Shown here: positions 1 through 64,000 of the stretch, in pieces | How positions within the stretch are numbered: the stretch's first letter is position 1 | Layout of the letters: every line of letters begins with the position of its first letter | Source of the DNA: Streptomyces sp. V3I8 | Lineage (GTDB): Bacteria; Actinomycetota; Actinomycetes; Streptomycetales; Streptomycetaceae | Assembly: GCF_030817535.1 (NCBI RefSeq) | Contig: NZ_JAUSZL010000002.1 | Location: forward strand, 4,030,001-4,094,000 | Reading direction: 5' to 3' | Length of the DNA stretch: 64,000 nucleotides | Position numbers and translations under genes: made by a program | The notes under the pieces: generated by a model | Told to the model about the DNA's origin: nothing | The model's database searches: none | The model's input: the letters and a program-made list of their open reading frames with translations, nothing else

Positions 1-820
1 CCAGGAGAACGGCGACCGCGCGCAGCAGCACGTCGGGCGCCTTCAGGGGCTGGATGCGGCCCGCGAAGAGCGGTATCAGGGCGTCCTGCGGGAGGCCGAG
101 GCGGGCGCGGGCGGCGGCGCGTCCGTCGGCCGGGCGGAACCGGTCGAGGTTCACGCCCGGATGGACGACCGCGACCTTGCCCTGCTCGGCCTCGTAGTGC
201 CGTACGAGCTGGTCGGCCTCTTCCGAGGTGTTGGCGATGAGGCGGTCGGCGGCGCGCACGATCTGGGTCTCGCCGATGACGCGGGCCGCCGGCTCGGGGG
301 TGTCGCCCTCGGCCAGCGCCGCGTTCTTGACCTTCGCCATGGTGTGCATCGCGTGCACCAGGGGGGCGCCCCAGCGTTCGGCGGCCAGCCAGCCGACGTG
401 GCCGGAGAGCCAGTAGTGCGAGTGCACCAGGTCGTAGTAGCCGGGGCGGTGGCCGGCCCAGGCCTGCATCACCCCGTGCGTGAAGGCGCACAGCTGGGCG
501 GGCAGCTCCTCCTTGGCGAGTCCTTCGTAGGGTCCCGCGTCGACGTGCCGGACGAGGACGCCGGGCGCCAGTTCCACCTTGGGCGGCAGGGCCCCGGTGG
601 TCGCGCGCGTGAAGATCTCCACCTCGATGTTGATCGCGGCGAGGCGCTGGGCCAGCTCCACGATGTAGACGTTCATGCCGCCCGCGTCGCCCGTGCCGGG
701 CTGGTGCAGCGGCGAGGTGTGCACGGAGAGCATCGCCACCCGGCGGGGCCTGCGGTACGGGCGGAGCCTCGTCGCTGCCGCCGGGGAGCGGCGCCCGAGC
801 CTGCTCACGTACTGGCTCAC
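1..820 (-). CDS. mshA: D-inositol-3-phosphate glycosyltransferase MshA (3' end outside window)
   Basis: First committed step of mycothiol synthesis: transfers GlcNAc from UDP-GlcNAc to 1-L-inositol-3-phosphate in the cytosol. About 273 N-terminal residues are visible, the first Rossmann domain of a GT-B family 4 glycosyltransferase. They include the loop [11 protein letters not shown] (residues 42-52), [14 protein letters not shown] and [16 protein letters not shown], all typical of MshA. The GTG start at 820 is chosen because AAGGAGGA lies about 7 bases before it. The C-terminal nucleotide-sugar-binding half is beyond position 1. mshD, the last mycothiol enzyme, is 52 kb away in the same window, so the pathway is not an operon here. 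Function is inferred from sequence recognition and is firm. Confidence 0.95.
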
Positions 821-967
821 GTGGCCTTCCTCCTTCTACGGACCGTGCTGCGGGCATACCGGCGGCGGGGCGTGGAGCACCCTTCAAGTCCTGAACATCG
901 GAGGATCCTGCTCCATTTCCTCTTTGCCGAATCATTACCGCAAGTCGCTCAACCGTTCGATGCGCTT

Positions 968-1092
968 CTGCGTGCCGTCCCCTCGGTCCCCACCGGCACC
1001 CGTCGGCGCCCACCGGCACCCATCGGCACCCATCGGCACCAAGTGCCCGTCAGCGCCGGGTACCCGTCAGCACCGGGTACCCACCGGTCCGG
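968..1092. repeat. degenerate short tandem repeats between mshA and the methyltransferase
   Basis: Repeated CACCGGCACCC / CATCGGCACC units followed by two GGGTACCCGTCAGC-like units lie in the divergent spacer of mshA and the methyltransferase gene. They look like slippage-prone repeats. Apart from the two flanking start signals I see no other element in this 305-bp spacer. Confidence 0.5.
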
Positions 1093-1112
1093 GTGAGCGC
1101 AAGGGCGCCGCA

Positions 1113-1118
1113 TACCCT
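1113..1118 (+). promoter_or_regulatory. predicted -10 (TACCCT) of a leaderless transcript
   Basis: TACCCT sits 7 bases before the ATG at 1126 and no Shine-Dalgarno is present, the pattern of Streptomyces leaderless genes. Confidence 0.5.
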
Positions 1119-1125
1119 TGACCTC

Positions 1126-1935
1126 ATGAACGCCCGCGCAGCGAAACCCGTGGGGACGGTCACGCGCGGGACCACCAACCCCAACCGGCTGCGCCGCATG
1201 GACCGCTGGATCGCGGCCACCCACGGCGCCGAGCTGCGCCGCGCCGACCACCCCGTGGCGGTCGACCTCGGATACGGGGCGGCCCCCTGGACCGCGGTCG
1301 AACTGCTCCAGCGCCTGCGCGGGGCCGACCCACGCGCGCGCGTGGTGGGCGTCGAGATCGACCCCGCCCGGGTCGCGGCGGCGAAGCCGTACGAGCGCGA
1401 CGGCCTCGAGTTCCGGCACGGCGGCTTCGAGGTCCCGCTGCCCGGCCGCCCGTCGCTGATCCGCGCGGCGAACGTCCTGCGGCAGTACGACGAGGCCGAG
1501 GTCGCCGCGGTGTGGGCACGGCTGTGCGGGCGGCTGGCACCGGCGGACGCCACCTCGCGCGGCGGACTCCTCGTCGAGGGGACGTGCGACGAGATCGGCC
1601 GCCGGCACGTGTGGGTCGCGCTCGGCCCCGAAGGTCCGCGGACCGTCACGTTCGCCACCCGCCTCGGTTCCCTGGAGCACCCGTCCGACCTGGCCGAACG
1701 CCTCCCCAAGGCCCTCATCCACCGCAATGTCCCGGGCGAGCCCGTGCACGCGTTCCTGCGCGACTTCGACCGCGCGTGGGCGGCCGCCGCGCCGTACGCC
1801 TCGTACGGCGCCCGGCAGCGCTGGATCAGGGCGGTCCGCGATCTGGCGGCCGACTGGCCGGTCGCGGACGCCCTGCCGCGCTGGCGGCAGGGCGAAGTGA
1901 CCGTGCGGTGGCAGGCGTTGGCGCCGGTCGCGTAG
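1126..1935 (+). CDS. class I SAM-dependent methyltransferase-like protein
   Basis: 269-residue protein with a Rossmann-type SAM site: VAVDLGYGAAPWTAVEL (motif I, about residue 45) and VVGVEIDPARVAAA (motif II acidic residue). The nucleobase or small-molecule substrate cannot be told; the family is a conserved actinobacterial hypothetical next to mshA. The motif I glycines are partly replaced (DLGYGAAP), so activity is not certain. The start at 1126 is preferred over an in-frame GTG at 1093 because a TACCCT hexamer stands 7 bases upstream. It is transcribed divergently from mshA. Confidence 0.75.
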   Translation: MNARAAKPVGTVTRGTTNPNRLRRMDRWIAATHGAELRRADHPVAVDLGYGAAPWTAVELLQRLRGADPRARVVGVEIDPARVAAAKPYERDGLEFRHGGFEVPLPGRPSLIRAANVLRQYDEAEVAAVWARLCGRLAPADATSRGGLLVEGTCDEIGRRHVWVALGPEGPRTVTFATRLGSLEHPSDLAERLPKALIHRNVPGEPVHAFLRDFDRAWAAAAPYASYGARQRWIRAVRDLAADWPVADALPRWRQGEVTVRWQALAPVA

Positions 1936-2024
1936 GGCCGGGATCGCTGACGGGATCGCCTGACGGGGGCGCCGGCCGGGGACGCTCGCCGGAAAGCGAA
2001 GGTACTCGACGAGGACGGAGGCGC

Positions 2025-2060
2025 CGGGCTGTCGGGCTGTCGGGCTGTCGGGCTGTCGGG
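2025..2060. repeat. four 8-bp direct repeats (CGGGCTGT)
   Basis: CGGGCTGT is repeated four times without a gap, plus a partial copy, in the 339-bp spacer between the methyltransferase and the NlpC/P60 gene. I looked for a ydaO-type c-di-AMP riboswitch in this spacer because such elements precede wall-hydrolase genes in Streptomyces, and could not recognise its conserved core. Confidence 0.6.
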
Positions 2061-2274
2061 AAAAGGGAACGATCTCGCTGAGTCGTTCGTCACACTGGCG
2101 GGGAACGCGAGGGAGATCGCGACCGGCTGGGCAGTGAGGGGGAGCGGGCGGGCGGCGAACAGGTGGTGGACGGGTGGAAGTTCCCGCCCATCTCTGTCCT
2201 GCTGTGCGCCGGTATGGCACGATCCCCGGAGCGTTCGTAAGTTACTGACGGTGTATCAGTTAGGGGGTCGGTCC

Positions 2275-3387
2275 ATGGGATCCGGCGTGCGGAGCGCGAC
2301 CACTGCGGCCATGGCGCTGGCCTGCGCGGCAGTCATCCTGTCCGCGCCGGGCGTGGCGTACGCGGCCCCGACGCCGACACCCGCCCCGGCCCCTTCCACG
2401 GCCCCCACCACGGACCCGGACCTGACTCCGGCTCCCGGCGCGACACCGGTGAGCAACGAGCAGCTCGAAGCGGTCCGCGAGGACCTGGACACGCTTTACC
2501 ACGACGCGGCGGTCGCCACGGACGCGTACAACCTCGCCGAGGAGCGGACCGAGCAGCAGTCCACCCAGATCGTCGGGCTCGCCCGCGAGATCGTCGAGGG
2601 CAAGGCCCGGCTGGACAAGCTGAAGGAGCGCACGGGCGCCGCCGCCCGCGCGCAGTACCGCGGCGGCGGCCTGCCGGACGAGGCCAGGCTGGTGCTCAGC
2701 GACGATCCGCAGGACTTCCTGGAGGGCGCGGGCCGGGCCCGCCAGGGTGCGCAGGCGACCAAGGGCCTCCTCGCCGAGATGCGGCGCACCCAGCAGGACC
2801 TGGAGCAGTACGCGCGCGACGCGGCGGCCCAGTGGAAGAAGCTCGAGGCCAACCGCGAGGCCAGGGCCAAGGCCAAGAAGAAGGTCAAGGAACAGATCGC
2901 CGCCGCCGAGAAGCTCGAGTCGGCGCTGCAGAAGGAGGAGAGGAAGCGGCTGGCGAAGCTGGAGCAGCAGGCCGCGCGGCGGGCGCAGACGACCTGGCTG
3001 GACTCGGGGGTCCTGGACGACATCAGCCGGAAGGCCTCCGCCCGGGGCAAGAAGGCCGTGGAGTACGCGACGGCGCAGATCGGCAAACCGTACGAGTGGG
3101 GCGCCGAGGGGCCGAAGACGTTCGACTGCTCCGGGCTCACCTCACAGGCGTGGGCGGCCGCCGGGCAGGGCATCCCCCGCACCTCGCAGGAGCAGTGGAA
3201 GCAGCTCGACCGCGTCGCCGTCGAGGCCATGCGCCCCGGCGACCTCATCATCTACAACTCCGACGCGAGCCATGTGGCGATGTACCTGGGCGACGGCGCG
3301 ATGGTGCACGCCCCCCGCCCCGGCCGCACGGTGACGATCGCAGGGGCTGGCTCGATGCCGATACTCGGGGTCGTACGGCCCGGTTAG
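2275..3387 (+). CDS. secreted NlpC/P60 peptidoglycan hydrolase
   Basis: 370 residues. Residues 1-33 form a Sec signal peptide ending near GVAYA. A Thr/Pro/Ala-rich linker follows, then a long charged coiled coil (about 60-260, rich in Glu, Lys, Arg and Ala). A C-terminal NlpC/P60 domain (about 265-370) carries the catalytic Cys in FDCSGLTSQAW and the His in SHVAMYLGDGAMVHAP. The expected activity is cleavage of D-Glu/diaminopimelate bonds in peptide stems outside the membrane; the coiled coil probably regulates or localises it, as in RipA/SwlC-like proteins. GGGGGT lies 8 bases before the ATG, which fits the signal peptide better than an upstream in-frame GTG. Confidence 0.9.
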   Translation: MGSGVRSATTAAMALACAAVILSAPGVAYAAPTPTPAPAPSTAPTTDPDLTPAPGATPVSNEQLEAVREDLDTLYHDAAVATDAYNLAEERTEQQSTQIVGLAREIVEGKARLDKLKERTGAAARAQYRGGGLPDEARLVLSDDPQDFLEGAGRARQGAQATKGLLAEMRRTQQDLEQYARDAAAQWKKLEANREARAKAKKKVKEQIAAAEKLESALQKEERKRLAKLEQQAARRAQTTWLDSGVLDDISRKASARGKKAVEYATAQIGKPYEWGAEGPKTFDCSGLTSQAWAAAGQGIPRTSQEQWKQLDRVAVEAMRPGDLIIYNSDASHVAMYLGDGAMVHAPRPGRTVTIAGAGSMPILGVVRPG

Positions 3388-3825
3388 CAGGGCTTGCCGG
3401 TGCCGGGGCGCGCGTCCGGTGGGTGCGCCGTCCCGCCTGTGCACGCGCCGGGCGACTGCGGGGAGCGCCGTACGTCACCCCCGTACGCGTGGCCCGGCCC
3501 GCCCGGCCTGGTCTGCCCGACCGGGGTTGTCCCGGCGCCGACCCCTGCCAACCCCTCGCCGACCTCGTCGGCGTGACCTGCAGCACGTGATCCGTGGCAC
3601 TTTCCGGTACGGGGCTCAACCCCTGGGGCGTGATGTACGTCATCCCGTGCAAGCGCGCATCCTGCCCAATTGCGGTACAGGATGCGGCATATGACAGCGG
3701 CTGTTCCGCACGCGTCCGGTCCGCCGTCATTCCTTTGTGACGGCGCCTGACGCTATGGTCCCCGTCGGTGGATCGAGATCCCTCGACCCGCCATGCCCTC
3801 GGGGGGAGGGAAGGAACCCAAGACG
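3388..3825. other. intergenic region without a recognisable gene
   Basis: 438 bp, GC-rich. It holds the upstream region of the PP2C gene, including a purine run GGGGGGAGGGAAGGAA that serves as ribosome-binding site. I see no conserved RNA or open frame with coding character. Confidence 0.5.
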
Positions 3826-5364
3826 ATGCCCGTACCCGTACCGCGGCAGAGAGCGATCCCCGCCGTGGAAGGTGGTCAGGCTCACGCCGCGTCTTCACCC
3901 GGCGGACCGGCGCAGGCCGCGCCCGTATCCGGCACACCCGGCGTACCCGGCACACCCGGCGCCCTTGGCACCCCGCCCGGCCCGGAGTCGTCCTCCTTGT
4001 CCTCGGCGAGGCGCGGCACCGACGCCGACACCGCCCCGCTGACGCTGCTCGTGATCGAGGACGACCCGGCCGGCGCGCTGACCGTGCCCGAGCTGCGGGA
4101 CGCGACCGGCCGACAGATCCGTGTGCGTACCGCCCGCAACCTCACCGAGGCCGAGCGGCTGCTCACCGACGACGTCCAGTGCGTCCTGCTCGACCTCGCG
4201 CTGCGGACGCCCGGCCCGCCGACAGGCTTCACGGCCGCGACCGCCGCTGCGATCACGACCGCGGCCATGGCGGAGCGGCCGGAACAGGCGGCGAAGGCGA
4301 ACGGGGACGCGGCCACGGACGCGGCCACGGACGACGAGCTGGCCACGCTCCGGCACGTGCTGCGGCTCTCTCCCCGGCACGCCGTCCTCGCGCTCACCCC
4401 GGCCGAGGACACCGACCTCGGCATGGCGGCCGTACGCGCCGGCGCCCAGGACTACCTCTTCCGCGACGAGCTGGACAGCCGGCTGCTGAGCCGCGCCGTC
4501 CGCTACGCGGTGGAGCGCAAGCGTTCCGACCGGGCCGAGCGACGGCTGACCGAGTCCAGACTGCGGGCGCAGGAGAACGCGCGGCTGGAGCGCGGCCTGC
4601 TGCCCACGCCGCTCCTGGAGGGCTCGTCGCTGCGGTTCGCCGCGCGCTACCGGCCCGGCCGTTCGCGCGCGCTGCTCGGCGGCGACTTCTACGACACGGT
4701 CCGCACACCCGACGGCACCGTGCACGCCATGATCGGCGACGTCTGCGGGCACGGTCCCGACGAGGCCGCCCTCGGTGTGGAGTTGCGGATCGCCTGGCGC
4801 GCGCTGACCCTGGCGGGCCTGTGCGGCGACCGGCTGCTGTCGACACTCCAGCAGGTCCTGGAGCACGAGCGCGACAGCGACGAGATCTTCGCGACGCTCT
4901 GCACGGTGGACATCGCACCGGACGGCCGCCGCGCGGGCCTGTGCCTGGCGGGCCACCCCGCTCCGCTGATCTCGCGCCCGGCCAGGTCCCGGACCCCGGC
5001 CGGCGGCGCCCGGACCGGCGGGACCGAGGTCGCCGGCGCGCCTCCCGTCGCCGAACTGCTGCCGTACGAGAACGGCGGCCCGGCACTCGGTCTGCTGCCG
5101 AACGCGCGGTGGCCGCGCCAGCAGGTGGAACTGGGCGGCGAGTGGAGCCTGATGCTGTACACGGACGGCCTGATCGAGGGCCGGACCGGTGAGGGCAGGG
5201 AACGGCTCGGCCAGGACGGGATGGTGGACATGGTCCGCCGCCAGCTGGCGGAGGGCCTGCGCGGCGAGGAACTGCTGCGGGCCGCCGTGAACGAGGTACG
5301 GGACCTCAACGGCGGCGAGCTGACGGACGACGTGGCGGTACTGCTGCTGGACCGCGTGGCCTAG
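3826..5364 (+). CDS. receiver domain fused to SpoIIE/PP2C serine phosphatase
   Basis: 512 residues. A Pro/Gly-rich head is followed by a response-regulator receiver fold (about 70-215: LLVIEDDPAG, VLLDLAL, AVRAGAQDYLFRDE). A short coiled coil (about 225-255) comes next, then a PPM/SpoIIE phosphatase domain (about 265-510) with the metal-binding motifs GGDFYDTV and IGDVCGHGPDEAAL and the terminal ELTDDVAVLLL. Such proteins dephosphorylate anti-sigma-factor antagonists, releasing SigB-like sigma factors in response to a two-component signal. The receiver carries an insertion (about residues 135-165, Ala/Thr-rich), so phosphorylation should be tested and not assumed. Start at 3826 has GGAAGGA upstream; an in-frame ATG at 3793 lacks one. 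Confidence 0.85.
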   Translation: MPVPVPRQRAIPAVEGGQAHAASSPGGPAQAAPVSGTPGVPGTPGALGTPPGPESSSLSSARRGTDADTAPLTLLVIEDDPAGALTVPELRDATGRQIRVRTARNLTEAERLLTDDVQCVLLDLALRTPGPPTGFTAATAAAITTAAMAERPEQAAKANGDAATDAATDDELATLRHVLRLSPRHAVLALTPAEDTDLGMAAVRAGAQDYLFRDELDSRLLSRAVRYAVERKRSDRAERRLTESRLRAQENARLERGLLPTPLLEGSSLRFAARYRPGRSRALLGGDFYDTVRTPDGTVHAMIGDVCGHGPDEAALGVELRIAWRALTLAGLCGDRLLSTLQQVLEHERDSDEIFATLCTVDIAPDGRRAGLCLAGHPAPLISRPARSRTPAGGARTGGTEVAGAPPVAELLPYENGGPALGLLPNARWPRQQVELGGEWSLMLYTDGLIEGRTGEGRERLGQDGMVDMVRRQLAEGLRGEELLRAAVNEVRDLNGGELTDDVAVLLLDRVA

Positions 5365-5384
5365 AGCCCGTTATTCGCGGGGTG

Positions 5385-5539
5385 CGGACGCGGAGATGCG
5401 GACGCGGAGATGCAGGCACGGAGGTGCGTACGCGGAGATGCAGGCACGGAGGTGCGTACGCGGAGATGCAGGCACGGAGGTGCGGACGCGGGGTGCGGGG
5501 TGCGGACGCAAGGTGCAGGCGGCCGCGGGGGGGGGGGGG
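5385..5539. repeat. 28-bp tandem repeat and 13-base poly-G run
   Basis: About three near-perfect copies of a 28-bp unit (GGAGATGCAGGCACGGAGGT forms its core), flanked by degenerate copies, lie between two convergent genes. The block ends in 13 consecutive G at 5527-5539, which is likely to vary between isolates and to be error-prone in sequencing. Confidence 0.8.
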
Positions 5540-5556
5540 AGAGGAGGAGGGGAGCG

Positions 5557-5913
5557 TCAGCGCCCGCCGTTGTAGGGCCCGTACGGACCGTCGCTGCTGC
5601 TTCCTCCGCCCCGACGGCCGCCCCGGCCGCCGCCCGACACCTGCCTGAGGGCGGGCCGGACGTCCACGAAGAAGACGATCGTGGCGACGAGGCCCGCGAT
5701 CTGCAGGAAGACGATCGGCACCAGCAGGTTCACGGCCACCGTGACACCCAGGATGATCAGCCAGAACATCTTGTTCTGCTTGTTCGCGGCGCGGTAGGCG
5801 TCCTCACGGGCCAGCACGGCGAGGACCAGCGCCGCCACCGCAAGCACCAGCATGGCGGTGAAGATCAGCCACATGAGGCCGCCGAATGCCGTCAGGAGCA
5901 CTGTGCCCACCAC
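5557..5913 (-). CDS. DUF2516 family membrane protein
   Basis: 118 residues with three hydrophobic segments (about 3-33, 49-68 and 70-85) and a short Gly/Arg/Ser-rich C-terminal tail. The family is found across Actinobacteria. In mycobacteria, members sit beside hbhA, the same arrangement as here. The function is unknown. The poly-G repeat block lies immediately downstream. Confidence 0.8.
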   Translation of the reverse strand: MVGTVLLTAFGGLMWLIFTAMLVLAVAALVLAVLAREDAYRAANKQNKMFWLIILGVTVAVNLLVPIVFLQIAGLVATIVFFVDVRPALRQVSGGGRGGRRGGGSSSDGPYGPYNGGR

Positions 5914-6055
5914 CCGAGTCTGGTTGTCGTCGCTACGCGGTCACCGTACCCGCAGAACGGGCCGGGAACTCCGATAGTGCCCGGAGTGCCCGGCCCGTTC
6001 GCCGGCACGGATCCGCGCGGCGGCGTACGCATCGCGCGTCCGCCGCTCGCCCGCC

Positions 6056-6652
6056 CTACTTCGCGGGCGGCGTGCTCTTCTTGGCCGTCGTGGTGGTCTT
6101 GCGGGCAGCCGGGGCCTTCTTGACCGGGGCCTTCTTCGGCGCGGCGGCCTCGGCCTCGGCCGCGACGGGCTTCTCGATCGTGCCCTCGCCCGGCTCGGGG
6201 CTCGGCTCGACCGCGATGGCCAGCTCCTCGATCTCCTCGGCCGCCTCGCCGCGCCAGGTCTTCACGGTCTGCTCGCCGTGCTCGGCGACCTTCTCGTACG
6301 TCTCGCGCGCCTTCACGGCGTACTCGGCGGCGACGCCGACGCTGCGCAGGGCGAGGTCCTGGGCGGTCTCACCGATCTTCTTCAGGTCGGTGTCCAGGTT
6401 GCTGATGAAGCCGTTCACCTTGGTCTGGAGGGTCTCCTGCGCGCCCTTGGCGCGGGCGGTGGCCTTCTCCTGGACGGCGTTCGGGTCGATGCCCCGTACG
6501 GCGTCGATGCGGGCCGGCGCCTCGGCGCGCAGCTGCTCGACGAGACCCGGCACCTTCTTGGCCTGCTGGATGGCCAGATCGGCGGTACCGGCGGCGAAGT
6601 AGAGCGGGGTCGGGTCGCTGAAGGTCTTGCGCAGGTCGTCGGTGATGGCCAT
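6056..6652 (-). CDS. heparin-binding haemagglutinin (HbhA)-like protein
   Basis: 198 residues. Starts MAITDDLRKTFSDPTPLYF, as HbhA does. A long amphipathic coiled coil (about 25-145) is followed by an Ala/Lys/Pro tail with KKAPVKKAP and TTTTAKKS repeats. The tail resembles the heparin-binding Lys repeats of mycobacterial HbhA. In a soil organism a role in cell-surface, lipid or DNA association is likelier than host adhesion, and this is inference. The ATG is preceded by GGGAGGA. The XRE regulator gene is directly upstream. Confidence 0.8.
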   Translation of the reverse strand: MAITDDLRKTFSDPTPLYFAAGTADLAIQQAKKVPGLVEQLRAEAPARIDAVRGIDPNAVQEKATARAKGAQETLQTKVNGFISNLDTDLKKIGETAQDLALRSVGVAAEYAVKARETYEKVAEHGEQTVKTWRGEAAEEIEELAIAVEPSPEPGEGTIEKPVAAEAEAAAPKKAPVKKAPAARKTTTTAKKSTPPAK

Positions 6653-6700
6653 GGTGATGGTCCTCCCGGAATCGCTGTGACGTGGTACGTGAGGGTTTTC

Positions 6701-6754
6701 GTGCGGGTCGTGCGGGTCGTGCGGGTCGTGCGGGTCGTGCGGGTCGTGCGGGTC
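6701..6754. repeat. six 9-bp direct repeats (GTGCGGGTC)
   Basis: Six perfect copies fill half of the spacer between the XRE gene stop and the hbhA-like gene. Confidence 0.9.
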
Positions 6755-6757
6755 GTG

Positions 6758-7267
6758 CTAGTCGCTCTGCGCGGCACCGCTGCCGTCGGCCGTGCGGGGT
6801 CTGTCCTCCACGAGGCCTCCCGCGTCCGCGCCGGCCTCCGCCTCGCTCTCGGTCTCCGTCCCGGTTTCCGTCTCCGTCTCCGGGACGTCGTCCGGAGCAT
6901 CCTCGGCAGCATTGATCTCGAACCCGTTCTCCTTGCGAAAGGACTCGTAGATCTGAAGCAGCACCTGCTTCTGCCGCTCGGTGAGCGTCGGGTCGGCGAG
7001 GATGACGGCACGCGTCTCCACCTCGTCCCGGTCTCGCTCGGCGTCGAGGATCCCGGCACGGACGTACAGCGTCTCGGCGGAGATCCGCAGGGCCTTGGCG
7101 ACCTGCTGCAACACCTCCGCGCTCGGCTTGCGCAGCCCGCGCTCGATCTGGCTCAGATACGGATTGGACACCCCGGCGGCCTCGGCGAGCTGCCGCAGAC
7201 TCAGCTGCGCGTTGCGCCGCTGGTCCCGCAGGTACTCACCGAGATTGCCGACGTTGAGCGATGCCAT
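6758..7267 (-). CDS. XRE-family (Cro/CI helix-turn-helix) transcriptional regulator
   Basis: 169 residues. An HTH domain (about 8-62: LGEYLRDQRRNAQLSLRQLA, then EAAGVSNPYLSQIERG) is followed by a short helical region. The tail is a Glu/Thr-rich low-complexity stretch (about 125-150). It matches the regulator that precedes hbhA in mycobacteria (there reported to be metal-responsive). The start at 7267 is chosen because the HTH begins directly after it and a 26-bp palindrome lies 28 bases upstream. Autoregulation and control of the hbhA-like gene downstream are therefore likely. Confidence 0.85.
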   Translation of the reverse strand: MASLNVGNLGEYLRDQRRNAQLSLRQLAEAAGVSNPYLSQIERGLRKPSAEVLQQVAKALRISAETLYVRAGILDAERDRDEVETRAVILADPTLTERQKQVLLQIYESFRKENGFEINAAEDAPDDVPETETETGTETESEAEAGADAGGLVEDRPRTADGSGAAQSD

Positions 7268-7294
7268 GCCCCTACGGTGCACCATCCCCGCTAA

Positions 7295-7320
7295 CTTTTG
7301 CAAGCACGTGCTTGCAAAAG
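7295..7320. promoter_or_regulatory. perfect 26-bp palindrome, probable operator of the XRE regulator
   Basis: Both arms are 13 bp (CTTTTGCAAGCAC and its complement) with core GCAAGCACGTGCTTGC. It lies in the short divergent region between the XRE gene (28 bases from its start) and the VOC gene (47 bases from its start), so one site could serve both. Confidence 0.75.
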
Positions 7321-7354
7321 TGCGCCACGCCACTCCGTGCGGGGAGCGGTTGCA

Positions 7355-7360
7355 TAGGAT
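7355..7360 (+). promoter_or_regulatory. predicted -10 (TAGGAT) of a leaderless transcript
   Basis: TAGGAT stands 7 bases before the ATG at 7368; no ribosome-binding site is visible. Confidence 0.5.
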
Positions 7361-7367
7361 CGGCGGC

Positions 7368-8108
7368 ATGGCGCTACGACCCGTTCAGGTGAACATCAAG
7401 GCTGTCGATCACTCGGCGGTCGGCCGGTTCTGGGCGGAGGCGCTCGGCTGGAGCGCCTACAGCCCCGGTGTGACCACCTACGTCGGACCCGCCGGCGGCC
7501 TGGTGTGGCCGGACCCCGTCGTCGTCGGCATCGACGTCGTGCCCGTCCCGGAGCCCGGGACGGGCACGAAGAACCGTGTGCACCTCGATCTCGCCACCTC
7601 TTCCGCGGCCCACCAGGCGGAGTTGGTCGCGCGTCTCCGGGCCCTCGGGGCGACGCCCGCCCAGGTGGGCCAGGGCGAGGTGCCGTGGACGGTCCTCGCC
7701 GACCCGGAGGGCAACGAGTTCTGTGTGCTGGAGCCGCGGGAGGTCCACCGGGACACCGGGCCGATCGCCGTGGTGGTGGTCGACTGCGCGGATCCGCGGG
7801 CCATGGCCCGTTTCTGGGACGCGGCGCTGGACTGGACCCTGCAGGAGGTGTCCGACGAGCACGCGGTGCTGCGCTCCGCCGAGGGTGTCGGACCGTATCT
7901 CGAGTTCCTGCGCACGCCCGGCGCGAAGACCGGGCCGGACCGCGTCCACCTCGACCTGCTGCCGTACCCCGGTGACGACAAGGAGGCGGAGGTGGCCCGG
8001 CTGCGGTCCCTCGGCGCCACCGACCTCGACCTCGGCCAGGGCGCCGTGCCGTGGACGTGCCTGACCGACCCCGAGGGCCACGAGTTCTGCGTACTCGCCC
8101 ATTCCTGA
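7368..8108 (+). CDS. VOC (glyoxalase-like) protein with two tandem domains
   Basis: 246 residues made of two repeats of a glyoxalase/bleomycin-resistance-like half (about 1-120 and 125-246). Each ends with the same signature: VPWTVLADPEGNEFCVLE and VPWTCLTDPEGHEFCVLA. The duplication allows a metal site within one chain. No substrate can be named. The gene shares a short divergent promoter region and the 26-bp palindrome with the XRE regulator. Confidence 0.8.
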   Translation: MALRPVQVNIKAVDHSAVGRFWAEALGWSAYSPGVTTYVGPAGGLVWPDPVVVGIDVVPVPEPGTGTKNRVHLDLATSSAAHQAELVARLRALGATPAQVGQGEVPWTVLADPEGNEFCVLEPREVHRDTGPIAVVVVDCADPRAMARFWDAALDWTLQEVSDEHAVLRSAEGVGPYLEFLRTPGAKTGPDRVHLDLLPYPGDDKEAEVARLRSLGATDLDLGQGAVPWTCLTDPEGHEFCVLAHS

Positions 8109-8225
8109 CGCGAAGCCCTCTGACGCACCGGCACCCCTGCGACCGCCACAGCCACAGCCACAGCCACTACAGCGGTTACGACCGCTGTAGTCGCCTGCGG
8201 TACTCCCCCGGTGATGTCCCGGTCG

Positions 8226-8861
8226 CCCGCCGCCGTCGGCGACGAGGACCACGTCCGGCGCCATGACGTCCATCAGCTCCAGCAACCGCCCGGTGCGCAG
8301 CGCCGCCAGGAACCGCTCCGCCACGGCCTGCTGCTCCGACCTGCTCACCCGCGCCCTCGGCCGCCGGGCCGCCACGTGCTCGCGGGCTCGCCGCGCGACC
8401 TGCCGTACCGTCGCCACGGACTTCCCGACGACCTCACCGATCTCGCCGTACGGCGTCTCGAAGACCTCGTGGAGCACGGACACCGCCCGCTCCGTCGGGC
8501 CGAGCGTCTCCAGCACGGTCAGCATCGCGATCGAGACGCTCTCCGCGAGTTCGACGTCCTCGGCGACATCAGGGCTGGTCAGCAGCGGTTCCGGCAGCCA
8601 CTCCCCCACGTGCTCCTCACGGCTGCGCGACACCGTCCGCAGCCGGGTGAGCCCTTGCCGGGTGAGCCCCTGCCTGGTGACGATCCGGACGAGGCACGCC
8701 CGCGGATCGCGCACCTGCGACCGGTCGACGCCGGACCACCGCAGCCAGGGCTCCTGCAGTACGTCCTCCGCGTCGGCCGCCGATCCGAGCATCTCGTAGG
8801 CGACGGTGAACAGTAGGGCGCGGTGGACGACGAAGGGATCGCCATCGGCTTCACCGGCCAT
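8226..8861 (-). pseudogene. decayed SigJ-like ECF sigma factor (ECF41 type)
   Basis: The stretch DPFVVHRALLFTVAYEMLGS through VMAPDVVLVADGGG is clearly a SigJ/ECF41 sigma factor with regions 2 and 4 and the start of the SnoaL-like tail. The family usually runs about 290 residues. Here homology stops near residue 212 and continues as unrelated sequence antisense to the VOC gene. A 15-bp duplication in region 2-4 gives RQGLTRQGLTRL in place of the usual RQALNRL, and the conserved DVLQETW reads DVLQEPW. Upstream, the partner gene is also broken. A remnant is the best reading. Confidence 0.75.
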
Positions 8862-8885
8862 CCCGGTGACGGTGACGGTGACGCC

Positions 8886-9190
8886 GGACCCAGGCGGTCG
8901 AGCAGGCCCGCGTACAGCTCGTCGGTCACGGTCGGCGGCGTGCTCGTCATGGCGTCGACGTACTCCAGCACGTCCCGCTCCAACCGTGTGAACGCCTCCG
9001 ACTCCCGCCGGCGCGGCACCTGGCTCGCCTTGGCCAGGTCCAGGTTCTTGCCCAACACCTGGAAGTAGTTGACGTCCAGGCACCAACCGCAGCCCACCTG
9101 CGCGGCCACCGCCATGTGCGCGAACGTCTTGAGGCCCTCGTCGGCCATGCTCCATCCGGCGATGCCGCTGCCCAGGTTCCCGGAGTCCCG
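8886..9190 (-). pseudogene. remnant of a carboxymuconolactone decarboxylase / AhpD-like gene
   Basis: MADEGLKTFAHMAVAAQVGC through TVTDELYAGLLDRLG matches the middle of an AhpD-like protein, with the redox motif CGWC. Such genes usually sit directly before a SigJ-type sigma gene, as here. Both ends are missing: no start with upstream family sequence is seen, and after DRLG the frame runs into the sigma remnant in the wrong phase. Confidence 0.7.
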
Positions 9191-9231
9191 GGCGGCCTCA
9201 GGATGGTGCGCCGTCGCCGTACGGGAGTCGG

Positions 9232-9669
9232 CTACCAGATGATGATCCCGCCGCCGACGGCCAGCGCACGCCGCGCCGCGTCCACGATGTTGTCCAGGCA
9301 CCGGCTCACGTCGTCGGCGTGCGGGGAGAGGGACTTGCCCGGTCCTGTCCCAGGCCCCGTCTCCGCCCCCGCTCCCGGCTCCGTCCCCGTTTCCGGTTCC
9401 GCGCGCATGTGCTCCGCGATCCGCGCCAGATCCGTACGGATCAGATCGCACTCGGCGATGAGGGCGGCCACCTCGTGCGGCGCCACGGCGAGGTCCTCCG
9501 TGGCCAGCCGGGGAAGGAAGCGCGCGCCCAGCGAACGGACCGGCCCGGACCCCCACACCTCGGTGCGCCACCGTTCCCGGCCCGCCGCGTCGGAGCATCC
9601 GGGCGGAACGTCCAGCACCTCGATGCCGCCCTCAGCACGGGGCACGTACACATCGACCGCGAGACTCAT
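9232..9669 (-). CDS. conserved hypothetical protein
   Basis: 145 residues, no domain I can name. The N-terminal half (VDVYVPRAEGGIEVLDVPPG, then VRSLGARFLPRLA) and the end (LDNIVDAARRALAVGGGIIIW) resemble a small Streptomyces family of unknown function. Between them is a low-complexity ETGTEPGAGAETGPGTGPG stretch. The ATG at 9669 is preferred over one at 9744 because family-like sequence begins there. It may be cytosolic: there is no signal or membrane segment. Confidence 0.6.
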   Translation of the reverse strand: MSLAVDVYVPRAEGGIEVLDVPPGCSDAAGRERWRTEVWGSGPVRSLGARFLPRLATEDLAVAPHEVAALIAECDLIRTDLARIAEHMRAEPETGTEPGAGAETGPGTGPGKSLSPHADDVSRCLDNIVDAARRALAVGGGIIIW

Positions 9670-10135
9670 GTCAGAGAGTCGACCACGGACGGGGGCCGGA
9701 GGTCCACCGTCCCCCTCCGGTCCGGAATGGAAAGACAAATACATTGCCTGTACGCACGAATTCCCCTACCCTTTTCTCCGTGACTGCCGGGTCGGCCATT
9801 GGCCAACGAACAGTAGGGTTCCCGGCCTCCGAGTGAGGCCCGGGCGGGCCAGAGGGCCGCCCCCTTCTTCTCAAGCTCTTCTTCTCGAGCGCGCGTGAAG
9901 CAGCCGCGCGCCGAGGCGTATCCGCGTGTGCGCGCACCCGTCGCGGTGCACCACCCCGTTACGGCGTACCACCACCACCGTCGCGGTGCACCACGCCGCT
10001 GCACACCGAGCGCGCACACCGCATACGCATACGCATACGCACACGCAGACCGCACCCCCTCCCGCGGGCGGGCCCGATCCCCCCGCGGCGATTCCCCCTG
10101 CCCTTTTGCAGAATTCATCCAGCAGAAAGAAAAGA
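9670..10135. other. intergenic region with small repeats
   Basis: 466 bp. Contains two copies of CGTCGCGGTGCACCAC (about 9950-9995) and a short CATACG/CACACG run (about 10020-10045). GC is lower around 9730-9800, consistent with promoters for the divergent genes. No gene is seen. Confidence 0.5.
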
Positions 10136-10990
10136 ATGCCCACCGACTTCAACCAGCAGGTCATCGAGGAATTCCGGGCCAACTCCGGAAAGGTCGGCGG
10201 CTATTTCGAGGGCGCCCGGCTGCTCCTGCTCACCACCACGGGAGCCCGTTCCGCCGAGCGGCACACCACCCCGGTCGGCTACTACCCCGACGGGGACGGC
10301 CGCGTGCTGGTCATCGCCTCCGCCGGCGGTGCGCCGAAGCATCCGGACTGGTTCCACAACCTCGTCGCGCATCCGCACGTCAACGTCGAGACGGGCGTGT
10401 TCACGTACGGGGCCGAGGCCGAGGTGCTGAAGGGGACCGCACGTGACGAGGCCTTCGCCCGCGCGGTCGAGGCCGACTCCGGCTGGGCGGAGTACCAGGC
10501 GAAGACCAGCCGGGTGATTCCGGTGGTCGTGCTGCACGAGATCGCGACCGGCGGGCCGCCGAACGTCAGCACCTCCTCCATGGGCGAGTACGTCAAGGCG
10601 ATCCACGACGCCTTCCGTCGCGAACTCGCCATCGTGCGGCGGGAGATCGGCGACGCGGGCCCCACCCTCGGCGCCCAGCTGCGCATCAACTGCCTGACCT
10701 TCTGCCAGGGCCTGCACAACCACCACACCGGCGAGGACATCGCCATGTTCCCGTTCCTCGCCGAACGCCGTCCGGAGCTCGCCCCGGTCCTGGACCGCCT
10801 GCGCGAGGAACACGTGCGGATCGCCGCCCTGACGGCGGAGTTGAAGCAGGTCATCGGTACGGAGTCGGCGGATCCCCGGCACGTGCGCGACGAGGTGGAG
10901 CGGCTCAGCACCGCGCTGGAGGCCCATCTGACGTACGAGGAGGAGCAGTTGATCCCCGTGCTCGACCTGCCGACCGGAGCCGTCCACTAG
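10136..10990 (+). CDS. Ddn-type nitroreductase fused to a hemerythrin (HHE) domain
   Basis: 284 residues. Residues 1-140 are a deazaflavin-dependent (F420) nitroreductase family domain (FNQQVIEEFRANSGKVGGYF, RHTTPVGYYPDGDGRVLVIA, HPDWFHNLVAHPHVNVETG). Residues about 150-275 are a four-helix HHE domain with the metal-ligand pattern LHNHHTGEDIAMFPFL, REEHVRI and LEAHLTYEEEQLIP. The family is known as single nitroreductases; the added di-iron-type domain suggests sensing or scavenging of O2, NO or peroxide coupled to F420H2 oxidation, which is inference. The start has only a weak AGAAAGAAA upstream. Confidence 0.85.
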   Translation: MPTDFNQQVIEEFRANSGKVGGYFEGARLLLLTTTGARSAERHTTPVGYYPDGDGRVLVIASAGGAPKHPDWFHNLVAHPHVNVETGVFTYGAEAEVLKGTARDEAFARAVEADSGWAEYQAKTSRVIPVVVLHEIATGGPPNVSTSSMGEYVKAIHDAFRRELAIVRREIGDAGPTLGAQLRINCLTFCQGLHNHHTGEDIAMFPFLAERRPELAPVLDRLREEHVRIAALTAELKQVIGTESADPRHVRDEVERLSTALEAHLTYEEEQLIPVLDLPTGAVH

Positions 10991-11006
10991 GACCGCCGCC
11001 GCCTGC

Positions 11007-11060
11007 CCGGCCCGCACGCCCCGCACGACCCGTCCGGACTGGGGGGGGCGTGCGGGCCGG
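11007..11060. terminator. bidirectional hairpin between convergent genes
   Basis: Perfect 16-bp inverted repeat (11007-11022 with 11045-11060, arm CCGGCCCGCACGCCCC) with a 22-base loop, between the nitroreductase stop and the helD-like stop. Confidence 0.8.
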
Positions 11061-11066
11061 CCCTCG

Positions 11067-13217
11067 CTAGAACGGCAGCGGGCGGGCGTGGACGACGTCC
11101 AGCCTGGACACCGCCCGCGTCAGCACCACGTACAACAGGTGCAACCCGCGCCCCCGGCCCCGCCCTCCCCCGCACCCCTCCGCGATCGCGGCCGGCTCCA
11201 CGGCGACGACGTGGTCGTACTCGAGCCCCTTCGCCGCACCGGCTGCCAACACGGTCACCCGTGAGCCGAGCTGTTCCACCCGGCCGGCCTCGATGCCGGC
11301 GGCACCGAGCGCCTCCCGCACCCGTGCGACGTCCGGGTCCGCCGTGACGACCCCCACGGACCCTTCGTACGTGAGCGCGCGGCGGACGGCCTCGACCGTC
11401 CCGTGCGGCACGTCGTCCGTGCGGCGGATCCGCAACTCGCCGTCCCTGCGCAGCGACCGGCCCGGGGGCACCCCCACGTCCAGCTTGGCCAGTACGCGGT
11501 TCGCCAGCTCGACGACCGCCTCCGGCACCCGGAACCCGGTGGTCAGCGGCACCACGGACGCCTCCGGCTTCCCCAGGTGCGCGAGCTGCTCGCCCCACTC
11601 CCGGGCGGCCCACGGCGTGGTCCCCTGAGCGAGGTCACCGAGGACCGTGACCGACCCGAAGACGGCGCGGCGGCCGATCGCGCGGCACTCCATGGGTGAC
11701 AGGTCCTGTGCCTCGTCGACCACCAAGTGGCCGTACTGGGCCGGGTGTCCGATCAGTCCTGCGACCTCGTCGAGCAGGACCAGGTCGGCCGCCGACCAGC
11801 GGGCGGACTTCCACGACCGGGGCGGCCTCGTCCACAGGAGCGCCTGCCGCTCGTCCGCGTCCAGCACCCCGTCCGCCGCCGCGGCCAGCGCGGCCGGCTC
11901 GGCCAGCAGCCCGGCGACGACCTCCTGCGGCCGCACCCCGGGCCACACCGCGTCGACGTACGCGCTGACGGGCCGCGCCCGCGAGACCTTCTGCAGCCAG
12001 GCGCCGGTCCGGGGTCCGGCCCGGCGTTCGGCCCGCTCCTGCACGTACCGCACGACGCGGGTCCGTACGCGCTCACGCCCGGTGGCGTACGGCGGCTCCT
12101 CGGCCCGTACGTCGGCCACGATCCGCGTGAGCACGGCGGCGGGCACCCGCCAGCGGTACGTGCCGTCGGGCACGGTGAGGTCGTCGCGCACGGCGGCCGG
12201 GTTCACGCGGGCGTACAGCGCGCGCCGCAGCACCTCCGCCATACGGGCGTCGTGCTTGACGACGGCGGTGCGCTCGCCGTCCTCGCCACCCACCGGATGC
12301 CGGCCGATCCCGATGCCGATGTCGCTGTCGTTGCCGATGCCCTTGCCGATGTCGATGCCGATCTCATTGCTGATCTCGTTGCCGATCGTCGACTGCCGTA
12401 CGCCGGTCTCGCCGAGCGCGGGGAGCACTTCCGAGATGTAGGAGAGGAAGGTGGGGTTCGGTCCGAGGATCAGCAGTCCGCCGCGCCGGATGCGCTGCGG
12501 ATGGGTGTAGAGCAGGTACGCGGCCCGGTGCAGCCCGACGGCCGTCTTGCCGGTGCCAGGAGCGCCCTGCACGCACACGGACACGGCGAGGCCGGCCCGT
12601 ACGAGGTCGTCCTGGTCGGGCTGGATGGTCGCGGCGATGTCACGCATCGGGCCGACGCGGGGGCGCTCGATCTCGTCGGCGAGGATGCGGCTCTCCGGGC
12701 TGCGGTGCCGGGGGAGGCGGCCCGTGAGGTGCTCGTCCTCCAGCCCGGTGAGGTCGGCCGACTCCCCGCGGCTGCCCGGGGCCCAGCCGAAGCGCCGCCG
12801 CACGTCCACGCCCTGTGGATCACGGGTGCTCGCCTGGTAGAAGGCGCGGGAGACGGGGGCACGCCAGTCGACGACGAGGGGCGGGGCGGCGGGATGCTCG
12901 CTGATCCGCCGACGTCCGACGTGATAGCTCTGCCCGGCGTGGTCGCCGGCGGTCCCGCTGTCCGTCCCGAAGTCCAGCCGTCCGAAGAACAGCGGCCCTT
13001 CGGGCAGTTCCCGCATCTCCTTCGCCCGGCTCCGGAGCACGTACCCGAGCACTTCGGCGTCGGCGCCGGACGCGGACACGTCCTCTCCGGTGACGACGTG
13101 TTCCTGCGCTCCGTCGACCATCGCGGCGAGGGCGGCGCGGCAGAGGTCGTGGTGAACGCGCTCATGGCGGAGCCGGGCGGTGGGGGCATCCGCGAGGGAG
13201 GGGTCGGTGGACGTCAT
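11067..13217 (-). CDS. HelD-like UvrD/Rep-family ATPase
   Basis: 716 residues. The N-terminal region (AEVLGYVLRSRAKEMRELPE, PLVVDWRAPVSRAFYQAS) is that of bacterial HelD, the RNA-polymerase-clearing ATPase. Walker A is GAPGTGKTAVGLHRAAYLLY (about 200-220). Walker B is LVVDEAQDLSPME, followed by FGSVTVLGDLAQGT and the C-terminal ATPase half. HelD proteins release stalled or rifamycin-bound polymerase; I see no rifamycin-associated promoter element here. A low-complexity insertion lies at about residues 276-305. TACCCT 7 bases before the ATG supports the start and a leaderless mRNA. A TetR gene lies 64 bp upstream on the same strand. Confidence 0.85.
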   Translation of the reverse strand: MTSTDPSLADAPTARLRHERVHHDLCRAALAAMVDGAQEHVVTGEDVSASGADAEVLGYVLRSRAKEMRELPEGPLFFGRLDFGTDSGTAGDHAGQSYHVGRRRISEHPAAPPLVVDWRAPVSRAFYQASTRDPQGVDVRRRFGWAPGSRGESADLTGLEDEHLTGRLPRHRSPESRILADEIERPRVGPMRDIAATIQPDQDDLVRAGLAVSVCVQGAPGTGKTAVGLHRAAYLLYTHPQRIRRGGLLILGPNPTFLSYISEVLPALGETGVRQSTIGNEISNEIGIDIGKGIGNDSDIGIGIGRHPVGGEDGERTAVVKHDARMAEVLRRALYARVNPAAVRDDLTVPDGTYRWRVPAAVLTRIVADVRAEEPPYATGRERVRTRVVRYVQERAERRAGPRTGAWLQKVSRARPVSAYVDAVWPGVRPQEVVAGLLAEPAALAAAADGVLDADERQALLWTRPPRSWKSARWSAADLVLLDEVAGLIGHPAQYGHLVVDEAQDLSPMECRAIGRRAVFGSVTVLGDLAQGTTPWAAREWGEQLAHLGKPEASVVPLTTGFRVPEAVVELANRVLAKLDVGVPPGRSLRRDGELRIRRTDDVPHGTVEAVRRALTYEGSVGVVTADPDVARVREALGAAGIEAGRVEQLGSRVTVLAAGAAKGLEYDHVVAVEPAAIAEGCGGGRGRGRGLHLLYVVLTRAVSRLDVVHARPLPF
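12303..12388. repeat. 6-bp repeat expansion inside the HelD-like gene
   Basis: CCGATG/CCGATC-type hexamers (with TCGCTG, TTGCCG variants) encode an Ile-Gly/Asp/Asn-rich insert in frame. It lies between the first ATPase motifs and the next conserved block. Confidence 0.75.
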
Positions 13218-13224
13218 TCGACCG

Positions 13225-13276
13225 AGGGTACGCGAATAACGTAACCAAGTTAAAGTTTTTACTCCGTAACGGAGTG
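13225..13276. promoter_or_regulatory. helD promoter region with AT-rich palindromes
   Basis: Reading on the minus strand: TACCCT at 13230-13225 as -10 of helD, preceded by the palindrome TAACTTGGTTA. At 13261-13275 the near-palindrome ACTCCGTAACGGAGT abuts the tetR stop codon. The AT content is far above the surroundings. Likely TetR operator sites. Confidence 0.5.
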
Positions 13277-13281
13277 AGCGG

Positions 13282-14007
13282 TCATGTGCCGGGCGTCGCG
13301 TACTCCGGGAGCCCCTGTGCCAGCCGCGCGAAGGCGCCCTCCGCCGCGGCGACGGCGTCCCGCCGTACCGCGGTGACGTCCTCGCCGTCCGCGATGCGCC
13401 GCCAGCTGTCCATGGCCAGGATCCGCCGCACGGCGACGATCTGGCCGGCGGCGAGCCGCGCCCGGAGGGTTCCGCCGAGCGCGGCGGCGAGGGCGGCCTC
13501 GGACCGCTCCAGGTACTCGTAGAGCCGCGCCACGAGGGACGGCGTCCCGTACAGCAGCCGGTGGAAGGCGAGGACGTGCGGGTCACCGTTGACGCCGGTC
13601 ACCGGGTCGCCGTGCTCGATCCCGGCGAGGTGGTGCAGCCGCAGGGCCTCGATCGCGGACCGTCCGGGCGCCCGTTCCGCGACCACGCGCGCGGCCTCGG
13701 TCTCGTGGTCGGCGAACCGGTACAGGACGAGGTCCTCCTTGGAGGGGAAGTACCGGAAGAGGGTCGGCTTGGAGATCTCGGCGGCGGCGGCGACCTCCGC
13801 GACGGAGACCTTCTCGAACCCTTTCTCGAGGAAGAGCGAGATGGCGATGTCGGAGACGTCGCGGTACATCCGGAGCCTCTTGCGCTCACGCAGCCCCATG
13901 GCACCCGCCGCGCCCCTCCCACCGGAGACACCCCTCGCATCGGCGGCACCACTCACACCGCCGGCACCACCCGCACCACCGGCGTCCGCCACACCCGTCT
14001 CACCCAT
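13282..14007 (-). CDS. TetR-family transcriptional regulator
   Basis: 241 residues. A Gly/Ala-rich head (1-37) precedes the TetR HTH domain (about 42-95: AISLFLEKGFEKVSVAEVAA, SKPTLFRYFPSKEDLVLY) and a helical ligand-binding domain with no recognisable pocket signature. The start at 14007 is supported by TAGGCT 6 bases upstream (leaderless), although starting at residue 37 (MGLRERKRLRMYR) would give a more usual length. It is the upstream neighbour of helD on the same strand; control of helD is inference. Confidence 0.85.
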   Translation of the reverse strand: MGETGVADAGGAGGAGGVSGAADARGVSGGRGAAGAMGLRERKRLRMYRDVSDIAISLFLEKGFEKVSVAEVAAAAEISKPTLFRYFPSKEDLVLYRFADHETEAARVVAERAPGRSAIEALRLHHLAGIEHGDPVTGVNGDPHVLAFHRLLYGTPSLVARLYEYLERSEAALAAALGGTLRARLAAGQIVAVRRILAMDSWRRIADGEDVTAVRRDAVAAAEGAFARLAQGLPEYATPGT

Positions 14008-14098
14008 GCCCCGAGCCTAGCCACCTCCCGGACCCCCGCCGTCGCCTTGGAGCGAACCGGAAACCGGAGCTACGGGCGGGTCGCCCTGCTGATCCGGC

Positions 14099-14983
14099 TC
14101 AGTCTGCGGCGCCTCGCCGCCAGCGCGGGACTGCCGCCAGACTCCACAGGTCGTCGAGATGCTTGTTCCACGTCTCCACGACGACGCGTGCGTCGTCATT
14201 GCCGCCCCGGGCCCACACACTGAGTTCCGTGTTGTATCCCTTGGGATCGTAGAACTCGGGATCGGTGCTCCGTTCCACGGTTCGCGCGACCACGTTGTAG
14301 AGGCCGTGCAACACCTGTTCCCGGTTGAAGATGCAGATCTTGTCCCTCGGTATACCGGGGTAGAGACGATATTCGCACTCCGCCGTCACCCGGCCCGCGA
14401 CCGTGAGCCGCTCCACGATCGCCGACAGCCTCTGGTCGTACACCTCGCACTTCGACTCCAGGCCTCGGCGGAACATCGGATCGTCCACCGGTGCGCCGTC
14501 GGGTCCCACACGCGAGGGGACGGTCATCCGCTGCTCGAAGTCCGGAATCAGGATCCGCACGGAGACGTGCCTGGTCGGCCCGGGATCGTCCAGGAGGCCT
14601 TCCAGCCGGTGATACAGCTCGTTGTAAAGCGTCTCCCCCGTGTAGCCGAGGAACCGGATCTCCACCTCCCTGGCACGGAACGCCGCGGTCACGAAGCCGC
14701 CGAGCTCCCGCGACTGGACGCGAGACTGTGGCGGCAGCCGGAGGGACGTGGCCAGTTCCCGTACCGAGTCGTACAGAACGTAGCCGACCAGACTGAGCAG
14801 GGAGCCGCCCAGGGCCGCCTTGCCCTCAAGCGCATCGCCGACGGGTTCGAAGAACTGGGCCACGAGCCCGACGGCGAACATCCCGAGAAGCAGGATGCGG
14901 GTCACGACCGGCTCGAAGCGCGCCTGAAAACGCCTCAGGCGTTCGCCACCACGTAGTGCAGGATCATTCCGCGCACCGGACAT
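14099..14983 (-). CDS. membrane-anchored protein with a DevA-type C-terminal domain
   Basis: 294 residues. Two membrane segments near the N-terminus (about 28-45 and 57-73) form a hairpin. Residues about 98-285 align with the C-terminal effector domain of the three DevA-type GntR regulators encoded nearby. Shared landmarks are TGETLYNELYHRL, VSVRILIPDF, a DDP followed by an Arg, YRLYPGIPRDKICIFN and a final W..HLDDLW. It has no DNA-binding domain. It is the last gene of a unit with the kinase (39 bp upstream). AGGGGGA precedes the ATG. I know no function; a membrane-bound sensor for the same ligand as DevA is inference. Confidence 0.75.
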   Translation of the reverse strand: MSGARNDPALRGGERLRRFQARFEPVVTRILLLGMFAVGLVAQFFEPVGDALEGKAALGGSLLSLVGYVLYDSVRELATSLRLPPQSRVQSRELGGFVTAAFRAREVEIRFLGYTGETLYNELYHRLEGLLDDPGPTRHVSVRILIPDFEQRMTVPSRVGPDGAPVDDPMFRRGLESKCEVYDQRLSAIVERLTVAGRVTAECEYRLYPGIPRDKICIFNREQVLHGLYNVVARTVERSTDPEFYDPKGYNTELSVWARGGNDDARVVVETWNKHLDDLWSLAAVPRWRRGAAD

Positions 14984-15022
14984 CGGCGTCCCCCTTTGAA
15001 CCGGCCGGTCCGGCGCACCGCT

Positions 15023-17269
15023 TCACATTCCGACCGACAGCCTCACCCGCCTGGTGGTGCCATCGTCCCCATGTGGCAGCGCACGGACAAGATAGGGGTT
15101 CGACAGTTCACGCGAGGGAAGTCCGAGCGATCCCTTCGCCGCCCGCAACGTCATCCCGTACGACTGCACCGCTCGACTGACGTTGGGGGCGTCGAGACTC
15201 GCGCCCGTGACCAACCGGTCGAGGTCCACGTAGGCCGAGCGGACCGTCTCGATGCGCCGGTAGACCTGCCAGTCGCTCTCCCAGCCCTTCGTGTACGTGC
15301 TCGGCAACCCTTTGACCCAGCGGCGGAACATGCGGTCGCGAATCTCGGGACGGGTTGGCGTGAGGTGCATGTGCCGGACGAGGTCGTACAGGGGATCACC
15401 GACCAGAGCCATCTCCCAGTCGATGATGGTCAGCGCGTACGCGTCGTCGCGGCGTACGAGGTTCCAGGGGTTCAGGTCGCCGTGCAGCAGGGTCGGCTGC
15501 CGCGGGGTGACCCGGTGCCGCGACAGGATCTCGCCCAGCCGCCGCGCGTTCGGCAACCCCAGCACTCCGGCCAGCTGCTGGGACTCCTTGGGCAACCCAT
15601 CGACGAGCAGCACGAGTTGGCAGTTCAGCCAGGTGGAGAAGTCCCCGTCCTGCGCCCACTCCGTGGCAATCGGGTCCACCGACACGAGGTCGACCCGGGT
15701 GAGCGCACAGAGCTGGTCGACAAGACCGTCCGCCTCACGGGGCAGGAGACCGTTCACCGGGTGACTGGGGGGCTGGTCGTCGTCGCGTGCGCCTTCATAG
15801 GTGTGAATGGCGAAGGGGTCCCTCACATGGCTCTCGCCCAGCGCGAGGATCCTCGGGGCCGTCGCTGCGATCCCGGACCGCTCGATGGCCGCGAGGACGG
15901 CATGCTCGCTCAGGAATCCACGCTCACGACGGCAGACCGATGCCACTTTGCGCCGCACCATGACGGGGAACTCCACGCCTGGCACGCGCACGACGGAGTT
16001 GAGGTGGGCCGTTCCCTTGAACACCCGTTGAGCCGGCGCCGCGCCTTCGGCGATCAGGGCCTCGACCACGGACGAGCGAGGGAAATCAGGGTGCTCGGGG
16101 ATCCGTTCGTCCGGCGTCCACCGGTACACCGTGGCCGTTCTGCCGGTGCCCGGCCGACGGCCGAGGCGGGACGCCTGCCACCGGACAAGGACGCGTTCGA
16201 CCTCTGCTTCGTCCGGTACTCGGACGAGCCGCAGGGGATCGGCGGCGGCCCTCAGCGCCCTGGTGACCGATGCGGTCGCCCGGTCCAGATTCTGCTGGTC
16301 GAGGGAGTGTTCCAGTGAACGCGCCGCCCGCATCACGTCCGGATAGACGGACTGCGCGCGCTCGAATGCCAGATAGTGGCGGAGGTCCTTGGAGAGGCCG
16401 TTCGCAGCCAGGGGCCGAGTGGTCTGCACGGCTGTCACCCAGGCTTCGACGACCTGGTCCCACTGGAAATCCGGGTACTGCATGCGGACCAGATGCGTGG
16501 CCAGGTCGTGAAGGGGGTCACCGTACGTCGCGAGTTCCCAGTCCACGCAGATCAGCGGCGGCTCGCCCCGGTAGGTGACGATCACGTTGTCCCGGTGGAG
16601 GTCAGCGTGGAGCAGGCTGTACGGGCGCCGGGCCATGGCGGGGACCCGCTCGGCCAGCCGGACGAGGGCGTCGTCGGGGATGCCCAGTGCGGCGAACAGA
16701 CCGCCGAAGGCAGCCCAATTGGGCTGACGGATCTGGCGGTCGGCGAGATACGCCAGCGTGCGCAGAAAAGCCCGGCTGTCCTTGTCGTTGGGCGGCCAGT
16801 CGGCGGGCAACGGGGGCAGCGCCTCCTTGCGCACCTGGGACATCTGCGCCAGGAGACCGGCCAGGGCACCGATCAACATGCCATCGACCGGCTTGCCGTT
16901 GGGACAGACCATGGAGAGCGGGACACCCTCCACATAGCTGTGAACGGCTGAGTCGTGCCGCTGGGCCAGACACTGCGGCACGTTCGGCAGGGCATCGCCG
17001 ATGGCGGCGAGGATTTCCGCCTCGTGCTCCCATGTCCTGATGACCACCGGCACGACCTCCGGCCGGCGAATCCGGACGGTCACGCTCGTGCCCGGTTCAC
17101 GCCCCACCCGACGCGCCATCGATTCGGTCAGAGGCAGCACATAATTCTGGTTGTGGTGGCCACTGCTCACCACTCCGACCTGTTTCGCCCGTTCCACGAA
17201 CTCGTCGTAGGCAGCATCGGCGACGCTTGGTTCCCATGGGGCATGGCTGGGAACCGTGGATGTGCCCAC
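15023..17269 (-). CDS. double-domain aminoglycoside/choline-kinase-like phosphotransferase
   Basis: 748 residues containing two complete APH/choline-kinase-like domains (about 30-345 and 390-735). The first has the catalytic loop LLHADLHRDNVIV and metal motif ICVDWELATYGDP; the second has LLHGDLNPWNLV and IIDWEMALVGDP. Both catalytic Asp and both metal Asp are kept, so both halves may be active. The substrate is unknown, and antibiotic resistance should not be assumed from the family name. GTG at 17269 follows AGGAGT. It lies between a DevA-type regulator (145 bp upstream) and the anchored DevA-domain protein (39 bp downstream), all on one strand. Confidence 0.8.
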   Translation of the reverse strand: MGTSTVPSHAPWEPSVADAAYDEFVERAKQVGVVSSGHHNQNYVLPLTESMARRVGREPGTSVTVRIRRPEVVPVVIRTWEHEAEILAAIGDALPNVPQCLAQRHDSAVHSYVEGVPLSMVCPNGKPVDGMLIGALAGLLAQMSQVRKEALPPLPADWPPNDKDSRAFLRTLAYLADRQIRQPNWAAFGGLFAALGIPDDALVRLAERVPAMARRPYSLLHADLHRDNVIVTYRGEPPLICVDWELATYGDPLHDLATHLVRMQYPDFQWDQVVEAWVTAVQTTRPLAANGLSKDLRHYLAFERAQSVYPDVMRAARSLEHSLDQQNLDRATASVTRALRAAADPLRLVRVPDEAEVERVLVRWQASRLGRRPGTGRTATVYRWTPDERIPEHPDFPRSSVVEALIAEGAAPAQRVFKGTAHLNSVVRVPGVEFPVMVRRKVASVCRRERGFLSEHAVLAAIERSGIAATAPRILALGESHVRDPFAIHTYEGARDDDQPPSHPVNGLLPREADGLVDQLCALTRVDLVSVDPIATEWAQDGDFSTWLNCQLVLLVDGLPKESQQLAGVLGLPNARRLGEILSRHRVTPRQPTLLHGDLNPWNLVRRDDAYALTIIDWEMALVGDPLYDLVRHMHLTPTRPEIRDRMFRRWVKGLPSTYTKGWESDWQVYRRIETVRSAYVDLDRLVTGASLDAPNVSRAVQSYGMTLRAAKGSLGLPSRELSNPYLVRALPHGDDGTTRRVRLSVGM

Positions 17270-17345
17270 GGGCAACTCCTGTGACTGAGGTTGCGCAAAC
17301 CCTAAACGCCGTTGAATACGGCTGACGCGCCGGGTTCGTCTCAAT

Positions 17346-17357
17346 GAGGTAAACCTC
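17346..17357. promoter_or_regulatory. short palindrome upstream of the double kinase gene
   Basis: GAGGTAAACCTC (5-2-5) in the 145-bp gap between the GntR gene and the kinase gene; possible operator or internal promoter element. Weak evidence. Confidence 0.3.
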
Positions 17358-17414
17358 TGGTAGGACCCGAGGGAACGGTACGCCTCACATTGCCCCTTAT
17401 CGGCCCAACGGAGA

Positions 17415-18284
17415 TCAGGTCGCCAGCAAGTTCCATACGGAGTCGAACCAGGACTGCATGGTGTCGACGTAAACCGATCCGGTCGAGTTCGGATCATCGT
17501 CCGCGGCGTAGTGCATGAGAGTGGCTCCGACACCGAGCACGTCAAGGGCATCGATCTCCTCACCGTCCTCCAGGACGATGCGCCGCTCGGTCACCTTGTA
17601 CAGCCCGTGCAGTGCGGCCGAGCCGTTCAGCATGTACAGCTTGAAGGCCGGCGTCAGCGGTGCGTGGCGAATCTGCAGGTCGACGGCCGGGACAGCACGC
17701 TGGACCCTCAGCTCTTGAAGCACCTCCCGCAACGAGGCCGCATGGCGGCGGGTGAGGGAGAGCAACCGTGCCTTCACCCGCGGATCGTCCGGCGTCTCCA
17801 TGGACCGGGGATAGGGAAGGTCCAGTTCCTCGGCGGGCAGCAACATGCGCAGTGAGATGCGCTGTGGCGCGATCTGCTTGGCGCGGATCCGCTCCGCCTG
17901 GACCCGGATGTGGGCGTCGAGGGACTCCGACGTCAGGGTGTAGACGTCGAGCGAGACTTCAGGCTCCTCGAAGGCTTCGGCGATGATCGGTCCCAGCATG
18001 ACTGCCCGACCTTGCGCCGAGGGCCTCGGCGTCACGGGCTGAATGCGCTGGACCTTGACCACTCGTGATCCACTGCCCTGCCTGGATTCGATCCAGCCCT
18101 CGCTGACGAGCTCCCTCAGTACCCGTTGGACGGTGTCGCGGGAGACCCCGAACTCCGTGGCCAGCACGCGCTGCGGCGGCAGAAGGGCACCCACGGCGTA
18201 CGTCCCACCGACCATGCGGTTGCGCAGTTCCTCCAGGACGCGCACGAATTCCCTGCCGCCCTCGCCGCTCCGCTCGTCACTCAC
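17415..18284 (-). CDS. GntR-family regulator, DevA subfamily
   Basis: 289 residues. Winged HTH at about 10-75 (VLEELRNRMVGGTYAVGALL, FGVSRDTVQRVLRELVSEGW). The ~190-residue effector domain (about 100-289) shares with DevA VSLDVYTLTSESL, ISLRMLLP, DDP..K.R, LTPAFKLYMLN, ALHGLYKVTERRI and a closing WFDSVWNLL. It is the most divergent of the three paralogues here. The GTG at 18284 is chosen because TACGTT stands 6 bases upstream, the same spacing as in the other two; a TTG 11 codons earlier is less likely. It heads a unit with the kinase and anchored-domain genes and faces a small membrane-protein gene. Confidence 0.8.
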   Translation of the reverse strand: MSDERSGEGGREFVRVLEELRNRMVGGTYAVGALLPPQRVLATEFGVSRDTVQRVLRELVSEGWIESRQGSGSRVVKVQRIQPVTPRPSAQGRAVMLGPIIAEAFEEPEVSLDVYTLTSESLDAHIRVQAERIRAKQIAPQRISLRMLLPAEELDLPYPRSMETPDDPRVKARLLSLTRRHAASLREVLQELRVQRAVPAVDLQIRHAPLTPAFKLYMLNGSAALHGLYKVTERRIVLEDGEEIDALDVLGVGATLMHYAADDDPNSTGSVYVDTMQSWFDSVWNLLAT

Positions 18285-18290
18285 ACGGCG

Positions 18291-18296
18291 AACGTA
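18291..18296 (-). promoter_or_regulatory. predicted -10 (TACGTT) of a leaderless transcript
   Basis: Six bases before the GTG of the DevA-type regulator at 18284. Confidence 0.5.
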
Positions 18297-18342
18297 CCTC
18301 TTCCGGCCTGTCGACAAACCGGATTTCAGTCAAATCGGCAGT

Positions 18343-18358
18343 CCAACTTGAAAGTTGG
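18343..18358. promoter_or_regulatory. operator-like inverted repeat
   Basis: CCAACTTGAAAGTTGG, 7-2-7 and perfect, in the divergent region of the regulator and the small membrane gene. Its half-site (AAGTTGG) recurs in the two paralogous regions at 20348 and 21719. A second palindrome GTCCAATTGGAC is at 18403-18414. Confidence 0.65.
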
Positions 18359-18455
18359 TTAAGGGATCTGCTCACCCGGGGACACCAAATTCAAGGCAAC
18401 CAGTCCAATTGGACCGCTTGTTGATCGCTTCAGTGAAGTAAACGGGGTGGGGAAC

Positions 18456-18644
18456 ATGGTCTTCTTCCAACTACTGGGCGCTTGCATCAGGCTCGCCCTC
18501 TCGCAGCTGGTCCAGTCGAGGCTCGGATTCACCGGGCTGGTCCTGCTGGCCCTCCTGCTGGTGGGGGTGCGGGCCGGCCACCCGCGATTGGCCTGGTGGT
18601 CGGCCGGGCTCTTCTTCCTGCTGACACTCCAGTTGCAGGCTTGA
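18456..18644 (+). CDS. small membrane protein paired with DevA-type regulator (copy 1)
   Basis: 62 residues, two hydrophobic segments (about 2-18 and 25-40) plus a third near 45-60. It aligns with the other two copies over LGACIRLALSQLVQSRLGF, with the glycine-rich turn, VG(V/L/I)(R/K) and a hydrophobic end. GGGGTGGGG precedes the ATG; an in-frame GTG at 18447 is possible. It is divergent from the GntR gene and ends 6 bp before the convergent devB stop. No known function. Copy 1 lacks the Glu of the EQ motif (SQ instead). Confidence 0.65.
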   Translation: MVFFQLLGACIRLALSQLVQSRLGFTGLVLLALLLVGVRAGHPRLAWWSAGLFFLLTLQLQA

Positions 18645-18650
18645 GCCACC

Positions 18651-19388
18651 TCACGACCGGCTCCGGAGAACCCCCAGCACCGGCTCCAACGAGGCCACCA
18701 CGTACCGGGCCCCGGCGTCCCGCAGCAGTTTCTCCTTGCGCTCGTTGCGCGCGTAGCCCAGGAACGGGACTCCGGCCGATTCGGCGGCCAGGTAGTCCGA
18801 CGGGGCGTCGCCGATCATGAGGGCGGACCGCGGGGCGGCGCCGAGGGCGTTCAGGGCCCGGTTCAGGCAGTGCGGGTGCGGTTTGAGGTGGTCCAGGTCC
18901 TGGGTGCGGCCGTAGATGTTCGGCGCGAAGCAGCCGGACAGGCCCCGGCTCTCCAGGTAGGTCGCCGCCGTGCGGGGCGAGTTGTTCGTCGCCACGGCCA
19001 GCCTCGCCCCCACCGCGCTCCAGGTCCGTATCAGCGGGTCCGCGAACTCGGTGGGCCAGGCGGAGGGCGCCGCCTTGAGTTCCTGCTGGGTGAGGCGGTC
19101 CTCCAGCTCGACCACCAGGTCGCTGTGCGGATGGCGGCGGTTGACCGCGTACAGGACCGCCATCGGGTCGGGGTGGACGCGTTCCTGCGCGGTGAGCAGT
19201 TCGCGCAGGCCCTGGCGTTCGAGCCATTCCACCAGGTCCTTCGCCACGTCCTGCGCCGAATGCCCCGCGAAGAGCCGGCAGATCGGCCCGTCGAAGTCGA
19301 AGAGGACGAAGCGGGCCCGCTCGATCACCGCGCGCAGGTTCTCTGTCTCTGTAGCCACCGGACCAGTCTGCTTCGTATCAGGAGTCAC
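18651..19388 (-). CDS. devB: HAD-superfamily phosphatase DevB
   Basis: 245 residues. HAD motif I is VLFDFDGPICRLF, with both nucleophile and acid Asp. Motif II is VATNNSPRTA, motif III has Lys in LKPHPHCLNRAL, and motif IV is LMIGDAPSDYLAA, typical of phosphoglycolate-phosphatase-like HADs with an alpha-helical cap. In S. coelicolor a HAD protein gene called devB is cotranscribed with devA, as is implied here: the GTG at 19388 overlaps the devA stop (TAGTG). A second GTG at 19358 is an alternative start. Substrate unknown; a link to development is known only for the S. coelicolor pair. Confidence 0.8.
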   Translation of the reverse strand: MTPDTKQTGPVATETENLRAVIERARFVLFDFDGPICRLFAGHSAQDVAKDLVEWLERQGLRELLTAQERVHPDPMAVLYAVNRRHPHSDLVVELEDRLTQQELKAAPSAWPTEFADPLIRTWSAVGARLAVATNNSPRTAATYLESRGLSGCFAPNIYGRTQDLDHLKPHPHCLNRALNALGAAPRSALMIGDAPSDYLAAESAGVPFLGYARNERKEKLLRDAGARYVVASLEPVLGVLRSRS

Positions 19389-20260
19389 TAGGAGAGTGTC
19401 AGGTCCGTCGTGATGGTTTCCCAGAGGCCGTCGAACCACTTCTGCGACTCCTCCACGAACGCGGCGTCGCGCTGCCCCGACCGCGTCCAGAAGGAGAAGA
19501 GGAGGGACTTGGAGCCGAGCGCGTCGTACATCTCCAGGGTCCGGCTCTCGTACGGCTCCTCGCGGCGCGTGAGGACGTAGTAGCCGATCAGCGCCTCGGC
19601 TCCGTTGAGCAGGTAGAGCTTGACCGGCGGGGTGAACGGCAGGGCGCGGAACGTGACGTTCACGTCGATGCCGTGCGAGGAGCGCAGGGCGTTGAGGTTG
19701 TGCCGCAGGACATGGGCCTGCGCGTTGCGCATGTCCAGCCAGCGCTGGTGGACCGGGTCGTCCTCGGCGGTGCTGTCGACGGAGACGGGGAAGGCGAGGG
19801 TGATCTCCCGGGACGGCACCAGGATGCGGACGTCGATCGACTCGGGGCGCAGGGTGCCGTCGTGGATCCGGCGGACCGGGTCCCCGATGGCCAGCATCAG
19901 CGTCTCGGCCGTGTGGCACACGACGTCGATACGCACACGCTGCGCGCCGAACGCCTCCACCAGCCGCGGCGCCAGCCCCACCATCGTCGGCTGGGGCTCG
20001 TCCCGCGTCGGGGGCACGTCCGCGATGCGGGGCGGACTGCCCTTGCTGACGTTGCTGAGGAGGCCGTCGTCCTGGAGGGCGCGCAGGGCCTGGCGGACCG
20101 TGCCGCGTTCCACGCCGAACTCCTCGGCGAGCTCGGCCTGGGTGGGCAGGCGGTCGCCGGCGCGCAGGGTGCCCGCGCGTATGCGGTCGCGCAGGATGTC
20201 GGCGATCTCCTGCGCCGAAAGCTTTCTGCTGTCGTTCACTGCCACGTTCTCCTGGGTCAC
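19388..20260 (-). CDS. devA: GntR-family developmental regulator DevA
   Basis: 290 residues. Winged HTH at about 10-80 (AQEIADILRDRIRAGTLRAG, FGVERGTVRQALRALQDDGL), effector domain about 105-290 with VRIDVVCHTAETL, DVRILVPSREI, DDPVHQRWL, FTPPVKLYLLNGAEALIGYY and WFDGLWETI. DevA is required for normal aerial development in S. coelicolor, acts as a repressor and belongs to its own GntR subfamily. The GTG at 20260 is chosen by alignment with the paralogue at 21633 (V-x-x-E-x-x-A-V-N) and by TAGCGT 6 bases upstream. Identity as devA rests on the devB partner and on the family. Confidence 0.85.
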   Translation of the reverse strand: MTQENVAVNDSRKLSAQEIADILRDRIRAGTLRAGDRLPTQAELAEEFGVERGTVRQALRALQDDGLLSNVSKGSPPRIADVPPTRDEPQPTMVGLAPRLVEAFGAQRVRIDVVCHTAETLMLAIGDPVRRIHDGTLRPESIDVRILVPSREITLAFPVSVDSTAEDDPVHQRWLDMRNAQAHVLRHNLNALRSSHGIDVNVTFRALPFTPPVKLYLLNGAEALIGYYVLTRREEPYESRTLEMYDALGSKSLLFSFWTRSGQRDAAFVEESQKWFDGLWETITTDLTLS

Positions 20261-20266
20261 GACCAA

Positions 20267-20272
20267 ACGCTA
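20267..20272 (-). promoter_or_regulatory. predicted -10 (TAGCGT) of devA, leaderless
   Basis: TAGCGT, six bases, then GTG. The paralogue devE shows the same layout and near-identical sequence (GTTGTAG.GTT.GGTCGTG), so the promoter and start are conserved together. Confidence 0.6.
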
Positions 20273-20347
20273 CAACCTGGGCCCATCTAAAGGGACTTGT
20301 TTGAAAGTTGTTTGCGACTAGGTACCAACTGGGGATAACTTAAGCAT

Positions 20348-20362
20348 AGTTGGTAACCAACT
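20348..20362. promoter_or_regulatory. operator-like inverted repeat in the devA divergent region
   Basis: AGTTGGTAACCAACT (7-1-7, perfect). It lies in a longer block, GATAACTT-N7-AGTTGGTNACCAACTTCA, that is repeated almost unchanged in the devE region at 21707-21738. A further half-site GGTACCAACT is at about 20321. Confidence 0.7.
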
Positions 20363-20457
20363 TCAAAGAGATGGCGGAAGTTCCGCCTCCTCTCGCAAGG
20401 AGTTGGCACGTAGGAAGGTTCCGCATCCGTACCGCACGATCCGAAGGAGGATCCACC

Positions 20458-20646
20458 ATGCCCGCCATCGCCCTCTTCTCCGCCCTCCTCGTCGTCGGAT
20501 TCGAACAGTTCGTCGAGTGGCGGTTCGGCCTGGGCGGCGCCGTAGGACTGCTGCTGCTCACCGTGGGCCTCAAGGTCAGAAGCCCCACCTGCAGCTCCGT
20601 CGGGGCCGTCGTCCTGGCCCTGATATTCACAGGACCGGCTCTGTGA
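20458..20646 (+). CDS. small membrane protein paired with DevA (copy 2)
   Basis: 62 residues, two hydrophobic segments (about 3-17 and 24-40) around the motif VVGFEQFVEWRFGLGGAVG, then VGLKVRSPTCSSVGAVVLAL. Strong GAAGGAGG 7 bases before the ATG, shared with copy 3. It is divergent from devA across a spacer that carries the palindromic operator. No function known; it aligns with copies 1 and 3 only among the proteins I recognise. Confidence 0.75.
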   Translation: MPAIALFSALLVVGFEQFVEWRFGLGGAVGLLLLTVGLKVRSPTCSSVGAVVLALIFTGPAL

Positions 20647-20671
20647 CCTGCGGGAACCATCCGCAGCTCAC
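20643..20671. terminator. hairpin after small membrane gene copy 2
   Basis: 11-bp stem with one mismatch (20643-20653 with 20661-20671), 7-base loop, overlapping the stop codon and lying before the convergent devE stop. Confidence 0.55.
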
Positions 20672-20718
20672 ACCGCGCGAGCCCAGCTCGAAGCAGGCCG
20701 TACCACCCGTGGGAGATC

Positions 20719-21633
20719 TCAGCCCGTGAGCACCAGCTCCGAGCTGATGGTCTCCCACAGCGCGTTGAACCACAGGTGCGACTGTTCCACGAACGTCGCG
20801 GCGCGCAGCCCCTCGCCCGGCTCGAAGGCGAACAGCATCGACTGGGTCCCCTCCGCGTCGTACGTCTCCAGGTACTCGTGGTCGATCTCCTCGCCCCGCC
20901 GCTCCAGCGTGTAGTACGCGAAGAGCGCCTCCGCCTCGTTGAGCAGGTACAACTTCACCGGCGGGGTGAACGGCAGGGCCCGGAACGTGATGCGCACGTC
21001 GATGCCGTGCGTCGCCCGTAACGCCAGCAGGTTGTGCTTGAGGACCTGGCCCTGGGCGTTGCGCTGGGCCAGCCAGCGCCGCTGGACCCGCGCCCCGTCC
21101 CCCGTCGCGTCCACCGCCGCCGGGAAGGCGAGGTCGATGTCACGGGACGGCAGCAGGACGCGGACGTCGATCCTGGCCGGTTTCATTCGCCCCTCGTGGA
21201 TGAGCCGCAGCGGTTCGCCCATCGCGAGGGTCAGCGAGACGGCCGTCAGGCACAGCGCGTCGATCGCCACGTGCGGCGCCGAGAAGGCGTCCGTGATGCG
21301 CGAGGCCAGCGCCACCATGGTGGTCCGCGGCGGGGCCGCCGGCCCGGTCAGCGCCTTGTCCACGTCCTGCGCGACCGTCGCCGGGCTGCCCTTGGACACG
21401 TTGGACAGCAGGTTCTCCGACTGCAGGATGCGCAGCGCCTGCCGCACGGTCCCGCGCTCGACCCCGAACTCGTCGGCCAGTCTGGCCTGCGTGGGCATGC
21501 GCGCTCCCGCCCGCAGCTCACCCGACAAGATCCGGCTGCGCAGCTCGTCGGCCACCTCGTGGTGCGACCTCTGCGAACGCTGTGTCTGCTGTGCCCTGTT
21601 CCGCCCGTTGACGGCGGCATGTTCCGGGTCCAC
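20719..21633 (-). CDS. devE: GntR-family regulator, DevA paralogue (DevE-like)
   Basis: 304 residues. HTH at about 22-92 (HEVADELRSRILSGELRAGA, FGVERGTVRQALRILQSENL). The effector domain (about 115-304) has VAIDALCLTAVSLTLAMGEP, DVRVLLPSRDIDLAFP, RVQRRWLAQRNAQ, FTPPVKLYLLNEAEALFAYY and LWFNALWETI. It is much closer to DevA than to the copy at 17415. In S. coelicolor the adjacent devA paralogue has a separate developmental role. The GTG start at 21633 is preceded by TAGGGT at 6 bases. Symbol given by position and similarity only. Confidence 0.8.
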   Translation of the reverse strand: MDPEHAAVNGRNRAQQTQRSQRSHHEVADELRSRILSGELRAGARMPTQARLADEFGVERGTVRQALRILQSENLLSNVSKGSPATVAQDVDKALTGPAAPPRTTMVALASRITDAFSAPHVAIDALCLTAVSLTLAMGEPLRLIHEGRMKPARIDVRVLLPSRDIDLAFPAAVDATGDGARVQRRWLAQRNAQGQVLKHNLLALRATHGIDVRITFRALPFTPPVKLYLLNEAEALFAYYTLERRGEEIDHEYLETYDAEGTQSMLFAFEPGEGLRAATFVEQSHLWFNALWETISSELVLTG

Positions 21634-21639
21634 GACCGA

Positions 21640-21645
21640 ACCCTA
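21640..21645 (-). promoter_or_regulatory. predicted -10 (TAGGGT) of the devE-like gene, leaderless
   Basis: Six bases before GTG at 21633, same layout as devA. Confidence 0.6.
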
Positions 21646-21709
21646 CAACTTCGCGCCATCTTTGGGCAGTTACCGCGAAGGTGGTTATGAGACGCATCCA
21701 AGCGGAGAT

Positions 21710-21738
21710 AACTTCATTGAAGTTGGTGACCAACTTCA
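21710..21738. promoter_or_regulatory. overlapping operator-like palindromes, devE divergent region
   Basis: GAAGTTGGTGACCAACTTC (9-1-9; the flanking T and A extend it to 10-1-10) at 21719-21737, overlapping AACTTCATTGAAGTT (7-1-7) at 21710-21724. The first is the same motif as in the devA region. Confidence 0.7.
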
Positions 21739-21843
21739 GCAACATGGTCAAACTTCCGGGGGGTTGGCCACCGGGGTCGCGAACGGCGACCAGGTGATTC
21801 GGTCCCGGCGGGGGTTGCCGCCCCGTCCCGAAGGAGGGACCGC

Positions 21844-22029
21844 ATGCCGCTCGTAGCCATCGTCGTCGCCGTCCTCGCCATCGCCATGGAGCAGCTGCTC
21901 CAGGTCAAGTACGGAGTGATGGGCGTCGTCGCCTTCGTCGCCCTCGCCATCGGAATCAAGGCCAAGAACTCAATGATCGGCGGCATCGGGGCAGTGATCC
22001 TCGTGGTGCTGCTCGCCCAGTCCGGCTGA
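21844..22029 (+). CDS. small membrane protein paired with the DevA paralogue (copy 3)
   Basis: 61 residues, almost wholly hydrophobic: segment 1 about 3-17, then EQLLQVKYGVMG, segment 2 about 24-37 ending GIKAKNS, and segment 3 about 45-57 (GGIGAVILVVLL). GAAGGAGGGACCGC precedes the ATG, as in copy 2. Divergent from the devE-like gene. Unknown function. Confidence 0.75.
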   Translation: MPLVAIVVAVLAIAMEQLLQVKYGVMGVVAFVALAIGIKAKNSMIGGIGAVILVVLLAQSG

Positions 22030-22051
22030 TCGGACCTCACCGTCCGGCAGC

Positions 22052-22100
22052 CGGCCGACCGGGTTCCCTTCCGGAGGGGAGCCGGGAGCCCGGTCGGCCG
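22052..22100 (+). terminator. strong hairpin after small membrane gene copy 3
   Basis: 12-bp perfect outer stem (22052-22063 with 22089-22100, arm CGGCCGACCGGG), extended inwards by about five more pairs. A second, smaller hairpin follows. Confidence 0.75.
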
Positions 22101-22226
22101 CACCACCGCGGAACGGTCCGCCGTCCGCGGAAGCAGGACCGACGACACAGCAGGACCGACAACAACTGAACAGCTACGGAGCACCACACGCAGCACGCAG
22201 ACCGCGGCAAACACACCGGAGGATGT

Positions 22227-23483
22227 TCAGAAGATGTCCGGGCACCACGGTCGCCTGGATGTACGCAGCAGGGCGTCGGCCAGCCGGGCGGCGCCCTCTC
22301 GTATCTCCTGGACCCGGCCCAGCGCCGCGAGCCGGACCGCCGACTCGTCCCCGAGCCACAGCGACCCCAACCCGGCCACCGGAAGGACCAGTTCGGCCTC
22401 CTCGGTGGTCCGCGCGCAGCTCGCTCCCTCGGGCGAGGCGTCCAGCCGGTACCGGCCCCGGGCGAGTCCGGCCGCGTCCGTCACCTCCAGGACGAGGGCG
22501 CCCGTCGCCCCGTATGTCCGGGCCTCCAGCGCCGCCACGACGTCCAGGATCCGTACCCACAGCCAGTCGGCCTGCGTGGTGATCGCCGCCGCGCGCGGGT
22601 CGGGGAGCAGGTGCGGCAGCAGGTCGTCGGCGGCACGCCGGCCCGTCCGGACGGCCGTGACCCAGTCGATCGAGCAGACGTGCTGCCACAGGGCGCGTTC
22701 CGCGGCCGGCGAGACGGCGATCAGGTCCTTGACCTGCGCGGTCTGCAGCGGCTGCTTCGCGTCCCCCCAGTGGTCGTCCACCGTGTACGTGAGCAGGCCC
22801 TCCGTCTCGCCCCGCGCGTTGCGGTACACGGCGTGGAACGGCTCGGTCCAGGCCGCCCGGTCCGGCACCGGCCCGCCCGTGGCCGTCTGCCACCACCGCT
22901 CGCTCCGGTCGATCGCGCCCGGCTGCGAACGCCTGAGCCGCTCGTGCAGCTCCGGCCCGTTCTTCCGTACGTCGTCGCCGTCCACGAGGTCGACACGGCC
23001 GCCGTCGCCGGGTCCGGCCCACCGGGGGTCGAGCCCCGTCCGCGGGACGTCGACCGTCCACTCGGCGGTCGTGGTGGCCGCCCCGAACCCGTACCGGCCG
23101 TAGATCGGGTACTCCGCGGCGATCAGCGTCGCCACCACGTCTCCGCGTTCCCGCGCGGCCGCCAGGTCCTGGGCCATCATCCGCGTGAGGATGCCCCGGC
23201 GGCGGTGGGTCGAGGTCACGGTGACGTTCGAGATCGCGTCGGCCCGTACGGCCGTGCCGCCCACCGCGGTGATCTCCTGCGCGAACGACCGGAAGGTCCC
23301 CACGCACCGCTGCCCGTCGAAGGCCCCCAGCGTCCGCTCGGGCACGATGTAGGTGCTGCGGTCCGCGATCTCCGCCTCCGACGGGCCGGGCGGCCGCAGG
23401 AACCCGGTGTTCATGGCGCGGATCCAGTCGGGGATCTCGTCGGCACGGATGGGGCGTACGTCGATGTCGTCGCGCGAACTCAT
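22227..23483 (-). CDS. Eis-like GNAT N-acetyltransferase
   Basis: 418 residues. N-terminal GNAT domain with acetyl-CoA-binding [18 protein letters not shown] (about 90-110), a second GNAT-like half and a C-terminal SCP2-like domain. The chain ends in CPDIF; in Eis the free C-terminal carboxylate serves in catalysis and this ending fits. Family members acetylate aminoglycosides or lysines; the physiological substrate here is unknown. TAGCGT 6 bases before the ATG predicts a leaderless mRNA. Confidence 0.85.
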
Positions 23484-23489
23484 GGGGTC

Positions 23490-23495
23490 ACGCTA
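23490..23495 (-). promoter_or_regulatory. predicted -10 (TAGCGT) of the Eis-like gene
   Basis: Six bases before the ATG at 23483. Confidence 0.5.
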
Positions 23496-23527
23496 GGCAT
23501 ACGGCGCGGGAGGTGTCGTGCGGATTT

Positions 23528-23612
23528 CACACCCCGGGACCGGACTCGGGACCGGACCTCGGGACCGGACTCGGGACCGGACCTCGGACCCTGGACCCCG
23601 GGACCGGCTCCG
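23528..23612. repeat. GGGACCGGACTC-type tandem repeats
   Basis: Five to six copies of a 12-bp unit (GGGACCGGACTC / CCTC variants) between rsiG and the Eis-like gene. Confidence 0.7.
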
Positions 23613-23632
23613 CGGCCGGGCCCGGGAACCGG

Positions 23633-24247
23633 CTACATCAGCAGGTCGTCCACCTGGGCCTCGCCCTCCCGGTACCTGCGGGCGATCTCCGCGCTGCAGT
23701 CGTCGGCCGTCCGCTGCAGCTCCTGCCGCCGTCGTGAGACCTGCTGCTCGTAGCCCACGAGCCGCGCCATCCCGGCGTTCAGCTCCGCGTCCGTACGCGC
23801 CTCCAGGTCCGACAGCTCGACCTCGGCGAGCATGTCGGCGGCCAGCAGCCGGTACTCCTCGCCGTACGGCGTCCCGACGGTCACGTGCCGCGCCGACGAG
23901 CGGTGCCGGGCGGGCGCGTCCGTCAGGATCTCCGACAGCCGCGCGACGACCGACGCCTCCTCGACGACAGGGGTCCCGGGGCCGCCGGCCCGGCCCCCCC
24001 GGGGACCCGTACGCCGCCCCAGCTCGGCCCGCAGGATGTCGATCCGGCCCTGCAGCAGCCGTCGTACGTAACTCAGATCGGCCTCGTCCCGGTGCGCGTC
24101 CCGGCGCAGACCGCGCAGCTCCGGCAGCCGCAGGCCGCCCAGCGGTGACGCGGGTTCCGGCATCGGGCTGTCCGTCCGCTGGGCCGGCGGACCCACCCGG
24201 GTCAGTGAAACGGGCCCGGGTGACCGCCCCGTACTCGGTGTGCTCAT
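23633..24247 (-). CDS. rsiG: c-di-GMP-dependent anti-sigma factor RsiG
   Basis: 204 residues, mostly helical. It contains both copies of the RsiG ligand signature E-x3-S-x2-R-x3-Q-x3-D: E55/S59/R62/Q66/D70 in EADLSYVRRLLQGRID, and E167/S171/R174/Q178/D182 in EQQVSRRRQELQRTAD. In Streptomyces RsiG binds two c-di-GMP and then sequesters the sporulation sigma factor WhiG, so high c-di-GMP delays late development. The ATG at 24247 begins the family sequence MSTPSTGRSPGP. Both motifs are intact, so function should be conserved. whiG itself is not in this window. Confidence 0.92.
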   Translation of the reverse strand: MSTPSTGRSPGPVSLTRVGPPAQRTDSPMPEPASPLGGLRLPELRGLRRDAHRDEADLSYVRRLLQGRIDILRAELGRRTGPRGGRAGGPGTPVVEEASVVARLSEILTDAPARHRSSARHVTVGTPYGEEYRLLAADMLAEVELSDLEARTDAELNAGMARLVGYEQQVSRRRQELQRTADDCSAEIARRYREGEAQVDDLLM

Positions 24248-24418
24248 GTGCCTCGACCGTCCCCTCGACCGGCGTGTGTGAGCATCGTGCCACCCCAAGT
24301 GGCCGCTATGTGACCGAGTGCCCCCGATCGGCCCCAGATGGACTGTTAAGGAGCAATACGAAAGACCCTGTACGGACGCCGTACGGGCGCCGACCGGACG
24401 CACGGCATGATGGTCCGT

Positions 24419-24844
24419 ATGCGTGCGGTGGTGCAGAGGGTGGACGGCGCGAGCGTCGTCGTGGACGGCGAGACGGTCGGGGAGATCGACGGCGAGGGGC
24501 TGTGCGTCCTCGTCGGGGTGACCCATGAGGACACGAAGGAGAAGGCGGCCCAACTGGCCCGCAAGCTCTGGTCCGTGCGGATGCTGACGGACGAGAGGTC
24601 GTGCTCCGACATCGACGCGCCGCTGCTCGTCGTCAGCCAGTTCACCCTCTACGGGGACGCCCGCAAGGGCCGACGCCCCACCTGGAACGCGGCGGCCCCC
24701 GGCGACGTGGCCGAGCCCCTGGTGGACGAGGTGGTGGCGCAACTGCGTGCACTGGGCGCGACGGTGGCCACGGGAAGGTTCGGCGCGAAGATGCGCGTCT
24801 CGCTGACGAACGACGGCCCGTTCACGGTGCTCGTCGAGATGTGA
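24419..24844 (+). CDS. dtd: D-aminoacyl-tRNA deacylase
   Basis: 141 residues. Hydrolyses D-aminoacyl-tRNAs (and glycine mischarged on tRNA-Ala) in the cytosol. Both active-site motifs are present: SQFTLYGD and [11 protein letters not shown] (Gly-cis-Pro). The usual N-terminus MRAVVQRV fixes the start at 24419, and not the two ATGs at 24407/24410. CATGAT, 7 bases before, may be a -10. Convergent with ygfZ. Confidence 0.93.
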
Positions 24845-24878
24845 GTCCCGGGCAGCAGCGGGTGCCGCGGGGGCCCGC

Positions 24879-25865
24879 CTAGGGCTCGACCACGACCTCC
24901 TGGGCGGCGGCCGTCGTGTCGGCGACCAGCCGGGCGTCCAGCGGGACGTTCCGCTTGACGAGGCCGAGGGCGATCGGGCCGAGCTCGTGGTGGCGTACGG
25001 AGGTCGTGACGAAGCCGATCTTGCGTCCCTCCGGTCCCTCGTCCGCGAGGCGCAGCTCCGCGCCGTGCGGCGGCAGGAGGACCTCGCTGCCGTCCAGGTG
25101 CAGGAAGACGAGCCTGCGCGGCGGCTTGCCGAGGTTCTGGACGCGGGCGACGGTCTCCTGGCCCCGGTAGCAGCCCTTCTGCAGATGCACCGCGCTGCCG
25201 ATCCAGCCCAGCTCGTGCGGGATGGTGCGGTGGTCGGTCTCGAAGCCGAGCCGCGGGCGGTGCTGCTCGACGCGCAGCGCCTCGTACGCGAGGAGCCCGA
25301 CCGCCGGACCGTGCCCGCCCGCGTCCTTGCCGGTGTCCCGGGCGAAGGACTCCAGCTCCGCGCGCGGCAGGAACAGATCCCGCCCGTACGACGTCTCGCG
25401 CACGACGGCGTCCTCGGGGGCCGCGGCGATGGACCCGGCCGGCAGGTGCACGACCGCGAACTCGCCGGTCCGGTCGGTGACCTCGACGCGGTAGAAGAAC
25501 TTCATCGACTCCAGGTAGGCGATCAGCGCCTCCTGCGTGCCGGGCTCGACGTGCGCCCAGGTCGTCGTCCCGTCGTCGACGAGGTACAGCGCGTGCTCGA
25601 CGTGGCCGTTGGCGGAGAGGATCAGCGCCTCGGTTGCCTGCCCCGCCGGGAGGTCGCTGACGTGCTGGGTGAGCAGCAGGTGCAGCCAGCTCAGCCGGTC
25701 CGCACCGGTGACGGCGACCACCCCGCGGTGCGAGAGGTCCACGAAACCGGTGCCGTCGGCGAGGGCACGCTGCTCGCGGAACAGGTCGCCGTAGTGCGCG
25801 GCTACGCCTTCGTCCACTCCCTCGGCGGGAACGGCACCGGGCAGGGACAGCAGAGGGCTCTTCAT
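24879..25865 (-). CDS. ygfZ: YgfZ/GcvT-like folate-binding protein
   Basis: 328 residues, the YgfZ family that supports Fe-S protein repair in a tetrahydrofolate-dependent way. The signature motif KGCYRGQE (K-G-C-Y-x-G-Q-E) at about residue 235 includes the conserved Cys. An aminomethyltransferase-like fold begins with DLSHRGVVAVTGADRLSWLH. Start at 25865 (MKSPLLSLPG). It follows nur by 34 bp and may be cotranscribed; TAGGCT 8 bases before the ATG could also give its own promoter. Confidence 0.88.
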   Translation of the reverse strand: MKSPLLSLPGAVPAEGVDEGVAAHYGDLFREQRALADGTGFVDLSHRGVVAVTGADRLSWLHLLLTQHVSDLPAGQATEALILSANGHVEHALYLVDDGTTTWAHVEPGTQEALIAYLESMKFFYRVEVTDRTGEFAVVHLPAGSIAAAPEDAVVRETSYGRDLFLPRAELESFARDTGKDAGGHGPAVGLLAYEALRVEQHRPRLGFETDHRTIPHELGWIGSAVHLQKGCYRGQETVARVQNLGKPPRRLVFLHLDGSEVLLPPHGAELRLADEGPEGRKIGFVTTSVRHHELGPIALGLVKRNVPLDARLVADTTAAAQEVVVEP

Positions 25866-25899
25866 ATCCACACAGCCTACGACCGCGCCGGTGCCGTTT

Positions 25900-26391
25900 T
25901 TATTTCTTGGCACCCGTGACATCCGCGGCGTCCGGCTCCGCCGCGCAGTCCGCGCAGCGGCCGAAGATCGCGAAGTGCTTCATGTCGGTGACGAAACCGA
26001 AGGTCTCACGGAGCTTGGCGGTGAAGTCGGCGGCGACCTCGATGTCCGCCTCGATGACGTTCGTGCAGTCCCGGCAGACCAGGTGGATGTGGTGGTGCCG
26101 GTCCGCGAGGTGGTACGTGGGCGCCCCGTGCCCCAGGTGCGCGTGCGAGACCAGCCCGAGCTCCTCCAGGAGCTCCAGGGTCCGGTACACCGTGGAGATG
26201 TTGACCCCCGACGCCGTCCTGCGCACTTCCACGAGGATGTCGTCGGGAGTCGCGTGCTCCAGGGTGTCCACCGCTTCGAGCACGAGCTGCCGCTGGGGCG
26301 TCAGCCGGTAGCCGCGCTGCCGCAGATCGCTCTTCCAGTCGGTGTCCGTGCCGGTGCCCGTGCCTTCGGTGCTGCTTCCAGTGCTCACCAC
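25900..26391 (-). CDS. nur: nickel uptake regulator Nur (Fur family)
   Basis: 163 residues. Fur-type winged helix (LRQRGYRLTPQRQLVLEAVD, NISTVYRTLELLEELGLV), then a dimerisation/metal domain with the His cluster HLADRHHHIHLVC, two CxxC pairs (CRDC and CADC) and MKHFAIFG. The sequence closely matches S. coelicolor Nur, which represses nickel transport and sodF and so activates sodN when nickel is present. An extra GSSTEGTGTGTDT low-complexity stretch follows MVST. The GTG at 26391 has TAGACT 7 bases upstream, within the short gap after the FABP gene, so nur can be expressed alone. Confidence 0.92.
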   Translation of the reverse strand: MVSTGSSTEGTGTGTDTDWKSDLRQRGYRLTPQRQLVLEAVDTLEHATPDDILVEVRRTASGVNISTVYRTLELLEELGLVSHAHLGHGAPTYHLADRHHHIHLVCRDCTNVIEADIEVAADFTAKLRETFGFVTDMKHFAIFGRCADCAAEPDAADVTGAKK

Positions 26392-26398
26392 ACCCGGA

Positions 26399-26404
26399 AG
26401 TCTA
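26399..26404 (-). promoter_or_regulatory. predicted -10 (TAGACT) of nur, leaderless
   Basis: Seven bases before GTG at 26391, between nur and the FABP gene stop. Confidence 0.5.
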
Positions 26405-26407
26405 GGA

Positions 26408-26983
26408 CTACTTGAAGAAAGCGATCCCGTCGTCCGGCATGTCGTCCGGGAGGGCCTTCGCCCAGCGCTCGACGTCCTCGGGGCTGACGACCTTCTTGAG
26501 CTGCGCCGACATGTACGGGCGCAGGGTGACCTCGGGGGTCTGCTTCTCGCCGACCCACATGAGATCGCTCTTCACGTAGCCGTACAGACGCTTGCCGCCG
26601 CTGTACGGACCCGAGGCGGCCGTCCGGGCGACCGCGTCCGTGACCAGGTCGATCTGCGGCTTCTTGTCGGCCAGCTCGCCGTACCAGACCTCGACCACGC
26701 CGTCGTCGCGGACCATCACGACCTCGACCTTGCGGTCCTTGTCGATGCGCCAGAAGCCCGATTCGGACTCCAGCGGGCGCACCTTGTTGCCCTCGGCGTC
26801 GAGGACCCAGGTGTGCGAGTGGTACTCCAGGAAGTCCCGCCCGTCGTGGGTGAAACTGACCTCCTGGCCGAAGTTGCACTTCTCGTCGCCGGGGAAGTCG
26901 TGGACGCCCGCGCCGGTCCACTGCCCGAGCAGGAAGACGAGCGGGACGAGGTCCTTGTGCAGGTCGGACGGGATCTCGATCAT
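26408..26983 (-). CDS. FABP/nitrobindin-like beta-barrel protein (DUF1794)
   Basis: 191 residues, ten-stranded barrel family related to nitrobindin. The N-terminal signature is LLGQWTGAGVHDFPGDEKC (G-x-W-x-G-x-G), with later FLEYHSHTW. Nitrobindins bind haem through a C-terminal His and isomerise peroxynitrite. In this sequence the C-terminal strand reads LRPYMSAQLKKV and I see no His in that place, so haem binding is doubtful. It lies 16 bp upstream of nur on the same strand. Start at 26983 (MIEIPSDLHKD) is the usual one. Confidence 0.85.
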   Translation of the reverse strand: MIEIPSDLHKDLVPLVFLLGQWTGAGVHDFPGDEKCNFGQEVSFTHDGRDFLEYHSHTWVLDAEGNKVRPLESESGFWRIDKDRKVEVVMVRDDGVVEVWYGELADKKPQIDLVTDAVARTAASGPYSGGKRLYGYVKSDLMWVGEKQTPEVTLRPYMSAQLKKVVSPEDVERWAKALPDDMPDDGIAFFK

Positions 26984-27008
26984 GAGGTCGGCAGTTCCTA
27001 GGTGGGGG

Positions 27009-27110
27009 TCAGCGCTGGCCCTGGTACAGCTTCTTCACGGCGAGCCCGGTGAAGGCGAGGACGCCGACACAGACCAGGACCAGCAGAGCTTCGAAGAAGT
27101 ACTCAAGCAC
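27009..27110 (-). CDS. 33-residue single-pass membrane protein
   Basis: GTG CTT GAG start at 27110 with GAGGAG 8 bases upstream encodes a peptide with one membrane segment (FFEALLVLVCVGVLAFTGLA) and a basic end (VKKLYQGQR). The sequence looks conserved in Streptomyces at this place. It is the first gene of a run with FABP and nur. Function unknown. Confidence 0.7.
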   Translation of the reverse strand: MLEYFFEALLVLVCVGVLAFTGLAVKKLYQGQR

Positions 27111-27282
27111 GGGGTGCTCCTCGGGTGACACGGTGATGGGCGGTACAGAGCCGGTCCCCACTCTAGTGGGGGTGGGGACCGGTGCTCTCTCCGAGGTCCG
27201 CCGGTCAGCGCAAGGGTCGGTCCGCGATCGGTCCAAGGCCGGTCCGAGGTCGGTGCGCGGGCGGTGCGCGGGCGGTGCGAGA

Positions 27283-28260
27283 TCAGCCCAGCAGCTGGCT
27301 CTGCAGGACCACCGTCTGCTGGAACGGGACCGCCTCCGCGGTGCCCTTGCGGGACTGCACGATCACCGCGACGGTGTCCCCCGCCCCCAGGTACGCCTGC
27401 CGGACCTGCTCGGTGCCGTACGGCTTCATCTCGTCGGCGGCCAGCCGCACGACGCCGTCGACCTGGGAGGCCCCCGGGAAGCGCGCGTCGTCGACGACGT
27501 CCTCGGTTCCGCGCAGGTCGTACTTCGGGACGTCGAACGAGGTGAGCTCACCGGCGAACAGGGCGTCCACGACGGCGGCCGTGGAGAACTGCAGCAGGTA
27601 GACGCGCGCGTGCGTACCGTCCGGCATGGTCCAGCCGCGCGCCGCGATGTGCCGCAGGCCGCGGTCGGTGAGCAGCTGCCCGACGGTCTCGCGGTCGTCC
27701 TTCGAGGCGTACTCCGCCAGGAAGGTCTTCTCCGCCAGCCAGCCGTCCTCGCCGCGCAGCTCCGCGTCCGCCTTCGCGCCCTGCGGGGCCGGCAGTACGA
27801 GCTTGCGCAGGTCGGCGTAGTGGGTGCCGGTCCTGTTCCCGTCGGCCAGGGGGGCCGGGCTGCCGGCGGGCACCGGCGGCCTGCTGATCGCCGGGTAGTC
27901 CCAGCGCCCGTCCGACGCGGTCGCCAGACCGGGTACGTCCGTGCGCTCCATCCGGGTGACGCCGTACGCGGACGCCGCGCCGACCGCCGCGAAGACCACG
28001 ACGGCGGCGGTCCAGCGCAGGGCGGCGCGCAGCAGCCGCCGGTCCCCCCGGCCGCCCGGCTTCACCTGAGGCGCGGGTGCGGTGACCGGTTCGGTCGGTG
28101 CGGGTGCGGTGGTCGGTGCGGTCGGTACGGGTGCTGTGGTCGGTGCGGTCGGTACGGGTGCTGTGGTCGGTGCGGTCGGTACGGGTGCTGTGGTCGGTGC
28201 GGTCGGTACGGGTGCTGTGGTCGGTGCGGTCGGGTCGGTCATGGTGTCTCGGTCGGTCAT
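27283..28260 (-). CDS. anchored extracytoplasmic protein, third gene of operon
   Basis: 325 residues: cytosolic Thr/Ala/Pro repeat region (about 9-65), one membrane segment (about 80-102), then an extracytoplasmic domain (about 115-325). The domain opens with YADLRKLVLPAPQGAKAD, a motif shared with the first gene of the operon. The repeat consists of 9-residue units TAPTTAPVP. ATGA overlap with the upstream gene shows translational coupling. No family with a known function recognised. Confidence 0.75.
   Translation of the reverse strand: MTDRDTMTDPTAPTTAPVPTAPTTAPVPTAPTTAPVPTAPTTAPVPTAPTTAPAPTEPVTAPAPQVKPGGRGDRRLLRAALRWTAAVVVFAAVGAASAYGVTRMERTDVPGLATASDGRWDYPAISRPPVPAGSPAPLADGNRTGTHYADLRKLVLPAPQGAKADAELRGEDGWLAEKTFLAEYASKDDRETVGQLLTDRGLRHIAARGWTMPDGTHARVYLLQFSTAAVVDALFAGELTSFDVPKYDLRGTEDVVDDARFPGASQVDGVVRLAADEMKPYGTEQVRQAYLGAGDTVAVIVQSRKGTAEAVPFQQTVVLQSQLLG
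28111..28235. repeat. 27-bp in-frame minisatellite
   Basis: Four perfect copies plus degenerate edges of a 27-bp unit (contains GGTCGGTACGGGTGCTGTG) that encodes the cytosolic Thr-Ala-Pro repeat of the gene at 27283. Copy number changes keep the reading frame. Confidence 0.9.
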
Positions 28261-29243
28261 ACCGCCTCCCCCGGCTCGGCGATGCGGTCGAGCTGCTCGC
28301 GCAGGAGTTCCGCGGCGCCCTTGGTGTTGAGTGGCTTGGCCCCGTACGCGGTCGCGCTCACCATCACGTCGCCCTTGTAGGCGGAGCAGATCATCATGTC
28401 GAGCTTCTCGTCGGCGTCCTTCGGCGGCAGGAAGCACCGGGCGTTCTTGTGGCCCTTGATCTCCGGGCCCTCGCGGAAGACGTCCAGAGCGGTCAGGAAC
28501 TCGTTCTGGAAGGTGGCGGTGTCGCGCACGGTCTTCGCGTCCGTCCGGGACAGCACGATCTCGGCCGTGAAGAGATTGCCGGTGCCGTTGAGGGTGTCGG
28601 AGCTGAGGTAGCTGCGCATCGCCATGCCCTTGATCCGCTCCTTGTCGATCTGCTTCTCCAGGCGCAGGCGCTGGGAGCGGGGCAGGTCACGGAGCGACTG
28701 CTTGCGCAGCTCGGCGGCCTGACGGCCGCTGAGCTCGGAGTCGGCGCCGAGCTCGTCGATGTCGGGACCGCGTCCGTAGCCGGCACCGTCGGCGTCGAAG
28801 TAGCCGTCCGCGGCGGGGGCGTAGGGCACCAGCATGGCGGCGAGTCCCGAGGCCGTTCCCGACTTCGCCTTCGCCTTCGACTTCGTCTCCGCCTTGGGCC
28901 GGTCGTCCTGCGCCGCTTTCGGGAAACGCCAGACGGGGGCTCCCGCGTCACGGTCGGCGCCGTCGACGGTCACGGCGGTGAAGCCCACGCCCGCGACGAC
29001 GGCGGCAAGGAGGGCGCCGCAGGCAGCGACGGCGGCGATGCGGCCGCGTCGTACGGGTTTCTTCGTGGGCTCGGTCCCGGCGGCCTCGCCGGCGGTCTCA
29101 CCGGCTGTCTCACCGGCGGTCTCACCGGTGGCGACCTCGGCGATCACCTCGGCGGTCTCGTCCGTGGTCACCTCGGCCGGCGCCTCCGCAGGCGCGGGCT
29201 CGCCTTGTCCGTCGGGTCCCGGTCTGTCGGGGTTCTCGTTCAC
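28257..29243 (-). CDS. anchored extracytoplasmic protein, second gene of operon
   Basis: 328 residues. An acidic Glu/Thr/Ala head with GETA repeats, basic KKPVRRGR before a membrane segment (about 70-92), then a charged extracytoplasmic domain with two Cys (ARCFLPP and MMICSAY) that could form a disulfide. GTG at 29243 overlaps the upstream stop (GTGA), and its own stop overlaps the next start (ATGA). Function unknown. Confidence 0.75.
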   Translation of the reverse strand: MNENPDRPGPDGQGEPAPAEAPAEVTTDETAEVIAEVATGETAGETAGETAGEAAGTEPTKKPVRRGRIAAVAACGALLAAVVAGVGFTAVTVDGADRDAGAPVWRFPKAAQDDRPKAETKSKAKAKSGTASGLAAMLVPYAPAADGYFDADGAGYGRGPDIDELGADSELSGRQAAELRKQSLRDLPRSQRLRLEKQIDKERIKGMAMRSYLSSDTLNGTGNLFTAEIVLSRTDAKTVRDTATFQNEFLTALDVFREGPEIKGHKNARCFLPPKDADEKLDMMICSAYKGDVMVSATAYGAKPLNTKGAAELLREQLDRIAEPGEAV

Positions 29244-30097
29244 AGCCGCCTCATCTGCCGCTCGGCCAAGTCCATGATCTTCTTCTCGGGGATCGGCTTC
29301 GTGTCGTAGACCCAGATCTCCATGGCGATGTCGCCGCGCCAGGCGTGCGCCTCCGCCGAGTACATCGGCAGGTAGCCGGGCTCCTGGTCGGGCTCGGTCC
29401 GGACGTACGCCATGCCGTCGCCCGTGCCCGGGACGGGCCGGCTGCGGGTGCTGCTCTGCTCCTCGGCCCACCCGTACGCGCTCTCGGCGCGTTTGCCCGC
29501 ACCGGTGACCTCTTCCTGGCGGTACTGCACGAGCCTGATCTCGACCTCGTAGGTGCTGCCCTCGCGCCATGCGGTGACGGCCGCCCGCCGGAACTCGTCC
29601 CCGACGAGGCTGTCGAAGGCCTCGTCGGGCTCGGTGAAGTTGGACGAGTACTCGGCGAGTGACATCCAGTCGCCCTCCTCGTCGGTCGCGAAGGCGCTGT
29701 CCCGGGCCCCCTTCGGCCGCTCGACCAGCAGCTTGCGCAGGTCGCCGTCGGCCCGCACCTTCGGGTCCTGCGCGGCCGACAGGGGCTCGGGCCCCGCGCC
29801 CTCGGCCTGCGCGACAACCGGCTGCGAGAGCGACGGCAGCGCGGTGGGCCCGCGGTCGGCCTGGACCAGGTATCCGGCACAGGTACCGGCGACCAGTCCG
29901 AGCACGGCGGCCGTGGCGATCAGGAGCGCCGTACGCCCCTGCCGGCGCCCCCGTACGGCGGGCACCGCTTCCCCGGCCGGGGCGGCCGGAGGCGCTCCAG
30001 GCGTTTCAGGTGTTTCAGACGTTTCAGGCGTTTCAACTACTTCAGGTACTGCAAGCACTTCAGGTACTTCACGTACTTCCAAAACGTCGTCCCCCAC
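29240..30097 (-). CDS. anchored extracytoplasmic protein, first gene of operon
   Basis: 285 residues. Cytosolic Glu/Val/Pro/Thr repeats (about 5-33, ETPETSETPETPG), a basic GRRQGR, membrane segment (about 57-75) and an extracytoplasmic domain with DGDLRKLLVERPKGARDS, which matches the third gene. The repeat region is encoded with unusually AT-rich codons (GAA GTA CCT, GAA ACG CCT) unlike the rest. GTG start at 30097. Nothing similar with a known role is recognised; a cell-surface complex of the three products is inference. Confidence 0.75.
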   Translation of the reverse strand: MGDDVLEVREVPEVLAVPEVVETPETSETPETPGAPPAAPAGEAVPAVRGRRQGRTALLIATAAVLGLVAGTCAGYLVQADRGPTALPSLSQPVVAQAEGAGPEPLSAAQDPKVRADGDLRKLLVERPKGARDSAFATDEEGDWMSLAEYSSNFTEPDEAFDSLVGDEFRRAAVTAWREGSTYEVEIRLVQYRQEEVTGAGKRAESAYGWAEEQSSTRSRPVPGTGDGMAYVRTEPDQEPGYLPMYSAEAHAWRGDIAMEIWVYDTKPIPEKKIMDLAERQMRRL

Positions 30098-30174
30098 AGA
30101 ACGCGAAGCGCGGATTCCGTATCCGCGCGCACAGGAGACCCATGGCCAACGCTTTGGGTTGCCACGGAGTTGAT

Positions 30175-30180
30175 TACGAT
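30175..30180 (+). promoter_or_regulatory. predicted -10 (TACGAT) of a leaderless transcript
   Basis: Six bases before the ATG at 30187. Confidence 0.5.
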
Positions 30181-30186
30181 TCGGCC

Positions 30187-30549
30187 ATGGCGAAGAAGCT
30201 CGTGATCAAGGTGACAGCGGGAGCGGACGCTCCCGAACGCTGTTCGCAGGCCTTCACGGTGGCGGCGGTCGCCGTGGCCAGCGGGGTGGAGGTCTCGCTC
30301 TGGCTGACCGGGGAGTCCGCGTGGTTCGCGCTGCCGGGGCGTGCCGCCGAGTTCGAACTGCCGCACGCGGCCCCGCTGCCCAGCCTGCTCGAATCGATCC
30401 TGGCCGGAGGGCGCCTCACCCTCTGTACGCAGTGCGCGGCCCGCCGCGACATCTCGGAGAAGGACGTCATCGACGGCGTACGGATCGCCGGCGCGCAGCT
30501 CTTCGTGCAGGAGGCGCTCGCGGACGACACCCAGGCGCTCGTCTACTGA
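30187..30549 (+). CDS. DsrE/DsrF-like family protein
   Basis: 120 residues, the DsrE fold (MAKKLVIKVTAGADAPERC, AFTVAAVAVASGVEVSLWL, LTLCTQCAARRDISEKDV). DsrE proteins carry persulfide on a conserved Cys; candidates here are the CTQC pair at about residues 79-82. The sulfurtransferase operon is 1.5 kb away, so a sulfur-trafficking role is plausible, not shown. The TACGAT hexamer upstream supports the start. Confidence 0.85.
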   Translation: MAKKLVIKVTAGADAPERCSQAFTVAAVAVASGVEVSLWLTGESAWFALPGRAAEFELPHAAPLPSLLESILAGGRLTLCTQCAARRDISEKDVIDGVRIAGAQLFVQEALADDTQALVY

Positions 30550-30589
30550 GGTACTGAGGGTTGCCGGTTCTCCCTGTCACTGCCGACTG

Positions 30590-30853
30590 TCACTGCCGGC
30601 GGCGCTTCTTGCCGTCCAGTTCGTCCCACCACTCGTCGGAGCGGTCGTCGCCGGAGGGGGCGTCCCACCAGCGGTCGTCGGGGCCGCGGCGGTTGGCGAC
30701 CATCGCCGCGAGGGGCGGGATCACCATCGCCACGACGCACATGCCCACGGCCACGGGGACCGACCAGAGCCGTACGACCGACCAGGCCAGCACGAACAGT
30801 CCGATGCACGTCCCCATCATGGCGAAGTAGACGTGCCGCCTTCGCGCATACAT
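30590..30853 (-). CDS. DUF3099 family membrane protein
   Basis: 87 residues with two membrane segments (about 9-27 and 31-52) and a Trp/Asp-rich cytosolic tail (DDRWWDAPSGDDRSDEWWDE). TACGCT 6 bases before the ATG predicts a leaderless mRNA. Function unknown. Confidence 0.85.
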   Translation of the reverse strand: MYARRRHVYFAMMGTCIGLFVLAWSVVRLWSVPVAVGMCVVAMVIPPLAAMVANRRGPDDRWWDAPSGDDRSDEWWDELDGKKRRRQ

Positions 30854-30859
30854 ACGTCC

Positions 30860-30865
30860 AGCGTA
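30860..30865 (-). promoter_or_regulatory. predicted -10 (TACGCT) of the DUF3099 gene
   Basis: Six bases before the ATG at 30853. Confidence 0.5.
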
Positions 30866-30890
30866 GAGCGCCTGCCTGCGGACCGGGCAA

Positions 30891-30950
30891 GCCGAAGGGC
30901 CACACCCCGTACCGGAAAGCGTCCAACCCCCGGGGGTGCGGCCCTTCGGC
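30891..30950 (-). terminator. terminator of the sulfurtransferase operon
   Basis: 18-bp stem with one mismatch (30891-30908 with 30933-30950, arm GCCGAAGGGCCACACCCC), 24-base loop, 60 bases after the DUF1416 stop. Confidence 0.75.
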
Positions 30951-31010
30951 CGTTCATACGGTGCGAACCGCCGGACGGTTCAGACCGTACGGACGGTTCA
31001 TGCGGACGGG

Positions 31011-31298
31011 TCAGACGGCGATGGCCACCTCGGCCAGGCCGCCGGTCTGAGCGACGACCGTGCGGTCCGCCGTGGCGCCCGGAACGAGGGCGCGGACGGT
31101 CCAGGTGCCTTCGGCCGCGTAGAAGCGGAACTGTCCGGTCGCCGAGGTCGGGACCTCGGCGGTGAACTCGCCCGTCGAGTCCAGGAGGCGGACGTAGCCC
31201 ACCACCGGCTCGCCGTCCTTGGTCACCTGACCCTGGATGGTGGTCTCACCGGGCTTGATCGTCGAGGCATCGGGGCCGCCGGCCTTCGCTCCACACAT
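31011..31298 (-). CDS. DUF1416 domain protein
   Basis: 95 residues starting MCGAKAGGPD and forming a beta-sandwich-like repeat (IQGQVTKDGEPVVGYVRLLD, FRFYAAEGTWTVRALVPG). Always found behind an actinobacterial thiosulfate sulfurtransferase gene in my recollection, as here (37-bp gap). AAGGACGG precedes the ATG. The Cys at position 2 is a candidate sulfur acceptor, which is inference. Confidence 0.88.
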   Translation of the reverse strand: MCGAKAGGPDASTIKPGETTIQGQVTKDGEPVVGYVRLLDSTGEFTAEVPTSATGQFRFYAAEGTWTVRALVPGATADRTVVAQTGGLAEVAIAV

Positions 31299-31335
31299 GT
31301 TCGTTTCCGTCCTTGAGTCCTTGAGGCCGTGAGGG

Positions 31336-32175
31336 TTACTTGTTGGCGCCGAGCTCGATCGGCACGCCGACGAGGGAGCCGTACTCGGTCCACGAACCGT
31401 CGTAGTTCTTGACGTTCTCGACGCCGAGCAGCTCGTGCAGCACGAACCAGGTCAGCGCGGAGCGCTCACCGATGCGGCACAGCGCGATGGTGTCCTTCGA
31501 CAGGTCGACCTGCTCGTCCTCGTAGAGCGCCTTGAGCTCGTCGTCGGACTTGAAGGTGCCGTCGTCGTTGGCGTTCTTCGACCACGGGATGTTGCGCGAG
31601 GACGGCACGTGGCCGGGGCGCTGCGACTGCTCCTGCGGCAGGTGCGCGGGGGCGAGCAGCTTGCCGGAGAACTCGTCGGGCGAGCGGACGTCGACGATGT
31701 TCTGCTGACCGATCGCGGCGACGACGTCGTCACGGAAGGCGCGGATCGCCTTGTTCTGCGGCTTGGCCTTGTACTCGGTCCTCGCGCGGGTCGGGACCTC
31801 GTCGACCAGGTCGCGGGAGTCGAGCTCCCACTTCTTGCGGCCGCCGTCGAGGAGCTTGACGCTCTCGTGGCCGTACAGCTTGAAGTACCAGTAGGCGTAG
31901 GACGCGAACCAGTTGTTGTTGCCGCCGTAGAGCACGACCAGGGTGTCGTTGCCGATGCCCTTCTCCGACAGGAGCTTCTCGAAGCCCTCCTGGTCGATGA
32001 AGTCACGGCGGACCGGGTCCTGGAGGTCCTTGGTCCAGTCGATCCGGATGGCGTTCCTGATGTGGTTCTTGTCGTACGCGGACGTGTCCTCGTCGACCTC
32101 GACGACGGCCACGTTCGGGTCGTCCAGGTGTTCCTGGACCCAGTCGGCGTCTACCAGGACGTCACTGCGGCTCAT
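31336..32175 (-). CDS. sseA: thiosulfate/3-mercaptopyruvate sulfurtransferase (rhodanese)
   Basis: 279 residues, two rhodanese domains. The N-terminal one is inactive (about 1-125: DVLVDADWVQEHLDDPNVAV); the C-terminal one has the active-site loop CRIGERS with the catalytic Cys at 233. It transfers sulfane sulfur to cyanide or protein thiols. GGAGGAGA precedes the ATG. The operon continues into DUF1416 and is headed by a 26-codon leader peptide with two Cys codons. The symbol is by family; actinobacterial copies are also called cysA/rhdA. Confidence 0.88.
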   Translation of the reverse strand: MSRSDVLVDADWVQEHLDDPNVAVVEVDEDTSAYDKNHIRNAIRIDWTKDLQDPVRRDFIDQEGFEKLLSEKGIGNDTLVVLYGGNNNWFASYAYWYFKLYGHESVKLLDGGRKKWELDSRDLVDEVPTRARTEYKAKPQNKAIRAFRDDVVAAIGQQNIVDVRSPDEFSGKLLAPAHLPQEQSQRPGHVPSSRNIPWSKNANDDGTFKSDDELKALYEDEQVDLSKDTIALCRIGERSALTWFVLHELLGVENVKNYDGSWTEYGSLVGVPIELGANK

Positions 32176-32358
32176 GCTCGTTCTCCTCCGGGGCAGTTAC
32201 GGCGGGGCGGTGCGTCGGTGCGCAATGCGGGTGCGGCTGCGGATACGCGCTCGGCGGCCGGGACCGCGCGGGCGTATGCGGCGCGGGGGCGGCCCTGACA
32301 GGAAGGTCGGGGGCCCGGCTCGCGGAAGGACGGATGGACGGTGCTTCCGCGCTTCCGC

Positions 32359-32439
32359 TCAGAAAGTGCGACAGAGCATGGCGGCGACGCGGCACAGGTC
32401 CACTGCCCGCCGCTTCGTGAGATCCGCCTGGCGCTTCAT
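32359..32439 (-). CDS. putative Cys-containing leader peptide of the sulfurtransferase operon
   Basis: 26-codon frame, too short for usual gene calling: MKRQADLTKRRAVDLCR followed by VAAMLCRTF and a TGA. Very similar peptides stand in front of sulfur genes in other Streptomyces. The two Cys codons late in the frame and the 183-bp gap to the sulfurtransferase start suggest attenuation by Cys-tRNA availability, which is inference. No strong hairpin pair was identified by eye. Confidence 0.75.
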   Translation of the reverse strand: MKRQADLTKRRAVDLCRVAAMLCRTF

Positions 32440-32685
32440 GGGTCGATCGTAAGGACGGACAGGCGGACATGTCACCGGGGTGTCGCATGCTGAGACGCGA
32501 TCGTCCGCGATGTGATACGAGGAAGGGGCCCGGCCTGCCGTGGCGGTCCGCGGGCCGTGCGTGACCCCGGTCGCGCCTCTCGCGCATCTGCTGGGCGGAC
32601 GGGGGCGTCTCGCCTTTCGGACGGATGTGCGGATGCCGGGGGTCCCGCCACCGGGTGGCCGAGCGACCGGCCTACTGGTGGTCGG

Positions 32686-33447
32686 CTACCCGACGAGGCT
32701 GACGTCCGAACCCTTCACGTCGATGTCGACGCCCTTGTCCGCCGCCTTCACCTTGTCGAGCTTGATGCCGCCCGGCAGACCGTCGATCTTCTGCTGGAAG
32801 TCGGTGATCAGGCGGACCTTCTCCTCGGCGAGCCGCACGCCCAGGTTGGGGAGGGAGTCGGCCTGCACCTCCACGGTGTCGCCCTTGACCCTGACCGAGC
32901 TGAGTACGGAGACCGGCTGGGGAAGCTTCCGGCCGAGCACGGTGGCCTCCACCTCGACCTTGATCTTGCCGTTGCCGCCGTCGGAGAGGCCGACCACCTG
33001 GGCGGTGACCCCGGTCGCCACGTCCACGGGTTCGCCCTTGGCCACCTTGAGCAGTTCGGCGTACGAGATCGTGGCCGTGCCGGTGGCCGAGGTGGCCTTC
33101 GCGGAGCTGTAGTCGCCGGAGAACGCGACGCCGCGCATATGGGCGGTGAGGTTGCCGATAAGGATCTTGTCGGGCGCGTCGCCGGAGCCCGCGCCGGTCG
33201 TGGCGCCGCTCGTGTCGGCCTCGTAGTCCTTGATGCCGACCTCGACCTCGTCCAGTTCGCCGCCGACGACCTGGGTGAGGAAGGGGAAGCCCTTGATCGA
33301 CACGTCCGGGGTGCTGGCCAGGCCCTCGTTGGTCCGCAGCCTGTCCGCCGCCTCGTCCTCGGCGAAGCCGACGGCCACGCGGTCGGCGATGACGAACAGT
33401 CCGCCCAGGACGACGGTCACGATCAGAAGTATTCGCAGTGCTCGCAT
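32686..33447 (-). CDS. DUF2993 (LmeA-like) exported lipid-binding protein
   Basis: 253 residues. Signal anchor at about 3-20 (RILLIVTVVLGGLFVIADRV), then a DUF2993 domain with GFPFLTQVVGGELDEVEVGI and the terminal GGIKLDKVKAADKGVDIDVK. The mycobacterial member LmeA supports lipomannan elongation in the periplasm; the role in Streptomyces is unknown. The start at 33447 is the only one that puts the hydrophobic segment at the N-terminus. Confidence 0.85.
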   Translation of the reverse strand: MRALRILLIVTVVLGGLFVIADRVAVGFAEDEAADRLRTNEGLASTPDVSIKGFPFLTQVVGGELDEVEVGIKDYEADTSGATTGAGSGDAPDKILIGNLTAHMRGVAFSGDYSSAKATSATGTATISYAELLKVAKGEPVDVATGVTAQVVGLSDGGNGKIKVEVEATVLGRKLPQPVSVLSSVRVKGDTVEVQADSLPNLGVRLAEEKVRLITDFQQKIDGLPGGIKLDKVKAADKGVDIDVKGSDVSLVG

Positions 33448-33570
33448 GGCTTCGTGTTCCCCACCTTCGGTCTTCTGTGCGCGAGGGTAACCCGCGGGTA
33501 GGGCCTCCGGCCGGGGGAGGGGGTTGTTGTCGATCACCTGTGACAGGTGGGTGGCCGGTGAAGGCGTTCC

Positions 33571-33589
33571 CCGGGGGCTGCGCCCCCGG
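33571..33589 (-). terminator. terminator hairpin
   Basis: CCGGGGGCTGCGCCCCCGG: 8-bp perfect stem, 3-base loop, 24 bases past the stop of the Gln-rich membrane protein gene. A second small hairpin (GAGGGAAACCCTC) overlaps the stop codon. Confidence 0.75.
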
Positions 33590-33612
33590 ACCCCAGCGTT
33601 CGAGGGAAACCC

Positions 33613-34884
33613 TCAGACCACGACCCGGCCCAAGACATAGACCGCCGGGGCCGCCGCCGCCAACGGGAGCGCCACCCCCGCCGTGAAGTGGACGAACCTC
33701 GACGGGTAGTCGTAACTGGCGACCCGGTGGCCGACCAGCGCACAGACCCCCGCCCCGGCACCGAGAAGAGCCCCGCCCGAACCCACTCCGGCCAGCCCGC
33801 CGACGGCGATACCGGCCCCCGCCGCCGCGAGCACGGCCACGACCACCGACACCGCCGTCGGCAACGGCAGCGCCCGCGCGAGGACGGCCACCGCGACCGC
33901 CACCCCGCCCACGGTCACCGCGTCCGGATCGGCGGCGAGATGCCCCGCCGCGATGATCGCCAGTGCCGCCGAGACGACCGTGGCCATCAGGCCGTACATC
34001 CGCTCGTCGGGCTCGGCGTGGCTGCGCAGCTGGAGGACCAGGGTCAGCAGCACCCAGACACCGAGCGTGCCGAGGATCGCGGCGGGCGCGTTCTCCCGGC
34101 CGGCCGCGAGGAGGGCCACGTCCGCGACGAGCGCACCCGCGAAGGCGAGCGCGATGCCCTGCCGGGCCGGCCACATCCCGTTCAGCCGGAACCAGCCCGC
34201 CGCGGTCACCGCCTGGAGGACCACCAGCGGCACGACCAGCGCGTACTGCCCGACCGCCGCCGCGCCGGCGAGCAGCAGGGCGAGGACGGCCGTCAGCGCG
34301 GCCGGCTGTCCGCCGGGCTCAATGATCGGCGAACGTCCCTCGGCGCGGGCCCGTTGCGCGTCGGTGATCCGCGCGTTGCCGGTGACGGTGGCCGGACCGT
34401 AGCCGGAGGCGGGGTCAGGGGGAGAGACGGAGGGAGAGGGAGAGGGAGAAGCAGGGGTCGCGAAGACGGGTTCCTGCGCCGGGTGACCCTGCGCCTGGCC
34501 GTACGGCTGCTGCTGCGACTGCGGCATCGGCTGCCCCACGACTCCGTACTGCGCGCCATGCGTGCCGTACGACGCCTCGCCCGGGCCCTGCTGCGGCAGG
34601 TACGCCGTGTCCACGGCCGGTGTCACCGGTGGCTGGACCCGGGTCTCCCAGGTCTGGCCCTCCCACTGCTGGGTGTACTGCTGCTGCGCGGCGGCCTCGC
34701 CGTACTGCTGCTGCCCGGGCCACCCGGACACCGGCGGTTGCTGCTGCTGATGCTGCTGTTGCTGTTGCTGCTGCCGGTACGGGTCGTAGCCCTCGTACGG
34801 AACCTCGTACGGGCCGTTGTCCCCGCCCTCACGCGAGCCCTCGTACGAGCCCTCGTACGCGCCTTCATACGGCTGGTTGCTCAT
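33613..34884 (-). CDS. membrane protein with Gln/Tyr-rich cytosolic head
   Basis: 423 residues. The N-terminal ~190 residues are low complexity (YEG repeats, polyglutamine with one His, PQSQQQPYGQAQ). The rest contains about ten hydrophobic segments (about 200-423) separated by short loops, with little charge. No transport or enzyme signature is seen. It lies 7 bp after the MoaD-like gene on the same strand. The Gln-rich head suggests disorder or condensate-type interaction; that is speculation. Confidence 0.8.
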   Translation of the reverse strand: MSNQPYEGAYEGSYEGSREGGDNGPYEVPYEGYDPYRQQQQQQQHQQQQPPVSGWPGQQQYGEAAAQQQYTQQWEGQTWETRVQPPVTPAVDTAYLPQQGPGEASYGTHGAQYGVVGQPMPQSQQQPYGQAQGHPAQEPVFATPASPSPSPSVSPPDPASGYGPATVTGNARITDAQRARAEGRSPIIEPGGQPAALTAVLALLLAGAAAVGQYALVVPLVVLQAVTAAGWFRLNGMWPARQGIALAFAGALVADVALLAAGRENAPAAILGTLGVWVLLTLVLQLRSHAEPDERMYGLMATVVSAALAIIAAGHLAADPDAVTVGGVAVAVAVLARALPLPTAVSVVVAVLAAAGAGIAVGGLAGVGSGGALLGAGAGVCALVGHRVASYDYPSRFVHFTAGVALPLAAAAPAVYVLGRVVV

Positions 34885-34891
34885 GGTCCCG

Positions 34892-35146
34892 TCACCCTCC
34901 TGCGAACGGCGGGAGCACCTCGACCGTGCCGCCCTCGGCCAGCCGTACCGTCTCATGCCCGCGGGTGCCCGCGGGATCGCCGTCGATGAGGAACGAGCAT
35001 CGCCGCAGCACGCGGGAGAGTTCGCCGGGGTGTCGCTCACGTACGGCGTCGAGTGCCTGCGCGAGGGTCTCCGCCTCGTACGGCTCCTCGGCCACACCTG
35101 CGGCGGCCTTGGCGGCGGCCCAGTAACGCACCGTGCCCTTTGCCAT
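34892..35146 (-). CDS. MoaD/ThiS-family sulfur-carrier-like protein
   Basis: 84 residues, ubiquitin-like fold, ending in PPFAGG. The C-terminal Gly-Gly is the thiocarboxylate site in MoaD/ThiS proteins, which donate sulfur in molybdopterin, thiamine or cysteine synthesis. GAGGAA precedes the ATG. No moaE or thiG is adjacent, so the pathway cannot be assigned. Confidence 0.88.
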   Translation of the reverse strand: MAKGTVRYWAAAKAAAGVAEEPYEAETLAQALDAVRERHPGELSRVLRRCSFLIDGDPAGTRGHETVRLAEGGTVEVLPPFAGG

Positions 35147-35208
35147 CTGGATTCCTCGATCAACGGTGGAAAAACGGGTGACGGACACCGCCAGGCTAGG
35201 CCCCGCCG

Positions 35209-36105
35209 TCAAATTCCGGTGTGCCGGGCGGCCCACTCCCCGATGCGGGACAGCAGTTCGTCGTCGGCCGCGTTCTCGGCGTGGCCCATCCCCCGCTCCA
35301 GCCACAGTTCCGCGTGGCCGCCCGACGCGGCGGCCAGCATGCGCGGGTGGTCCACCGGGAAGTAGCCGTCCCGGTCGCCGTGGACGATGAGGAGGGGGGT
35401 CGGCGCGATCAGCGGGACCGACTCCACCGGGGAGGACGGGACCGGGTCCCAGTCGCGGTGGTGGATGCGGGTGCGCAGCCCGTAGCGGCCGACCGCGCGG
35501 CCCACCGGCCGCGTTACCAGCCAGTGCAGGCGGCGCATAGGGGCCGTACCGCGGTAGTACCAACGGGCGGGGGCGCTGACCGACACCACCGCGTCCGAAT
35601 GCGCTCCTGTGCGCCCCTCGTGCTCCGCCCCGCTCCGCGGGTGCAGCGCCGCGTGCCGGAGCACCACCGAGCCGCCCATGGAGAACCCGACGGTCGCCAC
35701 CCGGGTGTGACCGAGCTCTCTCGCCCACTCCACGGCCGCCGCCAGGTCGAGCACCTCGCGGTCGCCGACCGTGGAGCGCCCGCCGGAGGCTCCGTGGCCG
35801 CGGAAGGAGAAGGTGACCACGGCCGCGTACTGCGCGAAGGCGGTCGCCGCCCGCCGGACGTGCGGGCGTTCCAGGTCGCCCGTGAAGCCGTGCGCCATGA
35901 CGACGACGGGGGCCGCGCAGATGTCGGACGTGCCCGCTCGGGGCTGGTACGCGGCGTCGATCGTGACACCGTCGACGGTGCGCAGAAATCTTCGCAGCGC
36001 CCCTCCCGGGGCTCCTTCCGGCCACCCTTGTGTACATCTTTTCGCCGTCTCAGGTTCTGGACGAATGAAAGATCGCGTCACATGACCTGCCGGACCGTGG
36101 TTCAT
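35209..36105 (-). CDS. alpha/beta hydrolase
   Basis: 298 residues. Catalytic Ser in VGFSMGGSV (nucleophile elbow), oxyanion region MAHGFTGDLERP and FSFRGHGASGG, acid in IVHGDRDGYFP and His in RGMGHAENAAD, so the triad is complete. No signal peptide is seen. Substrate unknown. The start is uncertain: ATG at 36105 or a GTG eight codons later with AGG upstream. Divergent from glnR. Confidence 0.8.
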   Translation of the reverse strand: MNHGPAGHVTRSFIRPEPETAKRCTQGWPEGAPGGALRRFLRTVDGVTIDAAYQPRAGTSDICAAPVVVMAHGFTGDLERPHVRRAATAFAQYAAVVTFSFRGHGASGGRSTVGDREVLDLAAAVEWARELGHTRVATVGFSMGGSVVLRHAALHPRSGAEHEGRTGAHSDAVVSVSAPARWYYRGTAPMRRLHWLVTRPVGRAVGRYGLRTRIHHRDWDPVPSSPVESVPLIAPTPLLIVHGDRDGYFPVDHPRMLAAASGGHAELWLERGMGHAENAADDELLSRIGEWAARHTGI

Positions 36106-36173
36106 GTGGGCTATTCTGCTGGGCAGAGGACTCGGGCAGTGAAGCCCCCGGGTCCTTTTGCGCTTTCTGGAGC

Positions 36174-36197
36174 GTTGTATACGAACGCTGTATACGA
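36174..36197. promoter_or_regulatory. paired GTATAC elements upstream of glnR
   Basis: GTTGTATACGA (36174) and GCTGTATACGA (36187), 13 bases apart, in the divergent region of the hydrolase and glnR. Possible operator or promoter; not the published GlnR-box pattern. Confidence 0.5.
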
Positions 36198-36250
36198 CGT
36201 TGAGCAGTGCCGAAAACGTCCTCGCAGGGACCGAGGAGGAACCAGACGTT

Positions 36251-36307
36251 ATGGGCGAGCGAACCGTGCGTGACCGTATGACGACCCAGGCAGGTGGGGC
36301 GCGATGA
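36251..36307 (+). CDS. 18-codon upstream ORF translationally coupled to glnR
   Basis: ATG at 36251 is preceded by GAGGAGG (11 bases), the best ribosome-binding site in the region. The frame encodes [18 protein letters not shown] and its TGA overlaps the glnR ATG (ATGA). glnR itself has only CAGGTGGGG before its start. Either a coupled leader or, less likely, an extended translation start in another frame. Confidence 0.55.
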
Positions 36308-37134
36308 GCTCTCTGCTGCTCCTTACCAATGCCCTCCAGCCGTCGACGGAGGTGCTCCCCGCCCTCGGCCTGCTGCTGCACAACGTGCGCGTGGCTCCGG
36401 CGGAGGGGCCCGCTCTCGTCGACACCCCCGGTGCCGATGTCATCCTCATCGACGGCCGCCGCGACCTCCCGCAGGTCCGCAGCCTCTGTCAGCTGCTGCG
36501 CTCCACCGGGCCCGGCTGTCCGCTCGTCCTCGTCGTGACGGAGGGCGGTCTCGCGGCCGTCACCGCCGACTGGGGCATCGACGACGTCCTGCTGGACACG
36601 GCGGGTCCGGCCGAGGTCGAGGCCCGGCTGCGGCTGGCCATGGGCCGCCAGCAGATCGTCAACGACGACTCCCCCATGGAGATCCGCAACGGCGACCTCT
36701 CCGTGGACGAGGCCACCTACAGCGCCAAGCTCAAGGGCCGGGTCCTCGACCTGACCTTCAAGGAGTTCGAGCTCCTGAAGTACCTCGCCCAGCACCCGGG
36801 CCGCGTCTTCACCCGCGCCCAGCTGCTGCAGGAGGTCTGGGGCTACGACTACTTCGGCGGTACTCGGACCGTGGACGTGCACGTACGGCGGCTGCGCGCG
36901 AAGCTCGGCCCCGAGCACGAGTCGCTCATCGGGACCGTCCGGAACGTCGGTTATCGATTCGTTACACCGGAGAAGGCGGAGCGGACCCCGGACGAGACGA
37001 AGACCAAGGCCGCGCAGCCAAAGCCGGAGGATGCGGACGAGACGGCGCACCTCGACGCCGCCGGCGCCGACGGGGCGGCGGCGAAGGCCCCCGCGAAGGC
37101 CCAGGAAGAAGCCGTACGACCCGCCCGGCGGTAG
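36304..37134 (+). CDS. glnR: global nitrogen regulator GlnR
   Basis: 276 residues. Atypical OmpR-type response regulator: the N-terminal receiver (about 1-115) lacks the usual acidic pocket but keeps Asp in [11 protein letters not shown], and works as a non-phosphorylated dimer. The winged-helix DNA-binding domain (about 125-222) reads [44 protein letters not shown] variable Lys/Asp/Ala-rich tail follows (225-276). GlnR activates glnA, glnII, amtB-glnK and others under nitrogen limitation. Monocistronic, followed after 23 bp by the LacI gene with its own promoter. Confidence 0.95.
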
Positions 37135-37145
37135 GTCCATCCGCG

Positions 37146-37151
37146 TAGACT
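37146..37151 (+). promoter_or_regulatory. predicted -10 (TAGACT) of a leaderless transcript
   Basis: Six bases before the GTG at 37158. Confidence 0.55.
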
Positions 37152-37157
37152 CCGCGC

Positions 37158-38177
37158 GTGGCCAAGGTGACTCGGGATGACGTGGCGCGACTGGCGGGTA
37201 CTTCCACCGCCGTCGTCAGCTATGTCATCAACAACGGACCCCGGCCGGTCGCCCCGGCCACGCGCGAGCGTGTCCTCGCCGCGATCAAGGAGCTGAGCTA
37301 CCGGCCGGACCGCGTCGCCCAGGCCATGGCGTCGCGGCGCACGGACCTCATAGGCCTGATCGTGCCGGACGCGCGCCAGCCCTTCTTCGGGGAGATGGCG
37401 CACGCGGTCGAACAGGCCGCGTCCGAGCGCGGGAAGATGGTGCTCGTCGGCAACTCCGACTACGTCGGCGAGCGCGAGGTCCACTATCTGCGGGCCTTCC
37501 TCGGTATGCGGGTCTCGGGGCTCATCCTCGTCAGCCACGCGCTGAACGACCTGGCCGCCGCCGAGATCGAGGCGTGGGACGCCCGGGTGGTGCTGCTGCA
37601 CGAGCGGCCCGAGGCGATCGACGACGTCGCGGTCGTCACGGACGACGTGGGCGGGGCGCAGCTCGCCACGCAGCACCTGCTGGACCACGGCTACGCGTAC
37701 GTGGCCTGTCTGGGCGGTGTCGCCGAGACCCCGACCGTCGGTGACCCGGTCTCCGACCACGTCGAGGGGTGGCGGCGGGCGATGCACGGGGCGGGGCACC
37801 CGACCGAGGGCCGCCTCTTCGAGGCGCTCTACAACCGGTACGACGCGTACCAGGTGGGGCTGCGGCTGCTGGCGGGCCCCGACCGGCCGCCGGCGATCTT
37901 CTGCTCCACCGACGACCAGGCGATCGGGGTGCTGCGGGCGGCCCGTGAGCTGCGGATCGACGTGCCGGGCGAGCTGGCCGTCGCCGGGTTCGACGACATC
38001 AAGGAAGCGGCGTTGACCGACCCGCCGCTGACCACCATCGCGAGCGACCGGTCCGCGATGGCCCGGGCGGCCGTCGATCTGGTGCTCGACGACGGGCTGC
38101 GGGTCGCCGGTGCGCGGCGGGAGCGGTTGAAGCTGTTCCCGTCCTCTCTGGTGGTCCGGCGCAGCTGCGGCTGTTAG
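37158..38177 (+). CDS. LacI-family transcriptional regulator
   Basis: 339 residues. HTH at the extreme N-terminus ([20 protein letters not shown], then INNG), hinge [14 protein letters not shown], and a periplasmic-binding-protein-like effector domain (about 63-335). Its target cannot be read from sequence; no sugar-uptake genes are adjacent. The GTG start is fixed by the HTH and by TAGACT 6 bases upstream. Confidence 0.9.
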
Positions 38178-38181
38178 GCGC

Positions 38182-38265
38182 GGGTACGGGTGACCGTGCA
38201 GGTGCGGGTGATCGTGCAGGTGTGGGTGACCGTGCGGGTGCGTCGTGGCCGTGCGGGTGCGTCGT
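38182..38265. repeat. GTGCGGGTG-type tandem repeats
   Basis: Imperfect 12- to 18-bp units (GTGACCGTGCAGGTGCGG and variants) after the LacI stop. Confidence 0.7.
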
Positions 38266-38293
38266 GGCCGGTCGCGCGGTTCCCCGCGCCCCT
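38266..38293. repeat. dispersed 28-bp intergenic repeat, copy 1
   Basis: Core CGCGCGGTTCCCCGCGCCCC; identical over 28 bp to 53998-54025. A common motif in Streptomyces intergenic DNA. Confidence 0.85.
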
Positions 38294-38299
38294 GAAAGC

Positions 38300-38323
38300 C
38301 GGCCCCGCCGAGTGGCGGGGCCG
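38300..38323. terminator. bidirectional hairpin
   Basis: CGGCCCCGCC, loop GAGT, then GGCGGGGCCG: 10-bp perfect stem between the convergent LacI and protease genes. Confidence 0.75.
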
Positions 38324-38355
38324 ACGCGTGCTCCCGTCAAGCCGGGACAGTCGCC

Positions 38356-40116
38356 CTAGAACAGCAGGTTGTACTGGTTGAAGCCGGTGCCCAGGCTGGT
38401 ACGGGCCGCGAACAGGTCCGCGCTCGCCTTGTTCGTGCCCTTGTAGAGCCAGAGCTTGCCCGCCGAGTCACGGGTCATGACGTCGGCGATGCCGTCGCCC
38501 GTCACGTCGCCGTTGGAGACGTACGACGTGAAGTTCCAGCCGGTACGGGCCTTGATCCGGGCCGACCAGGGGGTCTTCTCCTTGCCGGTGCCGCGGTAGA
38601 GCCACAGGGTGCCGTCCGTGGAGCGGACGAGCAGGTCGGGCCTGCCGTCGCCGGAGAGGTCGCCGTGGCCGAAGACCTTGACGTTCTTCCAGGCGCCGCT
38701 GACGACCTTGACCTTGCCGTGGAACTGGCCGTTGCCCCGGCCCGGGTAGAGGTAGACCGAGCCGTCGGCGTCCACCGCGAGCAGGTCCGGGCGGGCGTCG
38801 CCCGTCAGGTCGCCGGGGATCGCGTACGACTTGTAGCCGCCCCAGACCGAGCTGATCTGCATCCAGGCCCAGTCGCCGACGGAGTGGTCCAGGTAGCTGC
38901 GGTACAGCTTGCCGTCGGTCTTGTCCCGGATGACCAGGTCCTGGTAGTAGTCCCGGTCCAGGTCGGCCTGCAGGGCCCAGGAGGCGTTCTGCCAGCCGTC
39001 GCCCTGGTAGGCGCGCTGCGCGAGCGAGGTGCCCTTGCTGCTCTGCCGGAAGAGGCCGCCCGAGGGCGTACGGGCCAGCAGGTCGGCGCGGCCGTCGTAC
39101 GACAGGTCGGTGTCGTCGACGCGCGGCTGGGCCGCCCAGGCGTACGAGCTCACCTTGGTGAAGACCGGGTAGGCGCCCTTCGCGGTGCAGCCCGCGACGC
39201 CCCAGGAGACGATGCCGACGATCTTGCCGCCGGCGACGAGCGGGCCGCCCGAGTCACCGTTGCAGGTGCTGTCGGTCCCCTCGTCGGCGCCGGTGGCGGG
39301 CTTTCCCGCGCAGGTCATCGAGCCGGCGATGAAGTAGTCCCCGTCGAGGACCGACGCCATCGCGCTCTTGCAGGTCGCGTCGGCGACCAGCGGCAGGTTC
39401 GCCTTCTTCAGCTTCGTCGAGAGGGTGGCGTCCTCGGCCCCCGACGTCAGGCCCCAGCCGTAGACGGTGCCGGTGGTGCCGGCCTTGTAGAGCGCGCTGT
39501 CGTCGGACGCGGCCAGGGGCAGGGTCGGCCGGTCGAGCAGCGGGCGGTCCAGGGTGAGGACCGCGATGTCGTTCTGGACGGTGTCGTCGTCGTAGCGCGG
39601 GTGGTTCCACTGCCGCAGTACGCCCGCGGGGGTGCCGGTCGCGTAGTCGTCGAGGTCGGTGGTGCCGGCCAGGACCGCGCCGTTGCCCACCCAGTCCAGG
39701 CCCGCGACGCAGTGCGCGGCGGTGAGGACCTTGTTCGGGGCGACGAGGGCGCCGCCGCAGAAGTAGCCGTCGCCGGTGGCCGGCTCGTAGTAGCCGAGCT
39801 GGACCATCCACGGGGCACCGGCGATGGTGGTCTCGCCGCCGCCGATGATGAACGGCGACTTCGACGGCGAGGCGTCGTCCGGGGTCTCGCCGGTCGCCTT
39901 CGCGGCCTCGACGATGCGGTCGCGCAGTTCCCTCTTGGAGGCGACCGGCGCGGCGGGCTGTGCGAGGCCCGCGGCGGGCAGGCCCCCGGCGGGACCGTCG
40001 GCCGCGGTGGCCGGCTGGGCCGCGAGGACGCCGGCGCAACTCAGCGCCAGCGCGAGTGCGGCCGCGGGGAACGCCGTGGCCGGACGTCTCCAGCGGCTGC
40101 GCGGAGCAGGTATCAC
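38356..40116 (-). CDS. secreted trypsin-like serine protease with FG-GAP repeats
   Basis: 586 residues. Signal peptide 1-39 (ends PATAAD), short pro-region, trypsin domain (about 90-325) with FCGGALVAPNKVLTAAHCVA (His), NDIAVLTLDRPL (Asp) and CNGDSGGPLV (Ser; specificity pocket Asp 6 residues before). The C-terminal ~250 residues carry about five VCBS/FG-GAP-like repeats (DLTGDARPDLLAVDADGSVY, DLSGDGRPDLLVRSTDGTLW, DVTGDGIADVMTRDSAGKLW). These form a calcium-binding propeller often used for surface or substrate binding. GTG start at 40116 after GGGAGACC. Confidence 0.92.
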   Translation of the reverse strand: MIPAPRSRWRRPATAFPAAALALALSCAGVLAAQPATAADGPAGGLPAAGLAQPAAPVASKRELRDRIVEAAKATGETPDDASPSKSPFIIGGGETTIAGAPWMVQLGYYEPATGDGYFCGGALVAPNKVLTAAHCVAGLDWVGNGAVLAGTTDLDDYATGTPAGVLRQWNHPRYDDDTVQNDIAVLTLDRPLLDRPTLPLAASDDSALYKAGTTGTVYGWGLTSGAEDATLSTKLKKANLPLVADATCKSAMASVLDGDYFIAGSMTCAGKPATGADEGTDSTCNGDSGGPLVAGGKIVGIVSWGVAGCTAKGAYPVFTKVSSYAWAAQPRVDDTDLSYDGRADLLARTPSGGLFRQSSKGTSLAQRAYQGDGWQNASWALQADLDRDYYQDLVIRDKTDGKLYRSYLDHSVGDWAWMQISSVWGGYKSYAIPGDLTGDARPDLLAVDADGSVYLYPGRGNGQFHGKVKVVSGAWKNVKVFGHGDLSGDGRPDLLVRSTDGTLWLYRGTGKEKTPWSARIKARTGWNFTSYVSNGDVTGDGIADVMTRDSAGKLWLYKGTNKASADLFAARTSLGTGFNQYNLLF

Positions 40117-40144
40117 TCAGGTCTCCCGAGATGGTGGGGCGTGG

Positions 40145-40240
40145 TCGCCCACGACGGTGATGTGCGGTCGTCCACGACGGTGACGTGCGGTCGCACATGA
40201 GGGTGACGTGCGGTCGCCCACGAGGGCGATGTGTCGTGAA
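40145..40240. repeat. four 23-bp tandem repeats
   Basis: Units with the pattern CGCCCACGACGGTGATGTGC.. repeated four times with few changes, upstream of the secreted protease gene and inside the 341-bp divergent spacer. The remainder (40241-40457) holds the promoter region of the HtrA-like gene and nothing else I recognise. Confidence 0.8.
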
Positions 40241-40457
40241 CCCACCAAGCCTGCGCCCCGCGAACCTCCTTGCACACGTACTTCACAGCAGACCGACAAG
40301 TGTTCGTCCGCCGCTTCCGTCACATCACGGCGCGGCAACCCGCCGTTTCCCCGGTATCACCGGGATCCGGCGCCTTTATATCGGGCATACGAGGTTCTGT
40401 CGGGCTTCTCAGGGAGCACTCAGGGAGCTCTCATGGTCGGGCGACAGAGTCTGACCC

Positions 40458-41582
40458 ATGACCGAGAGCTTCCGCCGCAGCGGCGAGTACCCCCAGGGCG
40501 ACCACCAGCAGTCCACGTACTCAGGACAGCCGTACGAGCAGTCGCACGACCAGACCCACGCCTCCTCCGTGAACCCGGAGTGGCCGCCCCCGCCGGCGTA
40601 CCGGCCGGACCGGCAGCAGGGCGGCTCCGCTCCCACCGCCCTCCTCACGGAGCCCGTGTCCGCCGCTCCCGCCGCACCCCGCAAGCGCGCCAAGGGGCCG
40701 CTGGCGCTGCTGGCCGCCGTCGCGATCGCCGCGGCGGCCGTGGGCGGCGGTACCGCGTACGCCTTCCAGGAGCTGACCGGCAACGACACCGCGGCCGCCG
40801 GCAGCGGCACGAGCACCAGCGTCGTGGCCGCGAGCAGGAAGGGCACGGTCGCCGGGGTCGCGGAGGCGGTCAGCCCGAGCATCGTCGAGATCAGCGCGAC
40901 CTCGAACGCGGGCTCGTCCACCGGTTCCGGCGTGGTCGTCACGACCGGCGGCGAGATCATCACCAACAACCACGTGATCTCCGGCGCCTCGCAGATAAAG
41001 GTGCAGCTGCACAACGGCAAGTCGTACACCGCGAGCGTCGTCGGCACCGACAGCAAGAAGGACCTGGCGCTGATCGAGCTGAAGGACGCGCCGTCCGGTC
41101 TGACGCCCGCGACGCTCGGCGACTCCGACGCCGTCAAGGTCGGCGACGAGGTCGTGGCGATCGGCTCCCCCGAGGGCCTGACCGGCACGGTCACCAGCGG
41201 TATCGTCTCCGCGCTCGACCGGGACGTCACCGTCTCCACCGACGAGAGCCAGGGCCAGCAGCAGCAACAGCAGCAGGGCGGTGGCGGCAGCGACCAGTGG
41301 CCGTTCGAGTTCGGCGGGCAGCAGTTCAACGGCGACACCGGCTCGTCCACGACGACGTACAAGGCGCTCCAGACCGACGCATCCCTCAACCCGGGCAACT
41401 CCGGCGGCGCGCTGATCGACATGAACGGCAACATCATCGGCATCAACTCCGCGATGTACTCGGCCGCCACGGACTCCTCGTCCTCGTCGAGCGCCGGCAG
41501 CGTCGGTCTCGGCTTCGCCATCCCGGTCAACACCGTCAAGGCCGACCTGGCCTCGCTCCGGTCCGGCGGTTCCGACAGCTGA
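40458..41582 (+). CDS. HtrA-like membrane-anchored serine protease without PDZ domain
   Basis: 374 residues. Gln/Pro/Ser-rich cytosolic head (1-78), one membrane segment (about 80-103), trypsin-like domain (about 130-370) with ITNNHVISGA (His), KKDLALIELK (Asp) and LNPGNSGGALID (Ser). The PDZ domain of DegP/PepD is missing, and a polyglutamine/Gly insert sits before the Ser loop (QQQQQQQGGGGS). It is expected to process or degrade envelope proteins. It precedes an MprAB-like two-component system, as pepD follows mprAB in mycobacteria, so envelope-stress control is likely. Confidence 0.9.
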   Translation: MTESFRRSGEYPQGDHQQSTYSGQPYEQSHDQTHASSVNPEWPPPPAYRPDRQQGGSAPTALLTEPVSAAPAAPRKRAKGPLALLAAVAIAAAAVGGGTAYAFQELTGNDTAAAGSGTSTSVVAASRKGTVAGVAEAVSPSIVEISATSNAGSSTGSGVVVTTGGEIITNNHVISGASQIKVQLHNGKSYTASVVGTDSKKDLALIELKDAPSGLTPATLGDSDAVKVGDEVVAIGSPEGLTGTVTSGIVSALDRDVTVSTDESQGQQQQQQQGGGGSDQWPFEFGGQQFNGDTGSSTTTYKALQTDASLNPGNSGGALIDMNGNIIGINSAMYSAATDSSSSSSAGSVGLGFAIPVNTVKADLASLRSGGSDS

Positions 41583-41679
41583 GCGGAATCCCCGCCTCTT
41601 CTCCCGACCCCTTCCTCCCTCCCGGTTCTCTTCCTCCCTCCCGACCCGACCCGCCCCGTCCCAGACTCCGGAGGCCGTC

Positions 41680-41913
41680 ATGCTGATCAAGAACGTGTCC
41701 CACACCCTCGTGAGCGCCGGTCCCGGCAGTCCCGGCGGCTCCGCCGGCCCGTCCGATCCGGCAGGGTTCGCGCTGGCCCTCGCGGTGGCGTACGAGCTGC
41801 ACGCACCGGCGCCCCGGGCGCCCGAGCTGGCCGCCGCGCGGGCGCCGCGCGGTACGGCCCGCCGAAGCTCCGCCGCGGCCCGCACCCGCACCCGCCGTAC
41901 CGCGCGGGGCTGA
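41680..41913 (+). CDS. possible small protein, Ala/Pro/Arg-rich
   Basis: 77 residues after GGAGGCCGTC, a good ribosome-binding site. It begins [20 protein letters not shown] and ends in an Arg-rich tail. No family, no membrane segment beyond a weak one at about 30-40. It may be a real small gene or a chance frame in the 453-bp spacer between the protease and the response regulator. Confidence 0.4.
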
Positions 41914-42035
41914 TCCCCCGGGGATCGCGACCGCCCCGACCTCCAGGGCCCGGCGACGCTACGAGAACGGCCCGCGGACGTGCGAGGCTGAAAGCGCCCC
42001 GCCCCCATCCCACCGCACCCGAGGAACTGACCGCG

Positions 42036-42767
42036 ATGAGCCCCGCCGAAGGCGACCGTGAACCCCAGCGCATCCTGATCGTCGACGACGAGCCGGCCGT
42101 GCGCGAAGCACTCCAGCGCAGCCTCGCCTTCGAGGGATACGGCACCGAGGTCGCCGTCGACGGCGCGGACGCCCTGGAGAAGTCCGTCGCGTACCAGCCC
42201 GACCTGGTCGTCCTCGACATCCAGATGCCGCGGATGGACGGCCTGACCGCCGCCCGCCGGATGCGCGGCGCGGGCACCACGACGCCCATCCTCATGCTCA
42301 CCGCCCGTGACACGGTCGGCGACCGGGTCACCGGGCTCGACGCGGGCGCCGACGACTACCTGGTCAAGCCGTTCGAGCTGGACGAACTGTTCGCCCGCGT
42401 ACGGGCCCTGCTGCGGCGCAGCTCGTACGCGGCTGCCGCGGTCGGTGCCCCGGCGGACGACGCGCTCACCTTCGGCGACCTGCGCATGGACCTCGCCACC
42501 CGCGAGGTCACCCGGGCCGGCCGGCCCGTCGAGCTGACCCGCACCGAGTTCACCCTGCTGGAGATGTTCCTGGCCCATCCGCGCCAGGTCCTCACGCGGG
42601 AGCAGATCCTGAAGGCGGTCTGGGGCTTCGACTTCGAGCCGAGCTCCAACTCGCTGGACGTGTACGTGATGTACCTGCGCCGCAAGACGGAGGCGGGCGG
42701 CGAGCCGCGCCTCGTCCACACGGTGCGGGGTGTGGGGTACGTGCTGCGGTCGGGCGGGGCGGAGTGA
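42036..42767 (+). CDS. OmpR-family response regulator (MprA-like)
   Basis: 243 residues. Receiver domain (about 12-125) with [10 protein letters not shown], phospho-acceptor Asp in [13 protein letters not shown], Thr in LMLTARD and Lys in DYLVKPF. DNA-binding domain (about 145-240) with [20 protein letters not shown] and [11 protein letters not shown]. Its stop overlaps the kinase start (GTGA). The neighbour upstream is an HtrA-like protease. MprA-like by motif and context. Confidence 0.93.
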
Positions 42768-44215
42768 AGAGGGTCGTACGCAGGTTCACCTCGCTGCCGA
42801 TCCGCTCGCGCCTGGCGCTGCTGGTCGCGGCGGCGGTGGCGTTCGCGGTGGCGGCGGTGTCGGTGTCGGCCTGGTTCATCGTCAGCGGGAAGCTGTACGA
42901 CGAGGTCGACAACGACCTGCAAGGCGTCAGCAGTCCGATCGACAGGGGCACCATCGCGTCGGTACTGGCCGACTGCGACTCCTCGCCGTCCCGTCAGAAC
43001 ACCTTCGGCCCGCCGTCCGACTACTACCTCCAGCTGGTCAAGGCGGACGGCACGCCGTGCGCCCTGGACAGGTCGGCGGGCGTGGTGGAGGTCACCGGCA
43101 GCGACACGGAGGTGGCCGAGAACCCCACCTCCGACACCGAGGTGTACCGCAACGGCACCGACGGCGACGGGAAGCCCGTCCGGGTGCTGACCGTGCCCGT
43201 GGTCGTCGCCGGTCCCGGGCAGTCGATGGTCGAGGACACCGCGCTGGTCATCGCGTATCCGCTGAAGAGCACCCAGTCCACGCTCGACGAGCTGGCCCTG
43301 CTGCTCCTCGTGGTCTCCGGCATCGGGGTGGTGGGGGCCGGGGTCGCCGGTCTCGCCGTGGCCCGCGCGGCCCTGCGCCCCGTCGACAAGCTCACCGAGG
43401 CCGTCGAGCACGTGGCCCGCACCGAGGACCTCTCGGTCCGCATCCCCGTCGAGGACGAGAGCGAGGACGAGATCGCCCGCCTCTCCCGCTCCTTCAACTC
43501 GATGACCGCGTCCCTCGCCAACTCCCGCGAGCTGCAGCAACAACTCATCGCCGACGCCGGTCACGAACTGCGCACCCCCCTCACCTCCCTCCGTACGAAC
43601 ATCGAGCTGCTCACCCGCAGCGAGGAGACGGGCCGGCCCATCCCCCCGGCGGACCGCAAGGCGCTGCTCGCGTCGGTGAAGGCGCAGATGACCGAACTGG
43701 CCGCGCTGATCGGCGATCTGCAGACGCTGTCGCGGTCGGACGCGGGCACGCCGGCCGACCGCGTGCAGGTGGTGGCGTTGCAGGACATCGTGGAGTCGGC
43801 GCTGCGCCGGGCCCGGCTGCGCGGCCCGGAGCTGACGATCACGGCCGACGTGCACCCCTGGTTCGTCCGGGCGGAGCCCACCGCGCTGGAGCGGGCCATC
43901 GTCAACATCCTCGACAACGCGGTGAAGTTCAGCCCCGGGGGCGGCGTGATCGACGTCGGCCTGAAGGACGGCGAACTGACCGTACGGGACCACGGTCCCG
44001 GTATCCCCGCCGACGAACTCCCGCACGTCTTCGACCGGTTCTGGCGCTCCCCGAGCGCGCGGGCACTGCCCGGCTCGGGCCTGGGCCTGTCCATCGTGGC
44101 CCGTACGGTGCAGGAGTCGGGCGGCGAGGTGGCGCTCGGCCCGGCGGAGGGCGGCGGCGCGGTCGCCACGATCCGGCTGCCCGGCGCCCCGACCCCACCA
44201 CCGTCCTTGGACTAG
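42764..44215 (+). CDS. sensor histidine kinase (MprB-like)
   Basis: 483 residues. Two membrane segments (about 18-42 and 185-208) enclose an extracytoplasmic domain of ~140 residues. HAMP follows ([20 protein letters not shown]). H-box is [13 protein letters not shown] (His at about 270), N-box [12 protein letters not shown]1 DHGPGIP and G2 GSGLGLSI. All catalytic boxes are complete. GTG at 42764 overlaps the regulator stop by 4 bases. Confidence 0.93.
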
Positions 44216-44219
44216 GCCC

Positions 44220-44362
44220 CTGGCCCTGCTTCTGGCCCTGGCCTTGACCCTGGTTCTCCTGGTTCCGGCCCTGGTTCTCCTGGTTCTGGTTCTCCTGGTT
44301 CCGGCCCTGGTTCTCCTGGTTCTGGTTCTCCTGGTTCTGGTTCTCCTGGTTCCGGCCCTCCG
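44220..44362. repeat. CTGGTTCTC-type tandem repeat array
   Basis: About 140 bp of alternating CTGGTTCTC, CTGGTTCCGGCC and CTGGTTCTG units between two convergent genes. On the minus strand it would encode Pro-Glu-Pro-Gly-Glu repeats but in a frame different from the neighbouring gene. Confidence 0.85.
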
Positions 44363-44369
44363 GAAGGGT

Positions 44370-45533
44370 TCAGCCCGCCTGGGCCCCGGACGGGGTCTGC
44401 TTCATACCGTCGACCACGGCCCGCTTGACGACGGCGTTGGTGTAGCTCACCGTGCCGGGCTTCATCAGGGCGTCCACCCCGGTGAGCTGCCGCACCTGGA
44501 CACTGCGCGCGCCCAGGAAGACATGGCTCTTCCTGTCGAAGATCCATTCCTCGCGCTGGCCGCTGGTCTCGTCCAGCCGGGCCACCGCCACCCCGTGCCG
44601 GCCGGTCGCGTCCACCGCGTCGTCGACCACGACGACGCCCGGGATCTTCGCGGCGGTCTCGAACAGCGCCGAGTAGAGCTCCGGCGGCGGGTAGCTCTCG
44701 ACGAGCAGGTCGCCGATGGTGGTGAACGCCTGCTGGTCGGGCGAGTTCCCCTGCCCCTCGGTCTCCTTGTAGATCTTGGCCAGCAGGGCGTCGGGGTCGG
44801 TGGGCAGCTTGGTCAGGTAGTCGTAGGACGGACCGCCGAGGTGCGCCTTCGGGGTGTTGCCCTGCTCGTCGGGCAGGGTCAGGGTCTCGCCCTCCGGGCT
44901 GTCGTTGACGGCGGGGTCGATCAGCCAGCCCTTGACGCCGTCGGCGGACTTCCAGATCTGCCGGCGGTGCAGTTCGTGGCCGGCCAGGGTGGTCTTGTCG
45001 TCGACGGTCTTCAGGAAACTGTCGGCGGACATGGACTCGATGTAGACGTACTGGCCCGGCTTGACGGTCGGATGCTCGCCCTCCGCCGCGGCCACCGAGA
45101 TCTGGTCGAGCAACTGGGGCACGCCCTTCGTGGTGGCGGCACCGATGTCGGTGGTCAGGGCGGGACCGGTGGCCACGCCGCCCTCCCGGGCACCGTCGCC
45201 GTGACCGCCGTTGGTCACCACGCCCGCGACGACGACCGCGGCCAGGGCGGCGGCCATCGCCGGCAGCATGATCGCGGGCCGCGGCAGCCGGAACCGCCGT
45301 GCCGCGGTGTGCTCCTCCCGCCGGGTCTGCTGCTCCTGCTGCACCTGCTGTGCCTGCTCGTGGATCTGGGCCATCAGACGCTCCTTGTGGAACTGGTGAC
45401 GGCCCGACGGCAGGTCACGCGCCGTACGGGACAGGAGCTGTGACAGGAGTCGTACGTCCTGCTCCCGCTCAGGCCCGGGTTCGGGCCCGAATTCGGACTC
45501 GGCAGAGCCCTGCCGGGGCGTGTTCGCGTTCAT
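44370..45533 (-). CDS. CU044_5270 family membrane-anchored protein
   Basis: 387 residues. Cytosolic head with a helical Gln/Glu region (about 45-75), one membrane segment (about 88-106), then an extracytoplasmic domain (GQYVYIESMSADSFLKT, YPPPELYSALFETAAKIPGV, REEWIFDRKSHVFLGA) typical of CU044_5270 proteins. These usually follow an ECF sigma gene and probably act as its regulator. Here the ATG overlaps the sigma-gene stop (ATGA). Confidence 0.85.
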   Translation of the reverse strand: MNANTPRQGSAESEFGPEPGPEREQDVRLLSQLLSRTARDLPSGRHQFHKERLMAQIHEQAQQVQQEQQTRREEHTAARRFRLPRPAIMLPAMAAALAAVVVAGVVTNGGHGDGAREGGVATGPALTTDIGAATTKGVPQLLDQISVAAAEGEHPTVKPGQYVYIESMSADSFLKTVDDKTTLAGHELHRRQIWKSADGVKGWLIDPAVNDSPEGETLTLPDEQGNTPKAHLGGPSYDYLTKLPTDPDALLAKIYKETEGQGNSPDQQAFTTIGDLLVESYPPPELYSALFETAAKIPGVVVVDDAVDATGRHGVAVARLDETSGQREEWIFDRKSHVFLGARSVQVRQLTGVDALMKPGTVSYTNAVVKRAVVDGMKQTPSGAQAG

Positions 45534-46219
45534 CGGTTTCCTTCCTGTGCGGGCCGGATCGCTTTTGCGTGATCGCCTCTTGTCTGTCGGACGGGCCGGC
45601 GCCCTTCCCGATTCCCGCGATCTTTTTCCGGAGCGACCCCGAGAGTGGCAGGGCCCAACTCCCTTTCTGAGTGCGCTAGTTGCTGTCCGGCGGCGGTCCG
45701 CAGCTTCTTGCGGGCCCGGGAGAGCCGGGAGGCGACCGTGCCGACGGGGATGCCGAGCGCCTCCGCAGCGGCCTCGTAGTCCAGCCCCTCCCCCAGGCAG
45801 AGCGCGATGACCTCGCGCTCCGGTCTGCGCAGGGTGGCGAGCGCGGTGAGGGCCGTGGCGAGGCGCCGGCGGTCGTCGAGCCGGTCGGCGACCTCGTCGG
45901 CGTGGTCGGGCACGGCCGTCCCGGCCGCCGCGGCGGCGCCCGCGGCGCGGCGGTAGCGCCGGTTGCTGCGGAACTGGTTGCGCGCGGTGTTGGTGGCGAT
46001 GCCCAGCAGCCAGGGCCGCAGGGAACCGCCCTCCGGGTCGACCCGGTCCCGCAGCCGCCAGGCCTCCATGAAAGTCGAGGCCATCACGTCCTCGGCCGTC
46101 GACCAGTCCGCGGTCAGCCGGAAGGCGTGGTTGTAGACGGCGCGGGAGTACGAGTCGAAGAGCTCGGCGAAGGCGCGCGGATCCCCGGCCCGTACCCGGG
46201 TGCGCAGATGAGTGGTCAC
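45530..46219 (-). CDS. ECF RNA polymerase sigma factor
   Basis: 229 residues. Region 2 (FAELFDSYSRAVYNHAFRLT, STAEDVMASTFMEAWR) and region 4 (LRRPEREVIALCLGEGLDYE, LGIPVGTVASRLSRARKKL) are complete. The C-terminus is longer than usual (~35 residues, basic). GTG start at 46219. Coupled to the CU044_5270 gene. Confidence 0.9.
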   Translation of the reverse strand: MTTHLRTRVRAGDPRAFAELFDSYSRAVYNHAFRLTADWSTAEDVMASTFMEAWRLRDRVDPEGGSLRPWLLGIATNTARNQFRSNRRYRRAAGAAAAAGTAVPDHADEVADRLDDRRRLATALTALATLRRPEREVIALCLGEGLDYEAAAEALGIPVGTVASRLSRARKKLRTAAGQQLAHSERELGPATLGVAPEKDRGNREGRRPVRQTRGDHAKAIRPAQEGNR

Positions 46220-46324
46220 CTCTATGAGCTGTACGGCAGCGGGGGTCGCCTTCCCATGACGTGCGTCACACCGTCCGGGCCGGCCCGCGCTCCTTCACCC
46301 GCCCACTCGCCCTCGCCCGCTCGC

Positions 46325-47008
46325 TCATTCACCGGATCGGCCGTCGACACCGCCGTCCACGGGTTCTCCGGTGGGCCCGCTCGCTTCGGGAGTGCTGTCC
46401 TCGGGCCCGACGGACCGGCCCGCCCATGTCAGGACCCGCCAGCCGTCGGCGGGGGTGCCGTCGAGGATGACGACGCCGGTGTTGTCCAGCGGGTGGGCGG
46501 CCGCGAAGGCCACGTCGATGTTGTCGGCGCGGGCGGCGGCCCACATACGGATGGCGGCGCCGTGGCTGACCATGGCCACCGTCGGTACGCCGCCGGCCGC
46601 GGCCTCCGCGACCACGGCGTCGATACGCCGCAGGGCCTCGACGCCGTTCTCGCCGCCGGGCATGCGCAGCTCCACGTCTCCGGCGGACCAGGCGAAGGTG
46701 GTGGTCATGTACGTCGTCACGGCGTTCGCGTCGCCGCGCATCTCCAGATCGCCGGCGGTCAGCTCCCGGAGGCCGTCCCGCACGCGGACCTCGAGCCCCG
46801 TCCGCTCCGCCAGCGGGGCGGCGGTGAGCTGGGTGCGGATCAGGGTGGAGGCGTAGAGGGCGCCGATCTCCTCACCGGCCAGCGCATCCGGCAGGGCAGC
46901 CGCCTGCCGCTGTCCGAGAGGGGTCAGCGCGGGTCCCGGTACGGCCGTGTCCAGCAGGTGCTTGACGTTGGAAGGGGTCTGACCATGACGAATCAGCAGC
47001 AGGCGCAT
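46325..47008 (-). CDS. histidine phosphatase family protein
   Basis: 227 residues. RHG motif LLIRHGQTPSNVKHLLDTAV at the N-terminus, second His in VAMVSHGAAIRMWAA, acid Glu in RELTAGDLEMRG. Phosphoglycerate-mutase-like fold; most such proteins are phosphatases and the substrate is unknown. The ATG at 47008 places the RHG motif at residues 8-10, as in the family. Confidence 0.9.
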   Translation of the reverse strand: MRLLLIRHGQTPSNVKHLLDTAVPGPALTPLGQRQAAALPDALAGEEIGALYASTLIRTQLTAAPLAERTGLEVRVRDGLRELTAGDLEMRGDANAVTTYMTTTFAWSAGDVELRMPGGENGVEALRRIDAVVAEAAAGGVPTVAMVSHGAAIRMWAAARADNIDVAFAAAHPLDNTGVVILDGTPADGWRVLTWAGRSVGPEDSTPEASGPTGEPVDGGVDGRSGE

Positions 47009-47389
47009 CGGTACGGGTCTGTCTCCACGGTGGCGGGGCGGGGGCCTCCACTGTGACACTCGGCGAGCCCCGACGCCTGTTTCCGGACCGACGCCCCGCA
47101 CGACCGGACCGTCCGGGGTCTCGCCGTCGCGAACGGGGACGAGGCAGGGGATGTCCAGCTCCTGGGGCCTGCACTGCGGGCGCGCCCCGTAGCTCCGCGT
47201 CAGGACGTCCTGCCCGTGCTCGTCCGGGTGGCGGCCGGGTGGCGGCCGGGTGGCGGCCGGGAGGTCGTTCTCCGGAGGTTCTCGCCGGCACGGTCGCGTG
47301 AACCGGGTCCAGCCTCACGGCAACCTTTCCCCCGCATGCGGCGACCAGCAACTGACCGTCCCCCCACCCCACATGAACGGAAGCCGCCC
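47009..47389. other. divergent spacer with 12-bp repeats
   Basis: 381 bp between the phosphatase and the pectinesterase. Three copies of a 12-bp unit (CCGGGTGGCGGC) at about 47224-47260. No gene or known motif seen. Confidence 0.55.
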
Positions 47390-48475
47390 GTGACTGTGAA
47401 CCGCAGCAAGACCCGCCTGCGCAGGCGCAGGACCGCCGTGGCCGTCGGCGTGACGCTGGCCCTGGCCGCCTGCACCGCGAGCGGCGCGAGCGCCGCGGAA
47501 GCCGATCCGGACGCCGCCGCGGCCACCACCCTCACCGTCGCCAAGGACGGCACCGGAACGTACACGACCGTCCAGGCCGCCGTGAACGCCGTGCCGGCGA
47601 ACAACGCCTCGCGCGTCGTGATCTCCGTCAAGCCGGGCACGTACCGCGAGCTGGTGAAGGTGCCCTCGAACAAGCCGCACGTGACCATCCAGGGCTCGGG
47701 CGGCAGCCGCAAGGACACCGTCATCGTCTACAACAACGCGGCCGGGACGGCGAAGCCCGGCGGCGGTACGTACGGGACCGGCGGCAGCGCCACCGTCGCC
47801 GTCGAGGCCGACGACTTCCAGGCCCGTAACCTCACGCTCTCCAACGACTTCGACGAGGGCGCCAACCAGAGCCTCAGCGGCCATCAGGCCGTGGCCCTGC
47901 GCACCGCCGCCGACCAGGTCTTCCTCGACGGCGTCATCGTCGAGGGCGACCAGGACACCCTGCTGCTGGACACCGCCGCCAAGGAGAAGCTCGGCCGCGT
48001 CTACGTCAGCAACTCCTACGTCCTCGGGAACGTCGACTTCATCTTCGGCCGGGCGACCGCGGTGATCGACAAGTCCGTGATCACCCTGAAGAAGCGCTGG
48101 GACGGCTCCTCGGCGGGCTACATCACCGCCGCCAGCACCGCCGCCGACCGCAAGGGCATCCTCATCAACCGCTCGACCGTCAACGGCGACGTGTCCGCCG
48201 GGACCTTCTACCTCGGCCGCAACTGGCACGCGGGCGGCGACGCGACCCTCGACCCGCAGGCCACCGTCCGCGACTCCACGCTGAGCGCCGCGATCAGGTC
48301 GACCCCCTGGGTGGACATGAGCGGCTTCTCCTGGAAGGACGACCGGTTCGCCGAGTACCGCAACACCGGCCCCGGCTCGGGCGCCGCGAGCACGAACCGT
48401 CCCCAGCTGACCGACGCCCAGGCCGCCGGCCAGGAGGTCGCGGACTGGCTGGGCGGCTGGACCCCGGCCGCCTGA
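47390..48475 (+). CDS. secreted pectinesterase
   Basis: 361 residues. The signal peptide ends near SGASA; LALAAC before it resembles a lipobox, so a lipoprotein form is possible. Right-handed beta-helix of carbohydrate esterase family 8. Active-site motifs: GTGTYTTVQAAVNAVP, GHQAVALRT, LDGVIVEGDQDTLLLD (Asp), NVDFIFGRATAV (Asp) and FYLGRNWHAGG (Arg, Trp). It removes methyl esters from pectin, fitting a plant-litter saprophyte. GTG at 47390 chosen for the signal peptide. Confidence 0.92.
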   Translation: MTVNRSKTRLRRRRTAVAVGVTLALAACTASGASAAEADPDAAAATTLTVAKDGTGTYTTVQAAVNAVPANNASRVVISVKPGTYRELVKVPSNKPHVTIQGSGGSRKDTVIVYNNAAGTAKPGGGTYGTGGSATVAVEADDFQARNLTLSNDFDEGANQSLSGHQAVALRTAADQVFLDGVIVEGDQDTLLLDTAAKEKLGRVYVSNSYVLGNVDFIFGRATAVIDKSVITLKKRWDGSSAGYITAASTAADRKGILINRSTVNGDVSAGTFYLGRNWHAGGDATLDPQATVRDSTLSAAIRSTPWVDMSGFSWKDDRFAEYRNTGPGSGAASTNRPQLTDAQAAGQEVADWLGGWTPAA

Positions 48476-48503
48476 CGCCGCCGGCGGACGGCCGGCACAC
48501 CGT

Positions 48504-48543
48504 CCGGCCGGGGAGCGCGAGCCGAGGGCCGCTCCCCGGCCGG
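48504..48543. terminator. bidirectional hairpin
   Basis: 14-bp perfect stem (arm CCGGCCGGGGAGCG), 12-base loop, between the convergent pectinesterase and ABC-exporter genes. Confidence 0.8.
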
Positions 48544-48579
48544 GCACGACCCCCGAAGCCGGGCACGACCCCCGACGGC

Positions 48580-50376
48580 CTACCGGCTCGGTTGCAGCAG
48601 CCCGAGCCGCATGGTCGTCTCCGCGTCAGGAACGTGCGTCGCGTCCGTCGGGAGCGGGCCCGCGAGCCGCGCGTACATGCCTCCGCGGGCCAGCAGCTCC
48701 TCGTGCGTGCCCTGTTCCACCAGGCGTCCGCCGTCCACGACCAGGATGCGGTCGGCGTCCGGGGCGAGCGTCAGGTCATGCGTGATCATCACGGTCGTCC
48801 GGCCGGACACCAGGCGCCGCAGCGGCTGTACGACCCTGCGTGCGGCGAGCGCGTCGAGGCCGGTCGTCGGTTCGTCGAGCACGAGGACGGGCGCGGCCCG
48901 GAGCATCGCGCGGGCGATGGCCACCCGCTGGAGCTGCCCGCCGGAGAGCACGGCCGTGCCGGGCGTGATCAGCGTCTCGTATCCGTCGGGCAGCGTACGG
49001 ACGAACCCGTGCGCGTCCGCGTCGCGCGCGGCCCGTTCGATCTCCTCGTCCGTCGCGCCCGGCCGTCCGCACGCGATGTTCTCCCGGATCGTTCCGTGCA
49101 GGACGAGGGTCTCCTGGGGCAGCAGGGCGACGTTCTCGCGAAGGAACTCCAGCGGTACGTCCGTGAGCGGCACGCCGTCCAGCCGGATCACGCCCGCCGA
49201 GGGGTCGTAGAAGCGGGTCAGGAGTGTGGAGAGGGTCGACTTCCCGGCCCCGCTCACCCCGGTGACCAGGACGAACTCTCCCGGCGCCGCCGTGAACGTC
49301 ACGTCCCGCAGGCAGTCGCGCTCCGCGCCCGGGTAACGGAAGGACGTGCCGTGGAAGGAGACCCGGCCGCGCACCGGCCATGCCCGGACCGGTGCGGCGG
49401 GATCGGTGACGGCCGGCTCGGCGTCCAGGATCTCCTGGAGCCGCCGCGCTCCCGCGGTCGCGGCGGTCAGGGTCAGGCCCAGCTGGCCGAGGTCGCGGAT
49501 CGGAGGGTAGAGGTAGCCGAGGAAGGCGGCGAAGGCGAGCAGCTGGCCCAGGGACATCCGGCCCTGCGCAATCTCCCAGGCACCAAGCCCGATCACGGTG
49601 AGGACGCAGAGCGTCTCGACGACCTCGACGAACTGCTCGTACATCTCGCTCGCGCGGGCTCCCCGCACACTGGCCCGCAGCCAGGCGCGCGCCTCGCGGT
49701 CGAGGCGCTCCTCCTCCGCGCCGCGCCGGTTGTACGCCTGGGTGAGCACGATGTTGCCGAGGGACTCCTCGACGACCGAGGTGATCGCGCCGTCGGCGGT
49801 CCGCTCGTCCTGGGCCGCCGACCTGATGCGGCCGGCGAACCGGCGGGCCGCCACGAGGAAGAGGGGTGCGAGGAGAAAGGTGACGAGAGCGAGGTCCCAG
49901 CGGAGCCAGAGAGCGGCGGCCGAGTAGAAGACCGCCGAGAACGCGGCGGACACGGCCCCGACCGCGCCCGAGACCACCATCTGCTCGATGGCCTCGACGT
50001 CACCCGTGAGCCGTTCCACCAGGTCGCCCCGGCGGTACCGCTGGAAGAAGTCCGGGGGCAGGTCCTGGACGTGGCGGAAGACGCCCGCGCGCAGCCGCAG
50101 CACGAATCTCTCGGCCGTACGGACGGCGAGGGAGTTGCCGAGGTAGCCGACGACCGCGCCGAGCACGGCAACGGCGAGCCAGGCGCCGGCCGGGCCCCAG
50201 AAGGCGGAGAGCGAACCGGCCTGCAGCGCGTGGTCGGTGAGTTCCGCGAAGAGGAGGATGGAGGCCGTCTCGGCCAGCGCGGCCGCGATCACGCACGCGA
50301 TGATCAGCAGCAGCCATCTGCGGTCGCCGCGCGTCAACGGCCAGAAACGCGCGAACGCCTCCTTCACTTCCCGCAT
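48580..50376 (-). CDS. ABC exporter half-transporter (fused membrane and ATPase domains)
   Basis: 598 residues. Six membrane segments (about 22-300) of the type IV exporter fold, then the ATPase domain (about 335-570): Walker A TGVSGAGKSTLS, Q-loop LLPQETLVLHGTI, signature LSGGQLQRVAIARAM, Walker B VLVLDEPTTGLDA, H-loop MITHDLT. It probably works as a homodimer since no partner half is adjacent. Substrate unknown (lipid, peptide or drug). A 19-bp hairpin insulates it from the small gene upstream. Confidence 0.9.
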   Translation of the reverse strand: MREVKEAFARFWPLTRGDRRWLLLIIACVIAAALAETASILLFAELTDHALQAGSLSAFWGPAGAWLAVAVLGAVVGYLGNSLAVRTAERFVLRLRAGVFRHVQDLPPDFFQRYRRGDLVERLTGDVEAIEQMVVSGAVGAVSAAFSAVFYSAAALWLRWDLALVTFLLAPLFLVAARRFAGRIRSAAQDERTADGAITSVVEESLGNIVLTQAYNRRGAEEERLDREARAWLRASVRGARASEMYEQFVEVVETLCVLTVIGLGAWEIAQGRMSLGQLLAFAAFLGYLYPPIRDLGQLGLTLTAATAGARRLQEILDAEPAVTDPAAPVRAWPVRGRVSFHGTSFRYPGAERDCLRDVTFTAAPGEFVLVTGVSGAGKSTLSTLLTRFYDPSAGVIRLDGVPLTDVPLEFLRENVALLPQETLVLHGTIRENIACGRPGATDEEIERAARDADAHGFVRTLPDGYETLITPGTAVLSGGQLQRVAIARAMLRAAPVLVLDEPTTGLDALAARRVVQPLRRLVSGRTTVMITHDLTLAPDADRILVVDGGRLVEQGTHEELLARGGMYARLAGPLPTDATHVPDAETTMRLGLLQPSR

Positions 50377-50463
50377 GGCGTTCCGTCCCCTTTCCGCGCC
50401 CGGTTCTTCCGCGTTTCAATAAGCTCAAGAATTTCAAGAAGTTCAGGAAGTTCAAGAAATGGC

Positions 50464-50504
50464 CGAGGCGGGGTTCCCGAATCGAATTCGGGAACCCCGC
50501 CTCG
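50464..50504 (-). terminator. very strong perfect hairpin
   Basis: 19-bp perfect stem with a 3-base loop CGA (arm CGAGGCGGGGTTCCCGAAT at 50464-50482), 10 bases after the stop of the Lys-rich small gene. Confidence 0.9.
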
Positions 50505-50513
50505 TGGCGTCGC

Positions 50514-50648
50514 CTACTTGTTGCCGACCGGGCGGCGGCGCTGCTGCTGCTTGGCGGCACGCTTCGGCGCGGGCTTCGCGGCCTGCTTCTTGGCGGCCGG
50601 GGCGGGCTTGCGGGACTTCTTGACGGGGGTGACCTTGTGGAAGCTCAT
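50514..50648 (-). CDS. 44-residue Lys/Arg/Ala/Pro-rich basic protein
   Basis: Starts MSFHKVTPVKKSRKPAPAAK and ends QQQRRRPVGNK; nearly every third residue is basic and there is no acidic residue. GAGGAAATCCC precedes the ATG, and a very strong terminator follows, so it is a complete one-gene transcription unit. Composition resembles the tails of histone-like or HbhA-type proteins, so nucleic-acid binding is plausible. Too short for usual gene calling. Confidence 0.75.
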   Translation of the reverse strand: MSFHKVTPVKKSRKPAPAAKKQAAKPAPKRAAKQQQRRRPVGNK

Positions 50649-50850
50649 GGGATTTCCTCTTTCCTCTGTTTTCCTCTGCGGGTGATTCCGTTTCGTCGTA
50701 AGCCCTGTCAGGCTTCGACATGGAAAACACTACGGGAGCGCAGAGGCAGAAATCGCCATATCCGCTGAGACCTCGATGAATTGCGTCTGAGACGGTTTTC
50801 AGACGGGTTCGGGAACCAATTGCCTCTTCACACAGGTCTTATTACGGAAA
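50649..50850. other. AT-richer intergenic promoter region
   Basis: Contains the promoter of the Lys-rich small gene. GC drops markedly at about 50680-50850 (TTTTCCTCTG, GAATTGCGTC, TTATTACGG), unusual for the window. No gene seen. Confidence 0.45.
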
Positions 50851-50888
50851 GGGGGGTGCGCAGGCCTGTTCGGCCGTGCGCACCCCCC
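50851..50888 (-). terminator. terminator after the 5'-nucleotidase gene
   Basis: 12-bp stem (50851-50862 with 50877-50888, arm GGGGGGTGCGCA) with an inner GGCC/GGCC extension. Confidence 0.75.
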
Positions 50889-50913
50889 TCGGCGACTGCC
50901 GGGGACCGGCGGG

Positions 50914-52725
50914 TTACCGGACGACGGTGATCCGGTTCGCCGCGGGCGGCGCGAGCGGGTTCGTCGCCGACGAGTTGGCCAGCAGGTACTTCTCCAGGGC
51001 CGCGAGGTCGTCGTCGCCCACCAGGTCGTCGGTGCCCAGACCCAGCGTGGTGAAGCCGTCACCGCCGCCCGCGAGGAAGCTGTTCGTCGCGACGCGGTAG
51101 GTGGCGGCCGGGTCGATCGCGGCGCCGTTCAGCTTGATCGAGTCGGTGACGACACGGTCGGCGCCGCTCTTCGTCAGGTCGAGCGTGTAGGTGAGGCCCG
51201 ACGAGATCTGCAGCACCTTCGGCGAGGCCGCGTTCACGCCGGTGACCTGCTCCTTGAGCACCTGGACGAGCTGGGCGCCGGTGAAGCTCTGCAGGTTCAC
51301 GGTGTTGGCGAACGGCTGGACCGTGAAGCCCTCCGCGTACGTCACCACACCGTCGCCCTCGCTGCCCTTGGCCGCGTAGGTCAGGGGCGCCCGGACACCG
51401 CCCGGGTTCATCAGCGCGAGGTCGGTCCCTGGGTCCAGCTCCTTGCCGTACGCGAGCTGCGCGTCGGCGATCAGGTCACCGATCGGGGACTCGGTGCCGG
51501 CGTTGGAGATGTCACCGGAGATGTACCCGATGGGCTTGTTGCCGATCGGCGCCGCCAGGGTGTTCCACCTGGTGATCAGCTCGGTCATGTCCGGGGCCTT
51601 GGCCACGTCACGCGTCACCACGTGGTTCGCCGAGGCGACGGCGGTCCGGGCGATGTCCCCGGTCCGGCGGTCGTACGTCAGCGTCGTGTCGGTGTAGAGC
51701 CGCCCGAAGGACGCCGCCGAGGTGACCGTGCGGGGCTTGCCCGACGGGTCGTCGATCGTGCACGCGTACGCGGCGTGCGTGTGGCCGGTGACCAGCGCGT
51801 CGACCTTCGGCGTGACGTTCTTCGCGATGTCCACGATGGGGCCGGAGATCCCGTCGCCGCCACCGGGCGAGTCACAGTCGTAGTTGTACGACGAGGAGGC
51901 CGGGAGGCCGCCCTCGTGGATCAGCGCGACGACCGACTTGACGCCCTGCTTCTCCAGCTCCTTGGCGTACTTGTTGATCGTCTCGACCTCGTCCTTGAAC
52001 TTGAGGCCCTTCACCCCCTCGGCGGAGACGACACCCGGGGTGTCCTCCAGCGTGACACCGATGAAGCCGATCTTGACGCCGTTCTTCTTCCACACCCAGT
52101 AGGGCTTCAGGACCGGCTTCCTGGTCTTCTCGTCCAGGACGTTCGCCGCGAGGTACGGGAAGTCGGCGCCCTTGAACTTCTTGCCCGCCACGTAACAGCC
52201 GTCCGTGGGGTGGCAGCCGCCGTTCTGCAGGCGGCCCAGCTCCTTGGCGCCCTCGTCGAACTCGTGGTTGCCGACGCTCGTCACGTCCAGGTCGAGCTTG
52301 TTCAGCGCCTCGATGGTGGGCTCGTCGTGGAAGAGGCCCGAGATCAGCGGGGAGGCGCCGACCATGTCGCCGCCGGCCGCGGTGACCGAGTACGTGTTGC
52401 CCTGGCGGGCCTGGCGCAGATGCGTCGCCAGGTACTCGACGCCGCCCGCGTCGATCGTCTTCGTGGTGCCGTCCGGCTGGTTCTCGGTGACGCGGCCGGA
52501 GGAACCGGACGGCGGCTCCAGGTTGCCGTGCAGGTCGTTGAACGACAGCAGCTGGACGTCCTGGTAGCGGCCCGGCTGCTGGTGGCCGGGCTTCTTCCCC
52601 GCCGGCTCGCCCGCGGACGCGGGAAGCGCCGCGACCAGAGCGCCGGCGGTGGCGACACCCGCGGCCGCCGTGAGGAGGCGGGTGGTGCGGCGTCTGCTTC
52701 GGTACGGCTGAGGTGTGGCTGACAT
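50914..52725 (-). CDS. secreted 5'-nucleotidase / metallophosphatase
   Basis: 603 residues. Signal peptide ending PASAGEP (about 39). N-terminal metallophosphatase domain with LLSFNDLHGNLEP, GGDMVGASPL, SVGNHEFDEG, LIHEGG and VTGHTHAAYAC: all metal ligands are present. The C-terminal substrate domain has NPGGVRAPLTY and FLAGGGDGFTTL (stacking aromatic, nucleotide specificity). It releases phosphate and nucleosides from extracellular nucleotides. I looked for a PHO box upstream and did not find a convincing direct repeat. Confidence 0.93.
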   Translation of the reverse strand: MSATPQPYRSRRRTTRLLTAAAGVATAGALVAALPASAGEPAGKKPGHQQPGRYQDVQLLSFNDLHGNLEPPSGSSGRVTENQPDGTTKTIDAGGVEYLATHLRQARQGNTYSVTAAGGDMVGASPLISGLFHDEPTIEALNKLDLDVTSVGNHEFDEGAKELGRLQNGGCHPTDGCYVAGKKFKGADFPYLAANVLDEKTRKPVLKPYWVWKKNGVKIGFIGVTLEDTPGVVSAEGVKGLKFKDEVETINKYAKELEKQGVKSVVALIHEGGLPASSSYNYDCDSPGGGDGISGPIVDIAKNVTPKVDALVTGHTHAAYACTIDDPSGKPRTVTSAASFGRLYTDTTLTYDRRTGDIARTAVASANHVVTRDVAKAPDMTELITRWNTLAAPIGNKPIGYISGDISNAGTESPIGDLIADAQLAYGKELDPGTDLALMNPGGVRAPLTYAAKGSEGDGVVTYAEGFTVQPFANTVNLQSFTGAQLVQVLKEQVTGVNAASPKVLQISSGLTYTLDLTKSGADRVVTDSIKLNGAAIDPAATYRVATNSFLAGGGDGFTTLGLGTDDLVGDDDLAALEKYLLANSSATNPLAPPAANRITVVR

Positions 52726-52927
52726 GCGCCCCCCTGTGGGTCGGCTGAAATGTGGGCCCCGTCCCGGCGCAGCCTAGAGTCAACGCGCGTAGCGCGACAG
52801 GGGGTTCAGGGTTACGGACTGGTTGCCTCCAGGGGTTTTCCGCCATGAACCGGACAGACCGCGCACGGGCCCCGTACCCCTCACGACTCCCCTCGGCGGG
52901 CCACTTCGCCATGAACCGGACACGCCG

Positions 52928-52933
52928 TACCCT
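52928..52933 (+). promoter_or_regulatory. predicted -10 (TACCCT) of mshD, leaderless
   Basis: Seven bases before the ATG at 52941. Confidence 0.5.
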
Positions 52934-52940
52934 CGTACCC

Positions 52941-53906
52941 ATGACCAGCGACGACACCGCACCGGCTGCCCGCAGGCTCTCGGCCTCGCTCGGCCAGGGC
53001 GGCACCCCCACGGCCCGCACCATCGACATCCTCGCCACGCCGAGCCCCGAGCAGACCGGGTCCGTGCTCGAACTCCTCGCGGAGGCCGCCCGGGCCGACG
53101 GACAGCAGGCGGTGTCCGAACAGGGCCGGCTGCGCCTGCGCGGTGACGCCCGGGCCGGGGTACGGCACCTGCTGCTGAGCGTCCAGGACCAGCTCGTCGG
53201 GTACGCCCAGCTGGAGGACACCGACCCCGTCGAAGCGCCGGCCGCCGAACTGGTCGTCCACCCCGCGCACCGCGGCAACGGCCACGGCCGGGCGCTCGGC
53301 AACGCGCTGCTCGCCGAGTCCGGCAAACGACTGCGGGTGTGGGCCCACGGCGGGCACCCGGCTGCCCGCCACCTCGCCCAGGTCCTCGGTCTGACGCTGT
53401 TCCGCGAACTGCGCCAGATGCGGCGGCCCCTGACCGGCCTCGACCTGCCCGAGCCCACGTTCCCCGACGGGGTGCGAGTGCGGACGTTCGTGCCGGGCGA
53501 GGACGACGCCGCCTGGCTCGCCGCGAACGCCGCCGCCTTCGCGCACCACCCCGAGCAGGGATCGCTCACCCAGCGGGACCTCGACGACCGCAAGGCCGAA
53601 TCGTGGTTCGATCCGGCCGGGTTCTTCCTCGCCTTCCGCGGGGACGAACTGGTCGGGTTCCACTGGACGAAGGTGCACGCGGCCGAGGGACTCGGAGAGG
53701 TGTACGTCGTCGGGGTGCGGCCCGGGTCGCAGGGGGGCGGCCTGGGGAAGGCCCTCACCACGGTCGGCCTCCGGCATCTGGCGGAGGCCGGGATGCCGGT
53801 GGCGATGCTGTACGTCGATGCGGACAACTTGGCCGCGGTGGCCGTCTACGAGCGGTTGGGGTTCGCGATCCACGAGACGGACCTCATGTATCGCACGGAG
53901 TCCTGA
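52941..53906 (+). CDS. mshD: mycothiol acetyltransferase MshD
   Basis: 321 residues, two tandem GNAT domains (about 20-165 and 175-321). The active C-terminal half has VYVVGVRPGSQGGGLGKALT (acetyl-CoA loop) and LYVDADNLAAVAVYERLGF. It acetylates Cys-GlcN-Ins to give mycothiol, the main thiol of Actinobacteria. The ATG at 52941 has TACCCT upstream; in-frame ATGs earlier (about 52914, 52844) would add an Arg-rich leader not expected in the family. Confidence 0.93.
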   Translation: MTSDDTAPAARRLSASLGQGGTPTARTIDILATPSPEQTGSVLELLAEAARADGQQAVSEQGRLRLRGDARAGVRHLLLSVQDQLVGYAQLEDTDPVEAPAAELVVHPAHRGNGHGRALGNALLAESGKRLRVWAHGGHPAARHLAQVLGLTLFRELRQMRRPLTGLDLPEPTFPDGVRVRTFVPGEDDAAWLAANAAAFAHHPEQGSLTQRDLDDRKAESWFDPAGFFLAFRGDELVGFHWTKVHAAEGLGEVYVVGVRPGSQGGGLGKALTTVGLRHLAEAGMPVAMLYVDADNLAAVAVYERLGFAIHETDLMYRTES

Positions 53907-53997
53907 CGGGGTCCTTACCGGACGGGGACGTACGAGGACGGACGGAGACGGACGGAGACGAGGTCGTGCGGCCCGTTGTGGAGTGCGGCCCGGCGGG

Positions 53998-54025
53998 GGC
54001 CGGTCGCGCGGTTCCCCGCGCCCCT
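53998..54025. repeat. dispersed 28-bp intergenic repeat, copy 2
   Basis: Identical to 38266-38293; here its right end forms the left arm of the terminator hairpin. Confidence 0.85.
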
Positions 54026-54061
54026 CCTCTTCGGGCTGCGCCCTCAAGAGGAGGGGCGCGG
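54016..54061. terminator. bidirectional hairpin at the end of the ABC operon
   Basis: 16-bp perfect stem (54016-54031 with 54046-54061, arm CCGCGCCCCTCCTCTT), 14-base loop, reaching into the stop codon of the last gene. Confidence 0.8.
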
Positions 54062-54682
54062 CTTGAGCCCTGCCCGTATCGGCTCCGTGCATGCCCTCGC
54101 GCCCACCGCCGTCACCGCGGCCAGCAGCAGGGCCCAGTGGGTGTGGGTGCTTGACCAGCGGGGATCGTCCGGGGTCACCAGGAGGGTCCAATCGTGGGGG
54201 AGCAGGAGCTGGGCGGCGGCCGCCGTGCACAGGAGCCAGGTCGATATCGTGGCCCCCGGCTCGGTGGTGAGCCTGCGCCGGGTCGCCAGAGCCGCCGCCG
54301 TGAGGGCCAGCACCGCGGTGGCGGCCGCCTCCAGGGTGAGGGCGCCGACCGGTGGACGGGCCCGGGCCGGTACGAGGAGCAGTGCCGCCGTCCAGCAGAG
54401 GACGGCCCACGGGGCGACCAGCGCCACCCTCAGGCCGATGCGCACCGGGCGGCGGACCGGCACCGCCGCGGTGAGGTGCCGGGCCGGGTCGTCCAGCAGG
54501 AACGCCAGCCCCAGGGCGAAGGCGAGTGCGGCAGCCCGCAGTGCGAAGAGGCCGAGCCACGGGGCGGGCGGGCCGGACCGCATCCGCGGGGCGCAGGCCA
54601 GCAGCAGCCCCGCCGCCGCGGCCGCCATGAGCGCGCGCCGGGGCAGGGTGCGCCACACGGCCGGGAGCAGGGCACGGGTCAT
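54044..54682 (-). CDS. membrane protein, sixth gene of the sigma/ABC operon
   Basis: 212 residues, about six hydrophobic segments, Ala/Leu/Arg-rich. Likely a second membrane component of the adjacent ABC system. ATG overlaps the upstream stop (ATGA). No signature motif; its stop lies inside the terminator hairpin. Confidence 0.75.
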   Translation of the reverse strand: MTRALLPAVWRTLPRRALMAAAAAGLLLACAPRMRSGPPAPWLGLFALRAAALAFALGLAFLLDDPARHLTAAVPVRRPVRIGLRVALVAPWAVLCWTAALLLVPARARPPVGALTLEAAATAVLALTAAALATRRRLTTEPGATISTWLLCTAAAAQLLLPHDWTLLVTPDDPRWSSTHTHWALLLAAVTAVGARACTEPIRAGLKPRPSS

Positions 54683-56229
54683 GACCGTCGCTCCTTGCAC
54701 GAGTCGTCGTCCGTCTCCGCCGCAGCCGACTTGGCCGAGGCCGGCACCCCGAGCAGTTCCGCCGCCCGCGCGGTCGAGGTCCCGGGCGACGTCAGCTGGG
54801 TCCACCTGGCCTTCACCTTGCCCGCCACGCTGTAGCGCGGCCTCTGGAACAACTCCGCGACGATCCGCGTCTGTTCGGCACTCATGAGGAAGGGTTCGGT
54901 GGGTGACAGGATGAGAGAGGAACCGGAGACGTTGTCGTCAAGGCGGACGGCACGGAACGCGGCCATCGGGTCGGACTCCCCGCCCAGCGCCAGCCACATG
55001 ATCGTCACCACGCGGGCGCCGCACACCTGACTGCCCACCTTCTCGTCGCCCGCCACCAGCACCGACGCGGCGCCCACCGCGAACTCGGGAACACGGTTGC
55101 CGCCCCAGTCCGTGCCGACCGTCACATGGCCGGGTTCGGTGGACGGGAAGAGCGAGGTGGCGGCGGACGGCCCGTAGCGGGCGTCGATGCGCTGTTCCAC
55201 GGTCAGCCGCGCACCGCCGGCCCCGCCGCCCGCGAGGTCCTGGACACGGTCGACCACGGCGGCCCAGTCGGCGGCGCGGCCCGTCCACTCGGGGAAGGCG
55301 CAGTAGGAGGACCTGCCGTGCTCGGTGCACGAGCGGACCTTCTCCGGGGTGGTCGAGATCCGCTCGCGGGCCGCCGTCGTGGCGGCCGGGGTGCCGCCGG
55401 ACTGACCGACCGCGCCCACCAGCGTCAGCGCGAGCGCCCCCGCGACGGCCGCCTTGACGGCCGTCGTACGTCCGCCGCCGACCAGCACCGCCAGCACCGC
55501 CACGCACAGGGCGAGCCCGACGAGGTACAGGGCGTGCCAGGCGGCGGGGCGGCCCAGCAGGTCGGAGGGGAAAGGACTGCCGCCGGTCTCGGTGACGACC
55601 GGGATCAGCCAGGTCGTCCAGTCGGAGTCGGACGGGGCCACCACGAAGACCTGCCCGAAGAGCAGGACGACGAGGAAGAGCGGCGCGGCGGTGACGAAAG
55701 GGACCAGCCGGGCCAGCAGCACGCCGACGGCACCGCACAGCAGCACCGTGAGCGGGCCGACGGCCAGTTCGGCGGGCGAACCGTGCCCCGCCGCACCGGG
55801 CTTGAGCGCGGCCCAGGTGAACTCGGCGGTGACGCAGACCGCCGTGAACAGGACCGCCGGGACGACGGACAGCACATGGGCGGCCGTGCGCCGCCACGGC
55901 TCGACGACCAGGACGTCGAAGTGCCGGTCCGTGCCGCGCCGCCGGGAGCGCAGGACCGCGCGGTTCACGCCCAGCATGACGGCGAGCCCCACCAGCATCG
56001 GCATGGCCTGCGTGCCGCGGTCGACGTTCTGGAGTATCGGGTAGTCGCCCTGGCGCTCCGTGACCTGCCAGACGATCCAGGCCACGTACAGGACCGCTAT
56101 GGCGAGGGAGGAGACGGTCATACGCAGTTCGCGCGCCTCGACGCGGGCGAGGGCGAACACGGCTGCCCAGGAGCGCGGCGGGGGCGGCGCCAGGGAGGCC
56201 CACGCGGGTGTCTCCAGTGTGATGCTCAT
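54679..56229 (-). CDS. ABC-2-type membrane protein with extracytoplasmic domain
   Basis: 516 residues. About six membrane segments in the first 285 residues, including a pair of short helices around MPMLVGLAVMLGVNRAVL. A soluble domain of ~200 residues follows, with four Cys (SCTEHGRSSYCAF and QVCGARV among them), likely outside the membrane. It lies between the ATPase and the small permease with 4-base overlaps on both sides. Confidence 0.8.
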   Translation of the reverse strand: MSITLETPAWASLAPPPPRSWAAVFALARVEARELRMTVSSLAIAVLYVAWIVWQVTERQGDYPILQNVDRGTQAMPMLVGLAVMLGVNRAVLRSRRRGTDRHFDVLVVEPWRRTAAHVLSVVPAVLFTAVCVTAEFTWAALKPGAAGHGSPAELAVGPLTVLLCGAVGVLLARLVPFVTAAPLFLVVLLFGQVFVVAPSDSDWTTWLIPVVTETGGSPFPSDLLGRPAAWHALYLVGLALCVAVLAVLVGGGRTTAVKAAVAGALALTLVGAVGQSGGTPAATTAARERISTTPEKVRSCTEHGRSSYCAFPEWTGRAADWAAVVDRVQDLAGGGAGGARLTVEQRIDARYGPSAATSLFPSTEPGHVTVGTDWGGNRVPEFAVGAASVLVAGDEKVGSQVCGARVVTIMWLALGGESDPMAAFRAVRLDDNVSGSSLILSPTEPFLMSAEQTRIVAELFQRPRYSVAGKVKARWTQLTSPGTSTARAAELLGVPASAKSAAAETDDDSCKERRS

Positions 56230-57104
56230 GCCGCCGCCACCTCCGGGGACTCGCCGTCGAGGGCGAGCAAGTAGCCGTCCTCCAGCGTCGGTTCGAGCAG
56301 GTCGGCGCCCTCGGGAGGTTCGCCGACGTTGCGGAAGGACCCCGTACCGGTGCGCCAGCCGGCCCAGGCGCCGGGGTCGCGCTCGGTGCTGCTCCACACC
56401 CGCCCCGCCGCGCACGCGGCCAGCTCGGCCGGGGTGCCCTCGAAGCGGATACGGCCGCCGGCCATGACGATCACGCGGTGGCAGAGCATCGCGACGTCCT
56501 CGGTCTGGTGTGTGGACAGCAGGACGGTCCGCCCCTCCCCCGCCCGGGCGATCAGCTCGCGAAAACGCATGCGCTGTTCCGGGTCGAGACCCACGGTCGG
56601 CTCGTCCAGGACCAGGAATCCGGGGTCGCCGACGAGCGCGGCGGCCAGGGCGACCCGCTGGCGCATCCCGCCGGACAGCTTCTTCAGGCGCTTGCTCCGT
56701 ACGTCGGAGAGCGCGACGGCGTCCAGGACGCGCCGCACCTCGCGGTGCCGGGTGGTGCGGTCCGTCAGCTCCTTCAGGATCGCCACGTAGTCGACGAACT
56801 CGAACGCCGAGAAGTCCGGGTGGAATCCGGGCGCCTGCGGCAGATAGCCGAGCACGCGCCGCACCTCCTGCCGGCCGGCCGACGTGCCCGGGTCGTTCCC
56901 GAGGACCGAGAACTCTCCGCGGTCCGGCGGTACGGCGGTGGCCAGTACCCGCAACAGGGTCGTCTTGCCCGCCCCGTTGGGTCCGAGCAGCCCGGTGACG
57001 CCCTCGCCGAGCCGCAGCGACACGTCGTCGAGCGCGGCCGTCCTCCCGTAGCGGAGGGTGAGCCCGGCGGCGGACACCGTCGGCGCCGGAAGAAGGTCAG
57101 ACAT
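56226..57104 (-). CDS. ABC transporter ATP-binding protein
   Basis: 292 residues. Walker A LLGPNGAGKTTLLRVLA, Q-loop YLPQAPGFHPDFSAFEF, signature KLSGGMRQRVALAAAL, Walker B FLVLDEPTVGLDPEQ, H-loop LLSTHQTEDV. The C-terminal ~60 residues are specific to this system. Fourth gene of the operon, overlapping the next by ATGA. Confidence 0.93.
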   Translation of the reverse strand: MSDLLPAPTVSAAGLTLRYGRTAALDDVSLRLGEGVTGLLGPNGAGKTTLLRVLATAVPPDRGEFSVLGNDPGTSAGRQEVRRVLGYLPQAPGFHPDFSAFEFVDYVAILKELTDRTTRHREVRRVLDAVALSDVRSKRLKKLSGGMRQRVALAAALVGDPGFLVLDEPTVGLDPEQRMRFRELIARAGEGRTVLLSTHQTEDVAMLCHRVIVMAGGRIRFEGTPAELAACAAGRVWSSTERDPGAWAGWRTGTGSFRNVGEPPEGADLLEPTLEDGYLLALDGESPEVAAA

Positions 57105-57242
57105 GCGTGACTCCAGTGGAAGAGCGCGAAGTGGAAGAGCGCGAAGACGCGAGGAGCGGGAGGGAGCGGAGGAGGAGACGGCGGCCGGGACGCGGCTCCG
57201 GCTCCGGCTCCGGCTTCGGCGTGCGGGCAGGGACAGCGGCTC

Positions 57243-57419
57243 TCATTCGCCGCCTCCGTCGGAGGAAGAGGACGACGACGAGGACGAGGACGAACCCCGT
57301 CCGCCGGAGGAGTTGGAGAGGAGCACGCCGATGACGTGCAGCGCTCTCAACAGCACCGAGGCCGTCATCAGCAGCCCCGCCCTGAACAGCTTGAACCGCC
57401 TGCACCGGACGATCGGCAT
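57243..57419 (-). CDS. 58-residue membrane protein with polyserine tail
   Basis: Start MPIVRCRRFKLFRAG, one membrane segment (about 15-36), then GGRG, eleven Ser and DGGGE. The ATG shares a base with the upstream stop (TGATG), indicating coupled translation, and the basic-then-hydrophobic layout favours a real gene. No function known; a subunit of the ABC/anti-sigma system is inference. Confidence 0.6.
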   Translation of the reverse strand: MPIVRCRRFKLFRAGLLMTASVLLRALHVIGVLLSNSSGGRGSSSSSSSSSSSDGGGE

Positions 57420-58312
57420 CACATCGCACCCCCGCCCGGCAGGCCCGTGAACGGCGGATGCGCGGAGACCGCGTCGAAGCGGTCGCGGCGGAGGTAGAAG
57501 AACCCGGCGGCCAGCACGGCGACCGCGGCGGCGGCCCCCTGCCCCGGCACCGTGTACGGCGCGAGGGTGCCGTCGTCGGCCCCCCGGGCGACCATCAGCA
57601 CGGTGATCCACGCCCCGCCGACCAGCCCGGGCGCGAGGACCGGACCCAGCCGGGGCGTCAGCGCGAGCCCGGTCGCGGTGAGCGCCAGCGCGGGCAGCAG
57701 CCAGGCCAGGGCCCGCAGCCCGTACGCGGGGAGCGCGAGCGTCGCCAGGCCGTTCAGCACCAGAGCGACGGCCAGCACGGGAACGGTGCGGATCATCAGC
57801 AGCCGGAACCCGTGCATCGGTGACACCACGGCCATCTCGTAGGTCGGGTCGAGCGCGGGACCGTACGACAGCGCGACCCCCGCGAGGGGCAGCAGCGGGG
57901 CCAGGGCGAGGAACAGCGAGATGGTCCCCGGCGCCCGGACGGAGTTGGCCGCGATCACCGTCATGGCCAGGACGGCGACGACCGCGCCCAGCCAGGACAG
58001 CCGCAGCACGGGAGTGGCCGCGAGAAGCCGTGCCGTGTGGTCGGCCACCCCGATCCGTACGAGCAGCGACTCCAGGAGACCGGGGCGCGGCGCGTCCAGC
58101 TCGGCGTCGAGCCGCTCCCAGCCATCGTCGAGCGGAACCGGGTCGCTCACTTCGGCGAGGACCGCCCGGCAGCGTGCGCAGGCCATCAGATGGGTGTCGG
58201 CCGACCAGAGCACCGGTGGCGCCAGCTCGCCCCGCCCGTACGCCCGGAGGTCTTCCTCCGCCACGTGCCAGGCCGGGACGCCCGGGTCGCGGATCTCGTT
58301 CGGGTCGCTCAT
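57419..58312 (-). CDS. zinc-finger anti-sigma-like membrane protein
   Basis: 297 residues. N-terminal cytosolic part with the ZAS motif HLMACARCRAVL (H-x3-C-x2-C, about 42-51), then about six membrane segments (about 110-285). Such proteins bind the sigma factor encoded just upstream. The multi-spanning C-terminal part, in place of a single helix, suggests direct sensing of membrane state or of the ABC transporter. ATGA overlap with the sigma gene. Confidence 0.8.
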   Translation of the reverse strand: MSDPNEIRDPGVPAWHVAEEDLRAYGRGELAPPVLWSADTHLMACARCRAVLAEVSDPVPLDDGWERLDAELDAPRPGLLESLLVRIGVADHTARLLAATPVLRLSWLGAVVAVLAMTVIAANSVRAPGTISLFLALAPLLPLAGVALSYGPALDPTYEMAVVSPMHGFRLLMIRTVPVLAVALVLNGLATLALPAYGLRALAWLLPALALTATGLALTPRLGPVLAPGLVGGAWITVLMVARGADDGTLAPYTVPGQGAAAAVAVLAAGFFYLRRDRFDAVSAHPPFTGLPGGGAM

Positions 58313-58851
58313 GCCAACTCCTCCCGCAGCTGCTTGCGGGCCCGCAGGGCCCGTGTCTTGACCGTCCCCGGCGGGATGCCGAGCAGGACGGCCGCCTCGC
58401 GGGTGGTCAGCCCGTCGATGACCGTGGCCTGCAGGACCGACCGCAGTTCCGGTGACAGCCGGACCAGGGCGCCCGCGAGGTCCCCGTGCTCCACCCCCGC
58501 GAGCACGCGCTCCTCCGCGGACGCCTCCTCCCGGTGCCGCAGCCGGCCGAGCGCCTGCCGCAGCCTTCCCCGGGCGCCGTCGCCGCGCAGGGTGTCGATC
58601 AGCCGTCGCGAACCGATCCGCCACAGCCAGCCGGCCACGTCCCCCTCCTCGCGGTAGCGGGCGCTGCCCCGCCACACCGCCAGGAAGGTCTCCTGCACGA
58701 CGTCGTCGACGGTCCCCGCGTCGGAACAGCGGCCGCGCAGCCTCGCTCCGAGCCAGGGCGCATACCGCCTGTACAGCTCCTCGAAGGCACGCCGGTCACC
58801 GTCCGCGGCGATGGCCCGCAGCAGATCCCCGTCGCTTCTCGTTTCCCTCAC
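58309..58851 (-). CDS. ECF RNA polymerase sigma factor
   Basis: 180 residues. Region 2 (FEELYRRYAPWLGARLRGRC, VDDVVQETFLAVWRG) and region 4 (LSPELRSVLQATVIDGLTTR, LLGIPPGTVKTRALRARKQL) are intact. First gene of a six-gene unit running to 54044 (sigma, anti-sigma, Ser-rich peptide, ATPase, two membrane proteins). GTG start at 58851. Confidence 0.9.
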   Translation of the reverse strand: MRETRSDGDLLRAIAADGDRRAFEELYRRYAPWLGARLRGRCSDAGTVDDVVQETFLAVWRGSARYREEGDVAGWLWRIGSRRLIDTLRGDGARGRLRQALGRLRHREEASAEERVLAGVEHGDLAGALVRLSPELRSVLQATVIDGLTTREAAVLLGIPPGTVKTRALRARKQLREELA

Positions 58852-59397
58852 ACCCCCTCATCGCACGAGCCCCACCGATCGGTTCACACCCCCGGAAAAA
58901 CTCCGGCACCGCCCCTCGCGGACCTGCTCGACGGCCGCACACCCCTCGCGGACCTGGCCGACAGCCGCACGCTCCCCACCCCCGGGCTTCACCGTCACCC
59001 CCGGGCATCGCCGTCGCCCCCGGGCATCGCCGTCGCCATCGGTCATCGGCGTCGCCATCGGTCATCGGCGTCGCCATCACGCACCTTGTCGCTCGAACAG
59101 GTGACCGATACCGCCGGAGCTCCCGACCGCACGGTCAGGACGGCACGGCACGGCGCGGCGCCCGCGCGGACGCATGGGATCCGCCTTGCGATATCCCGCA
59201 CGTCATGTCTCCGTAACCAGTGATTCAGACTGGCTTGCGACCCTCGGGCAATGAACCCCGCCCCGCCCGAGCCCTCGCCTCCGCCCGAGCGCGAGCCCTC
59301 CCCCGAGAGGGGGAACGGGGGCCCGCGTCTCCGCGCGGCGCTCACGCCCGCCGCCTCCGACGCGCCTGTTTCCGGCCCGGCACGGAAGAATGGGTTC
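58852..59397. other. repeat-rich divergent spacer
   Basis: 546 bp between the sigma operon and ppk. Contains CTCGCGGACCTG-centred repeats (about 58913-58975) and 18-bp units CATCGGTCATCGGCGTCGC / CCCGGGCATCGCCGTCGC (about 58981-59080). No gene with coding character seen. I found no convincing PhoP box (GTTCACC-type direct repeats), although ppk is PhoP-controlled in related species. Confidence 0.6.
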
Positions 59398-61635
59398 ATG
59401 AGCCAGCCCAACGCACAGGCACAGGTACAGGCACAGCACCCGCAGCCGTCCGTCGGATCCATCGCCGCGCACCGCCCGCACACCGTGGCGGCGAACGTCT
59501 CCGACCTGGAACCCGACCTCGACGCCGACCTCGACGCGTACGAGGACACCGTGCAGGACGGCGTCCAGCTTCCCCAGGGCCGTTTCCTCGACCGGGAGCG
59601 CAGCTGGCTCGCCTTCAACGAGCGGGTCCTCGAACTCGCCGAGGACCCGAGCACGCCGCTGCTCGAACGCGCGAAGTTCCTGGCCATCTTCGCCAGCAAC
59701 CTGGACGAGTTCTTCATGGTCCGGGTGGCCGGCCTGAAGCGGCGCATCGCCACCGGCGTGGCCACCCGCTCGGCCTCGGGCCTGCAGCCCCGCGAGGTGC
59801 TGGAGATGATCTGGGCCCGCTCGCGCGAGCTCATGGCCCGGCACGCCGCCTGCTACCAGGAGGACGTGGCGCCCCAGCTCGTGGAGGAGGGCATCCACCT
59901 CGTCCGCTGGAGCGAGCTGTCCGAGAAGGAGCAGGCCCGCCTCTTCACGCTCTTCCGCCACCAGATCTTCCCGGTCCTGACCCCCCTCGCGGTCGACCCG
60001 GCGCACCCCTTCCCGTACATCTCGGGGCTGTCCCTGAACCTCGCGGTCGTCGTGCGCAACCCGGTCTCCGGCCACCGCCACTTCGCGCGCGTGAAGGTCC
60101 CGCCGCTGCTCTCCCGCTTCCTGGAGGCCTCCCCGGACCGCTTCGTCCCCATCGAGGACGTCATCGCGGCCCATCTGGAGGAGCTCTTCCCCGGGATGGA
60201 GGTCCTCCAGCACCACGCCTTCCGCGTCACCCGCAACGAGGACCTGGAGGTCGAGGAGGACGACGCCGAGAACCTGCTCCAGGCCCTGGAGAAGGAGCTC
60301 ATGCGCCGCCGCCTCGGGCCGCCGGTGCGCCTGGAGGTCGAGGAGTCCATCGACCGGTACGTACTGGACCTGCTGGTACGCGAGCTGAAGATCTCCGAGG
60401 CCGAGGTGTACCCCCTGCCGGGTCCCCTGGACCTCACGGGCCTCTTCGGCATCGGCGCCCTCGACCGGCCCGAGCTGAAGTACCCGAAGTTCATCGCGGG
60501 CACCCACCGCGACCTCGCCGAGGTCGAGTCGGCGTCCGCGCCCGACATCTTCGCGGCCCTGCGCGAACGCGACGTCCTGCTGCACCACCCGTACGACTCC
60601 TTCTCCACCTCCGTCCAGGCGTTCCTGGAGCAGGCGGCGGCGGACCCCGACGTGCTGGCCATCAAGCAGACGCTGTACCGGACCTCGGGCGACTCGCCCA
60701 TCGTCGACGCCCTCATCGAGGCCGCCGAAGCCGGCAAGCAGGTCCTCGTCCTCGTCGAGATCAAGGCGCGCTTCGACGAGCAGGCCAACATCAAGTGGGC
60801 CCGCAAGCTGGAGGAGGCCGGCTGCCACGTGGTCTACGGCCTCGTCGGCCTGAAGACCCACTGCAAGCTGTCGCTGGTGGTGCGCCAGGAGGGCGACACC
60901 CTGCGCCGCTACTGCCATGTCGGCACGGGCAACTACCACCCCAAGACCGCCCGGCTGTACGAGGACCTGGGGCTCCTGACCGCCGACCCGCAGGTGGGCG
61001 CGGACCTCTCCGACCTCTTCAACCGGCTCTCCGGCTACTCCCGCCGCGAGACCTACCGCCGTCTGCTCGTCGCGCCCAAGTCCCTGCGCGACGGCCTGAT
61101 AGCGCGCATCAACAAGGAGGTCCAGCACCACCGTGCCGGACGTCCCGCCTACGTCCGCATCAAGGTCAACTCCATGGTGGACGAGGCACTCATCGACGCC
61201 CTCTACCGCGCCTCGCAGGCGGGTGTGCCGGTCGACGTGTGGGTGCGCGGCATCTGCGCGGTGCGGCCGGGCGTCACGGGCCTGTCGGAGAACATCCGCG
61301 TACGGTCCATCCTCGGCCGCTTCCTCGAACACTCGCGGGTCTTCGGCTTCGGCAACGGCGGTGAGCCCGAGGTGTGGATAGGCAGCGCCGACATGATGCA
61401 CCGCAACCTCGACCGCCGTATCGAAGCCCTGGTCAGGATCACCGACCCGGCCCACCGGTCGGCCCTCGCCCGCCTGTTCGAGACCGGCATGTCCGACTCC
61501 ACCTCCTCCTGGCACCTCGGCCCCGACGGCGAATGGACCCGGCACGCGGCCGACGCCGAAGGCCAGCCGCTGCGCAACGTCCAGGAGATGCTCATAGACG
61601 CCCGGAGGCGCCGGCGTGGCACAGCGACACCTTGA
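59398..61635 (+). CDS. ppk: polyphosphate kinase 1
   Basis: 745 residues. Head with Gln/Ala and Asp/Leu repeats (1-55), N domain ([20 protein letters not shown]), head domain with [20 protein letters not shown], and catalytic C1/C2 domains ([55 protein letters not shown]). The phosphorylated His lies in the HCKL/NYH region. It makes polyphosphate reversibly from ATP at the membrane. Start at 59398 (MSQPNAQAQ) is chosen because upstream in-frame sequence is Pro/Arg-rich and not family-like. CHAD and Nudix genes follow. Confidence 0.95.
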
Positions 61636-62722
61636 CCCGACGGCCGGACCCGTGGCCGGGGACGTCCTCACGGCGTATCTCCGTTCCCAGGCCACGGAGT
61701 TCCTCCGCGCGCTGCGCCAGCACCGGGAGACCGGCGGCGCGGCGGGTGGGGGTCCCCTCGCGCGAGCGCAGTCGAGCGTGGGGGGGAACGGCTCCAGGGA
61801 GGCCGTGGACGCGGCGCGCGCGCTGCGCCGCTCGGCCCGCCGCATCAGCGGCACCCTGCACACCTTCCGGCCCCTGCTCGACGAGGACTGGTCGGAGGGC
61901 ATGCGCCCCGAACTGGCCTGGCTGTCAGGGACCCTGGCCCGCGAACACGCGTACGGGGCCCGTCTGGAGCGGCTGCTCGCGGCGCTGCAGCGGCTGTCGG
62001 GCTCGGCCGCGTTCCCCGCCCAGGTCACCTCCGGGGTACGCACGGAGAAAGGCGGTCTGACCGTCGGCGCGGCCAGGGCGGGCGCCCTGCTGGAGCGCCA
62101 GCTGACCCTCGCCCGGACGCGCGCCCACTCGGCCGCGCTACAGGCCCTGGGCTCCAGCCGCTTCCACGCCGTCGCCGACAACGTCGCCGTGCTGGCCAGC
62201 GAGGTCCCGCTGTCCGCCGCCGCGACGGCGAGCGCGGCCACCGCCACCACGACCACCGCTGTCGCCACCGCCACCGCCACCGGACTCAAGCCGCTGGCCG
62301 CCGCCGCGGAGGACCGCCTCTGCGACGCCGTCACCGGGCTGCCCCTGGTCACCGCGGGCCACCCCTACAACTCGCAGGCCCTCGTCCACGGCCTCTCCAC
62401 CGACACGGCCCCGCAGCCCCAGGACGCCCCCTGGCACCAGGTACGCCTCCTGCTGCGCCTGCACCGGTACGCGCGCGAGGTGGTGTTCGGCGACGAAGTC
62501 CGGGTGGATGTCCGCCTGCTGAACGCCGGACAGGCCCTGGACCGGCACCGTGACGCGTCGGAGGCGGCCGCGGCGGCCGCCGCCGCGGCCCGCACGCCGC
62601 GCATCGCCCCCGCGACGGCGTACGCCCTCGGGGTGCTGCACGCGGACCAGCGGCACGAGGTGGAAGCGGCCAGGTTCACGTTTCAGCGGACCTGGACGAG
62701 GGAGACGGTCGGCACTGCGTGA
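61616..62722 (+). CDS. CHAD-domain polyphosphate-binding protein
   Basis: 368 residues. Helical CHAD domain with conserved basic residues lining the pore ([33 protein letters not shown]) and an Ala/Thr-rich low-complexity loop (about 200-225). CHAD domains bind inorganic polyphosphate, and the gene starts inside ppk (20-base overlap), so it probably acts on the ppk product. Residues about 44-58 are encoded by an inserted repeat. Ends with a long poly-Ala stretch and [11 protein letters not shown]. Confidence 0.85.
61746..61787. repeat. palindromic repeat inserted in frame in the CHAD gene
   Basis: About 42 bp beginning GTGGGGGTCCCC and ending GCGTGGGGGGGA, with an inner CGCGCGAGCG. This is the type of GGGGGTCCCC...GTGGGGG element that recurs in Streptomyces intergenic DNA. 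Here it adds [15 protein letters not shown] to the protein without breaking the frame. Confidence 0.65.
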
Positions 62723-62756
62723 CCGACGCAGACCGGTACTCGTGGAGGGAGGCCCC

Positions 62757-63197
62757 GTGCACGCGAACGGAGACCCCGTGCTCGTGGACGCAGATCCGGT
62801 GCTCGCGGCGGGCTGCGTGCTGTGGCGGCGCTCGCCCGACGACGGCGAACTGCAGATCTGCCTGGTCCACCGGCCGAAGTACGACGACTGGTCGCACCCG
62901 AAGGGGAAGCTGAAGCGCGGGGAGACCGCGCTCGCCGGTGCGCTCCGCGAGGTCGAGGAGGAGACCGGGCACCGTTGTGCCCCCGGGCCCGGCCTGTCGA
63001 CCCTTCGTTACGTGGCCAACGGGCGGCCGAAGCAGGTCAGCTACTGGACCGCCGAGGAGACCGGGGGCCGGTTCGTGCCCAACCGGGAGGTGGACCGGGT
63101 GCTGTGGCTGGCTCCCGCGGCGGCACGTGAGCGGGTGACGCAGCTCCGGGACCGGGAGCTGGTCGACGAGCTTCTCGCCGTGCTGAAGCGGGTCTAG
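62757..63197 (+). CDS. Nudix hydrolase (MutT-like)
   Basis: 146 residues. Full Nudix box G-x5-E-x7-R-E-x2-E-E-x-G in GKLKRGETALAGALREVEEE plus TGHR. The N-terminus LAAGCVLWRRSPDDGELQIC is like mycobacterial MutT1 but the C-terminal histidine-phosphatase domain of MutT1 is absent. Likely hydrolyses oxidised nucleotides or diadenosine polyphosphates; adjacency to ppk favours polyphosphate-related metabolism (inference). GTG start at 62757 after GGAGGGAGG. Confidence 0.88.
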   Translation: MHANGDPVLVDADPVLAAGCVLWRRSPDDGELQICLVHRPKYDDWSHPKGKLKRGETALAGALREVEEETGHRCAPGPGLSTLRYVANGRPKQVSYWTAEETGGRFVPNREVDRVLWLAPAAARERVTQLRDRELVDELLAVLKRV

Positions 63198-63661
63198 CGC
63201 CGGGCGCCCCGCCGGAACGTGCCGGCGGCGCGGGTGCGGGTGCCGGCGCGGGTGCGGGCGCTGGCGCGGGTGCAGGTGCCGGCGCAGGTGCCGGTGCCGG
63301 TGCGGGTGCCGGTGCTGGTGCTTGAGGGCTTGTCCAGCGGCTCCCGCGTGCCCGGAGGGCGTCCCTCAGAGGCCGCCTTCGGTCTCGTGGGTCTCCGCGT
63401 CCCGGCGGGCCGAGCTGCGGGCCCGGCGGGCCGGGCCTCTCCAGCCACAGGCGCAGCGGGCCACGCAGAAACGACCCTGCTCGGCCGTCGTCGTGCGGTG
63501 TTCCTGGGCGCTGGTCTCTTCCGGCTGTGCCACTCTCCCCACGGTACCGATGCCGGGTAAACGATTCCCCATGGCGCGTACCGGCGTGACAACACCTCCC
63601 ACCGGTCGTTAGGCGGGGCAAGAAGCCCGCCCAAGGACGTCCCGGCTGGGGGTAGCAGGCG
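63198..63661. other. intergenic region with GC-rich minisatellite
   Basis: 464 bp. 63225-63325 is a run of GGTGCGGGTGCCGGCGCGG-type units. The rest holds the promoter of the lipoprotein gene (lower GC around 63560-63620) and no gene. Confidence 0.6.
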
Positions 63662-64000
63662 ATGGTGGAGCGGCACCGAACACGCAAGGACGGCGCGGTC
63701 GCCCTGGCCGCCGCGGCGACGGGGCTGCTGCTCTGCGCCGTCGGCTGCTCGGGCGGCGGGGCCGCCTCCGACGACGCCCGGGCCGCCGACGAACCGGTCG
63801 GGGTGCTCCACGGGGCCGCCGGGAAGCTGGTCCGCGCCGGCACCTCCAAGGTCCGCACGTCGATGGAGATGGCCACCGGCGGCACCCGCGTGACCATCCG
63901 GGGCGAGGGCGTCTACGACTTCGGGGGCCGGGAGGGCCGGCTGAAGGTGCTCCTCCCGCAGGACCCGGCCGGCGTCGACCGCCGCCCGATCACCGAACTC
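63662..64000 (+). CDS. lipoprotein (3' end outside window)
   Basis: 113 residues visible. Signal peptide with lipobox LLCAVGC (acylated Cys at about 29), then GGGAASDDARAADEP and a beta-rich domain (TSKVRTSMEMATGGTRVTIR, GEGVYDFGGREGRLKVLLP). The layout resembles LppX/LprG-like extracytoplasmic lipid-binding lipoproteins; similarity is weak and only the N-terminal third is visible. GGGGGT precedes the ATG. Confidence 0.8.
   Translation, partial: MVERHRTRKDGAVALAAAATGLLLCAVGCSGGGAASDDARAADEPVGVLHGAAGKLVRAGTSKVRTSMEMATGGTRVTIRGEGVYDFGGREGRLKVLLPQDPAGVDRRPITEL

Follow-up and report, generated by a model that had tools for sequence, protein, structure and literature searches.

The dev Cluster of Streptomyces: Repeated GntR Regulators with a Predicted, Degenerate Phospholipase D Fold and Divergent Small Membrane Proteins

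The dev cluster of Streptomyces raises the question of what its GntR-type regulators sense and what they control. The S. coelicolor devA/devB/devC/devE locus was described by Clark and Hoskisson 2011 (PMC3187754); according to that paper, devA and devE are required at different steps of sporulation, S. coelicolor DevA is negatively autoregulated, S. sviceus has the additional copies DevF and DevG, and the ligands sensed and the target genes of devA/devE are called open. The gene devA is also named in PMC4681348. A dev cluster is present in the window, that is, the whole 64,000-nucleotide stretch of Streptomyces sp. V3I8 DNA analyzed here. Besides devE-devA-devB, it includes a third GntR gene of the DevA type, an APH-type kinase with two domains, and a protein anchored in the membrane. 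New features of the present analysis, which draws on sequence comparison and structural models, are the predicted phospholipase D (PLD) fold of the effector domain, the grouping of DevC as one family, and two putative operator codes matched to the recognition helices.

Organization of the dev Locus

The devE equivalent (20719-21633, minus strand) encodes a GntR winged helix-turn-helix (wHTH) followed by a domain common to devA, and the devA equivalent (19388-20266, minus strand) encodes a GntR wHTH and the PLD-fold domain. The true start of devA is probably the GTG at 20260, giving a leaderless transcript, and the sequence GTTGTAGCGTTTGGTCGTG at 20258-20276 is identical to the leaderless promoter end of S. 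coelicolor devA, a gene listed as leaderless, with its promoter-end sequence, in PMC3160421. Downstream of devA is the HAD phosphatase equivalent to devB (18651-19358, minus strand; putative GTG start at 19358), followed by the third DevA-like GntR regulator (17415-18317, minus strand), which has the recognition helix SRDTVQR. The two-domain APH-family kinase (15023-17269, minus strand) retains HxDxxxxN and (V/I)DWE in both halves; the GTG near 17269 is its more likely start and is favored over an 846-residue frame that overlaps the third regulator. The membrane-anchored protein (14099-14983, minus strand) has a basic N terminus, a two-helix hairpin, and a DevA-type PLD-fold domain at residues ~93-284.

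The earlier note had described a HAD phosphatase and a double kinase, and both proteins contain the catalytic motifs of their families. Its statement that every regulator is paired with an opposing hydrophobic ORF of ~60 residues likewise holds: on the plus strand, such genes lie opposite the third regulator (18456-18644, with an alternative GTG start at 18447), devA (20458-20646), and devE (21844-22029). With devB downstream of devA and devC divergent, the gene context fits that of the DevA subfamily, and it resembles the S. coelicolor locus as presented in PMC3187754, where two adjacent DevA-type GntR genes, a devB co-transcribed with devA, and a small divergent devC are reported.

The Shared Effector Domain

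The domain of ~190 residues is present in four copies, all on the minus strand, and the Pfam scan and sequence comparison agree with the earlier note that it follows a GntR wHTH (PF00392) in the three regulators and occurs in membrane-anchored form, lacking the wHTH, in the fourth protein. The membrane-anchored copy matches those of DevA and of the third regulator with BLASTP E values of 4e-14 and 2e-12, respectively (single-comparison values), and DevA and DevE share 59% sequence identity. When the whole genome was searched with a profile built from all four copies, it yielded these and two pieces of a single interrupted copy close to a chromosome end. Sequence searches of the domain against Pfam and against PDB sequences gave no meaningful match, and the TrmB effector family matched none of 33 domain sequences scanned with Pfam.

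We predict from structural models that the effector domain is a degenerate, non-catalytic member of the PLD superfamily, a retired enzyme fold. The DevA and membrane-anchored proteins were modeled and have the same predicted PLD fold; the common fold supposed for all four copies is thus upheld for these two by models, and DevE and the third regulator are joined to them by sequence. With the full DevA model, the VIA-align matches were crowded with GntR winged helices and were uninformative for the effector domain, and the model of the anchored protein was used for the fold search instead. The top-ranked structure for the domain model is the TrmB sugar-binding domain (2f5t), and the fold matches include MITD1 and PLD enzymes; RadA accounts for 5 of 50 Foldseek rows, each at an E value of 0.025 or worse.

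The catalytic motif of PLD enzymes is HxK(x)4D (HKD). Among 325 distinct domain copies (from 333 long rows), the His and the Asp are each retained in none and the Lys in 321, and Lys, Arg, and Tyr residues in or close to what was the active-site motif are conserved in soluble and anchored forms alike. The domain is similar to single-HKD enzymes such as Nuc and NucT in its predicted single PLD-fold domain per chain and in the HxK lysine, but differs from them in lacking the catalytic His and Asp in all 325 copies. The archaeal TrmB regulators also combine a winged helix with a PLD-fold effector, and it is their sugar-binding domain that the model matched; in the dev proteins, however, the wHTH is of the GntR type, and Pfam does not recognize the domain as TrmB. 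A GntR wHTH is shared with the HutC, FadR, and MocR subfamilies, but UTRA, FCD, and aminotransferase domains are missing from the Pfam matches of the three dev regulators. A literature search for the DevA subfamily paired with phospholipase D returned nothing, and the term PLD-like appeared in none of the matches listed.

Predicted Operators

A predicted operator lies between each regulator and the gene that faces it: GTCCAATTGGAC at 18403-18414 in the third unit, AGTTGGTAACCAACT at 20348-20362 between devA and its devC, and AGTTGGTGACCAACT at 21721-21735 between devE and its DevC-type gene. The strongest of the predicted operators is in a divergent region, upstream of devC. Across related genes, two putative operator codes track the recognition helix and do not cross, the matching motif being present in 164 of the 187 genes of one type and in 35 of the 48 of the other. 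The sample comprised 246 of 334 domain ORFs; 81 were dropped because their helix could not be parsed, 6 as duplicates, and 1 as too short. The helix of one retained ORF (DR) is misparsed, and this ORF contains the third-type motif. Both motifs were scored in every gene, and the counts were the same as when the second motif was scored only where the first was missing.

In the whole genome, each exact palindrome is confined to the dev locus. Allowing one mismatch gave 8 sites, of which 6 are outside the locus, the same number as in the control (6), and a wider regulon defined by the palindrome was rejected. When as many as three mismatches were allowed, the long pattern of the third type was found only at its own site, and the controls were found in 2 and 3 places.

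The DevC Family

The sequence profile of the small proteins and their placement opposite DevA-type genes or operons put them in one family, DevC. In the 61 Streptomyces genomes, 47 clear copies were found in 27 genomes, all 47 adjoining domain genes, and none was found in the 25 genomes that lack the domain. The best 80 of 430 relatives, a set of named loci skewed to close ones and divided into classes by score limits, were also inspected: DevC is opposite devE in 58 of 79 devE loci and absent from 21, opposite none of 18 membrane-anchored genes, and opposite 2 of the 12 domain genes left as "other". In contrast, PMC3187754 limits a devC on the devE side to S. sviceus and S. coelicolor. The dN/dS sample for DevC was confined to the commonest gene length in each class (47/79, 35/58, and 17/29). 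Comparison of DevC with Pfam gave scattered weak matches only, and the 23 members compared with PHROGs at an E value of 0.01 had no match to phage holin-like or other families.

A class-level search with a broader profile gave nine loci with DevA-like genes outside the genus; the HAD gene is retained there, and DevC was found in none of the nine. The module of regulator and small membrane gene proposed earlier is conserved within Streptomyces, but a general cross-genus module is not supported, because its own proposer had named the absence of the small genes from other genera as evidence against it. A phylum-wide search, in which 8 candidates were scored per genome, included one genome outside Streptomyces among the matches listed. 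An additional partial domain match was seen in genome G567 in the class-level search.

The combination of regulator and membrane peptide had also been thought undescribed. The gene devC was already named in PMC3187754, the available text of which mentions it just as a small divergent gene for a hypothetical protein. The terms "palindrom-", "operator", "binding site", "membrane", and "phospholipase D" are all absent from the main text of that paper.

Proposed Mechanism and Alternatives

We consider that there is about an even chance that the dev cluster is a repeated unit for metabolite-controlled local repression, consisting of a GntR repressor with a non-catalytic PLD domain and a divergent DevC. 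Each regulator would bind its own palindrome in the common intergenic region and repress devC together with its own operon; DevA would thus repress devC and the devB operon. The ligand may be a small, probably anionic, and perhaps phosphorylated metabolite that occupies the old PLD site with its conserved Arg, Lys, and Tyr, and its binding would relieve repression. DevB and the kinase may make or remove this metabolite or a relative of it, DevC would be a membrane output of the unit, and the membrane-anchored copy could read a similar ligand at the membrane without binding DNA. A more elaborate version is tentative, possible rather than probable: the retired PLD domain would provide multi-channel sensing through three repressors, two operator codes, and one anchored form, with phosphorylated or anionic signals from DevB and the double kinase and with DevC proteins as the main outputs, acting in aerial growth and septation. 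The predicted PLD-type pocket, with K216, R147, and R207 of DevA as candidate residues, the two predicted operator types, and the conserved small membrane target offer direct experimental handles, and the devA null phenotype may be viewed differently, since devC may be derepressed together with devB.

DevC might instead be a membrane partner that binds the effector domain and tethers the repressor at the membrane or relays a signal, which we regard as unlikely. The existence of a membrane-anchored version of the domain and the joint duplication of DevC with its regulator (class agreement 165/166) are consistent with such a role, but no clear sign of the binding envisaged in the earlier note was found. 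Raw mirror-tree Spearman values for DevC against the effector domain (0.31 for devA and 0.00 for devE) are below those of the neighboring GNAT gene (0.47 and 0.48). Partial correlations are 0.22 and -0.15 when GNAT is controlled and 0.26 and 0.00 when HAD is controlled; the weak devA residual is the same as that of HAD (0.22), and the mirror-tree values were not counted as evidence of binding. A DevC-like hairpin fused to the domain would argue for binding, but a common family for the hairpins of DevC and the anchored protein is not supported (hhalign probability under 1%, from shallow profiles), and the lack of DevC opposite the anchored genes, at 21 of the 79 devE genes, and in the nine outside loci also weighs against a partner. 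It is distinctly unlikely that DevC is a growth-limiting or membrane-perturbing protein repressed until development, such that the devA null block is partly due to devC derepression and not to devB alone. The position of the strongest predicted operator upstream of devC would suit this role, and the available text of PMC3187754, in which constitutive devB is given as the cause of the phenotype of a devA deletion, mentions devC just as a small divergent gene; the 21 of 79 devE loci without DevC and the absence of a PHROGs match among 23 members speak against it.

Two further readings concern the domain itself. Direct binding of membrane lipid head groups, with regulators that shuttle between membrane and DNA, is very unlikely, although the fold matches include MITD1, which is membrane-binding, and PLD enzymes, and an anchored paralog exists. 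Least probable of all is that the domain is only a ligand-free dimerization module. Single-HKD PLD domains are known to pair, but the Lys, Arg, and Tyr conserved around the former active site in both soluble and anchored proteins speak against this reading.

Organization of the dev Cluster

The dev cluster is a real, well-conserved system of Streptomyces, and its parts have been published in part. The genome that holds the window is 9.3 Mb in size, and its nearest relatives are Streptomyces. In the region from 14.1 to 22.1 kb, genes on the minus strand specify a membrane-anchored protein (14099–14983), a two-domain APH-family kinase, a GntR regulator (17415–18317, designated third type), a HAD phosphatase, and two further GntR regulators (19388–20266 and 20719–21633) that share 59% identity. 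The plus strand encodes three hydrophobic proteins of ~60 residues, here called DevC, each opposite one regulator, as the earlier note had claimed. The genes at 19388 and 20719 and the HAD gene correspond to devA, devE, and devB of Streptomyces coelicolor as described in PMC3187754; the 19 bases listed in PMC3160421 as the leaderless promoter end of S. coelicolor devA are identical at the probable devA start region of the window.

The 80 named loci used for comparison are the best 80 of 430 relatives and are biased to close ones. A HAD gene was found in 79 of them. Both kinase halves retain the kinase motifs HxDxxxxN and DWE, and the HAD protein likewise retains its family motifs. Near the named loci and the window, 51 of 95 kinase ORFs have at least 650 residues; the two-domain form is thus widespread, though some kinases lack it.

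Placement and Conservation of DevC

With the three proteins of the window as its seed, a profile identified 37 DevC ORFs in 36 searched stretches, and 33 of these ORFs have a divergent domain-gene start within 700 bp; in the other four the arrangement is hidden by a longest-frame start or a HAD gene intervenes (locus L064). Because the profile was built from neighbors of the domain, it favors finding such neighbors, but the search of 61 genomes from the genus was itself genome-wide; it yielded 47 hits with E values of 1e-11 or lower, spread over 27 genomes, and one weak hit (E 0.005). A domain gene adjoins all 47, the places having been compared by eye. Of the 36 domain-carrying genomes, 27 have DevC, as against none of the 25 that lack the domain (Fisher 7e-10). 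In two genomes (loci L063 and L064) DevC is separated from the regulator by the HAD gene and therefore faces a HAD-regulator operon.

Of the 169 DevC ORFs in the named loci and the window, 166 lie opposite a classified domain gene: DevC faces 79 of 83 devA, 58 of 79 devE, and 29 of 52 third-type genes but none of the 18 anchored-protein genes. PMC3187754, which names devC, states that only Streptomyces sviceus and S. coelicolor retain the copy on the devE side; the devE count contradicts this. For 165 of 166 DevC proteins, the closest DevC from a different locus is opposite a regulator of the same class, so most likely the regulator and DevC were duplicated as one unit. Median dN/dS of the three DevC classes (0.34, 0.33, and 0.62, computed from the genes of the commonest length in each class) fits protein-coding genes. 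As far as our searches go, the recognition of DevC as a family and its exclusive placement beside domain genes are new.

According to the earlier note, the module idea fails if the small genes are not conserved beside devA-like genes in other genera, and no such conservation was seen. In a class-wide scan the domain was found in 24 of 197 genomes, nine outside the genus; in these nine loci, one per genome, there is neither a DevC-like ORF nor a convincing hydrophobic ORF opposite the regulator, whereas a devB-related HAD gene lies beside the regulator in all nine. DevC is likewise absent from a divergent Streptomyces subclass (L070, L071, L072, L074, L075, L259, and L260), all seven loci of which keep the HAD gene. 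Retention of HAD where DevC is missing indicates that the ancestral core was probably the regulator plus DevB and that DevC is a Streptomyces addition. Four loci of this subclass (L070, L071, L072, and L260) have their own upstream palindrome, TAGCCAnnnTGGCTA or ATGGCTAGCCAT.

Predicted Operators

The palindrome AGTTGGYNRCCAACT recurs 5' of devA and devE genes at a nearly fixed position, ~95 bp from the start, and is replaced by YCAATTGGR upstream of third-type genes. Among 246 upstream regions (of 334 domain ORFs, the distinct ones of sufficient length with a parsable helix), GTTGG(1-4)CCAAC accompanies 164 of 187 ER-type recognition helices and YCAATTGGR none, whereas YCAATTGGR accompanies 35 of 48 SR-type helices and the GTTGG motif none; the remaining 11 regions belong to regulators with other or misparsed helices. 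Shuffled regions gave 0.3 and 0.8 matches per 246. These two putative operator codes are, within the reach of our searches, new.

Genome-wide, the exact devA/devE palindrome is confined to window positions 20348 and 21721; allowing one mismatch gives eight sites, versus six in the control. GTCCAATTGGAC was found solely at 18403 (control, 0). The third-type motif starts 43–51 bp from the DevC profile start in 17 of the 22 third-type genes with distances given, suggesting that devC is a direct target. Since DevA and DevE have the helix core and operator core in common, cross-binding in vitro is predicted; PMC3187754 argues against cross-regulation in vivo. An inverted repeat of devA/devE-type half-sites, CCAACTTGAAAGTTGG, at 18343–18358 in the third regulator's promoter region is a possible cross-regulation site. 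More GTTG/CAAC half-sites, at 20258–20345 in the interval separating the palindrome from the start of devA, are possibly the true autorepression site; such half-sites surround the core promoter in most of 19 aligned sequences.

Proposed Mechanism

DevA represses itself and devB, according to PMC3187754. We propose that a DevA-type repressor would also control devC through the palindrome, that a ligand in the former PLD site would relieve repression, and that DevB and the kinase may act on this ligand or a relative of it. Three observations speak against direct contact between DevC and the regulator: distance co-variation between the two is weak or absent, the hairpin of the anchored protein has no detectable relation to that of DevC, and the operator is retained in 20 of 21 devE loci without DevC. 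In the proposed scheme of repression relieved by a ligand, the anchored domain copy would sense at the membrane; basic residues before helix 1 and after helix 2 of its hairpin suggest that the domain is on the cytoplasmic side.

Anchored Protein and Neighboring Genes

The predicted PLD fold of the effector domain, together with the anchored paralogue, is likewise new as far as the searches go. The anchored protein has 250 relatives at E 1e-6; among the 120 listed, all named organisms are Streptomyces, and most entries are annotated as hypothetical protein. Among the 80 gene orders, 18 have its gene immediately after one for a kinase. A second copy (L078:5249–7036; G000:C2:8837248–8839035) near a chromosome end is interrupted by an insertion with one reading frame that appears to resemble a transposase. 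Distant membrane-anchored versions of the domain occur at L050:7535–8590 and L051:4446–5477 and in L076 and L077, some away from the dev cluster. The cluster is bordered by a GNAT (Eis-like) acetyltransferase gene (22227–23483). Since 74 of the 80 named loci have a relative, this gene may belong to the neighborhood beyond chance.
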